Origin: a virus
Reading direction: 5' to 3' (one strand)
Virus record (IMG/VR): IMGVR_UViG_3300029267_001447
Span: 1 to 36,857 of that record
Length of the DNA stretch: 36,857 nt
The position numbers and the translations under genes are program-made. The first letter of the stretch is position 1. Each line of letters starts with the position of its first letter. The notes under the pieces were generated by a model. It ran no database searches, had not been told where the DNA came from, and saw only the letters and a program-made list of their open reading frames with translations. Shown in pieces: positions 1 to 36,857 of the stretch.

Positions 1-42
1 ACCAACGGCCGCACCCCGCTCCGGTTCTCCGGGCGGGGCTGA
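1..42 (+). CDS. possible 3' end of a truncated gene
   Basis: An open frame runs from the first base to a TGA at 40-42 (13 residues, ending FSGRG), six bases before the next gene's GTG. It has the tight spacing typical of the phage genes here, so it may be the tail of a gene cut by the window edge. The fragment is too short to assign a function and could be chance. If the window is a circular genome cut at this point, the joined frame meets a stop with no start codon between, so the stretch would then be non-coding. Confidence 0.25.
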   Translation, partial: TNGRTPLRFSGRG

Positions 43-48
43 GGCCGT

Positions 49-336
49 GTGAGCCGCTCCAAGCGCGACACCTGGCCTGACGGCACCCTGGAGGCCCTCG
101 CCAACCCCATGCTACCGTCTCTCGCTGTGGGACAGCACGAAGAGGACACCGGCCTTCGGACGGACGGCCGACCCGTACCGGGCGAAAAGGCCCCCAAGCG
201 CTCGGAGAAGGTGCGCAGCATGTTCGCCCCGGAGGACGTGGAGCGGCTCGACCAGTGGGCCGGCCAGCGCGGGGTCTCGAGGTCGACGGCTGTAGCGCTC
301 ATTGTGCGAGAGCGGCTGAAGGCGGACGGGTTCTAG
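49..336 (+). CDS. small ribbon-helix-helix (CopG/Arc-like) DNA-binding protein
   Basis: This 95-residue protein has a polar, probably disordered N-terminal half. Its C-terminal domain (about residues 52-93) has the pattern of a ribbon-helix-helix fold: a short strand (KVRSMF), a first helix (PEDVERLDQWAGQRG) and a second helix beginning VSRSTAVALIVRERL. Such proteins bind DNA as dimers and are usually repressors or antitoxins. The start is GTG, preceded by a GAGG-like sequence. Its stop codon overlaps the stop of the converging downstream gene in a shared CTAG. No toxin partner is visible, so a phage regulator is more likely than an antitoxin. The fold is inferred from pattern only. Confidence 0.6.
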   Translation: MSRSKRDTWPDGTLEALANPMLPSLAVGQHEEDTGLRTDGRPVPGEKAPKRSEKVRSMFAPEDVERLDQWAGQRGVSRSTAVALIVRERLKADGF

Positions 337-653
337 CCCGCCTTCGCCGCAAGCCGCTTCGCCCGCCTTCGCGCCAGCACGGCCCGTACAACCTGCTCCG
401 CCGCGATGGTCGGACTGCCGCCCTTGGCCATGTCGGCGAGTTCGGCAATCTCTGCCTCGGTGAGCCGTACCCGCAGGGGCTTCGTCTTCCCTCGGGGGAT
501 GCGTTGCCCGACCTCGACCGAGCGCGCCACCACGGGCCCGCCGCAGTCAGGGCAGGGCTTCACGCTCCCCGGGTAGCGGCTGGCGCCCCACCCGCACGCT
601 TGGCAGTCGTACATGGTGCGACGGCGCGCGCGTAGGTGTTCGCCCTTCGGCAT
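333..653 (-). CDS. zinc-ribbon plus RHH-like protein, candidate phage regulator
   Basis: Taking the ATG at 653 gives 106 residues. The N-terminal part has two CxxC pairs (CQAC and CPDC) about 17 residues apart, a zinc ribbon. The C-terminal half (KPLRVRLTEAEIAELADMA, then a second helix and a basic tail) reads as a ribbon-helix-helix domain. The frame is open upstream to 881, but that part overlaps the divergent gene and has no ribosome-binding site. The gene diverges from the long structural operon across a spacer containing an inverted repeat, the usual place for an autoregulated repressor. No CI-like repressor was found elsewhere, so this is the best visible candidate for lysogeny or late-gene control; the role is inferred. 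Confidence 0.6.
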   Translation of the reverse strand: MPKGEHLRARRRTMYDCQACGWGASRYPGSVKPCPDCGGPVVARSVEVGQRIPRGKTKPLRVRLTEAEIAELADMAKGGSPTIAAEQVVRAVLARRRAKRLAAKAG

Positions 654-654
654 T

Positions 655-699
655 GACACATATTGCAACATTCGGCGGTGTTGTGCTACGTATCGTGTC
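655..699. promoter_or_regulatory. inverted repeat in divergent promoter region
   Basis: The spacer between the minus-strand regulator (start 653) and the first structural-operon gene (start 799) is locally AT-rich. It contains nested inverted repeats: GACAC (655-659) with GTGTC (695-699), and CAACA (666-670) with TGTTG (679-683). A perfect TTGACA -35 hexamer lies at 653-658 on the plus strand, but no convincing -10 follows at 16-18 bp. TTGCAA (663-668) and TACGTA (687-692) are a weaker pair with 18-bp spacing. Together this suggests an operator-promoter region. A 33-codon frame at 701-802 also lies here but lacks a ribosome-binding site. Confidence 0.4.
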
Positions 700-798
700 G
701 ATGGCGACCGACTTTCGGACCCGAGCTTCACGCCTGCGGCGTGCTGGCGCCTGCAAGGACCGTGGGTCGGCCCGTCCATCGCCTTCCCGGGAGGTTTC

Positions 799-1383
799 GT
801 GACCGCACCGCGCCCCCTGGACGCCGACCACCGCAAGCGTGCTCGGGAGATGGCCGAGGCCCAGGTGCCGGACTCCGTCATCCTCGAGGCGCTTCAGGCC
901 GACGTGTACGAGGCAACCACCGACCCGCGCATGCGGGCGATGATGCTCGCGGGCCTACAGGAACTCGACCCGGCCGACGCGCTCGAACTCCGCAAGTTCC
1001 GCGGTCGAGGCCGCGCGTGGATGCAACTCGCGCTCGTGGCCTGCGCCATGGGCTACGCGCTGAACGCTCGGAAAGAGCGCTTCCGCCCCGAGGAGTGGCC
1101 AGAGGGCACCGACCCCGCGGACGAGGGGTACAAGCGCATCGCTCCAGTCGAGGCTAGCGCCCTGCAGTACGCGTTCCGCAACCTCGTGGCCATCGACGCC
1201 AACGCGCTCACCGAAGACGCCCAGAAGGAAGCTCAGGCGCTTCTGGACGGCGGCGAAGGTGAGGCGGGCATGCTGCTGCTGCAGGTGGGGCGCACGGTGG
1301 GGATTCCCCGCGCAGCGCTCGACGCGATCGAGGAGTGGCTCGGGGTCGAGTCGTCCGATGCTGGAGAGGCGGTACCCGCGTGA
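799..1383 (+). CDS. hypothetical protein, possible small terminase-position gene
   Basis: The GTG at 799 is preceded by GGGAGG and gives 194 residues. The frame is open further upstream, but that part covers the divergent promoter region and lacks a good start. The protein is acidic and mostly helical by composition, with a hydrophobic stretch (WMQLALVACAMGYALNA) near the middle. It opens the gene cluster that leads to the large terminase, where the small terminase subunit often lies. An early segment (RAREMAEAQVPDSVILEAL) could be a helix-turn-helix, but I cannot assign it confidently. Its stop overlaps the next start (TGATG), so the two are translationally coupled. Confidence 0.65.
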   Translation: MTAPRPLDADHRKRAREMAEAQVPDSVILEALQADVYEATTDPRMRAMMLAGLQELDPADALELRKFRGRGRAWMQLALVACAMGYALNARKERFRPEEWPEGTDPADEGYKRIAPVEASALQYAFRNLVAIDANALTEDAQKEAQALLDGGEGEAGMLLLQVGRTVGIPRAALDAIEEWLGVESSDAGEAVPA

Positions 1384-1598
1384 TGGCCCGCAAGCACTTC
1401 CAGAACAAGCTCTGGCATATGTACGACGCGCGAGAGCCTGTGACTCGCTGGGGGATGACCCACGCGCGACGTCATGACCGGCGGCAGCTCAAGCGCGAGC
1501 TGGCGGTGGAGCTTGGTGAATCCACCACGGAAATGCCCTCGAGCCCCGGCGTGACACCCGAAGACCCTCGACTATCCACCAAGGAGGGCGAGCGATGA
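1383..1598 (+). CDS. small hypothetical protein
   Basis: A 71-residue protein whose ATG overlaps the stop of the previous gene (TGATG) and whose TGA overlaps the next ATG (ATGA). The N-terminal half is basic and aromatic (ARKHFQNKLWHMYDAREPV); the C-terminal half is polar and proline-rich, probably disordered. No family is recognised. Coding status rests on the coupled overlaps at both ends and on its place in a compact operon. Confidence 0.5.
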   Translation: MARKHFQNKLWHMYDAREPVTRWGMTHARRHDRRQLKRELAVELGESTTEMPSSPGVTPEDPRLSTKEGER

Positions 1599-1729
1599 CG
1601 AGCCAAGCCCTGCATGGACTCATCCTGCTGGCCTCGCCCCCAAACCCATGGTGGACTCAGCGCTCCCTCGGGGAAGCGGTGAAAGTGTGGGGCGTGGCGC
1701 TGAGCAACCGGTGCGGGAGCGAGCGATGA
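1595..1729 (+). CDS. small hypothetical protein (44 aa)
   Basis: This short frame has one of the strongest ribosome-binding sites in the window: AAGGAGGG at 1581-1588, six bases before the ATG at 1595. Its start overlaps the previous stop as ATGA, and its stop at 1727-1729 overlaps the next gene's ATG (1726) the same way. The peptide begins MTSQALHGLILLAS, then PPNPWW, and ends with a basic tail. The hydrophobic part is too short for a convincing membrane span. The function is unknown. Confidence 0.5.
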   Translation: MTSQALHGLILLASPPNPWWTQRSLGEAVKVWGVALSNRCGSER

Positions 1730-2466
1730 CCCCCGAAGAAGTCCGCCGCATCCTCGACCCCGAGCGCCGCCGCGCAGGCTTCGAAGCGTGGAAGGCTGAG
1801 CAGCGGGAAGCGCTCCAAGCGAGCAGCGAAGCCGAGGGCGGGACTGTGCAGTGGACGAGCACGCCGCCCGTGGAGCCGCTCCACACCGGCAGAGTGGGCG
1901 ACAGCGGGACTTGCGCCTCGAAAGGGCTGGATGATGTGGGCCAGCCGCAGCCCGCTGCTGCCCACCCTGGCGAGGCGGAGTCGCTCAGCGGATTTGCGGC
2001 CTGGCTCCCAACGCCGGAGCAGACGAGACGGTTTTGGGGCAACGACCCCATGGGACCACGTCGGGAGCTGGCCGACGAGATGCAGCGGCAGCGCGATTCC
2101 GCAGAGGCGGAAATGCGGGAGGCGCTAGGGAAGCTGGTCGCGCAGCGCATCTCCTCGAAGGTCGAGTGCGAGAGCGTGATGCAGACGACCGACGGAGCAT
2201 TCGAGGTCCACCTGGCGGTGGACGCGTGTGACTACGATTGGCATCTCTCCGAGCCGCCGCAGGGCGAGTTCAAGCTGAGTTGGGGGCGGTGCCCGCACCG
2301 GTACGCGTGGCAGGCAACCGCTCGCATCCCCGTCGCAGGGGCCGCCCAGGTGCTCCGTGATGCGTTGGGCGACGAAGCTCTGGCCGCGCTCCAGCCCAAG
2401 CTCGAGGTCCGCGACGGCGTCGCTACCATCACACGCAAAACGTTGCGCAAGGATGGTGGTGGGTGA
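1726..2466 (+). CDS. hypothetical protein upstream of the terminase
   Basis: A 246-residue protein starting at an ATG in an ATGA overlap, with GGGAG six bases upstream. The N-terminal third is charged and helical (TPEEVRRILDPERRRAGFEAW), the middle is low-complexity, residues about 105-145 look coiled-coil, and the C-terminal 100 residues form a more compact domain. It sits directly before the large terminase, so a packaging role such as small terminase subunit is possible but not shown by motif. The last codons overlap the palindromic element at 2437-2454, which makes the protein end in KTLRKDGGG. Confidence 0.6.
   Translation: MTPEEVRRILDPERRRAGFEAWKAEQREALQASSEAEGGTVQWTSTPPVEPLHTGRVGDSGTCASKGLDDVGQPQPAAAHPGEAESLSGFAAWLPTPEQTRRFWGNDPMGPRRELADEMQRQRDSAEAEMREALGKLVAQRISSKVECESVMQTTDGAFEVHLAVDACDYDWHLSEPPQGEFKLSWGRCPHRYAWQATARIPVAGAAQVLRDALGDEALAALQPKLEVRDGVATITRKTLRKDGGG
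2437..2454 (+). repeat. start-associated palindromic element, copy 1
   Basis: Exact match to the consensus AAAACGTTGCGCAAGGAT. It lies in the last codons of the preceding gene, with its AAGGA end 12 bases before the terminase ATG at 2466, so it may act both as a protein-binding site and as a spaced Shine-Dalgarno sequence. Confidence 0.8.
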
Positions 2467-4016
2467 TGCTCCGCTCGGCCCTCACCAGCCTCTTCGCCCT
2501 CCGCCTGGCCACCAGCACGGTAGGCCCCGCGCCTCTCCCCGTGGAGCGGTACTGCGAGGGGCACGAGATGCAGGAGCGGTTCGTCGCCGACGAGCGCCGC
2601 GTCATCGTGGCCATTCTCGGCCGGCGGTCGGGCAAGACGGTGGGATTCGCCGTGAAGGCGGTTCGGAGTGCTCAGGGCGGCAAGCCGGGGTTCTGGGTCG
2701 TCTACATCACCCGGACGCGGAAGAACGCGAAGAAGCAGGTCTGGCCGTGGATCAAGAAAATCCTGCGGGAGTCGAACATCCCACACAAGGTCAACGAGTC
2801 GGACCTCTCCGTCGAGCTTGAAGGCGCAGCCGGCATCATGCTGGGCGGAGCCGACGACATCGCGGAGATTGAGAAGTACCGCGGCTTTGCGCTGGTGGGC
2901 GCCATCATCGACGAGTGCGGCATCTACCCGTCGAACCTGCTGGAGACGCTCATCGACGAGGTCATTGAGCCGGCGACGATCGACACGGGCGGATGGATGG
3001 TGTTTGGCGGGACGCCGGGGTACGTGCTCATCGGCCGCTGGTACGAACTGAGCGGGCCGCACGTGAAGGACGCGGCGAACTGCGGCGTCTACCGGGGCAA
3101 CCTGCGGAGCAACCCGCACCTGCGCTCCGACCTGCCGCCGGAGGAGCGAGCTGAGGCGGTCGAGGCGTTTCTCGAGGACGTCCGCAAGCGCAACGGGTGG
3201 GGCGAGGACCACCCGACCTATGTCCGCGAATGGCTGGGTCGCTGGGCGCAGGACGACGAAGCCCTGGTGTTCCCGCTGAGCGCGAACGCGAACGACTACC
3301 GGAACGACCAGCAGGGCCCGTGGGGCCTCCCGTCGACGACCCCGAGCGGCTTTCCGCTGGCGCAGTCCGACTGGCGCGTGGTCCTGGGCATCGACGTGGG
3401 GCAGACCTCGCCGAGCGCGTACGTCGTGCTGGCGACGCACCCCAGCCTGAAGCGCACGTTCATCCTCCACGCGGAGAAGCACACCGGCCAGCTGATCCAC
3501 GAGATGGATGCGCTGGTCCGGAAGCTCAAGAGGCGTTTCGCGGTGCGCTGGGGCGGCCGGGAGACGTTGCCCGCGGTGGTCATCGACGCCGGCGGCATGG
3601 GCAAGCAGCACGCCGAGGAGCTCCGTCGACGGTGGAAGTTGCCGAACGAGGCCGCCGACAAGCGAGACAAGGCGTCGGCAATCTCCGTCACTCGAGACGC
3701 GCTCCGGTGCGGGCGGCTGCAGCTGCTGGTGGGGGATGGTGCCTCGGAGAACCCGACGAAGCCGCTGTCGGACGAGTTGCACGTGCTCGTCTGGAACGAC
3801 GACCGCGACGACATCGAGGACGGCCAGGAAGACCACTGCACGGACGCGATGCTCTACGGGTATCGGCGCATCCGTGACTACACGCGACATGAGCCCGACC
3901 CTGGGCCGAAGAGAGGGACTGACGCATGGTTCAAGCAGGAAGAGCAAAGACTCCTCGACGCCGCAAAGCGAAAGGCGCGCAAGAAGAAGCGCAGCAGGGG
4001 GCGTCGGGTGGCGTGA
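2466..4016 (+). CDS. terL: terminase large subunit
   Basis: The 516-residue ATPase-nuclease that packages DNA into the prohead through the portal. The ATPase domain has a Walker A motif GRRSGKT (residues 52-58), a Walker B LVGAIIDE (143-150) and a coupling motif GGTP (181-184). The C-terminal RNase H-like nuclease shows its metal-binding acidic residues in GIDVGQTS (D310), VIDAGG (D374) and HCTDAM (D460). Its length is typical of the family. The C-terminus is strongly basic. The start is the ATG at 2466, coupled by a TGATG overlap to the previous gene; a GTG one codon earlier is an alternative. The stop overlaps the next GTG. Confidence 0.95.
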   Translation: MLRSALTSLFALRLATSTVGPAPLPVERYCEGHEMQERFVADERRVIVAILGRRSGKTVGFAVKAVRSAQGGKPGFWVVYITRTRKNAKKQVWPWIKKILRESNIPHKVNESDLSVELEGAAGIMLGGADDIAEIEKYRGFALVGAIIDECGIYPSNLLETLIDEVIEPATIDTGGWMVFGGTPGYVLIGRWYELSGPHVKDAANCGVYRGNLRSNPHLRSDLPPEERAEAVEAFLEDVRKRNGWGEDHPTYVREWLGRWAQDDEALVFPLSANANDYRNDQQGPWGLPSTTPSGFPLAQSDWRVVLGIDVGQTSPSAYVVLATHPSLKRTFILHAEKHTGQLIHEMDALVRKLKRRFAVRWGGRETLPAVVIDAGGMGKQHAEELRRRWKLPNEAADKRDKASAISVTRDALRCGRLQLLVGDGASENPTKPLSDELHVLVWNDDRDDIEDGQEDHCTDAMLYGYRRIRDYTRHEPDPGPKRGTDAWFKQEEQRLLDAAKRKARKKKRSRGRRVA

Positions 4017-4225
4017 AGCCGTCTCGAGATGTCCGCGCGGCCATGGTCCGCGACGCCGAGCGCCGCCTCGTGAAGGTGCAGGGGGTGTCGGTGGAGTACA
4101 CGCCGAGCCAGCACGTCACGGAGCAGGAGGCGTACCGACTCGCCGATGCTGTCCGGCACCTGATGCTGCGGGAGGGGTTGCTTGTGCGAGGCGACTTCAC
4201 GATCCGCTCGGAGAAGCCGCGATGA
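4013..4225 (+). CDS. small hypothetical protein
   Basis: A 70-residue protein starting at the GTG that overlaps the terminase stop (GTGA). The same frame is open to an ATG at 3926, but that extension would only mirror the basic terminase tail. Sequence: a basic N-terminus, a short beta-like stretch (LVKVQGVSVEYTP), then a helix (EQEAYRLADAVRHLMLREGL). No family is recognised. Its position between terminase and portal is where podoviruses often carry small unknown proteins. It ends in an ATGA overlap with the next gene. Confidence 0.55.
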   Translation: MKPSRDVRAAMVRDAERRLVKVQGVSVEYTPSQHVTEQEAYRLADAVRHLMLREGLLVRGDFTIRSEKPR

Positions 4226-4710
4226 TTCGCCCGGCCACCATCCGAGAGCTCAGCCTCATTCGGGCCAGCTGGTGCCGAGCGTGGAACGTGCGTGGTATCG
4301 ACCTGCGCCACGGGATGCTGGCATGGGGGGGAGGCCGAAAGCTCGCGCCTGCCATGGCCCGCCGCATGCACTCGTGCCTCGTCGACGGCCTCACGTCCCC
4401 AAGCACGTGTCTGGTCTACGCCGTGCCCCCAGTGGACGATGACGCCGGCTCTCAGCCGCTTGCGTGGCTGTGTCGCGAGCTCGTTGAGCGCGGCGGTGAG
4501 CCGCACTTCGTAGCCCTGCACTTCGTCTACACCATCGCCAAGGCCCGCTCTCGGGGTCTGGCCTCTGAACTTCTGCGCTTTGCCAACGGTGAGGCGCTCG
4601 CCCTCGAGGTGCCTCTGCGCCCCACGCACGAGAACGCGGCGGGAGCCGCACTGCTTCGAAAGCTGAACGATGACCGCCAGCGTACCGATCGACACCAAGC
4701 AGCCGTCTGA
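4222..4710 (+). CDS. GNAT-like acetyltransferase
   Basis: A 162-residue protein with features of the GNAT fold. The N-terminus (IRPATIRELSLIRASWCRAW) matches the usual first strand and helix, and HFVALHFVYTIAKARSRGLASELLRFA (about 93-119) resembles strand 4 and the acetyl-CoA-binding loop R-x-x-G-x-A followed by a helix. In this family the loop holds the pyrophosphate of acetyl-CoA. The substrate is unknown. Acetyltransferase-like genes next to portal genes occur in several podoviruses. The ATG overlaps the preceding stop as ATGA, and the 3' end overlaps the portal gene by 41 bases. The assignment rests on pattern only. Confidence 0.5.
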   Translation: MIRPATIRELSLIRASWCRAWNVRGIDLRHGMLAWGGGRKLAPAMARRMHSCLVDGLTSPSTCLVYAVPPVDDDAGSQPLAWLCRELVERGGEPHFVALHFVYTIAKARSRGLASELLRFANGEALALEVPLRPTHENAAGAALLRKLNDDRQRTDRHQAAV

Positions 4711-6583
4711 CCTCCGATGGTGGAAGGCCAAGCGCGGGGAGACTGCCGACGCAGTCTGGTCCGCCTTTGAGATCGCCAGAGACCACGACGAAGGGCGCCG
4801 CGACCGCTACACGCGCTGTCGGCAAATCTACGAGTCCGGCATCAGCGAGGCCAGCGACGAGAACACCGACACGGACGACTCCGTCTCGCATGTCAGCCGC
4901 GACAACATCGTGGCCAGCATCATCGAGACCGCGGAGTCGAAGCTGCTCGAGCACCGGCCCGACCCCATGATCCTCACCTCCGGCGGCAACCCGGAGCTGC
5001 GCCAGCAGGCCGAGCTCCTCACGCAGTGGACCAAGGCCGCATGCGAGGAGATTGGCCTACACGACGTGGTGGAGAAGGCGTGGATGGAGGCCATGGTGTG
5101 CGGCTCAGGTGCCTATCGCGTGTTTGAGCGCGACGGCGAGCCCGCGTGCGAAATCGTCTTCTGCGAGGACGTATTCGTCGACCCCGAGGAGGCACACCAC
5201 GAGTGCGTCATGACGTACTACCGACAGCAGGTTATCGACCGCGGCGTCCTGGTCGAGATGTACCCAGACCACAAGGGCTCGATCGAAGGCGCCGCGTCGT
5301 CGGCTGCCACGGAGATCGAGCGCGAAAAGAGACTGGCTGCGAACGACAGCAGCACGGCCGACATGGTGACGGTGGTCACTGCGTGGCGCGTCGCCCCGTC
5401 GAAGCGTAGGCCCGGACGAGTTGCCGTGGTGCTTCACGGCGGGCAGTCAAACGTACTGCTCGATAATGGCGAGTACGACGATCGGCGACCACCGTTCACG
5501 TTCTTCCACTACCGCCGCCGCTCGCGTGCATTCTGGGGCACCGGCCTCGTCACCATGCTTGCGCCGATTCAGGCGGAGATCGACGAGATGGGCGAAATCA
5601 TCGACGAGTCCCTTTCGTCGTTTGTCCCCCAAGCGTGGGTTGAAGAGGGCTCGGTCAAGGTCAAGGAGGTCGACGACGAGACCGGCTGTTACTACACGTA
5701 CAGCGGCAAGCCGCCCCTGTTCTTCGACCCCTCTGGCCAGGCCGCAATGGGCCAACGCCAGTGGCAAGAGACCCGGATGCAGCGCGGATACCACATGGCT
5801 GGCGTCTCGAGTACCGAGGCGGGCGCCATGAAGGAGGCCGGGCTCAACTCCGGCAAGGCGCTCAACGTCCACCAGGACATCAAGTCGCAGCGTCTCGTTC
5901 GCAAGTCGATGCACATCGAGGACGGCTACAAGGACGGTTTTCGCCGCGTCATCGATGTTGCCGACCAGATCGTGGCCGACGAAGACGAGCGCGGCGACGA
6001 CCCCGAAGAGCACGTCACGGACGCACGGATGGTGTACCTCGCCGGCAGCGGGGAGGACCTCCGGGAGCTGTCGTACTTCGACGCGCGCATCTCCGATGCG
6101 ATGTTCAAGTGCGAGATCTACCCCGTGTCGAAGCTGGCCGATTCCCCCGCCGCGCGGTTCCAGCAGGTGACGGAGATGATGAATTCTGGCCTGTTCGAGC
6201 AGGAGGAGGGACTGGACCTGCTGGACTTCCCCGACGTGAAGGCGGCGACAGAAGCCCGTCTCGCGACGAAGCGCTGGGCCCGGAAGCTCGTCGACCTCGC
6301 CGCGCGCGGTGAGAAGATGGCCGCTGAGGTCTCCCCGCTGGACGACCTGCCGGAGATCATCCGGTACGGCACCGTGACGCACGCCCTGATGCGCTACGAG
6401 GGCGTCAGCCTCGAGAAGCTCCAGAACGTCCGCGACGTCATCACGCGCGCCGAGAGCGAGCAACGCAAGCTCACCGCGCCGCCGCCTGGAGCCCCGCCAG
6501 CAGGAGCCGCTCCCGCACCCCCGCCCCCCGGCGCCGACGGCATGATGCCCGCGCCTCCGATGCCGCCTGTCCCCACGATGTGA
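4670..6583 (+). CDS. portal protein (head-tail connector)
   Basis: A 637-residue acidic protein in the position and of the size of podoviral portals. It forms the ring at the capsid vertex through which DNA enters and leaves. Supporting features are gene order (terminase, portal, scaffold, capsid) and a conserved-looking central region with GTGLVTMLAPIQAEIDEMGEII followed by a long helical segment, as in the portal stem. The C-terminal 50 residues are a Pro/Ala-rich tail (APPPGAPPAGAAPAPPPPGA), probably disordered. The start at 4670 lies inside the end of the acetyltransferase-like gene. Confidence 0.88.
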   Translation: MTASVPIDTKQPSDLRWWKAKRGETADAVWSAFEIARDHDEGRRDRYTRCRQIYESGISEASDENTDTDDSVSHVSRDNIVASIIETAESKLLEHRPDPMILTSGGNPELRQQAELLTQWTKAACEEIGLHDVVEKAWMEAMVCGSGAYRVFERDGEPACEIVFCEDVFVDPEEAHHECVMTYYRQQVIDRGVLVEMYPDHKGSIEGAASSAATEIEREKRLAANDSSTADMVTVVTAWRVAPSKRRPGRVAVVLHGGQSNVLLDNGEYDDRRPPFTFFHYRRRSRAFWGTGLVTMLAPIQAEIDEMGEIIDESLSSFVPQAWVEEGSVKVKEVDDETGCYYTYSGKPPLFFDPSGQAAMGQRQWQETRMQRGYHMAGVSSTEAGAMKEAGLNSGKALNVHQDIKSQRLVRKSMHIEDGYKDGFRRVIDVADQIVADEDERGDDPEEHVTDARMVYLAGSGEDLRELSYFDARISDAMFKCEIYPVSKLADSPAARFQQVTEMMNSGLFEQEEGLDLLDFPDVKAATEARLATKRWARKLVDLAARGEKMAAEVSPLDDLPEIIRYGTVTHALMRYEGVSLEKLQNVRDVITRAESEQRKLTAPPPGAPPAGAAPAPPPPGADGMMPAPPMPPVPTM

Positions 6584-6586
6584 CCC

Positions 6587-7564
6587 ATGGCCACGACAAC
6601 CGAAATCATCGACGAAATCCCCGACGAGTCCACTCTGCTGCAAGCCGCGTCCACGTTCGACGACGAGCCAGACGGCGACGCCCAGACCGCCCCGTCTGCG
6701 AAAAACGTTGCGCATGGTTCGGGGGAGGCCCGGCAGCAGAGCCAGCAGGAAGGTGAGCAGGCGCCTCCCGCGGGGCCGCCCGGCCTCGCCGAGCTCCGCC
6801 AGATCGCGAGCGAGCGAGCGGCCAAGATGCGCGAGGCCCCGAAGGAGCCGGCCCAGCCGGCCCAGCCCGCCGCCCCCGACCTGTCGCAACTCGCCGATGC
6901 GATGAGCGGAGCAGGCAACATGCGGAAGGCGATCGAGGCGCTCAAGTCCGGCGACCTCAGCGAGATTGCCAAGCTGGCCGGAACCGACGCCGCCACCATC
7001 ATCGAGCAGGCCACGTCGCGGCAGCTCAAGGGCGACCACGTGGCCAACCTCCAGCGGGAGGTCGCCTCACTCCGTGAGGCCCTCGCGAAGCAGGGCAAGC
7101 CCGAGGGGGTGATGACCCGCGAGGACTACGAGGAGGCCCGGAAGAAGGAGGCTGACGAGGCGTGGGTGCGGCAGTTGAACGACGACTTCGCGCGCCTCGT
7201 GCATCCGGAAAACGGTAGCGAAGACTACAGAACGTTGCGCAAGGTTGACGACACGACGCGAGCCATGCATGCTCAGTACGCCGAGAGGCTTTTGAACGCT
7301 GCGGGCAAACCCGTGACGGCGCAAGAGATCGCCAGACTGGCGAACGATAGCCTCGAAGCACTGGCCCAGCAGTTAGTCGGCCCCGCCCAGCAGCAAATCG
7401 GCGGCACTTCGGAAGCAGGCGCAACCTCGCCACCCCTCACGACGCAGCGTCGCGTGCAGGTCCCCGACAACCGAGCCGCCGCAGAGGCCGTCGGAACTCT
7501 CCCCGACTTCTCAGACGAAGCCGCCTATCTAGCCAGAGCGCGGAAGGCAGCGGAAGCCGAGTAG
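6587..7564 (+). CDS. capsid scaffolding protein
   Basis: A 325-residue acidic, low-complexity protein between portal and major capsid genes, as expected for a scaffold that guides prohead assembly and then leaves. It has an acidic N-terminus (EIIDEIPDESTLL), a Pro/Gln/Ala-rich middle, a helical coiled-coil-like part (LQREVASLREALAKQG and on, about 148-215) and a Q/A-rich C-terminus ending in the helical segment FSDEAAYLARARKAAEAE. It starts three bases after the portal stop with no clear Shine-Dalgarno, which suggests coupling. Unusually, it carries two copies of the dispersed palindromic element (6701 and 7231) read in different frames. Confidence 0.8.
   Translation: MATTTEIIDEIPDESTLLQAASTFDDEPDGDAQTAPSAKNVAHGSGEARQQSQQEGEQAPPAGPPGLAELRQIASERAAKMREAPKEPAQPAQPAAPDLSQLADAMSGAGNMRKAIEALKSGDLSEIAKLAGTDAATIIEQATSRQLKGDHVANLQREVASLREALAKQGKPEGVMTREDYEEARKKEADEAWVRQLNDDFARLVHPENGSEDYRTLRKVDDTTRAMHAQYAERLLNAAGKPVTAQEIARLANDSLEALAQQLVGPAQQQIGGTSEAGATSPPLTTQRRVQVPDNRAAAEAVGTLPDFSDEAAYLARARKAAEAE
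6701..6717 (+). repeat. palindromic element, copy 2 (inside scaffold gene)
   Basis: AAAAACGTTGCGCATGG, differing from the consensus at the A-to-T after GCA. It is read as KNVAHG in the scaffold, a different frame from the KTLRK reading of other copies, so DNA sequence rather than protein appears to be conserved. No gene starts nearby in a plausible frame. Confidence 0.7.
7231..7246 (+). repeat. palindromic element, copy 3 (inside scaffold gene)
   Basis: AACGTTGCGCAAGGTT, matching the core and most of the right flank; preceded by ACAG rather than AA. It is read as RTLRKV within the scaffold. No gene start follows closely, so this copy cannot serve as a ribosome-binding site. Confidence 0.7.
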
Positions 7565-7657
7565 ATCGCATGGGGCCAGAACCCCGAGAGACACGGTCTG
7601 TAGAGACGCCCACGCGTTCATCGCGTGCTGTGCAGTCGCGGCGGCTGGAGCCGCAAG

Positions 7658-8908
7658 ATGACTGCGACCAGCACCACGATCGAACGAATCCTCAAGGAAC
7701 TCTACCCAGACCGACGCCTCGAATACATGCTCTACGACGACTGCCCATTCCTGGGCATGGTGCCGAAAGACACCGACTTCGTAGGCGATTCGAAGCGCAT
7801 TGCGCTGATCACCGACGGCATTGCCGGGCGCTCGGCAACCTTTGCCACGGCCCAGGGCAACATGGAGGGCGCCGGCTACGACGGGTTCAACATCCGTCAC
7901 AAAACGGACTACGCCCTGTTCGGGATTACTACGCTGGCACTGCGCCAGTCCAAGACCAACAAGGGCGCGCTTGCCAATGCGCTCAACACCGAGACGAAGA
8001 CCGCCATCACCAAGCTCAAGGAGTCGATCTCCCGCGGGCTCTGGGGCAACGGCGGCGGAGCTGTCGGGCAGATCGCCAGCGGTGGCGGCACGGCCACACT
8101 GACGCTCACCAACCCCGAGGACATCGTCAACTTCGAGCGGCGCGACTGGGTTCAGCACGCGACCACCGATGGCACGTCCGGGGCTGTGGGCGCCGGCGCT
8201 CAGCAGCAGATTACCGGCGTCGACCGGGACGCAGGCACGATCACCTTCGGCGCAGCGGTTCCCGCTTCGTTCGCCGATGGCCAATACCTGTTCCTCTCGG
8301 GCGACTTCGGGGCCAAGCTGTCCGGCGTTCGTGGGTGGGTTCCGGACTCGACTCCGGGCGCAACCGCGTTCAACGGCGTCGACCGTTCGAACGAGCCGAC
8401 CCGCCTTGGCGGAAACCGGTTCACCGCACGGCGGAACGTCCACGGCACGCTGCAGCGCGCGTTCGTCAAGGCCGGAGCCCGGCTGCGACGCGAGGGCGGC
8501 AAGCCCGATGCACTGTTCATGAACCCGCTCGACTACGCGGTGTTGCTGAACGACATCGGGGACAAAACCCGTTTTGTGAAGACGCCCAGCAAGTCGATGT
8601 CGGGCAAGGCTGTGCTGGCCTACGAGGCGATGCAGATCCGGCTCGGGTCGGGTCCGGTGACCGTCTACGAGGACAAGCATGTGCCCAAGGGGCGCAGCTT
8701 CCTGCTGCAGATGAACACGTGGCAGCTCTGCACCGCAGGGAAGGCCCCGTCGTGGCTCGACGAAGACGGCAAGATGTTCTTGCGTCAGGGCTCGAGCGAT
8801 GGCCTCGAAGGCCGGATGGCGATGTACGGCGACCTCGCCTGCTACGCCCCTGGCTACAACATGACCGTCGACATCTCGCAGTTCAGCGAGGACGACGACG
8901 CGGCGTAA
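7658..8908 (+). CDS. major capsid protein
   Basis: A 416-residue protein following the scaffold, in the size range of HK97-fold capsid subunits. It starts at ATG 7658 with GGAG seven bases upstream; the upstream extension of the frame lacks a good start. It contains an N-terminal helical part (ERILKELYPDRRLEYMLY), a Gly/Thr-rich strand region about residues 135-200, and a C-terminal part listing features common in podoviral and siphoviral capsids (PDALFMNPLDYAVLLN; LRQGSSDGLEGRMAMYGDLACYAPG). The 93-base spacer before the gene (7565-7657) shows no repeat or clear promoter. The function is inferred from position and general features. Confidence 0.85.
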   Translation: MTATSTTIERILKELYPDRRLEYMLYDDCPFLGMVPKDTDFVGDSKRIALITDGIAGRSATFATAQGNMEGAGYDGFNIRHKTDYALFGITTLALRQSKTNKGALANALNTETKTAITKLKESISRGLWGNGGGAVGQIASGGGTATLTLTNPEDIVNFERRDWVQHATTDGTSGAVGAGAQQQITGVDRDAGTITFGAAVPASFADGQYLFLSGDFGAKLSGVRGWVPDSTPGATAFNGVDRSNEPTRLGGNRFTARRNVHGTLQRAFVKAGARLRREGGKPDALFMNPLDYAVLLNDIGDKTRFVKTPSKSMSGKAVLAYEAMQIRLGSGPVTVYEDKHVPKGRSFLLQMNTWQLCTAGKAPSWLDEDGKMFLRQGSSDGLEGRMAMYGDLACYAPGYNMTVDISQFSEDDDAA

Positions 8909-8920
8909 TCGGGGTGGTCG

Positions 8921-9631
8921 ATGCCTGACACGCGCACACTCGCCGAGATCCGCACCGATGCCCGCCGATACGCGGACATGGAGAACTCGGCCTATGCATC
9001 CGACGACGAGGTCACGCGCCTGGTCAACCTGGGCATTCGCGCCCTGTGGATGCTGCACGCGCAGTTGGACATCGACCGCCCCGTGCTTCGCACGGAGATC
9101 TCCACGACGACGGGCACCCGGGAGTACACGCTCCCGTCTGACTTTGTCGCCGTCCGTCTCGTGGAGGTCCTGCAGTCTTCTGGTAGCGAGGACGCGTACC
9201 CGATCCGGGCATACAATCTCTCGGAGGGGCACACGTCGAACACAGGGCTGTTCGGCTCGGCCTTCGCCGACGGGGAGCACCTTCGCTATGCGATCTTCGG
9301 CCAGGGCATGGACGGGTCCGACACCCGGATCCGCTTCGACCCGGACCCTCAGGGTCGGGTGTTCCGCTTCTGGTACCTGGCCAACCCCGGCACCCTCACC
9401 GCCGACGGCGACACGTTTGACGGCGTCGTTGGCTGGGACGACTGGGTGGCGCTTTGGGCCGCCGAGCAACTCATGGCCAAGGAGGAGTCGGACCCGTCCG
9501 CGCTCATCCGGCGCCGGAAGGAGCTCGAGGCCGGGATGACACACATTGCAGGGTCTCGCGACGTGGGCAGCGCTCACCGTGTCGCCAAAACCCGCGGCCG
9601 TCGACGACGGCGAGGACTTCGGGCGCGCTGA
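8921..9631 (+). CDS. head-tail adaptor (phage adaptor / gp11-like) protein
   Basis: A 236-residue protein matching the common phage adaptor pattern: an N-terminal helical bundle beginning TLAEIRTDARRYADMEN, with DEVTRLVNLGIRALWMLH, then beta-rich TGTREYTLPSDFVAVRLVEV, and a C-terminal helical part with DGDTFDGVVGWDDWVALWAAEQL followed by KEESDPSALIRRRKELEAG. These proteins form the ring joining the portal to the short tail. The very basic C-terminus (TRGRRRRRGLRAR) is probably unstructured. GGGGTGG lies a few bases before the ATG. Confidence 0.8.
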   Translation: MPDTRTLAEIRTDARRYADMENSAYASDDEVTRLVNLGIRALWMLHAQLDIDRPVLRTEISTTTGTREYTLPSDFVAVRLVEVLQSSGSEDAYPIRAYNLSEGHTSNTGLFGSAFADGEHLRYAIFGQGMDGSDTRIRFDPDPQGRVFRFWYLANPGTLTADGDTFDGVVGWDDWVALWAAEQLMAKEESDPSALIRRRKELEAGMTHIAGSRDVGSAHRVAKTRGRRRRRGLRAR

Positions 9632-9642
9632 GAGACGACATC

Positions 9643-10173
9643 ATGGCACGAGCAACTCCCTACAGCATCGGCCCGAACACGGGCGCCACTGCACACACCA
9701 AGATCGGCGGCGGCGCGATCTCCTGGGCCCCTGGCTTCGGGTGGATCTGGTCGGTCAACTGCATCGTGAAGCAGACCGCGAGCGGTCCGGCGATCGGCGA
9801 CACGGCTCTGTCGGCTGGCCTCACGCAGGCACTCAGCCTCAACACGGCATTCCCCGCCTCGGCATTCCCCGAAAACGTCCAGGTGGGCGAGGCGTACATC
9901 AAGCACATCACCGACTTCTCCGGGACGGGCATCACCGCGCTTGACGTCGAGCTCGGCGACGCGGCTGACGATGACGAACTGCTGACCTCGACCTCGGTGT
10001 TTACCGGCGTCGGCGCAAGCTACATCGACACCACGGCCGCTGCCGCCTACGCGATGCACGTGGAGTCGGCGTACGTCCCACTGCTCACGCTGACGGCGAC
10101 CGGGGCCAACCTCGACCAGCTGTCCGCGGGGCAGCTCAAGGTCTGCATCCCGATCCGCCCCCTACACGACTGA
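9643..10173 (+). CDS. hypothetical virion protein
   Basis: A 176-residue Thr/Ala/Gly-rich protein with few charged residues, beta-strand-like throughout (GWIWSVNCIVKQTASGPAIG; SAYVPLLTLTATGANL). Such composition fits a head or tail surface protein. It starts at ATG 9643, eleven bases after the adaptor stop, with a weak GAGA upstream. A capsid-decoration or tail role is possible; no family is recognised. Confidence 0.65.
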   Translation: MARATPYSIGPNTGATAHTKIGGGAISWAPGFGWIWSVNCIVKQTASGPAIGDTALSAGLTQALSLNTAFPASAFPENVQVGEAYIKHITDFSGTGITALDVELGDAADDDELLTSTSVFTGVGASYIDTTAAAAYAMHVESAYVPLLTLTATGANLDQLSAGQLKVCIPIRPLHD

Positions 10174-10181
10174 GGTGAGTC

Positions 10182-10676
10182 ATGCCCACGCTCGACGACA
10201 ACAAGGTGCTCGGGGCGTCCGACCTCGACACGGCCGACATGGAGCGCGCCGTCGACCTCACGGTCAGCGACCCGCTCGAGCTCGTTCAGGAGTTGGTCAC
10301 CAGTCGACCCGCTGGGGTGTGGGCGTCGCGGGTGTCCGCGCTGCTGCTCTACCTCATGCACAAGGCGAACGGTGACGACTCCGTGCGCGTGGGCGTGGCC
10401 GATGACTTCGCGACGCAGAGCAACGATGTGCTACTGCGCGTTGTCTCTGGCGCGCTGCTCGTCCGGAACACTGGTGACGGCGCCTATGCGGCGATCCGGC
10501 CCAGCCAGGTCACCATGGGCACCGGCGGCGCGGCGATCTACAGCGACGCAGGTGACCCCGAGGGGGCTCAGGCGGCCGTGGTCGGCTCGCTCTACATGCG
10601 GACCGACGGAGGCACCGGGACCACGCTGTACGTGAAGGAAAGCGGCACCGGAAACACGGGGTGGGCGGCCGTCTGA
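10182..10676 (+). CDS. fibre-like virion protein with beta-rich C-terminal module
   Basis: A 164-residue protein. The N-terminal half is helical (DLDTADMERAVDLTVSDPLELVQELV); the C-terminus has the module VGSLYMRTDGGTGTTLYVKE followed by SGTGNTGWAAV, which recurs at the ends of many phage fibre-like proteins. It is preceded by GAGGTGA seven bases or so before the ATG. The position right after the adaptor and next to another small virion protein suggests a tail-associated or head-fibre part. The exact location in the virion is inferred. Confidence 0.65.
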   Translation: MPTLDDNKVLGASDLDTADMERAVDLTVSDPLELVQELVTSRPAGVWASRVSALLLYLMHKANGDDSVRVGVADDFATQSNDVLLRVVSGALLVRNTGDGAYAAIRPSQVTMGTGGAAIYSDAGDPEGAQAAVVGSLYMRTDGGTGTTLYVKESGTGNTGWAAV

Positions 10677-10677
10677 G

Positions 10678-11247
10678 ATGAGCGCCCTGTCCCAGCTGCA
10701 GAATGCCCGAGGCTTTCGCACGGGTCGGGGCGGCCTGTCCGAAGCAGAGCGACAGCTCGAGGCGGAAAGCATCGAGCGGGACCGCCAGCTTCGTGCGGCC
10801 ATCCTGGAGCTTGCGAGCGAGGCTGGCGTCACGATTGGCGGCGGGTCGAGCTCGAGCGGCAACGGGCGCGTGGTCGCGTTCCTGTCGTTCTGCGAGCGCT
10901 CGAGCGGCACCGGGTTTTACGTTCCCTGGGGCACCCAGCAGGAGGCCACCGTGGGCGGCCTGGACGAAGAGTGTTTGCTGTTCCCGCCGTTCGCGTCCTG
11001 CCGCATCACCACGGTGCAGGTCATGTTCGAGACCGCGGGAGGCTCAACCGATGTCGGGGTCCGCGACGACGCCGAGTCTGACGAGATCACCCCGGTCAAC
11101 GCTGGGGTGATCGGAGCCGGTTCGATGGTCGAGGTCACGCTGGACTACGACTGGACCGACGGAAACCCGAAGTGTATCTACATCAACCCGACGACCGACC
11201 CGGACTCAGTCCGAGTGCAGGTGTACGTGGAGGAGGTGGCGTCGTGA
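10678..11247 (+). CDS. hypothetical virion-associated protein
   Basis: A 189-residue protein one base after the previous stop. Residues 18-50 form a charged helix (LSEAERQLEAESIERDRQLR); a Gly/Ser linker (IGGGSSSSGNG) follows, and then a beta-rich domain of about 125 residues. A helix, linker and beta-domain design is common in fibre or decoration proteins. It is the last plus-strand gene before the antisense pair, and its stop is five bases from the converging minus-strand stop, leaving no room for a terminator. Confidence 0.6.
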   Translation: MSALSQLQNARGFRTGRGGLSEAERQLEAESIERDRQLRAAILELASEAGVTIGGGSSSSGNGRVVAFLSFCERSSGTGFYVPWGTQQEATVGGLDEECLLFPPFASCRITTVQVMFETAGGSTDVGVRDDAESDEITPVNAGVIGAGSMVEVTLDYDWTDGNPKCIYINPTTDPDSVRVQVYVEEVAS

Positions 11248-11252
11248 GGCGG

Positions 11253-11573
11253 CTACGGGCAGACGAAGCGCCAGCCGCGGTATGTCGCCTCCTGGACGTC
11301 CTCAATGGGGATGCGGCGACGCTTGCCGCGGAACTCCATCCACAACTCCTCGCCTTCGACTTTCACCAGGCCCTCTTTCCAGAGGGCAAGGGCGTCCTCA
11401 TGGGTGACCTCGGTTCGTTCGCGTGTTTTGAGGTCGTGGATGGCGACGCATTTGATTCGCTCCTGCGCCTCGGCCCACCTCTCTTTGGAGGCTGTTTCCG
11501 AGCGGTTCGCGTAGAACACGAGCCCGCCAATCGCAAAAAGGAGTGCCAGAAGAACCTTCTTGTACGTTGGCAT
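11253..11573 (-). CDS. small membrane-anchored protein (moron)
   Basis: A 106-residue protein with an N-terminal hydrophobic segment (residues about 6-21, KVLLALLFAIGGLVFYA) after a short basic start, then a charged soluble domain (ERIKCVAIHDLKTRERTEV; ELWMEFRGKRRRIPIEDVQEA). The topology is a signal anchor with the domain outside the cytoplasm. It begins three bases after the stop of the lipoprotein gene, so both form a two-gene unit on the strand opposite to the virion genes. That orientation and the envelope location suggest a lysogenic-conversion or superinfection-exclusion cassette; the role is inferred. Confidence 0.7.
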   Translation of the reverse strand: MPTYKKVLLALLFAIGGLVFYANRSETASKERWAEAQERIKCVAIHDLKTRERTEVTHEDALALWKEGLVKVEGEELWMEFRGKRRRIPIEDVQEATYRGWRFVCP

Positions 11574-11576
11574 CGT

Positions 11577-12212
11577 TCACATCTCGCAGATGGCAACGAA
11601 GACCCCGTCAGGGCCGTCGACCTCAGGCGGGCGCACGGTTGGCCCTTCAGGGAAGAAGCTCGGCCACTGCTCGGTGATCACGGGGCACTCCTTCAGGGTG
11701 CCCCAGACAGTGCCCATGCACGAGAACCCGAATCCACCACAGTAGTCCTCGCAGCTACCCTGGTCCCACTTCGGCGGGTCGACAGCGAGCGCACTCGAGG
11801 AGTTGGGGTTCAGGAAGCATCCCGAAAACGCGTGCGTGCTTCTCTCGCCGGGGGTGTCGCTGAACTCAGCGCAGAGGCATTCAGCCCCAGGCTCGACGCT
11901 GTCATCGCAGTCGCGGACACGATCGGGAAACTCCGGGTCAAGAATGCCAAGGCAGGCCGAGACCGCGCCGCAGGCCGAACTGCAGGTGAACCCAGGATCA
12001 CCATCCTCGCGAGTGACCACTCGGAGGTCGGCGGAATGACCGTCCCACACCTGCGTCCCTCCGCTGGACTCCCCGTCTTCATCGGTATCCGACCCCCCGC
12101 CAGTCGACCCGCCGCCCCCGCTCGTTCCAGCAACGTCATCGGTGTCGGCGTCCGGGTCGGAGCATCCGGCGGCGGCAAGGAGCAGGGTCAGGGCAAACGC
12201 GAGTCGACGCAT
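11577..12212 (-). CDS. cysteine-rich lipoprotein (moron)
   Basis: Starting at the ATG at 12212 (211 residues) gives a textbook lipoprotein signal: MRR, a hydrophobic core, then AAGC with the lipidated cysteine at residue 17. The upstream frame to 12257 lacks support. A Gly/Ser/Thr/Asp-rich linker (about 18-55) precedes a domain with about twelve more cysteines (TCSSACGAVSAC, ECLC, CEDYC), probably disulphide-bonded in the periplasm or on the surface. Such linker-plus-cysteine lipoproteins are common in Myxococcota, which hints at the host. Together with the downstream anchor protein it may alter the host surface in lysogens. The function is inferred. Confidence 0.75.
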   Translation of the reverse strand: MRRLAFALTLLLAAAGCSDPDADTDDVAGTSGGGGSTGGGSDTDEDGESSGGTQVWDGHSADLRVVTREDGDPGFTCSSACGAVSACLGILDPEFPDRVRDCDDSVEPGAECLCAEFSDTPGERSTHAFSGCFLNPNSSSALAVDPPKWDQGSCEDYCGGFGFSCMGTVWGTLKECPVITEQWPSFFPEGPTVRPPEVDGPDGVFVAICEM

Positions 12213-12233
12213 GGCCTGCACAGCGTAGGCAAC

Positions 12234-12250
12234 GCGCAACGTTGCGCAAG
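12234..12250 (+). repeat. palindromic element, copy 4 (between divergent genes)
   Basis: GCGCAACGTTGCGCAAG, centred on a perfect GCGCAACGTTGCGC palindrome. It lies in the 65-base space between the divergently transcribed lipoprotein (start 12212) and tail gene (start 12278). On the minus strand the same region shows TTGCGC, 16 bases, then TACGCT, a weak promoter-like pair for the moron genes. It could be a shared operator. Confidence 0.7.
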
Positions 12251-12277
12251 TGCGCACCCGTTCAGGAGGGCCGCATA

Positions 12278-12661
12278 GTGCCTATTCCGGGCGAAAACGT
12301 CGAAATCGTCCTGAGCGGGCTCGACCAGAAGACCTCGGCCAAGCTGACGGCCCCGGGGAAGGTTGAGCGTGCGCGGAATGTGCAGTTCGACAAGGCCGGC
12401 CAGCTGGACAAGCGCGACGGCTACCTGATGCTGGAGAACACGCAGGCGGATGCCGCCTCGCTCCCGGCCCACAACGCCCGGCTGGCACAGGCCGGCGACG
12501 AGTTGCTCCTGCTCTCCCCCGTCTACGCGTTTGCGATGCACGACGCGAGCGAGGGACTGCAGTCGACGACCCGCGCGATGGTCCGCCGTGGGCTGGTCTC
12601 GAGCGGCACCGTGTCCGCGTTCTCGGTTGTCGTTGGCACTGACTCGGAGGAGCTCACATGA
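12278..12661 (+). CDS. tail nozzle/stabilisation protein, N-terminal part
   Basis: The GTG at 12278 has AGGAGGG seven bases upstream, which fixes the start; the upstream frame from 12242 is not needed. The 127-residue product begins MPIPGENVEIVLSGLDQKTS and has ARNVQFDKAGQLDKRDGY, the N-terminal pattern of podoviral tail-nozzle/stabilisation proteins, and then ARLAQAGDELLLLSP. In family members known to me this part continues in one frame into a large beta-propeller-like body. Here the frame stops and the body starts in the -1 frame in an ATGA overlap, so the gene appears split. Confidence 0.7.
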   Translation: MPIPGENVEIVLSGLDQKTSAKLTAPGKVERARNVQFDKAGQLDKRDGYLMLENTQADAASLPAHNARLAQAGDELLLLSPVYAFAMHDASEGLQSTTRAMVRRGLVSSGTVSAFSVVVGTDSEELT

Positions 12662-15600
12662 GCGACTTTCCATTCGCATCTGTTGAGCAGGGGGACGTGG
12701 CGTTCCTCGAGACTGGCGGCGTTGGCTATCGGTGTTTCGTCTGGCAGCGAGACACCGAGGTCGCCGAAGGCGAGAACCAACGCTATCGAGGCGCCCAGGT
12801 CGCCGCGGCGGTCTACACCGAGGGTGCCCATGGGCAGCCGGTGCTCATCGACCGGTACATCGTGCGCACGCCGGCGTCTGGCGAGTACGTCGATTGCCCG
12901 CGCGTGGTCGCGATGGGGACGACGTTCCACGTCCACTGGATTGAGTACGACCCCACGGAGGTTGACGGTCTTGAGCTTCCGGACGGGCGCGACCTGCATC
13001 GCTCGACGTTCGATGTCACCGACTCCACCTACGTCTGGGATCATCGCGGCAGCATCGCAACCGGCTTCCAGCACCTCTACGACGTCCACTCGATGGACTC
13101 AAGCGAAGACTACGTGCTCGCGCACGCGACCGATGCCAGCACGATCGCCGTCTACCGCGTGAACGGGGACACGTGGGTCGACAACGAGTGGAACGTGTCC
13201 ATCGGCAGTCTAACGGTCGACCAGAACATTCTTGCTGTCGTTGCAGACCGCAGCGCCCCTCTCGTGCTCTGGCAGGACACAAACCGCCTCTACGGCCTGT
13301 CGCGCGTCTGGTCGGATGGCACCGAAGAGGAGGCCGCCACACTCATCAGCGACTCACCGGGCGGGCAAATCACCGCCATCGGCGGCACGCGGAGAGGCAA
13401 CGGGGCCGACGGTGACGTGTTCATCGTCTACGAGTGGCAGGACACCGGGTCGTCTGGCGCTCACACACTCCCCGCGGTGACGCACTTCGACCTCGATACG
13501 ACGGCCATCGCTCCGCCTACGCGGACCCGGACCACGCGAAACGTCTCGCTTGAGTCCAAGCCGTGGATGTACGTCTCGCAGCGAAGCGCCGCGGTGTTCA
13601 CCGACACGCCCGGCTTCTTCTATGCCGTCGGCTACATCAACTGCGACATCGGCAACGACTGGCTCCAGACCGCGCACTTCATCGTGCGGGCAGCCGAGTA
13701 CAACGCCGATGGAGACGGGCGACCGATCCCGGTAGCGACGCTGTCCTACGGCATCGCCCACACGGCGATGCACGGCAAGTTCCCCACGCCGCAGGAGGGT
13801 ACATCGGTCAGCTCCACCGGCCCGGACAACACAAAGCGCCGCAACCACATTCCCTCGGCATCTCCCGCCCCGTCGTACGGGCCGCTGCAGAAGACATACA
13901 CAACTGTCCTCCCGAAGTGGACCCGCACAGACCAGGGCGTGCGTTACGACTCCACCGACCCTGATGTGGTGGGGACACAGCCCGCCGGCGCCGAGCTCCG
14001 TGCGACGACGTTCCACCATGATGACCCCTGGGCCTACCCCTACGACAGCACCGACGCTGCGCTCCCGCCAGAACCATACGCGTCGGTGAGCGTGCCGATG
14101 CTCGAGCACGAGCCAGCGGGCGAAGGACTCTTCTTCGGCGGCGGCACACCGCAGATGTACGACGGCCATCGGTTTGTCGAGTGCGGGTTCCCGTGGCGCC
14201 CAGAGTTGCTCGACATCAGCGAGGGCGTGTCCGGCACGCTGGATAACGGCACGTATTCCTACGTTGTTGTGGCCGAGTGGCGTGACGCCAAAGGGCAGAC
14301 ACACCGATCGATCTCCGACCCTGTGTCCGTCACGACGACTGGGGGCAACCAAGTTGAGCTTGAGATTCGCACCATCACACTGTCGATGAAGGACAATGAG
14401 GCCCTGGACGCCTCGGCTACCTCGCCGCCGGTCAAGCTCGACGTGTACCGGACAACCGCCAGCGGCACTACGTTCTACCCTCTCTACAGAGGCAACAACG
14501 ACAGCGCGCTCGACCTCGTCGACGTGCCGGTGAACGACCCGACAGCGGCCGTCATCACCATCACCGACGCGCAGGCCGACACCGCGATCGACGACCGCGC
14601 GCCGCTGCCCTACACGTTCACGTCTGGCGTGTGGAACCCGCTGCTGCCCGAAAACCCGCCAGCCATGACCGCGGTCGCGCGCTGGCAAAATCGAGTGTGG
14701 GGCGTGGCCGCCGAAGACCCCGCCAGCATCTGGTATTCGCAGGAAATCCTCCCGGAGATCGGCGGAGAGCGCTACAGCGTGCCGGAGTTCTCTCCGACGC
14801 TGCGCTACCGCATCGACGGCGTTGGACGTGTCGTCGCGATGCGCGAGATGGACAGCGCGCTTGTCCTGTTCACGCGTGACGGCATCTTCTCTCTGACCGG
14901 CCTGGCCGCGGACAGCACGGGCGCCGGCTCGACGCTGCAACTACAGCGGCTCCAGCAGGGGACCGGGTGCATCGAGCCGCGCTCCGTTGCGAGCGCTCCC
15001 GATGGGCTCTACTTCCAGAGCCGGCGCGGCTTCTATCACCTCAGCCGCCAGAACGCGATCGACTACGTTGGCGCGCCCGTCGAAGACGAGTTGCGGGCCG
15101 CCGGCAACGTCCGCGCGGTGACGGTCCACGAGGACAGCCATCAGGTCCGCCTTCTGTGCAACGGGGCGGCCTACGACTCGCCGCAGGTGCTCGTTTATGA
15201 CTGGCTCATGAAACTGTGGGCCGTCTGGCCCCTGCCGGAGGCCAACGCGAACGCGGGCCGCTCGAGCGCCGTCGATGCGCTGGTGTGGCGCGGTCACGTC
15301 GGCGAGCACGCGCACGTCGTCGCGCAGACGGCTGGCGTCTTCATCCAGAAGGCCAGCACGAGCACGACGCGATACGCCGATGAGGATTACACGCCCGGGG
15401 ACACGGCGATCGCGATCCCTGTCGACGTCCGCACCGGATGGATCCACCTCGCCGGCCTTGCCGGGTTCAAGCGGGTGCGCAAAGTCGGCATCCACCTGAC
15501 GAAGCCCGCGACCGCACCGTTCACCGTGGAGCTCGAGTACGACCTGGACGGGCAGCAGACGGACGGGGCGAACATCCAGACGGAGACGATCACCAGCACT

Positions 15601-15792
15601 GCGATCGCGTACCACGAGGTCCGCACGAGCATCCAGAAGTGCACGAGCATCCGAATCCGCATCTATGAGGGCACCGCGACGCCGACCGGTGACCAGTTGA
15701 CCTCTTCCACCCTGAACCTGCACGCGATCACGCTGGTCGTCGCGCGCAAGCCCGGCCTTGGCCGAGTCTCCCCGACCAGCCAGAGGACGTGA
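12658..15792 (+). CDS. tail nozzle/tubular protein B-like large subunit
   Basis: A 1044-residue beta-rich protein. The N-terminal half has repeated strand-rich blocks; the C-terminal half contains segments typical of tail-nozzle proteins (FSPTLRYRIDGVGRVVAMRE; ALVLFTRDGIFSLTG; IEPRSVASAPDGLYFQSRRG). It would form the lower part of the short tail through which DNA leaves. The ATG overlaps the preceding stop (ATGA), and the preceding 127-residue product looks like its missing N-terminus. Whether the two parts assemble, or a sequencing error or frameshift splits one gene, cannot be decided here. Confidence 0.75.
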   Translation: MSDFPFASVEQGDVAFLETGGVGYRCFVWQRDTEVAEGENQRYRGAQVAAAVYTEGAHGQPVLIDRYIVRTPASGEYVDCPRVVAMGTTFHVHWIEYDPTEVDGLELPDGRDLHRSTFDVTDSTYVWDHRGSIATGFQHLYDVHSMDSSEDYVLAHATDASTIAVYRVNGDTWVDNEWNVSIGSLTVDQNILAVVADRSAPLVLWQDTNRLYGLSRVWSDGTEEEAATLISDSPGGQITAIGGTRRGNGADGDVFIVYEWQDTGSSGAHTLPAVTHFDLDTTAIAPPTRTRTTRNVSLESKPWMYVSQRSAAVFTDTPGFFYAVGYINCDIGNDWLQTAHFIVRAAEYNADGDGRPIPVATLSYGIAHTAMHGKFPTPQEGTSVSSTGPDNTKRRNHIPSASPAPSYGPLQKTYTTVLPKWTRTDQGVRYDSTDPDVVGTQPAGAELRATTFHHDDPWAYPYDSTDAALPPEPYASVSVPMLEHEPAGEGLFFGGGTPQMYDGHRFVECGFPWRPELLDISEGVSGTLDNGTYSYVVVAEWRDAKGQTHRSISDPVSVTTTGGNQVELEIRTITLSMKDNEALDASATSPPVKLDVYRTTASGTTFYPLYRGNNDSALDLVDVPVNDPTAAVITITDAQADTAIDDRAPLPYTFTSGVWNPLLPENPPAMTAVARWQNRVWGVAAEDPASIWYSQEILPEIGGERYSVPEFSPTLRYRIDGVGRVVAMREMDSALVLFTRDGIFSLTGLAADSTGAGSTLQLQRLQQGTGCIEPRSVASAPDGLYFQSRRGFYHLSRQNAIDYVGAPVEDELRAAGNVRAVTVHEDSHQVRLLCNGAAYDSPQVLVYDWLMKLWAVWPLPEANANAGRSSAVDALVWRGHVGEHAHVVAQTAGVFIQKASTSTTRYADEDYTPGDTAIAIPVDVRTGWIHLAGLAGFKRVRKVGIHLTKPATAPFTVELEYDLDGQQTDGANIQTETITSTAIAYHEVRTSIQKCTSIRIRIYEGTATPTGDQLTSSTLNLHAITLVVARKPGLGRVSPTSQRT

Positions 15793-15797
15793 CGAGC

Positions 15798-16424
15798 ATG
15801 TACGACAACCCCTACGGAGCCTTTGGACTTGGCACGGACTCGCACGGCCGACGTGTGGGAGCCAACCCGCGCTACAACGCGCAGCAGCTTGGCCTGGCCT
15901 CCACCGACCAGCTGGGCATGGCGCAGGGCGACTACATGCGCACGCTCGAGGGGCAGAACGACGCCCTGGGCATGTACGCCAACGCGGCAGCCGGCAACGG
16001 GCCGACGGCGGCGCAGTCGATGCTCCAGCAGGCGGGCGAGCAGAACCAAGCCCGAGCCGTGGCGCTCGCTCACCAGACCCGCGGGGGCAACGTCGCGGGG
16101 GCGAACCGAGCGGCCCTCGCTGCCGGGATGGGCATGCAAGCGCAGACGCAGCAGCAGATGGCCCAGCTCCGAGCCCAGGAGCAGCAGGCGGCAATGCAGG
16201 GCTACGCCGGCCTGGGGATGCAGATGGGCGCCCAGGCTCAGCAGCAGCAGGCCATGCACCTTGGCGCTCAGCAGAACCTGCTTGGGATGCAGTTCGGCGA
16301 CGACGCGCACCGGCGTGAGGCGGCGCAGCGCGCCCGGGAGGCGCGGACGCAGCGGAACCTTGCGTGGAGTCAGTACGGCACCGGCGTAGCGGGCTCAGTG
16401 CTCGGTGCTCTGGGGGGAGGCTGA
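15798..16424 (+). CDS. internal virion (ejection) protein, gp14-like
   Basis: A 208-residue Gln/Ala/Gly/Met-rich helical protein (AQTQQQMAQLRAQEQQAAMQ) ending in a small hydrophobic glycine-rich segment (GTGVAGSVLGALGGG). It opens a run of three genes of increasing size (208, 577 and 962 residues), the pattern of T7 gp14-gp15-gp16 or P22 gp7-gp20-gp16, whose products leave the capsid first and build a channel across the host envelope. ATG 15798 has AGAGGA ten bases upstream; a GTG three codons earlier overlaps the previous stop and is an alternative. The sequence resemblance is compositional, so the call is from order and features. Confidence 0.7.
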   Translation: MYDNPYGAFGLGTDSHGRRVGANPRYNAQQLGLASTDQLGMAQGDYMRTLEGQNDALGMYANAAAGNGPTAAQSMLQQAGEQNQARAVALAHQTRGGNVAGANRAALAAGMGMQAQTQQQMAQLRAQEQQAAMQGYAGLGMQMGAQAQQQQAMHLGAQQNLLGMQFGDDAHRREAAQRAREARTQRNLAWSQYGTGVAGSVLGALGGG

Positions 16425-16427
16425 GGC

Positions 16428-18161
16428 GTGGCCGATCGTCTCGCAGACCTTTACGGTATCGGCGAGGATGCTCCTCCAGCCCAGCGCGCCGCGGTCGCGC
16501 GGCGACAGGCCGCGATCGACAAAGCCCGCGGGGGGACGCAGGCGCACAGCATGGAGCCGCCACCGTCCCATGGCGATCGGGTCGCGATGGCCTCCGAGGG
16601 GACTGTTCTGTCCCAGGCGCAGGCCGATGCGGACGCGCGAGCAGCCCAGGAGGCCGAGATCGCCGCGGGGCACGAGGCTGCGGTCCAAGACGGACCAATG
16701 AACCCCCATGCCGAGCTCTCCTACCAGGCCGACGCGCTCCATCGTGGGGCATACGACCTCATGGGCCAAGTCGCTGCGGGCCGGAGAACTGTTCGCAGCG
16801 ACAACAAGATGTACGAGCCCACGAAGCAGTACGCCGAGGCGTCCCGGGAGCTTGCCCTCGAGCGCCCCGACATCGTTGAGCAGCAACACCGAACTCAGGC
16901 CCAGATGGCACGCGACGCCGCCGTGTTGGCTGACGAGGCACACGAGGCCGAGTCGCGAATGGCCCTTCGCAGGGATTTTCTGGCCGAGCAGCAAGCCCGC
17001 AAGCGCGCGGAGATCGACGAGAACATCGGTCGGTACCAGCAGGCGATCGACAAGGCTGCCGCAGACTTCGAACGCGTCGACAAGTTCGACCCCAACAAGG
17101 CATGGGCGGACCGCAGCGCGGGGCAGAAGCTCCGCATCTCCCTTGCTGCGCTTGGGGCAGGCTTGCGCGGCGGTAACCCGCAGCAGGTGTTCAACGACGT
17201 GTTGCAGCGCGAGCTGGCCGCCCATCGGCAGACCCGGTCGGATGCGGGCGAGCAGCTCAAGGCGGCACGCGACGACATGTCGAGCGCGCTTGTGCAGCGC
17301 GACTCGTATCTCGCCATGGCAGAGGACGAACGCGTTGCGGATGCAATGGTCGAGGCGGCCACGCTCCGGAAGATTCAGGCCAAGATGGCGGCGATGGAGG
17401 CTCAGTACGGGCCCCAAGTCGTCACCGATCAGTTCATCGAGGCGCGGAACACAGCCGAGCAGATGCTCGCAGACACGGGCCTGAAGCTCGCCGAGCTCGA
17501 GGCGAACAACCCGAAGTATCGCTACCGCACTACGAACGTCATCCCCAAGGAGCTTCGCGACCTGATGAAGGACGACTCTCGGATGATGATCAAGGGCGCA
17601 GGCGAGGCGGCAAAGCAGTTCAGCGGAATGCAGCGCGACGCGGCAAAGGCGTCAATCGACAGTCGCGAGCGAGCTTTGGCGCAGGGTCGCAAGGAGCGGT
17701 TCGACCAAAAGAAGTGGCTGGCCAAGGAGACAGAAAGCCTCCGCACCGAACTTGACCTCATCAACCAGTTTGAGAGCGAGTACCAAGACGACATCCCTGG
17801 CGTGCACGCGCTGTCTCGCGTCACCCCCGATGTCATCACTCGGCAGTTTCAGAGCAACCGCGACGCACGAAAGCAACTTGAGCGCATCATCGCGGTTCGA
17901 CTGCGACGCGAGTCCGGTGCGGCGATCTCAGACGAGGAGCTCAACCGCGAAGCCGCGGCCACCGTCGGCGCAATGTCGGAGGAGGACGTCCGAAACGACC
18001 TCGCTCGCCGAAAGTCTGAAACGCAGTCCCGCATGGACTACCTCACCAGGGCGACCACTGAGGATCTCGAGGCTGAGTACCTCAACCGTCCGGTGGGGCC
18101 CCGACAGGCTCTCACCCGCGGCGGCGGCCAGGGCCCGTCATCCCTTGTGCTCGACGAATAG
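16428..18161 (+). CDS. internal virion (ejection) protein, gp15-like
   Basis: A 577-residue, charged, helix-rich protein beginning at a GTG three bases after the previous stop, with GGGAGG and TGAGG upstream. Long coiled-coil stretches are visible (about residues 130-200, LADEAHEAESRMALRRDFLA; and about 240-320). Near residues 226-250 is a segment (GQKLRISLAALGAGLRGGNP) that recurs in phage internal virion proteins. As the middle gene of the ejection-protein trio it probably forms the periplasmic part of the DNA channel. No enzyme motif is visible. Confidence 0.7.
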   Translation: MADRLADLYGIGEDAPPAQRAAVARRQAAIDKARGGTQAHSMEPPPSHGDRVAMASEGTVLSQAQADADARAAQEAEIAAGHEAAVQDGPMNPHAELSYQADALHRGAYDLMGQVAAGRRTVRSDNKMYEPTKQYAEASRELALERPDIVEQQHRTQAQMARDAAVLADEAHEAESRMALRRDFLAEQQARKRAEIDENIGRYQQAIDKAAADFERVDKFDPNKAWADRSAGQKLRISLAALGAGLRGGNPQQVFNDVLQRELAAHRQTRSDAGEQLKAARDDMSSALVQRDSYLAMAEDERVADAMVEAATLRKIQAKMAAMEAQYGPQVVTDQFIEARNTAEQMLADTGLKLAELEANNPKYRYRTTNVIPKELRDLMKDDSRMMIKGAGEAAKQFSGMQRDAAKASIDSRERALAQGRKERFDQKKWLAKETESLRTELDLINQFESEYQDDIPGVHALSRVTPDVITRQFQSNRDARKQLERIIAVRLRRESGAAISDEELNREAAATVGAMSEEDVRNDLARRKSETQSRMDYLTRATTEDLEAEYLNRPVGPRQALTRGGGQGPSSLVLDE

Positions 18162-18164
18162 GCC

Positions 18165-21053
18165 ATGAGTGACGCAACGAACATCCGCGTAAAAGACGCC
18201 GACGGCCGCACGCTGCACGTGTCGCCCGACGTTGCGCGCGACGGGTTTCTGAAGGGCGCGTACACGCCCGTCGATGCTCGTGTTCGTGTTGGGCGCGGCA
18301 ACCAGACGGCCACCGTCGACGCCGCCGAGATTCAGTCGGCGATCGACGCGGGCTGGTCTCCGGTGTCGGAGAAGGACGCGACGTCTGCTCGTATCCGCCG
18401 CGAAGAGTCGACAGTCCTCGGCCAGGCGCAGGGCACTGCAGAGGCGTTCGCGTCGGGCCTCACGTTTGGCGCGAGCGACTACCTCGTTGCGGGGCATCTG
18501 AAGTCCAAGGGCGACACCGAGGGCGTCGAGCGGTACCGGGAGCGCAACAAGGCGGCCGGGTCACTCGCCGACACCGCGCGGGTGGCCGGCGAGGTCTTGC
18601 CTACCCTGTTCACGGGCGGCGGCGGAGCAGCGGTCAAAGGCGGCGCCACGGCTGCAAAGTTCGGCCTTGGGCAGGTCGTCCGCCAGGGGGCGAAGCGCGG
18701 CATTCGAGCGGCCGGCATCCTCCCGCGAGGGGTCGAGGCGGTTGGTCTGGGCATCGAGCGCGGTGCGGCGCGGGTGCTCGGCGAAGGGCTTGGTGCACGA
18801 GCGGCCGGGGCATTCGGGCGCGGCGCGGTCGAGGGGGCAGCAGGCGCCGTCGGCGAGGAGATCCACGAGTCCGTCATCGGTGGCCGCGACATCACAGCCG
18901 AGCGGCTGCTCGCTGCTGGTGGCATGGGTGCCCTGTTCGGCGGAGGAGCATCTGCAGCGTTTCCGCTCACCGGCGCACTCTTGAAGCGCGGCACGAAGGC
19001 CCCTCGAGAGGCCATGGCCAACGTGCTGGGGAAGGCCACGAAGAGCGACCCCGCCAACGTGCTGGGCGTCGCCGACATGATGGGCACCGCCGTGCAGGGC
19101 AAGCCTCTGTCGCCCAGCCGTAAGATCCTCTCGGAGATGGGCAAGGGCAAGGACGCCCGAAAGCTGGTCAACGAGGTCGCCCACGACCTGGACGGCGTGA
19201 CGCAGAAGAGCGCCGGGGTGGCAAAGCAGGCGACCCACGACTTCGCCGAGCGCATGCGCGGCGTCGTGCAGAAGAGCGAAGCCGACCGCGTGGAGAACAT
19301 GCGGCGGTTGTTCGAAAAGGCCGACGACGAGGTGGTTCCCGACCGGGTACTCCGCGAGCTCGACTCCCTGACCGGCCGCCTTGACCGCGACGGGTTTAGC
19401 CTTGTCCGTGACTACGGCCAGGGCGAGATTTCCAAGCGCCACCTGGACACGTTCCAAGGCGAGCTCGATCGCGCCTTCGACGACATCACTCGGAAGGGCA
19501 TGAACGCCGCCGACGCGCACACGCGCCTGCTTGGCGTGAAGCGACGCGCCCGCGAGCTCGCCCGCGACGTGGGCCGCATGGACTCCAAGGCGCAGCAGAC
19601 CAGCAAGGTGCTCCGCAACCTCGAGATGCAGATCGGCGACGCGCTGGGGTCAGTGGAGATGGGCAAGGCCGCCGACGCGTGGCGGGAGATGTCCAAAGCC
19701 GACGCGCTGGCCCTCCAGTCGAGCGATGCCCTGTTCAAGACCGACCGCATCACCGGGGCCCGCAAGGGCAAGAACCTGCTTGGCCGGGTGCTCAACGGCG
19801 AGGCGACCGACGCGGAGATCCTGACGTTCACCAAGCGCGTCGGAAACCCGAAGTACGCCGACCAGGCCCAGGCCGCGGACGACTACTTCCGCCGACAGAT
19901 CGAGGCCGCCGAACTCCGGGCCAAGCACTCCGCAGACGGCGCGCTGACAAAGGAGGTCGCCGATCTCCGCAAGGGCTACGACGACTTCCAGCGGACCATG
20001 AAGCAGCAGGCCAAGGTGGCCGACATCGCCGATGCGTTCCGCTCCGCGGGGAAGGGCTCGCTTCCGGGCGTTCTCTCCGTCTTCGGCCCGTCCGGTGCGA
20101 CCGTGGCCGGCGCCCTGCTCGGTGGAGCCGGTGGCGCGGCGATTGGCGGGGCCCTGAACGCTGCAGCGCGGCCGGGTTCGTCCCTGCGCACGCTCGCTGC
20201 GGTGTCCCACCTGGCGGACAAGGCCGGGGTGGACGTCGACGGCATCATCAGCCGAGCGGTGAGCCTGGACGCCAAGGGGGCGGCCAAGGCGGTCGCTGGA
20301 GCAGCCGGGCGGGGCGCTCGTCGGGCGGCCAAGACTGTGGGCCGTGGGGCGAAGCGCACTCGCGGCGTCGCCTCCCGTGTCGCCGGCCGAGCTGCAGTGT
20401 CTCGCTCCGAAGACCAGCGGGCGAAGCAGCGCCGAGCGGAGGAACTGGCCGACCCGGACACGCTGAACCGCGAACTCGCGCGGGAGATGTACGCGCTCGC
20501 CGAGGCGGCGCCAGGCATCGCTGGGGCCGCGGCAGAGAAGGTCGGCGTCGCCGCGGCGTTCCTGGCCAGCAAGCTGCCGCCAGAGTCACCCGACCCGCTC
20601 ACCGGCGAGCCCTCGTACATCGACGAGGCGACCCGGGCGCAGTTCGACCGCTACCACGAGGCGGTCACCGACCCCGTGGCGACGCTGAACCGTCTCGAGG
20701 ACGGCACGTTCTCCGACGAGCACGCCGAGGCGTTGCGCGTCGTGTGGCCAGCGCTCTACGACGACGTTCGCGACAAGGTGCTGGTGGGGATGCAGGAAGC
20801 GGCCGACCAAGGCAAGCGCATCCCCTACCAGCGTCGCGTTTCGCTTGGTGTGCTCCTCGACCTGCCCACCGATGCCACGCTCACGCCGGAGTTCGGCGCT
20901 GCAGTGGCCATGGTCCACGGGCAAGCGTCGGCCGCAGAGGCGGCCCAGGGAGCCGGCCCCGCGCCGCAAAAGCGGACGCGGAAAGAAGACTTCAAGTCCA
21001 CCACCAGCGGCTACATGACGCCGCTTGAACGACTCGGGAGAGACAACGCATGA
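18165..21053 (+). CDS. large internal virion (ejection) protein, gp16-like
   Basis: A 962-residue protein, third of the ejection trio. Several Gly/Ala-rich hydrophobic stretches that could enter membranes are present: near residues 145-170 (TLFTGGGGAAVKGGATAAKF), 245-275 (LLAAGGMGALFGGGASAAFPL), and about 625-665 (SGATVAGALLGGAGGAAIGG). Helical charged regions lie between them. A basic region about 705-750 (GARRAAKTVGRGAKRTRGVA) might contact DNA. I see no lysozyme or transglycosylase motif, unlike T7 gp16. It probably lines the ejection channel. The stop overlaps the next ATG (ATGA). Confidence 0.72.
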   Translation: MSDATNIRVKDADGRTLHVSPDVARDGFLKGAYTPVDARVRVGRGNQTATVDAAEIQSAIDAGWSPVSEKDATSARIRREESTVLGQAQGTAEAFASGLTFGASDYLVAGHLKSKGDTEGVERYRERNKAAGSLADTARVAGEVLPTLFTGGGGAAVKGGATAAKFGLGQVVRQGAKRGIRAAGILPRGVEAVGLGIERGAARVLGEGLGARAAGAFGRGAVEGAAGAVGEEIHESVIGGRDITAERLLAAGGMGALFGGGASAAFPLTGALLKRGTKAPREAMANVLGKATKSDPANVLGVADMMGTAVQGKPLSPSRKILSEMGKGKDARKLVNEVAHDLDGVTQKSAGVAKQATHDFAERMRGVVQKSEADRVENMRRLFEKADDEVVPDRVLRELDSLTGRLDRDGFSLVRDYGQGEISKRHLDTFQGELDRAFDDITRKGMNAADAHTRLLGVKRRARELARDVGRMDSKAQQTSKVLRNLEMQIGDALGSVEMGKAADAWREMSKADALALQSSDALFKTDRITGARKGKNLLGRVLNGEATDAEILTFTKRVGNPKYADQAQAADDYFRRQIEAAELRAKHSADGALTKEVADLRKGYDDFQRTMKQQAKVADIADAFRSAGKGSLPGVLSVFGPSGATVAGALLGGAGGAAIGGALNAAARPGSSLRTLAAVSHLADKAGVDVDGIISRAVSLDAKGAAKAVAGAAGRGARRAAKTVGRGAKRTRGVASRVAGRAAVSRSEDQRAKQRRAEELADPDTLNRELAREMYALAEAAPGIAGAAAEKVGVAAAFLASKLPPESPDPLTGEPSYIDEATRAQFDRYHEAVTDPVATLNRLEDGTFSDEHAEALRVVWPALYDDVRDKVLVGMQEAADQGKRIPYQRRVSLGVLLDLPTDATLTPEFGAAVAMVHGQASAAEAAQGAGPAPQKRTRKEDFKSTTSGYMTPLERLGRDNA

Positions 21054-21499
21054 GCGATCCAAGCATCACCCACCGACTGATCCGGACCAAGACGGGCACC
21101 GGGGACGACACCGAATATGCAGCCGGGGCGACGGTCCCAGACGACGCGGGAGAGTGGGACTTCTCCCCGATTTCGCCGTGCAACAAAGGCCCGAACACGC
21201 ACGTCGAAGTGTGCGCAGTGGCGGTGAACGCCAGTGGTACGGTCCAGGCGCGCGCCGGAACGTTTGACTTCCGGTTCACCGAGGTTGTGAGCCGAAGCGC
21301 TGACGCGCGAAGCCAGGCGGACGGCTCGAGCTGGCCCGACTTCGCGGCCGACACGCCGCCGGTGACCGGGGTCGAACTCCAGCAGTGGGTCCGTGTGCCC
21401 AAGTGCGGCGGAAAGGTGTTCGTCGGCATGGAGACGATTTCCGGCACGCCTGGCTCCGCCACCGGGTTCCAGATCTGGGCGAAGAGCGTTTCGGAGTGA
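21050..21499 (+). CDS. hypothetical virion/tail-associated protein
   Basis: A 149-residue beta-rich protein with Thr/Ser/Gly-rich strands (FDFRFTEVVSRSADARSQAD; VELQQWVRVPKCGGKVFVGM). It starts in an ATGA overlap with the large ejection protein and precedes a fibre-like gene. Its composition fits a tail-fibre or adhesion accessory part. No family is recognised. Confidence 0.6.
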   Translation: MSDPSITHRLIRTKTGTGDDTEYAAGATVPDDAGEWDFSPISPCNKGPNTHVEVCAVAVNASGTVQARAGTFDFRFTEVVSRSADARSQADGSSWPDFAADTPPVTGVELQQWVRVPKCGGKVFVGMETISGTPGSATGFQIWAKSVSE

Positions 21500-21502
21500 T
21501 CG

Positions 21503-23152
21503 ATGGGCGTTGTTCAGCCAAGCGTTGTGTCCGGCGCTGTCGTTGGCGGTGCCGTCGTATCCGGCGCGGTCGCAGGCGCCGGAGGTGAGACCGGCACCGT
21601 CACGATCGAGATGTCCACGTCCGTCGACGAGCTCGACCTGACCGACGACCTCGGCGCCGCGTTCCAGGCGACGGGGGGGCACACGATGTACGGAGGCGGG
21701 ACCTACTTCGACTCCGATCAATACCTGTGGACGTCGGTCAACGGCGTGGGCATCGACCCGGGTCTGTCTGGGACGGGGCATGAGGTCGCGCTCACCGGCA
21801 CCGCCCCGTTCACCGGCACCGCCTGGGCGACCGCGGCGGAAACCGTCATTACGGCGGCCGGGCGCACCGTCTCGCGCTCGACCGACACGCTGACCGTGAC
21901 CGTTGCGTCCCCAGCCCGTGCGACGACGGCTGCAGCCAACCAGGCGGCGCTGACCTCGTTCGTTGACCGCGGCGGCGGTCGCATCATCGGCTCGCTCGAG
22001 CAGGACGCCGGGTCCAGCTTCAACGCAGGCGGGCAAGGGTGGATCCAGGTGCTCCCGGCGGACGTGCCCTCGGGCGCGTTCCGGGTCATCGCGTTTGGTT
22101 GCCGGCGAGGTTCGGGGGTCGCAAACGGAATTCGCATGAGCTGCGGCCAGGGCGGCGCCGGCGATGGCGATCCCGAGGGTTTGACCGTCGACCACGACCG
22201 CACGATGGGCAACTCCGGCGCCAATAACTGGCACTGGGAATTTCTCGACACCCCGGTGACCTACAGCGGCGGAGAGCGGCTGTGGATCGGCTCGCACGGC
22301 AACGGGAACAGCACCACGACGCTGTTTTCCGGCGGCGCGCTGAACGATGGCACCTACCAGGACGGGTCCGACAACCTTTGGACGACAGACGGCACGACGG
22401 GCGACACCACGCCCACCGTGAGCCCCGCGGGCGCCGTCACGGGCTCGTTCAACTTCGGCCTCTCGCTGCGCCTGCTCATCCAGGAGGCCCCGTATCAGAC
22501 TGATGGGGCGTACCGGGTCATCGGCGGGGCGGTCCCAGGGGTGCACGACGGCAACCTGTTCGCCAGCGGGACCCCGGTGAACGACATCTTCGTGTCGTGG
22601 CGCATCGTACCTCCGAGCATCGATGACCTGTACCTGATGGACCTTGGCATCCGTCTCCAGGCGCACGACTCCGACGCGACCGACCAGATTCGCTTCGAGT
22701 GGTGGACGGCCGACGGGGGCGCTTCGACGATGGCCGGCGACGTGCTGGTCTCGCTCATCGGCGTCACCGCGAGTGACCAGGGGACGGGATGGTCGTTCGT
22801 GACCCCGGCGTCCCCGATCTCCGTGACGGGCGGGACCACGTACCGCTGGAGCTTCAAAGGTGAGCCGGCGGCGGGCGAGGCGAACGACACGATCTTGGAC
22901 GTCTGGCTCGGTACTGCGGGCGCGGACTCCGTGACCAACGCCGGATTCCCCACCTACGCACCGAGCGGTACCAACATTCCCGCAACGGAGCGCGAGGTCG
23001 ACGGCAACGTGGACGAGACCGCGATCGACTTCGACCCGTCGGTTGCCACCGCGTCGCCCAACCCGGCGGACGGCACCGTCATCAGCCCCAACAACCTCAG
23101 CATGACCAGCCTCTACTTCGGCAAGCCGGGCCCGACTGTCACCGCCGGCTAA
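21503..23152 (+). CDS. tail fibre-like / receptor-binding candidate
   Basis: A 549-residue, Gly/Thr/Asp-rich protein with almost no helical segments. The N-terminus is a Val/Gly/Ala repeat (VVSGAVVGGAVVSGAVAGAG). The middle (about 120-320) resembles the beta-sandwich texture of adhesion proteins (ANNWHWEFLDTPVTYSGGER), and a C-terminal block (about 330-480) is another beta domain (YRWSFKGEPAAGEANDTILD). Position at the end of the virion genes before the lysis-like pair is typical of fibres. GGAG lies six bases before the ATG. Its TAA overlaps the first bases of the palindromic element at 23151. Receptor binding is inferred. Confidence 0.6.
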   Translation: MGVVQPSVVSGAVVGGAVVSGAVAGAGGETGTVTIEMSTSVDELDLTDDLGAAFQATGGHTMYGGGTYFDSDQYLWTSVNGVGIDPGLSGTGHEVALTGTAPFTGTAWATAAETVITAAGRTVSRSTDTLTVTVASPARATTAAANQAALTSFVDRGGGRIIGSLEQDAGSSFNAGGQGWIQVLPADVPSGAFRVIAFGCRRGSGVANGIRMSCGQGGAGDGDPEGLTVDHDRTMGNSGANNWHWEFLDTPVTYSGGERLWIGSHGNGNSTTTLFSGGALNDGTYQDGSDNLWTTDGTTGDTTPTVSPAGAVTGSFNFGLSLRLLIQEAPYQTDGAYRVIGGAVPGVHDGNLFASGTPVNDIFVSWRIVPPSIDDLYLMDLGIRLQAHDSDATDQIRFEWWTADGGASTMAGDVLVSLIGVTASDQGTGWSFVTPASPISVTGGTTYRWSFKGEPAAGEANDTILDVWLGTAGADSVTNAGFPTYAPSGTNIPATEREVDGNVDETAIDFDPSVATASPNPADGTVISPNNLSMTSLYFGKPGPTVTAG

Positions 23153-23168
23153 AACGTTGCGCAAGGAT
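23151..23168 (+). repeat. start-associated palindromic element, copy 5
   Basis: Exact AAAACGTTGCGCAAGGAT. It fills the 21-base gap between the fibre-like gene (stop 23150-23152) and the holin-like gene (ATG 23174). AAGGA at 23163-23167 is six bases before that ATG, so this copy is also the gene's Shine-Dalgarno sequence. This is the clearest start-associated copy. Confidence 0.85.
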
Positions 23169-23173
23169 ATACG

Positions 23174-23425
23174 ATGAGCATCGAGCAAAAGAAGTCAACC
23201 GAACCCATCACTGTCGCCGACCTCGCAGAGTTCAAAAACACGGTGCTGAAAGAGTCCGCCGACATCGCCCGCGCGGCGGCAAAGCTGAACGACGGCGACC
23301 CGACCAACAACGCGGAGGCGATGCTGGAAATAGCCCAGTCCGTCGGAGTCATCGCGGCGACGCTGCTCGGCGCTGCCGCTGCCGCGGTCTACCTCGCCCA
23401 GCAGCTAGGGATCCTCGGAGGCTGA
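23174..23425 (+). CDS. small membrane protein, holin-like candidate
   Basis: An 83-residue protein with a polar N-terminus (IEQKKSTEPITVADLAEFKN) and one hydrophobic segment near the C-terminus (about 56-79, VGVIAATLLGAAAAAVYLAQ). A single-span small protein directly upstream of a coiled-coil/membrane protein at the end of the late operon fits a holin or antiholin. A virion role is possible. The ribosome-binding site is part of the palindromic element at 23151-23168, so binding of a protein there could affect its expression. Confidence 0.55.
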   Translation: MSIEQKKSTEPITVADLAEFKNTVLKESADIARAAAKLNDGDPTNNAEAMLEIAQSVGVIAATLLGAAAAAVYLAQQLGILGG

Positions 23426-23428
23426 GCT

Positions 23429-23878
23429 ATGGAGTACGGCCCCGAGATTCTCCGCAGCGTCAACGCGTTGCAAAGCGACGTCGGCGACCTCAAGGGGAAT
23501 GTCGGCGGCCTGAAGGCTGAGGTCGATGCCCTGCGCCGTGACTTTGACCGCGCCCGGGACGAGTCCAGCGACCGCTACGAAAAGGCGGTGGGCACGCTCG
23601 AGGAGCGGCTGAAGGCCCTCTCGGAGTCCTCCGACGCTCGCAAGGCCGAACTCTCCGCCGAGATGGCCGAGCTTCGCGAAATGGCGCTCGGCCGCGTCGA
23701 GCTCGACCCGCCGGATGCGCTGGCCCGAATGGTCCAGGAGGACGAGGCTCTCGAGAAGGACAAGGAGGCCAAGCGCGGTCTCCTCAAGGGCATCACGTCC
23801 GCCTTGAAGGGCCTCGGCGCGCTGTTCCTTGCCGTCGCGGGGGCCGTGTCCGCGTGGTGGGCCACCCACAAGGGCTGA
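23429..23878 (+). CDS. coiled-coil protein with C-terminal membrane span (XhlA/holin-like)
   Basis: A 149-residue protein: a long coiled coil (about 10-85, heptads with SVNALQSDVGDLKGNVGGLK), then a charged hinge, and a C-terminal hydrophobic segment (about 119-145, LKGLGALFLAVAGAVSAWWA) with a short basic tail. Coiled coil plus a C-terminal anchor is the layout of XhlA-type haemolysin/holin-associated proteins. It is three bases after the previous small membrane protein and is the last gene before the terminator, so the pair is a plausible lysis cassette without an adjacent endolysin. Confidence 0.6.
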   Translation: MEYGPEILRSVNALQSDVGDLKGNVGGLKAEVDALRRDFDRARDESSDRYEKAVGTLEERLKALSESSDARKAELSAEMAELREMALGRVELDPPDALARMVQEDEALEKDKEAKRGLLKGITSALKGLGALFLAVAGAVSAWWATHKG

Positions 23879-23884
23879 AAGACG

Positions 23885-23916
23885 AAAGCCCCTGCACCAA
23901 ATGATGCGGGGGCCTT
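23885..23916 (+). terminator. hairpin terminator of the late operon
   Basis: GCCCCTGCA (23888-23896) pairs with TGCGGGGGC (23905-23913) through one T-G wobble and an eight-base loop. Flanking A and T runs (AAA at the left, CCTT at the right) can extend the stem. It lies seven bases after the last late gene. The T-run is short, so it may be only moderately efficient or act in both directions. Confidence 0.7.
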
Positions 23917-23967
23917 CGAAGGTGTGGAACAGAGCTGAAGAGGTCAGCCCTGAGACGTCGTTATAGC

Positions 23968-23991
23968 GCTTTGTCGGCGCGCTGACAAAGC
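23968..23991. repeat. 8-bp inverted repeat in the control region
   Basis: GCTTTGTC and GACAAAGC are perfect complements separated by eight bases. Just before it, TTATAGCGC (23961-23969) recurs at 24323-24331 on the other side of the tRNA fragment. These could be an operator and arm-type integrase sites, but no factor can be named. Confidence 0.4.
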
Positions 23992-24132
23992 TTCGCCCCC
24001 AACCCGGCCGCAGATGCGGTCGTACCCAGGTGGGGGGCTCTGGACCCACCGCGAAGCAAGTGAGCAGTAGGTCCGTACATATGGCGTAAGACCCGCGGGG
24101 CCTCGCGTCAAGATTTTTTCGGCGCCTGGCTT

Positions 24133-24152
24133 GACGTTGCGCAACGTTGCGC
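24133..24152 (+). repeat. palindromic element, copy 6 (double, intergenic)
   Basis: GACGTTGCGCAACGTTGCGC, a double copy of the core in the non-coding control region, with TTGACG at 24131-24136 overlapping its left end and TTGACC at 24158-24163 following. These -35-like hexamers suggest a promoter region under control of whatever binds the element; no good -10 was found at the proper distance (CATCTT is the nearest). Confidence 0.7.
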
Positions 24153-24225
24153 GCATCTTGACCTCTACGGGGTTCGTACCCCCGGAGAAGCAAGATGACG
24201 AAACGCTACACAGACGCAGCTCGAA

Positions 24226-24289
24226 TGGCGGGGCGGACGGGGCTCGAACCCGCGACCTCCGGCGTGACAGGCCGGCGTTATAACCAACT
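24226..24289 (-). other. attP-like site: 3' part of a tRNA-Asp gene
   Basis: Read on the minus strand this stretch matches the 3' three quarters of a bacterial tRNA-Asp: D-loop GTTGGTTA, anticodon stem-loop CCGGC-CTGTCAC-GCCGG with anticodon GTC (24266-24268), T arm GCGGG-TTCGAGC-CCCGT, 3' acceptor strand CCGCCCC, discriminator G and an encoded CCA. The 5' side is not tRNA-like: the D stem cannot pair and the 5' acceptor strand matches only 5 of 7. This is the usual structure of a phage attP that rebuilds the 3' end of a host tRNA gene on integration, and it lies just upstream of the integrase. A functional tRNA is unlikely. If the window is from an integrated prophage, an att junction elsewhere would be expected. 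Confidence 0.75.
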
Positions 24290-24392
24290 TTCACACGGCC
24301 TCGTAGGCCTCCATAACGGCCATTATAGCGCCGCGTCCCAACCCCGGCCGAAGTGGTCGGTGTTCGCCTCTCGCGCACGCGATGAACGCGAT

Positions 24393-25499
24393 ATGTCCGG
24401 GTCTGAGGACACTTTTGGCGGGGGCGAATCTACCCCTGGACAAGCCGCTCGCGATCGGTCAGATCGATTGGACAACCGAAGAGCGCAGACGGTCAGGGAC
24501 TCCGCAAGGGCCCTACAAGCCAGCCACATCGAGCTGGGGGACGCAGGCCAAATGCACCTCTTCCCTCAGACCACTGTCACCGTGCTGGTGAGCGGATTCT
24601 TGCGCGACTTCTCCGCGCAGGTTGACGCTGGCGAGCGCTCACGCCGTACCGCGGTTGCCTACGAGAAGGCGATCCGCTTCTTCCTGATGCGGTTCTTCGC
24701 TGGGCGAAACCCGGCGGAGATTACGACCAAGGAGGTCGCCCAGGCGTTCGCCACGGTGACCGACGAGCACGGGCCTGCGCTGGGCAACCAGGGTCTGCAG
24801 GTCTGCTCGATGGTGTTCGACTGGGGCGTCCGCAACGGCCTGGTGGCAGAGGGCACGAACCCCGCCCGGCTCGTCCGCCGGAACCCGGCGCGTAACCGAC
24901 GCGTCGCGCTGACGGTCGACCAGTCGCAGGAAGTGACGAACCTGTGCTGCCAGGCGTTCCTGGAGCCCGAAGGCTCGCGGGTCCTGTCTCCAGTGCTGGG
25001 CGCCTACTTCCTGGTTGTGCTCGGGTTGGGCATCCGGCGCAGCGAGGGGACGCACCTGCAACTGCCCGAGTGGGACCCGGTCCGCCGCGAGGTGACGATC
25101 ACCCGGCACAAGACGGTGCGCAAGGTCGGGCCGAAGGTGCTCCCGGCCAACGACTTCGTTGCGGCGACGCTCGATGAGGTGGTGCGTCGCGCGTGGCACC
25201 CGGTCTGGTTCTTCCCTTCGAAGCGCAGCCGTCGTGGGCACATTGAAGACCCGGGCAAGGCGTGGGCGCGTGTGCGGAAGACGTGCGGGCTCCCTGACGG
25301 CGTCCGCATCCACGACCTGCGGCACACGTTCGCCGCGGCTGTGTACGCAGCGACGAAGGACCTGAAGGCCGTACAGCGGCTGCTCGGGCACTCGTCGATC
25401 GCGACCTCGAGCATGTACGCCGGAACGCTGCCCGCGCGGCATCACCAAGACGACTCGCAGCGTGCGGTCGAGTTCATGCTCGGGGGTCGCGGTGGGTGA
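24393..25499 (+). CDS. int: tyrosine-family site-specific integrase
   Basis: From ATG 24393 the protein has 368 residues; ATG 24552 would give 315. An N-terminal SAM-like core-binding domain covers about 70-160. The catalytic domain has all expected residues: R215 in LGIRRSEG, K240 in TRHKTVRK, the HDLRH box (H307, R310), H333 in LLGHSS and the nucleophile Y342 in SSMYAG. It joins attP and attB by recombination. The open frame reaches up to 24195 but there it translates the tRNA fragment, so those residues are not protein. The start is uncertain because no strong ribosome-binding site precedes either ATG. The attP-like tRNA-Asp fragment lies directly upstream. Confidence 0.92.
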   Translation: MSGSEDTFGGGESTPGQAARDRSDRLDNRRAQTVRDSARALQASHIELGDAGQMHLFPQTTVTVLVSGFLRDFSAQVDAGERSRRTAVAYEKAIRFFLMRFFAGRNPAEITTKEVAQAFATVTDEHGPALGNQGLQVCSMVFDWGVRNGLVAEGTNPARLVRRNPARNRRVALTVDQSQEVTNLCCQAFLEPEGSRVLSPVLGAYFLVVLGLGIRRSEGTHLQLPEWDPVRREVTITRHKTVRKVGPKVLPANDFVAATLDEVVRRAWHPVWFFPSKRSRRGHIEDPGKAWARVRKTCGLPDGVRIHDLRHTFAAAVYAATKDLKAVQRLLGHSSIATSSMYAGTLPARHHQDDSQRAVEFMLGGRGG

Positions 25500-25602
25500 G
25501 CCGTGGATCGAGAGCCCGTGGCTGTTCTGGGGCCTCGCCGCAGCGATCCTTGTTGGGTCGGTCCTGCTCGTGCGGCTGCTGCTCGGAGAGATGAAGAGAT
25601 GA
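25492..25602 (+). CDS. very small membrane protein (36 aa)
   Basis: A GTG at 25492 inside the end of the integrase gene (eight-base overlap), with GGGGG five bases upstream, opens a 36-residue frame. It encodes a polar start (GEPWIESP), a single hydrophobic span (WLFWGLAAAILVGSVLLVRL) and a short basic end. Its stop overlaps the next ATG as ATGA. Such one-span peptides are common in phage early operons. The function is unknown. Confidence 0.45.
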   Translation: MGEPWIESPWLFWGLAAAILVGSVLLVRLLLGEMKR

Positions 25603-25757
25603 CGATCAAACAAACGAAAGGTGGAACAGGCATGAAGACGACGAAACGAACACAGAGAGAGGTCGGCCGCGACATCGAGGCCGAGTTGGAGACGAACGGG
25701 TGGGGCTCGCCTCGTTTGGCGGAGCTAGAGCGCGAGTTCTGGGAGGTGGCCCGATGA
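25599..25757 (+). CDS. small hypothetical protein (52 aa)
   Basis: It begins at the ATG in an ATGA overlap with the preceding tiny gene, with GGAGAG upstream; a second ATG (25632) with AGGTGG upstream would give 41 residues. The protein is basic at the N-terminus (KQTKGGTGMKTTKRTQREVG) and acidic at the C-terminus (ELEREFWEVAR). It ends in an ATGA overlap. No family is recognised. Confidence 0.45.
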   Translation: MTIKQTKGGTGMKTTKRTQREVGRDIEAELETNGWGSPRLAELEREFWEVAR

Positions 25758-26011
25758 GTCCCGAAGCTGTAGATGAGATGATCGAGCAACTCTCCATCAT
25801 TCGGGAGAAGGGGCCCGCCGCCGCGGCAGTGGTCATCATCACCCCGAAGCACGGGCAAATCTCGATCACGAACCCGGGGACGACGACCCCGGCTCACCTG
25901 ATTAACGCGCTCGCCAGCACCATTGCCAGCGTTGCCCAGTCTCACGGACTCGACGAGTACGAGGTCATGGGAGATGTGGCGCGTGTTCTGAATGAGGGGT
26001 TTTTCGGATGA
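25754..26011 (+). CDS. small hypothetical protein (85 aa)
   Basis: It has helix (SPEAVDEMIEQLSIIREKG), then a beta hairpin-like region (AAAVVIITPKHGQISITNPG), then helices (LINALASTIASVAQSHGL; DVARVLNEGFFG). ATGA overlaps occur at both ends. It lies immediately upstream of the Gp157-like and ERF genes, so it may take part in recombination or early control, but no motif shows it. Confidence 0.55.
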   Translation: MSPEAVDEMIEQLSIIREKGPAAAAVVIITPKHGQISITNPGTTTPAHLINALASTIASVAQSHGLDEYEVMGDVARVLNEGFFG

Positions 26012-26565
26012 GCGACGCGAAGCAGGCCAAGCACCTCGACTGGCGCATTCACAGCCTCAACCGGGAGATGATGGCGTTGCTCGAGGAATCGAGCGGCGAG
26101 TTCACCCCAGAGGTGGAGGCGCTTGAGACTCGCATCGCGGAGAAGGCCGAGGCCCTCGGGGAGCTCGGCGCAGCGATGAAGGTGCACGCGAAGCAGATGC
26201 AGGAAGTCGTGGCGGCGGAGTCCAAGCGGCTCAAGGAATCGCGGGACTACTACCGGCGCGTCGAAGGCGTTGCCGAGCGGTTCTGCCGTATTGCAGCGCG
26301 TGAGATGGGGGTCAGCAAGTACGAGGTCGGCACGTTCCGCGTGTCGCTTCGGACACCCCCGGTCAAGCTCGTGGGCGGCCCCGAGGTCGACTCGGCCGGG
26401 TGGGCCGATGGCTCCGAGGAGAACGTCTGGTTGGTCGAGAACGGGTGGGGCCGGTTCGGTGTCCGGCCCGACCGCAAGGCCATCCTGGCCGAAGTGAAGA
26501 AGGGCTCCGAAGTGCTCGACTACGCCGCGGAGCGACCCGCGGAGAAGACGGTTGTGGTGAAGTGA
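26008..26565 (+). CDS. Siphovirus Gp157-like protein
   Basis: A 185-residue protein with the Gp157 layout: long N-terminal coiled coil (about 10-95, with EALETRIAEKAEALGELGAA and AAESKRLKESRDYY), then the segment MGVSKYEVGTFRVSLRTPP, where family members carry a K-x-x-T-x-x-F-x-x-x-x-R pattern, and a C-terminal part with PDRKAILAEVKKGSEV. The family (first described in Streptococcus thermophilus phage Sfi21) usually lies beside ssDNA-annealing proteins such as ERF, as here. Its biochemical role is uncertain. ATGA/GTGA overlaps couple it to both neighbours. Confidence 0.75.
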   Translation: MSDAKQAKHLDWRIHSLNREMMALLEESSGEFTPEVEALETRIAEKAEALGELGAAMKVHAKQMQEVVAAESKRLKESRDYYRRVEGVAERFCRIAAREMGVSKYEVGTFRVSLRTPPVKLVGGPEVDSAGWADGSEENVWLVENGWGRFGVRPDRKAILAEVKKGSEVLDYAAERPAEKTVVVK

Positions 26566-27317
26566 GCGACGCAACGACAGAGGTTTCGATCGAGGCGCAG
26601 GCCGACTTCGACGACGCGCTGGCGCGGGCGTTCAAGTCGATCGAGTCCGCCAAGAAGGACAAGAAGGGCAACTTCGGCACCTACTCCGACCTTGCTTCGG
26701 TGACCGATGCGATCAAGGGCCCGTTGACCGACGAGGGGTTTTCCTGGCCGCAGACGCTCGACGTTGAGGATGGGATGGTGGTGGTCACCACTCGACTGCG
26801 CCGCAAGGGGGTCGAGTTGCGCTCGGTGTTGCCGATGCCGGTCGGGCCGAAGGGTGGAGCACACGCGGTAGGCTCGGCCATCACCTACGCTCGCCGGTAC
26901 GCCCTTGCTGCGCTGGTCGGCGTAGCTCCCGAGGACGACGACGGGCAGAAGGCCCAGGACTCGGGTGGCGGCGCGGTTCGTGCCCCACGCGGGCGTCAGC
27001 GCTCCCGGCCGAAGAAGCAGGAGCAGAAGCCCGGCGGGTGGCGAGCCAACGCAAGCGCCAACGTGCTCAAGGCCGACGAGGTGTTTCGCGACCTCTGCAA
27101 GAAGCGCGCAGCCCTTCAGCGTAAGCTGGAGATCTCCCGCGAGGCGATGCCGAACAACCCTGAGCGCATCGTGGAGATCCTCGGCCGCGAGATGCCAGCG
27201 AACCCCGCTGAGATGCCGTTGGACGATTGGGCGCAGCTCAACGCTGCGCTTCGCGGTGACGTGGAAGACCTTGAGCGGACGAGGCTGGAGAAGCAGGCCG
27301 AGGAGGCGGCGCAGTGA
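26562..27317 (+). CDS. erf: ERF-family single-strand annealing protein
   Basis: A 251-residue protein starting at GTG in a GTGA overlap. It has the ERF signature: GNFGTYSDLASVTDAIKGPL (36-55), GFSWPQTLDVEDGMVVVTTR (59-78) and GSAITYARRYALAALVGVAP followed by EDDDG (104-128), as in phage P22 Erf-like proteins. These form rings on ssDNA and anneal complementary strands in recombination and genome circularisation. The C-terminal half is basic, then helical (residues 185-250). Its neighbours (Gp157-like, Dam-like, RusA-like) form a typical phage recombination block. Confidence 0.9.
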   Translation: MSDATTEVSIEAQADFDDALARAFKSIESAKKDKKGNFGTYSDLASVTDAIKGPLTDEGFSWPQTLDVEDGMVVVTTRLRRKGVELRSVLPMPVGPKGGAHAVGSAITYARRYALAALVGVAPEDDDGQKAQDSGGGAVRAPRGRQRSRPKKQEQKPGGWRANASANVLKADEVFRDLCKKRAALQRKLEISREAMPNNPERIVEILGREMPANPAEMPLDDWAQLNAALRGDVEDLERTRLEKQAEEAAQ

Positions 27318-27895
27318 ACCTCAAGGAGAGCGACCGCTACCTCACCCCCGGATGGATCTTCGACGCCGAGGAGGAGTATTTCCCCAGGGGCGCGGCGGAC
27401 CTTGACCCGTTCTGGGACCCCGAGGGGCCGGATAAAACGTATGACACCTGGGACATTCGGAAGGAGCAGGATGCATACGCGCTCCATGCCCCCGACTTCG
27501 GGCACGACAGCGCTCACGTCAACGGGCCATACAGCGCCGACCATCCTGCACGCACGGCAAGGCTTCTCTACGACTGGCACCGGCGCATGACCGGATTCGA
27601 GTCGGTCAACGTCTGCATCGCTGCCGTTGGGTCGGAGTATTGGCGCGAGTACATCTGGCCGCTCCACCGGATGCGCCGCACGGGCGGGCTGGTGATCGGC
27701 TGGGCGGGGCGCCTCGGGTTTGAGGCTGCCGTGGACATCCCGGGCAAGGACGGCACCATTCGCTGCAAGAAGGGCGTCACGCAGTCGGGCAACCGCTCGG
27801 ATATCGCCATCGTGGCGAGCCTCGACCGGCCCGACTTCTTCGCGCACCTGCTGCGCAAGCACTCGCCCAAGGCGATAGAGGTGACGGTCCTATGA
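27314..27895 (+). CDS. Dam-like phage DNA N6-adenine methyltransferase, atypical motif IV
   Basis: A 193-residue protein starting at GTG (GTGA overlap). It follows the phage Dam family (PF05869-like) plan: RYLTPGWIFDAEEEYF at the N-terminus, a D-x-F region (ADLDPFWDPE), then HVNGPYSADHPARTARLLYD and later GSEYWREYIWPL. The catalytic D/N-P-P-Y/F motif is altered to NGPY (second residue P to G). The enzyme would use SAM to methylate adenine, but the altered motif leaves activity uncertain. It may protect phage DNA from restriction or act as a decayed relative. Confidence 0.65.
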   Translation: MNLKESDRYLTPGWIFDAEEEYFPRGAADLDPFWDPEGPDKTYDTWDIRKEQDAYALHAPDFGHDSAHVNGPYSADHPARTARLLYDWHRRMTGFESVNVCIAAVGSEYWREYIWPLHRMRRTGGLVIGWAGRLGFEAAVDIPGKDGTIRCKKGVTQSGNRSDIAIVASLDRPDFFAHLLRKHSPKAIEVTVL

Positions 27896-28350
27896 TTGAG
27901 TTCGCATTCGACGTCAAGCCACACCACACGACCATCAACAAGGCGCGCCAGTGCCGGTGCGTCAAGCCGAAGCCCGGGCGTCTTCGATGGGCGGCGCAGC
28001 AGTACTCCCGCGAGGAGTACAAGGCGGCGAAAAGGCAGATGCGGGAGCAGGCCGACCTGCAACTGGAGTCGTCGCACCGCCGGTTCGACGATGACCCCTG
28101 CTACGCCGACGGCCCCGTGCATGTGGTCATCACCACACACGCCGAGCGTGTGCACCGTCAGGGCCCCGCCAACGGCCTCGCATTCATCGACGCCGACGCC
28201 ACGACGAAGTGTGTGCTCGATGCGCTGAGCGGGGTGGCCTACACGGACGACGCTCAGGTTCAGCGCGTCACCGCAGAGAAGACGACGGACGGTCCGGTCG
28301 GCATCCGCGTGCGTGTGTACCGACCGGAGGAGACGGAGAGCGAGAAATGA
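27892..28350 (+). CDS. rusA: RusA-like Holliday junction resolvase
   Basis: A 152-residue protein with the RusA core: AFIDADATTKCVLDALSG followed by VAYTDDAQV and a downstream lysine (TAEK). The acidic residues D100, D102 and D119/D120 match the catalytic aspartates known in RusA. The DADN motif of many members is DADA here. RusA enzymes cut recombination intermediates before packaging. It follows the ERF gene, with an ATGA overlap at both ends. Confidence 0.8.
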   Translation: MIEFAFDVKPHHTTINKARQCRCVKPKPGRLRWAAQQYSREEYKAAKRQMREQADLQLESSHRRFDDDPCYADGPVHVVITTHAERVHRQGPANGLAFIDADATTKCVLDALSGVAYTDDAQVQRVTAEKTTDGPVGIRVRVYRPEETESEK

Positions 28351-28598
28351 GCAACGAAGCAAAGAAACGGGGCCCGGAGCCCTACCGCATGGTCGAGCTG
28401 CTCGAGTGGCTCAACGCGCACATCGACGAAGACGGCGAGGTCGAGGTGCCGAGCATCCGCGCGCTGTCGGAGAAGACCGGCATCCCGGCCCGCTCGCTTG
28501 AGTGGTCGGTGAAGCGCCTGGGGGAGATGGGGAAGCTTCAGATGGACCGCCCCTCGCACTGGAGCGCTGGACCCGTAACGCTGAAGGTGACCGCGTGA
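28347..28598 (+). CDS. small winged-helix-like DNA-binding protein
   Basis: An 83-residue protein with a pattern of a winged helix-turn-helix: MVELLEWLNAHIDEDGEVEV, then PSIRALSEKTGI (turn) and PARSLEWSVKRLGEMGKLQM (recognition helix and wing). It could be a small regulator or an accessory replication protein, as it lies a few hundred bases upstream of the initiator gene. It overlaps neighbours by ATGA and GTGA. The fold is inferred. Confidence 0.55.
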   Translation: MSNEAKKRGPEPYRMVELLEWLNAHIDEDGEVEVPSIRALSEKTGIPARSLEWSVKRLGEMGKLQMDRPSHWSAGPVTLKVTA

Positions 28599-28789
28599 AC
28601 CGCCGCCACTTCACCATGGGCCCCGAGGGCTACCCCCTCTGCCGCACCACGCTGCTGCCCGCCGACCTCCGCCGGATGGACGTCACCCGCATTCCGGAGC
28701 GCGTCACCTGCATTCGGTGTCTCAAAACGTTGCGCAACGTTGGCCTTGTGGCTGAGGGCAAGCTGCGCGCGGCAGGGGAGGCGGCGTAG
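28595..28789 (+). CDS. small hypothetical protein with CxxC (64 aa)
   Basis: It starts at a GTG overlapping the previous stop (GTGA) and ends in TAG overlapping the next GTG. The protein has one CxxC (TCIRCLK) plus an isolated Cys (PLCRT), resembling short phage proteins with the phrase V-T-C-x-x-C-L. The palindromic element at 28724-28741 lies within it and is read as KTLRNV. The function is unknown. Confidence 0.5.
   Translation: MNRRHFTMGPEGYPLCRTTLLPADLRRMDVTRIPERVTCIRCLKTLRNVGLVAEGKLRAAGEAA
28724..28741 (+). repeat. palindromic element, copy 7
   Basis: AAAACGTTGCGCAACGTT; it contains the perfect 16-bp palindrome AACGTTGCGCAACGTT. It is read as KTLRNV in the host gene. The next gene starts 47 bases downstream, so this copy is not a ribosome-binding site. 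Confidence 0.8.
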
Positions 28790-29013
28790 TGGACTGGACG
28801 GCGACCTTGCTCATCGGACTGGTAGCCATTGCTGTGAATACGGTTGGGGTGGTCATGGCAGAACGCGCCCGAAGGCATCGGCACGAGATGGCCATACTGA
28901 GGCTCCACCGCGATCACGCGCGGGAGATGTGCGAGGGGTACCGCGACAGTTGGGCGAAGCTGACGAGAAACCCTCCACACGTTCTTTCGTGGGAGGAGGG
29001 CTCCGATGGCTGA
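28789..29013 (+). CDS. small membrane protein (74 aa)
   Basis: GTG start overlapping the preceding TAG. An N-terminal hydrophobic span (WTATLLIGLVAIAVNTVGVV) is followed by a basic-histidine segment (AERARRHRHEMAILRLHRDH) and a soluble tail. It is a type of one-span early phage protein whose function cannot be assigned. Its last codons hold the strong GGGAGGAGGG sequence at 28991-29000 that serves the initiator gene start at 29006. Confidence 0.55.
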   Translation: MDWTATLLIGLVAIAVNTVGVVMAERARRHRHEMAILRLHRDHAREMCEGYRDSWAKLTRNPPHVLSWEEGSDG

Positions 29014-30025
29014 GTGCCCCTGGGAAGCCCTCCGCGACCCCACGCTCCCCGACGGAGCCAAGACCGTCCTGACGGCGCTGTGGCGCCGTGCGGGCGCCTC
29101 TGGGCGCTTCGTATGGCCGAGCCCCGAAACGCTCGCCACGGACTGCGGCATGAAGCCCAGGACGCTGCGAAAGCACCTTGCAACGCTTCGCGATCGCGAG
29201 TGGGTGTCGCGCTCGACGGCTGCCGATGGCCGGCGAGGCTGGACGCTGTGCGACCCGCCCGGGGTTGCTGTGCACACCGCCGACGAGCCCGATTCCGAGC
29301 ACGAGCGGCACGAAGATGCCGGCACGAGCGTGCCAAGCACCGGCAAGAACGTGCCGAATGAGCGGCAAGAACGTGCCGAAGACTCAGACGTGCCGGCACG
29401 TCCGTGCCAAGAAAACGGCACGAGCGTGCCGCCCCTACTCTATAGGAACCAACGACATGAACCGACGGTGGTAAGGGGCGCGGAATCGCCACCACCGGCT
29501 CGCTCTCTCGGGGTCAACGCGTGGCGCTCTGAGTTCGTGTTCGCCTGGCGCGGGCAGTTCGACGCCGACGCTCGCGGCTGCCGAATCTCCGACCCGACCA
29601 GTGGCGCTCACCGGCTCGTGGAGCTCCAGCGCATGCTGGACGAGCACGGCGGCGACGTTGTTCGCGACGTTCTGCTTCACGCCGCCGAGCGTGTTGTCCG
29701 GCACCACGAGACCAACGGGCAGCACGGGCTCCACCCGAGGATGCTCGCGGTCACGTTCCGAGCCGACAAACCGCAGGCATTCGACGCTCTGCTGGACGCG
29801 TGGCAGGCCGACACGAAGCGCAAGCGCCACACGGGCAAGGCTCCCGTGGCCCCCGCCGAGCTTGACGGCGTGTCGCTCACGGACGAGGAACAGCGGATGT
29901 GGGTCCTGACCGACGGCGGCGACGCGGAGCGCCAGGCGGCGATTCGGGGGCACCGCGAAGTGCAGGAGGCCCGGGCCCTCGTGGCCCGCAGCGCCATCGG
30001 TGACCTGCTCGGGGGTGCGGCGTGA
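29006..30025 (+). CDS. lambda O-like replication initiator with in-gene origin
   Basis: A 339-residue protein. Residues 1-85 form a winged helix-turn-helix (VWPSPETLATDCGMKPRTLR and HLATLRDREWVSRS), as in HTH-type phage replication initiators. Residues about 95-165 are a polar linker, and 165-339 a helical C-terminal domain (RLVELQRMLDEHGGDVVRDV). The linker-coding DNA holds the iterons at 29307-29430. The order HTH, linker with iterons, then interaction domain is the organisation of lambda O, whose N-terminal domain binds iterons in its own gene. No helicase loader is recognised next to it. The start has the strong GGGAGGAGGG five bases upstream. Confidence 0.7.
   Translation: MAECPWEALRDPTLPDGAKTVLTALWRRAGASGRFVWPSPETLATDCGMKPRTLRKHLATLRDREWVSRSTAADGRRGWTLCDPPGVAVHTADEPDSEHERHEDAGTSVPSTGKNVPNERQERAEDSDVPARPCQENGTSVPPLLYRNQRHEPTVVRGAESPPPARSLGVNAWRSEFVFAWRGQFDADARGCRISDPTSGAHRLVELQRMLDEHGGDVVRDVLLHAAERVVRHHETNGQHGLHPRMLAVTFRADKPQAFDALLDAWQADTKRKRHTGKAPVAPAELDGVSLTDEEQRMWVLTDGGDAERQAAIRGHREVQEARALVARSAIGDLLGGAA
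29307..29430 (+). other. iteron array, predicted replication origin
   Basis: Five or six 14-bp palindrome-like units: GGCACGAAGATGCC (29307), GGCACGAGCGTGCC (29321), GGCAAGAACGTGCC (29342 and 29364), GGCACGTCCGTGCC (29395) and GGCACGAGCGTGCC (29417), plus a half unit CGTGCC ending at 29394. Start-to-start distances are 14, 21, 22, 31 and 22 bp, so several are two helical turns apart. A somewhat AT-richer stretch (TACTCTATAGG, 29436-29446) follows. The units lie in the linker-coding part of the initiator gene. Origin function is inferred by analogy with lambda ori. Confidence 0.7.
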
Positions 30026-30627
30026 TTGCGGCGCTGTTCGTCCAGGCCGGTGGGGCCTACTTCGACCTCGAGGGCGTCGACCCCTGGCCGGAGTCGCGGG
30101 ACGCTCGGTCCTATCCCGGCCCGCATCCTGTGGTCGCGCACCCGCCCTGCTCTCGCTGGCGCCGCCTCGCGGGGCTAGTGGAGGCCCGCTGGGGCCACAA
30201 ACGAGGCGACGACGGGGGCTGCTTCGCGTCTGCTCTGGGCTCCGTGCGCAGATGGGGCGGCGTCCTGGAGCATCCCGCCTACTCAGACGCCTGGGCGGCT
30301 CATGGTCTCCTGCATCCGCCTACAGGTGGAGGCTGGGTAAATGCCGATTTCGTCGGCGGGTGGACCTGCTACGTGGAGCAACAACGCTACGGCCACGCGG
30401 CGAAAAAGGCTACGTGGCTCTACGCTCACGGGGTCGAACTCCCGGCGCTTCGTTGGGGCCACGTGCCGGGCCAGAAGGCGTCCGCGCTGGTGTCGTGGTG
30501 TGGCAACCGCGTTGCGTCCGGCGAGGACCGCCCGCGCCTTGGGAAGAAGGCGGCCAGCGCAACGCCGCCGGAGTTTCGAGCCGTGCTGCTGGAGATGGCG
30601 CGCTCGGTTGAGCGGAGGGCGGCCTGA
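30022..30627 (+). CDS. phage protein with HPPC / LEHP motifs (methyltransferase-like?)
   Basis: A 201-residue protein starting at GTG (GTGA overlap). It has three conserved-looking blocks: VVAHPPCSRWRRLAG (37-51), GGVLEHPAYSDAW (79-91) and EQQRYGHAAKKATWLYAHG (119-137). I recall this pattern from uncharacterised phage proteins. The P-P-C and E-x-P order resembles motifs IV and VI of C5-cytosine methyltransferases, but no SAM-binding motif I is visible, so the catalytic activity cannot be claimed. A nucleotide- or DNA-modifying enzyme is possible. Confidence 0.5.
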   Translation: MIAALFVQAGGAYFDLEGVDPWPESRDARSYPGPHPVVAHPPCSRWRRLAGLVEARWGHKRGDDGGCFASALGSVRRWGGVLEHPAYSDAWAAHGLLHPPTGGGWVNADFVGGWTCYVEQQRYGHAAKKATWLYAHGVELPALRWGHVPGQKASALVSWCGNRVASGEDRPRLGKKAASATPPEFRAVLLEMARSVERRAA

Positions 30628-31250
30628 TGCCTCTCGACTCAGGGCCCACTGCGTGGATGCACAACGGCTCCATGGACCGGCTGCTCCGCCTGTCCAAGCT
30701 GGCGCTGCGGTGGCAGCTCGAGCAGGAGGCCAAGCGGGAGAAGGGCGGGAAGGCCACGCGGTCAACGCTCGAGCGGCTGTCTATCGCGGTTCACCCCGTC
30801 GCGATGTCTGGCAGCGGACCGATGCGCGTCGACGGCCCGAGCGGCGGGTGGGTGAAAGTGCTCATCGCCAGCGCCGCCGCGATTGCGGAGTCCCGCCTGC
30901 CACCAGAGGCGCAGGCGAACTACGCGGCGTTCAAGGCTGAGATCCCCAAGTTGATGGCGCGCGCCGGGCAGTCGGCGAAGAGGCGCCGCGAAGTCGAGCG
31001 GCAGATCGAGCACAACCGCTCGGTGTTCCTCGGCCGATTCTTCCCAGTGCCGGCCCCGGGCTCGGACCCCGGCCAGGAGCCCCGGCGAGGCGAGCGAGGA
31101 GAGTGGCACCCCGGCTTCTGGACGCCGGCGCAGTACGAGGAGATCGAGCAGGGCATATGCCGAGCCCTGCGCAGAATCGAGAAGCCGTGCGAGCCGCAGT
31201 GGTGGCCTGACGGATGGCGTGAGGCATTGGAAAGTGTGGAGCAGAGATGA
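30627..31250 (+). CDS. hypothetical protein (207 aa)
   Basis: It starts at an ATG coupled by TGATG, with GGAGGG upstream. The N-terminal half is basic and helical (LLRLSKLALRWQLEQEAKRE), the middle contains a basic coiled-coil-like part (AKRRREVERQIEHNRSVFLG), and the C-terminus is aromatic (WHPGFWTPAQYEEIEQGICR; PQWWPDGWREALESVEQR). No family is recognised. Confidence 0.6.
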   Translation: MPLDSGPTAWMHNGSMDRLLRLSKLALRWQLEQEAKREKGGKATRSTLERLSIAVHPVAMSGSGPMRVDGPSGGWVKVLIASAAAIAESRLPPEAQANYAAFKAEIPKLMARAGQSAKRRREVERQIEHNRSVFLGRFFPVPAPGSDPGQEPRRGERGEWHPGFWTPAQYEEIEQGICRALRRIEKPCEPQWWPDGWREALESVEQR

Positions 31251-31495
31251 AGAAACAACTACGAAGAAGCATCAGTCTGGCGCCGGGCAGGTTCGAGGAG
31301 CTGCAGTTGCTCGCGGGCAAGACCGGCCTTTCGAAGGCGGCTTGGCTCGAACAGAAGATCGGCGAAGCCGCCCGTGCGGAGGGGCTCGAGGTCGATCCTG
31401 TTGCCGCGCGAGAGCGGGCCAACGAGCGGTACACGACCATGCGAGAGCGGAAGCTGGCGGACGTCGAGCGGCGCAGGGTGGAGGCGTTCGGATGA
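31247..31495 (+). CDS. small RHH-like DNA-binding protein
   Basis: An 82-residue protein with a ribbon-helix-helix-like N-terminus: strand RRSISL, then helix PGRFEELQLLAGKTG and helix SKAAWLEQKIGEAAR, followed by a charged helical tail. It is the third RHH-like protein of the window and the only one in the early operon, which suggests a local regulator. ATGA overlaps at both ends. Confidence 0.55.
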   Translation: MKKQLRRSISLAPGRFEELQLLAGKTGLSKAAWLEQKIGEAARAEGLEVDPVAARERANERYTTMRERKLADVERRRVEAFG

Positions 31496-32214
31496 AGCGC
31501 CAGATTGTGGCCTTCTCAGGAGGCAAGGACTCTACGGCGCTAGCGTTGGAGATGGTGCGCCGGCGCGAGCCAATCCACGGACTTCTGGTTACGCCAACCG
31601 GAGACGAGTTGCCTGCCGTCTGGAAGCATTGGGATGCGGTCGCGGAGCACGTTGGCGCCCCTGTGATCAGGCCGAAAGCGCCATCGCTCGCGGAGGCGAT
31701 CGAGTCACAGAAGGCGCTGCCCAACTTCCGTATGCGGTGGTGTACACGCCTGATCAAGATCGCCCCGATGATCGCATGGGCCAAGACCGAAGGGCGCGGC
31801 GCCACTGTTTGCGTGGGCCTTCGCGCAGACGAGCCAGCAAGAACGGGCATCATCAGCGAGCACGTGCCAACACGGTTCCCGCTTCGTGAGTGGGGGATGG
31901 GGCTCGAAGATGTGATGAGGGTGATCGCCAAATCGCCGTTCAGCGTGCCCAAGCGAACCGATTGTGCCCGTTGCTACCATCAGCGGATCCACGAATGGTG
32001 GGACCTGTGGCACGAGCACCCCGACATCTTCGAGTCCGCCGTGCAGGACGAGCACCGAACGGGGCACACGTACAGAACGCCAGGCCGCGACACGTGGCCC
32101 GTCGGGCTCGCCGAGCTGCGAACCGCATTTGCTGACGGCCGCATACCAAAAAAGAGAGCCAATCTCGAGCTGTTCAGTGGGGAAGAGGAGATGTGTCGTG
32201 TCTGCTCGCTCTAG
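31492..32214 (+). CDS. PAPS reductase-like (adenine nucleotide alpha-hydrolase) protein
   Basis: A 240-residue protein with the PP-loop SGGKDST (9-15), a RWCTRLIKI block (82-90), GLRADEPARTG (109-119), and four late cysteines in two CxxC pairs (C158/C161 and C235/C238) plus C84. The PP-loop binds ATP or PAPS and activates sulphate or another nucleophile. Phage members of this family are common and their substrates unknown; DndC, of DNA phosphorothioation, is a distant cousin with a cysteine-bound Fe-S cluster. Cys positions here could hold a metal or Fe-S cluster. No Dnd-partner genes are seen. The start is the ATG overlapping the previous stop. Confidence 0.75.
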   Translation: MKRQIVAFSGGKDSTALALEMVRRREPIHGLLVTPTGDELPAVWKHWDAVAEHVGAPVIRPKAPSLAEAIESQKALPNFRMRWCTRLIKIAPMIAWAKTEGRGATVCVGLRADEPARTGIISEHVPTRFPLREWGMGLEDVMRVIAKSPFSVPKRTDCARCYHQRIHEWWDLWHEHPDIFESAVQDEHRTGHTYRTPGRDTWPVGLAELRTAFADGRIPKKRANLELFSGEEEMCRVCSL

Positions 32215-32653
32215 TCTGAAACGCAAGACCCCACTCCGCCGCACCGGCCGACTGAAGCGGGAGAACACCGAGAGGGCAGCGAAGCGGAGAGCGGAGGCGT
32301 TCGGGCCGCAGGCGGAGCTGTGCCGCCATGCGATGTGCGTGGCGTGCATGGCCTCATTCCGGGGCGATGTCACCGGGTCCCTCGCGCGCTTCGCCCGAAG
32401 CTGGAGGAAGTACGGCGGAGGGTTTGACTCCCTGCCGGTCAACGACCCCCACCACGTCCCCACTCGAGGAGCCGGAGGTGTGGACAAGGACACGGTCCCC
32501 CTCTGCCGCGAGCATCACCGCGAGTGGCACGACATCGGAGAGAAGTCCTTTGACGCGAAGTACGGAGTCCACCTCCGGGGTGTGGCGAAGGCGATACACG
32601 ACGAGTTGACGCAAAACGTTGCGCAAGGAATGGAGCAGGGTGACGATGACTGA
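32198..32653 (+). CDS. HNH-like nuclease (Ref-like)
   Basis: A 151-residue protein starting at GTG with AGAGGAG seven bases upstream; it overlaps the previous gene by 17 bases. A basic N-terminus (LKRKTPLRRTGRLKRE) precedes C42, C47 and C50, then the motif NDPHHVPTRGAGG (82-94) and VPLCREHHREWHDIG (100-114). The H-H...P-L-C-x-x-H-H...H pattern is that of the RecA-dependent nuclease Ref of phage P1 and related HNH proteins, which nick or cut recombining DNA. The palindromic element lies in its last codons (read QNVAQG). Confidence 0.75.
   Translation: MSARSSLKRKTPLRRTGRLKRENTERAAKRRAEAFGPQAELCRHAMCVACMASFRGDVTGSLARFARSWRKYGGGFDSLPVNDPHHVPTRGAGGVDKDTVPLCREHHREWHDIGEKSFDAKYGVHLRGVAKAIHDELTQNVAQGMEQGDDD
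32613..32629 (+). repeat. start-associated palindromic element, copy 8
   Basis: AAAACGTTGCGCAAGGA, one base short of the consensus end (followed by A rather than T). It lies at the end of the nuclease gene, 16 bases before ATG 32646 of the next gene. GGAG at 32632-32635, just after the element, is the better Shine-Dalgarno for that start. Confidence 0.8.
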
Positions 32654-32927
32654 GAAGATGAAGACGAAGCGGTGCACCAAGTGCACGCAAACGAAGCCCC
32701 TGTCGGAGTTCAGCATGAAGGCGAACGGGAGCGGGCGCCGGGACCAGTGCCGGGCGTGCACCTATACGGACTGGTCACGCTCGCAGGAGCGCTCACGGCT
32801 GGCCGACGCGAACAGGTCGACGCTTGACCAGCGGTGGCTTCGCGAGCTCGAAGCGAAGGCCGACGCCCGCACGCAGGCCGCGTTCGACCGGCTCCGCGCC
32901 GACCGTCTGGAGGTGGCGGGGGTATGA
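32646..32927 (+). CDS. small zinc-ribbon protein (93 aa)
   Basis: The product has two CxxC pairs: CTKCTQTKPLSEFSMKANG and then CRAC, the zinc-ribbon form found at the N-terminus of phage endonuclease VII-like proteins (C-x-x-C-G-x-x-K-P-L-S-E-F). Here the nuclease part is missing and a charged helical tail follows (RWLRELEAKADARTQAAFDR). It might be a truncated endonuclease or a stand-alone DNA-binding module. ATG 32646 overlaps the end of the nuclease gene by eight bases; the frame is open upstream to TTG at 32619. Confidence 0.6.
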   Translation: MTEKMKTKRCTKCTQTKPLSEFSMKANGSGRRDQCRACTYTDWSRSQERSRLADANRSTLDQRWLRELEAKADARTQAAFDRLRADRLEVAGV

Positions 32928-33196
32928 GCATCCGAACACACGCCCCCCACTGCGCCAAGACCCGCGCTCTCATCGAGAGCGAGGAGGACAGCACCGAGCG
33001 CCGTCACGTGGAGTGCACCTGTGGGGCGACGTATGTCCCGGGGGTTGAGGCGCAGCGGGACGAGGCGCGGCGAATGGCCGAGGCGGGTTTTCGGTACGGC
33101 GTCGAAAACGGCGAGGACCCCGAGGAGATGTGCCCGCCGTGGCTGAATCTCGATCTGTGGTTCGCGCTGTGCGGCGCCCTGGAGGTCGACCGATGA
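32924..33196 (+). CDS. small hypothetical protein with Cys residues (90 aa)
   Basis: It starts with ATGA overlap. The N-terminal half has C10 and CTCGATYVPG (C31, C33), resembling the end of a zinc-binding finger, and the C-terminal half is acidic (YGVENGEDPEEMCPPWLNLD). No family is recognised. It sits between the zinc-ribbon gene and the amidase-like gene. Confidence 0.5.
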   Translation: MSIRTHAPHCAKTRALIESEEDSTERRHVECTCGATYVPGVEAQRDEARRMAEAGFRYGVENGEDPEEMCPPWLNLDLWFALCGALEVDR

Positions 33197-34056
33197 TGTG
33201 GCCCAACTTCCTCACCCTGCGGAACACCGCAGAGCAAGTGCAGCGCCTCGTCCGCCTGGTCGACGAGGCGCCCCAGGCGAGCGAGGAGCAGCTTCGGCAC
33301 ACGCACTTTATCCACATCCCTGCTTCGCTGGTGCGCCCCGAGAACCGGAAGCGCAGCAAAGTGGAGCGAGACCCTCGGGCGATCGATACGCTGGTGGGGC
33401 ACGTCACCGATGTGCGCGGTGGGTTCGGCGTGCAGAGGTGGGGGCCGGACGGCTGGAAGACGTGGGTGAAAGCTCTGATGAACGGCGACGTTTCGAACAC
33501 GCTGCGGGGCGACCTACACATCGAGATCGGCGGGGAGGGCGGGGGCGTTCCTGACGACGAAATGGCCCGCGCTCTGGCCCTGTGCTCCCGCTACGCGCAG
33601 ACGCCCTACCACGCCCTGACGAGCCAAAAGCTTGGTGAGATGCTGAATCGCCCCCTCCGTCACCGCACCTACGCGGCAGGGGCGGGGAACGGCGGCGTCT
33701 CCATGGCGATGGACTGCCACCACCGCGAGCCCATCTCAGAAGCGTTCGCTCAGGCCGGCCGCAACATGGTGCGCGGTGTCGTCCGGGAGCTACGGGCGAC
33801 CGGCAACAGCAAGCGCCTGCGCTACACCGTGCACGGCCAGTGGTCCCGCCAGCGGTGGAACGACACACACCGCGAGGCCCACTTGGCCGTCTACAAGCCC
33901 GCAATCCTCGAGCTGCAAGCCGAGGGCGAGGCCATCTACATCGACTACGAGCATTCGGCCGATGGTGGCCGACCGCTCACCACGCGCGACGACCCCGAAG
34001 CGCACTTCAACGAGAAAGGGCGCCGGGTACGGACGCCAGAAGGGAAGCCGCTATGA
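33193..34056 (+). CDS. N-acetylmuramoyl-L-alanine amidase-like protein, candidate endolysin
   Basis: A 287-residue protein with an amidase_2/PGRP-like pattern: AIDTLVGHVTDVRGGFGV (63-80) with a first zinc-type histidine (H70), PYHAL (138-142), AAGAGNGGVSMAMD (161-174), where HAGxxN is usual, and YTVHGQWSRQRWND (211-224) with a later histidine (H214). These enzymes cut the bond between muramic acid and the stem peptide. It is the only lytic enzyme candidate in the window, yet lies in the early operon far from the holin-like genes. The Ala in place of His in HAG and the missing D/K near H214 make the call tentative. ATG 33193 or 33196. Confidence 0.5.
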   Translation: MMWPNFLTLRNTAEQVQRLVRLVDEAPQASEEQLRHTHFIHIPASLVRPENRKRSKVERDPRAIDTLVGHVTDVRGGFGVQRWGPDGWKTWVKALMNGDVSNTLRGDLHIEIGGEGGGVPDDEMARALALCSRYAQTPYHALTSQKLGEMLNRPLRHRTYAAGAGNGGVSMAMDCHHREPISEAFAQAGRNMVRGVVRELRATGNSKRLRYTVHGQWSRQRWNDTHREAHLAVYKPAILELQAEGEAIYIDYEHSADGGRPLTTRDDPEAHFNEKGRRVRTPEGKPL

Positions 34057-34355
34057 ACTGGACACGAATGCTCAACGACGCCCGCAAAGAGGCGGGCTCA
34101 TGGATCGGGGATGCCCTCGCGCACCGCCGCAATCACCCTGCTGTCTACGCTCTGGCGCACGCCTACGCAGCGACGGAGTATCGACTCGACGCCAAGGCTG
34201 CTCGAGCTGCCGGCCGCCGCCTCCCCGCGCGCTGGCTCGACTTGCGAGCGCTGTTCCATCGCCAAAGGCGGCGACACTTCGAGCGCAGGGCAAGGGCGAC
34301 GGCGGAGGCCAGCCAGTGCGCGGCCATGATGGCAGCAAAGGCGGAGCAGGCATGA
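34053..34355 (+). CDS. small basic hypothetical protein (100 aa)
   Basis: An Ala/Arg-rich, helical protein (AVYALAHAYAATEYRLDAKA; RALFHRQRRRHFERRARATA). It may bind nucleic acid by charge, but no fold is recognised. ATGA overlaps at both ends connect it to the amidase-like gene and the next small gene. Confidence 0.5.
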   Translation: MNWTRMLNDARKEAGSWIGDALAHRRNHPAVYALAHAYAATEYRLDAKAARAAGRRLPARWLDLRALFHRQRRRHFERRARATAEASQCAAMMAAKAEQA

Positions 34356-34522
34356 CCCGGGCACAGGAAGCGTTCGAGCGCCGGGTGATGGCGGCGAAGG
34401 CTCGCGCCGACTCATGGGGGTGCCTGGCGCCCGAGGAGGAGACAGCCTTCGCAGAGGAAGCGCTACAGCGCGGACTCGATGACTCCATCGTATGGATGGT
34501 GGAGAGGCTGCCGGTCGCATGA
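34352..34522 (+). CDS. small hypothetical protein (56 aa)
   Basis: A short helical protein (RAQEAFERRVMAAKARADSW; PEEETAFAEEALQRGL) ending VERLPVA. Coding status rests on its ATGA overlaps at both ends. The function is unknown. Confidence 0.45.
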   Translation: MTRAQEAFERRVMAAKARADSWGCLAPEEETAFAEEALQRGLDDSIVWMVERLPVA

Positions 34523-34752
34523 AGCGTGATCCCAGTGCCGACCAGCGCTTCGTCGACATGACGAATGCGAGCCGCCGCGTCGTAGCCCAGTGCCGGATGC
34601 ACCACTTCGAAGCGTGCGCCGAGATTGCCGCGGGCTGCGAGACCGGCCCCGAAGCCGCGAAGCGCATCATTGCCGAACTCCGCCGGACCCTCGGCGACAG
34701 CGCGGAGCTGGTTCAAGAAAAACGTTGCGCAACGTTGCGCAAGGATGCATGA
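34519..34752 (+). CDS. small hypothetical protein (77 aa)
   Basis: A helical basic protein with three cysteines (VVAQCRMHHFEACAEIAAGC) and a helix RIIAELRRTLGDSAELVQ. Its last codons overlap the double palindromic element and are read as EKRCATLRKDA, a sequence imposed by the DNA repeat. The ATG overlaps the previous stop. Confidence 0.45.
   Translation: MKRDPSADQRFVDMTNASRRVVAQCRMHHFEACAEIAAGCETGPEAAKRIIAELRRTLGDSAELVQEKRCATLRKDA
34718..34746 (+). repeat. start-associated palindromic element, double copy 9
   Basis: The longest copy: two overlapping cores of ACGTTGCGCA in tandem with flanking AAAAA at the left and AGGAT at the right, 29 bases in all. It contains the perfect 16-bp palindrome AACGTTGCGCAACGTT. 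AAGGA at 34741-34745 is nine bases before ATG 34755 (and three before ATG 34749), so it also supplies the ribosome-binding site for the next gene. Confidence 0.85.
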
Positions 34753-34754
34753 CT

Positions 34755-35012
34755 ATGACTGTGGAACAGAGCAAGAGAACACGCATCGCGGCGTGCCCTG
34801 ACTGCGGCACAGTGCACGATGTCTACCCTGACTTCGACACCGGACCTGACGCCGAGCTGTGCGGCTCGTGCTGGCTCAAGGCGAACGCTGACGGCATGAC
34901 GCCCGAGGCCGTCAAGGCCGGCGAGGAAGCGGCATTCTTCGCGTGGGACGAGAACATGCCTGCGGGCTTCGCTTCGAGCTTCATCCGCGAAGCTGTGGAG
35001 GCCGCACGATGA
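34755..35012 (+). CDS. small zinc-ribbon protein (85 aa)
   Basis: It has two CxxC pairs: AACPDCGTVHDV and ELCGSCWLK, a zinc ribbon, followed by a helical tail (PEAVKAGEEAAFFAWDENMP). I chose ATG 34755 because the palindromic element supplies AAGGA nine bases upstream; ATG 34749 overlaps the previous stop (ATGA) and is an alternative. Such short zinc-ribbon proteins can bind DNA or RNA. Confidence 0.55.
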   Translation: MTVEQSKRTRIAACPDCGTVHDVYPDFDTGPDAELCGSCWLKANADGMTPEAVKAGEEAAFFAWDENMPAGFASSFIREAVEAAR

Positions 35013-35197
35013 AAATCCGCATCCTGTTTGAGCCTGCAGAGGGCAAACCTGACCTCACGTTCGTAGAGGTGGAAAACGAGCGCGGGCAAAGCGTCAGTAT
35101 GGGCGAGTGGGACACGCAGGGTCGATACAGCATTCTGGTGCTTGACCTTGCCGCGACACACGATGCTGAGGTGGGGCGATCGGAGGCTGGCAAATGA
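35009..35197 (+). CDS. small hypothetical protein (62 aa)
   Basis: A beta-rich short protein (KIRILFEPAEGKPDLTFVEV; YSILVLDLAATHD). The ATG overlaps the previous stop and its TGA overlaps the next ATG. No family is recognised. Confidence 0.45.
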   Translation: MKIRILFEPAEGKPDLTFVEVENERGQSVSMGEWDTQGRYSILVLDLAATHDAEVGRSEAGK

Positions 35198-35517
35198 GCC
35201 GCATCATTGCAGCCGTCGGCACCATGCGCGCCGGCGTCGTCTCCGACCTCTACCTGTCGCCCACCATCCTGGGCGAGCACGCCGAGTCGGTCACTCTGGA
35301 CGTCACCCTCGACGGCCGCACGGTGTTCGTCAGCGGCCGTGTGACCGTGTTTGAGAGCACCGGCAAGATTGTCGTTGACCTCTGCCACGAGCGATTCGGG
35401 CTCTCTCGAGAGACGGTCTCTCAGATGCTGCAGAACGCGGTCCGTGACCGCCTCATCGGCTCTGACGTCGTGCGCTCCGCTGTGGAGCGAAACTTCGAAG
35501 TGAAGGGGTACGCATGA
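35194..35517 (+). CDS. hypothetical protein (107 aa)
   Basis: Two beta-rich segments (VSDLYLSPTILGEHAESVTL; TVFVSGRVTVFESTGKIVVD) are followed by helices (FGLSRETVSQMLQNAVRDRL; DVVRSAVERNF). Both ends overlap neighbours as ATGA. The function is unknown; a small alpha/beta domain is likely. Confidence 0.5.
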   Translation: MSRIIAAVGTMRAGVVSDLYLSPTILGEHAESVTLDVTLDGRTVFVSGRVTVFESTGKIVVDLCHERFGLSRETVSQMLQNAVRDRLIGSDVVRSAVERNFEVKGYA

Positions 35518-35774
35518 TCCGCTTCACCGATCGCGAGCTTGAGCTAGCCGACCTCCAGCGCAAGGAGGAGGTCGAGGAACCTCGCCGCGAGGTTGACCGG
35601 GCCGTGCGGGACATCGACGGCGCCGTGCTCTCGGCTCGGCCAGCTCGACATCGGCCGGGCCTCGTTGCGCTTACGGCAAACGGACTCGTGTCTCACATCG
35701 ACCGAGCCAGCACCATGGCGCTCGTCGAGGAGTTGGAGCGGGCTCTCTGCACGAACGCAGCGGAGGAAGCATGA
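35514..35774 (+). CDS. small hypothetical protein (86 aa)
   Basis: It starts with a charged helix (TDRELELADLQRKEEVEEPR), continues with a basic middle and ends with a helix (ASTMALVEELERALCTNA). The function is unknown. ATGA overlaps at both ends. Confidence 0.45.
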   Translation: MIRFTDRELELADLQRKEEVEEPRREVDRAVRDIDGAVLSARPARHRPGLVALTANGLVSHIDRASTMALVEELERALCTNAAEEA

Positions 35775-35989
35775 GCGACGTGTCGCCTGACCTCCTGCTG
35801 TGGATCGCGATGCGAGCCGCGGCCACAGCTCAGGACCCGGGGCGGAGCTTTGCAGAGTTCTTTGCCCGGGCGTCGCGCGCATACAATACGCCGCATCACT
35901 GTGACTTGCGCGCCGGCGAACCTTCCGACGCTTTACCCATCCGAGTCTTCGTTGCCTCGCCGTGCCCGATTGGAGCAATCTCGCTGTGA
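35771..35989 (+). CDS. small hypothetical protein (72 aa)
   Basis: A helical N-terminus (DVSPDLLLWIAMRAAATAQD) and a polar C-terminus with two cysteines (HHCDLRAG; SPCPIGAISL). Coding status rests on ATGA/GTGA overlaps with both neighbours. The function is unknown. Confidence 0.4.
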   Translation: MSDVSPDLLLWIAMRAAATAQDPGRSFAEFFARASRAYNTPHHCDLRAGEPSDALPIRVFVASPCPIGAISL

Positions 35990-36132
35990 CCACACACATC
36001 ATCGGCAAGCCCCCCGCACCCAAACCCAATGGCGGGGAGGCATGGGCGATCTCGACGTTCCTCCACGGGATGCCCGCTCGCGTCCCCGTCGACATCCTCG
36101 CGGAGCGCGGCGTCAAAGTGAGGGCGTCATGA
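35986..36132 (+). CDS. very small hypothetical protein (48 aa)
   Basis: A GTG at 35986 overlaps the preceding stop (GTGA) and opens a 48-residue frame whose TGA (36130-36132) overlaps the next ATG (ATGA). It encodes MTTHIIGKPPAPKPNGGE, then a mixed part with a short helix (AISTFLHGMPARVPVDILAE). Coupling at both ends makes it likely to be translated. The function is unknown. Confidence 0.4.
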   Translation: MTTHIIGKPPAPKPNGGEAWAISTFLHGMPARVPVDILAERGVKVRAS

Positions 36133-36830
36133 AGGAGCGCCCAATCGCATTCACGGACGGGCTCGTCGACCTCGTGGTGGACGGATCGAAGACCCAGACC
36201 CGGCGCGCGCTCGGCCGGAAGTTCGTCGGGGACCGCTGGCGCCTCGAAAGGCTCGAGGGCGCCGTGGCCCACATGCGCCACCCTGAACACGGTCTCCACC
36301 GCGTCCGCTGCCCCTACGGCGGCCCCGGGGACACCCTCTGGATTCGCCAGGGCTGGAAAACCCCGGAGGCCTGGGACGGGTTCTCTCCGGTCGATCTTGT
36401 GGGCGTGTTCGATGGCGAGGGGGAGCGCGTCCCGATCATGCTGACGTCGAACGGGAGGAGGTTCGGAGACTGGGACCTTTCCCCAGGCATCGAGTCCTTC
36501 GAGTTCGCTCCGGATCAGGACCCGGGACGCGTGCGCGCTCCCATGCACCTACCCCACGCCCTGGCCGTCCACCGGGTCACGGTGGAGTCGCTTCGCGTGG
36601 AGCCGGTGACGTCGATCTCCGAGGCCGACGCGAAGGCGGAAGGCGTCGACGTGAGCGATTCGGACCTGGGCCTCCTTCAGACGATGGCCTACGCGGCGGG
36701 CGCAGCATTCGAGCGCCACACGTCCGCGTTCTTCTCACTGTGGGACGAGATCAACCGCCGCCGGGGGCTTGGGATAGACGCGAAGCCGTGGGTCTGGGTC
36801 GTCGAGATGTCAAACCCGCGGACCCGTTGA
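36129..36830 (+). CDS. phage ASCH-like protein
   Basis: A 233-residue protein with the layout of phage ASCH-fold proteins: RPIAFTDGLVDLVVDGSKTQ followed by TRR at the N-terminus, RCPYGGPGDTLWIRQGWKTP in the middle, and FFSLWDEINRRRGLGIDAKP followed by WVWVVEM at the C-terminus (W-D-x-I-N...PWVWV). ASCH domains are beta-barrels related to RNA-binding PUA domains; in phages the substrate is unknown. It is the last gene of the window, with a 27-base remainder after the stop that shows a weak hairpin (GGGGG-CAAT-CCTCC) and no T-run. Confidence 0.7.
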   Translation: MKERPIAFTDGLVDLVVDGSKTQTRRALGRKFVGDRWRLERLEGAVAHMRHPEHGLHRVRCPYGGPGDTLWIRQGWKTPEAWDGFSPVDLVGVFDGEGERVPIMLTSNGRRFGDWDLSPGIESFEFAPDQDPGRVRAPMHLPHALAVHRVTVESLRVEPVTSISEADAKAEGVDVSDSDLGLLQTMAYAAGAAFERHTSAFFSLWDEINRRRGLGIDAKPWVWVVEMSNPRTR

Positions 36831-36857
36831 CGCCATTGGGGGCAATCCTCCCGAGCA

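Follow-up and report, generated by a model that had tools for sequence, protein, structure and literature searches.

At positions 29307-29430 of the window (the whole 36,857-bp stretch of viral DNA analysed here), in the linker-coding part of a replication initiator gene, we found the 14-bp near-palindrome GGCAMGNNCGTGCC in six copies. We consider it highly probable that the phage carries a lambda-type replication origin inside its own initiator gene and that these repeats are the part of it to which the initiator binds (Table 1). The original prediction had placed five to six 14-bp near-palindromic repeats in the linker code of an HTH-like gene; the repeats proved to be real, with just five good copies among them. 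Spacings from start to start, which equal those from centre to centre, are 14, 21, 22, 31 and 22 bp for iterons 1-6, and the centres of iterons 2-6 are helically phased, lying at 0, 2.0, 4.1, 7.05 and 9.14 turns (10.5 bp per turn). Dyad symmetry extends over 8-12 of the 14 positions of the iterons.

Table 1. Features of the candidate origin and its surroundings, in window coordinates.
Feature	Position	Strand	Remarks
RusA-like resolvase	27892..28350	+	PF05866, E 2.1e-12; early gene block with initiator
Replication initiator gene, 339 aa	29006..30025	+	HTH_36; PHROG replication initiation/O-like families; from sequence
Winged-helix DNA-binding domain	29045..29206	+	Pfam match residues 14-67; predicted fold residues 1-82
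Iteron 1, degenerate, GGCACGAAGATGCC	29307..29320	+	2 mismatches to GGCAMGNNCGTGCC; abuts iteron 2; out of helical phase
Iteron 2, GGCACGAGCGTGCC	29321..29334	+	Exact match to GGCAMGNNCGTGCC
Iteron 3, GGCAAGAACGTGCC	29342..29355	+	Exact match to GGCAMGNNCGTGCC; codes GKNVP
Iteron 4, GGCAAGAACGTGCC	29364..29377	+	DNA identical to iteron 3, different frame; codes RQERA
Half-site GACGTGCC abutting iteron 5	29387..29394	+	Makes palindrome GACGTGCCGGCACGTC, 29387-29402
Iteron 5, GGCACGTCCGTGCC	29395..29408	+	Exact match to GGCAMGNNCGTGCC
Iteron 6, GGCACGAGCGTGCC	29417..29430	+	Exact match to GGCAMGNNCGTGCC
Candidate DNA unwinding element	29436..29475	+	Least stable 40-mer of the gene
Two GAACC copies, 13 bp apart (29446-29450, 29459-29463)	29446..29463	+	Weak instance of AACC array; different frames
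Initiator C-terminal region, presumed partner-binding part	29500..30022	+	Without family match

The repeats are under selection at the level of the DNA. Exact matches to GGCAMGNNCGTGCC occur nowhere in the 36,857-bp record except in the array, with five on the plus strand and three on the minus strand, and the iterons are spread over all three codon frames of the initiator gene. As the same 14-mer codes for GKNVP in one frame and for RQERA in another, it is the DNA on which selection acts. It is therefore hardly credible that the repeats reflect chance in DNA of high GC content, or a peptide repeated within a flexible linker. Peptides resembling GTSVP and GKNVP do recur, and the low pLDDT of the predicted model points to a linker that is probably disordered; however, the same DNA read in three frames yields unrelated peptides, and on this frame test we rejected the peptide-repeat explanation. 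Chance, for its part, would give 0.03 exact matches on the plus strand under a dinucleotide model against the five observed, and a repeat family equalling the observed one arose in none of 300 synonymous shuffles of the initiator gene (0/100 in a separate run).

Transcription operators, recognized by the winged-helix initiator itself or by the small wHTH product of 28347-28598, would also be compatible with such sites, as a repressor would likewise use a dyad-symmetric wHTH site and a second small HTH gene (a weak match) lies nearby. That the repeats are operators and not an origin is nonetheless unlikely, because they lie 300-425 bp inside the gene, no exact copy is found near the gene start or elsewhere in the record, and phased arrays beside a low-stability segment recur in genes of the initiator family. 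Iteron binding could autoregulate the initiator gene as a side effect. A partition or incompatibility site, and not a replication start, is very unlikely: centromeres and iteron arrays are alike in sequence, but the array sits within an initiator-family gene and adjoins a low-stability stretch, no ParA/ParB-like family was matched among the proteins scanned, and the presence of an integrase points to integration over plasmid lysogeny.

The gene that carries the array is preceded by a GGAGG-type ribosome-binding site at about 28992-28999. Its product matched Pfam family HTH_36 at the N-terminus (residues 14-67, E 1.3e-11), as well as the PHROG families phrog_270 (E 9.5e-11), phrog_1032 (E 2e-9) and phrog_391, annotated as 'O-like' (E 1.9e-6), with the PHROG profile matches confined to the N-terminal part. 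AlphaFold2 predicted a winged helix (HHHH-EE, mean pLDDT 78) for residues 1-89. Foldseek placed the initiator of Caulobacter phage Sansa and the putative replication protein O of phage Min27 among the best viral neighbours of this model, and its structural neighbours in the PDB were MarR-type and other winged helices, none of them with E <0.001. For the C-terminal region, a PDB sequence search with the initiator gave nothing informative, and the full-length AlphaFold2 model was of low confidence at the C-terminus and too poor to interpret. Neither a pattern scan of viral contigs nor tblastn against phages retrieved a close homologue of the initiator, and no viral contig was found to contain the iteron-pair DNA. 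One candidate relative from the genome_contigs search (L006) was rejected, its match of only 16 residues being judged due to chance.

Beyond the array, the lowest-GC 30-mer of the initiator gene begins at 29436, 6 bp past the last iteron, and the fraction of window positions at least as unstable as the 29436-29475 segment is 0.0014 (0.14%). GC skew, which had been proposed as a check for the replication start, gave no clear signal or switch at the array. DnaA boxes were present at chance level, with four matches, one of them exact, and no enrichment. From the arrangement of domain, iterons and low-stability segment we infer an active origin at which the initiator binds the iterons, the DNA melts and helicase is loaded, in the following form. 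The palindromic 14-bp iterons would be bound by the winged-helix domain, probably in dimeric form; the resulting complexes, being helically phased, would wrap the DNA; the segment at about 29436-29475 would melt; and host DnaB helicase would be brought in by the C-terminal domain of the initiator or by a partner. For an orphan phage initiator, the array provides a predicted target on the DNA and an origin that can be put to the test.

The proposed resemblance to lambda O and its origin is borne out for the architecture only, that is, for the matches to winged-helix initiator families, the dyad repeats about two helical turns apart in the linker code and the adjoining low-stability segment. The lambda origin lies within O, where dyad-symmetric iterons are bound by O dimers and an adjoining AT-rich tract opens (PMC5043065; PMC7466680). 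The window shares with lambda O and ori-lambda a winged-helix-type initiator, tandem dyad iterons spaced about 20-24 bp apart within the gene and an AT-rich stretch directly 3' of them (PMC7466680, PMC5043065); lambdoid relatives of ori-lambda include Stx phages with six iterons. In contrast to the 14-bp GGCAMGNNCGTGCC of the window, the lambda iterons are 18 bp long and start with ATCCCTCAAAAC, and the two sequences are unrelated. The window further differs from lambda in the C-terminal region of its initiator, in that no adjoining P-like loader was recognised, and in having two AACC copies past the iterons, which lambda lacks.

The window shares its winged-helix domain family with the initiators matching HTH_36 and PHROG 270 and 1032, such as those of Caulobacter phage Sansa, Arthrobacter phage Abidatro and Pseudomonas phage LPPA33. 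Most of the tested genes of this kind carry in-gene iterons past the winged helix, usually 22-23 bp apart, whereas their iteron sequences and C-terminal regions differ from those of the window. A weak N-terminal similarity links the window initiator to RepC of repABC plasmids (tblastn matches; PF03428 at 23.9 bits, below the cut-off of 24.4). The origin of RepC plasmids lies within the gene of the initiator and is accompanied by an A+T-rich region, whereas iterons are reported absent (PMC3155836); our repeat search of a RepC gene found no iterons. Unlike the repABC RepC origin, the window has iterons, and no repA or repB was seen in it.

The lambda O/ori-like layout was found in lambda O and in most of a survey of 49 initiator genes. 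The survey set comprised distant winged-helix initiators from named phages, viral contigs and actinobacterial genomes; it was not a random sample, its genes having been chosen by likeness to winged-helix initiators, and seven loci, namely the RepC comparator and others with weak or non-specific matches, were dropped from the final tally after inspection. Each gene was subjected to a blind repeat search and to synonymous shuffles, a repeat family being taken as significant when equalled in no more than 2/100 shuffles. As a positive control, the blind search found the four annotated iterons of lambda O, with spacings of 20, 24 and 23. A significant in-gene repeat family was detected in 34 of the 49 initiators, counting the window and lambda, and the repeats differed from gene to gene. 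These families mostly occupied two or three frames, and the iteron spacings in 18 tabulated genes clustered at 22-23 bp, some further ones lying around 31-33 and 45-46. Eight of the ten named phages fetched later gave no more than 1/40 shuffles (DelaGarza, one of these, gave 5/100 in a larger run). The remaining 15 genes lacked a significant repeat family, some of them having too few copies for the test. Most control genes of the window were likewise without a repeat family; 3 of 18 (8921-9631, 10678-11247 and 27892-28350) had three-copy families, equalled in 0 or 1 of 20 shuffles, so single weak cases in the survey should not be over-read. The three control-gene families lack a regular 22-bp pitch. 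To judge from the survey, nested origins specific to their own initiator would be widespread in winged-helix phage initiator genes and no special trait of lambdoid phages, and the reading-frame test would allow them to be recognised from sequence.

We then compared the identity of the winged helix with the best similarity of iteron 12-mers across 38 genes, which gave a Mantel r of 0.48 (0/2000 permutations), against 0.10 (maximum 0.20) for random non-iteron segments and 0.24 for segments upstream of the iterons. Shared ancestry accounts for part of this correlation, though not all of it, as judged from the upstream control. Since repeat similarity tracks the similarity of the winged-helix domain, the comparison indirectly supports this domain as the putative iteron binder. 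For the window iterons, the best matches (10/12) included Sansa and L063, two of the nearer relatives, yet unrelated genes scored equally, and the tracking is therefore weak for the window itself. A similar iteron core, resembling CCCCCGCAGAATCTG, was present in survey loci L070, L115, L119, L120 and L121, and also in L061 and L103, in initiators from Pseudomonas, Stenotrophomonas and Aeromonas phages and from an actinobacterial genome; winged-helix identity is low in some of these pairs.

A Walker A scan of the window revealed no helicase or loader, and no P-like family was matched among the proteins scanned, several window ORFs being without a family. Because lambda P is not an ATPase, a P-like loader could escape the Walker A scan, and a small non-ATPase analogue of lambda P may be encoded among the unnamed ORFs of the window. 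Unlike in the window, a DnaB-like helicase adjoins the initiator in Acinetobacter phage LZ35 (L117) and Caulobacter phage Sansa (L053), and an annotated helicase loader does so in Microbacterium phage DelaGarza (L113). The gene block of the window initiator includes an ERF-type annealing protein, RusA and small HTH genes, and RusA also lies directly 5' of the initiator in Arthrobacter phages Abidatro and RedFox. Directly 3' of the initiator, the gene at 30022-30627 belongs to phrog_12600 (E 1.3e-60), a family of unknown function that is common in viral contigs and present in microvirus records too; 37 loci neighbouring phrog_12600 were retrieved, and an HTH_36 match was found in only a few of them.

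In many relatives the last iteron is followed by GAACC[G/A]TC-like copies 11-13 bp apart, for example GAACCGTCCTTGAACCGTCCTTGAACCGTCC in Abidatro. We scored a gene as positive when the 100 nt past its last iteron held a pair of AACC spaced 10-17 bp. This rule picked out 27 of the 49 genes, or 21 of 41 once near-duplicates were removed; the motif had first been noticed in part of this survey set, and the counting interval was shifted for three genes in which the AACC array had itself come out as the best repeat family. As background, the same rule picked out 8 of 422 stretches of 100 nt taken elsewhere in these genes, and when applied to the complement GGTT it picked out 0 of 49. The copies occupied more than one frame in 23 of the 27 genes, and AACC density was maximal 0-50 nt past the last iteron. 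Ten later phages, fetched once the motif had been noticed, contained 26 AACC compared with 2 GGTT. Synonymous shuffles retained many AACC (52.6 of 85 in the first set, and 10.8 of the 26 in the ten later phages), so that protein constraint contributes to the signal. The two copies of the window were not significant by themselves (synonymous-shuffle fraction 0.35). AACC-centred, strand-specific repeats with a pitch of around 11-13 bp were seen past the last iteron in the window and in L047, L071, L107, L108, L115, L118, L119 and L120, the phages concerned having diverse hosts.

On this basis we put forward, tentatively and at somewhat less than even probability, that many winged-helix phage initiator genes have a bipartite nested origin. 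Its first part would be the phage-specific iterons, and its second a strand-specific, not previously described array of GAACCRTC-like copies (around 11-13 bp pitch), which would be retained in phages of Proteobacteria, Actinobacteria, cyanobacteria and Thermus even where the iterons and the C-terminal regions have diverged. A limited literature search on the AACC motif with phage origins returned nothing relevant, which is no proof that the array is undescribed. At a guess, the array could act as a shared element for melting or for helicase loading. If real, it would be an element common to very divergent phage origins and would offer a handle on helicase loading where no lambda P-like loader is recognised.

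Elsewhere in the window, a whole tRNA-Asp(gtc) gene (24226-24302, minus strand) lies against the 5' part of the integrase ORF (24195-25499, plus strand), and this tRNA gene is possibly the attachment site. Relatives of the major capsid protein were found in distant contigs only, and the head genes are consistent with the label of 'podovirus' given to this phage. Other window genes encode a PAPS-reductase-like protein (31489-32214), a Lar-like/endonuclease VII-like protein (32619-32927), a weak match to Mu Gam (26008-26565) and a member of phrog_874 (36123-36830).
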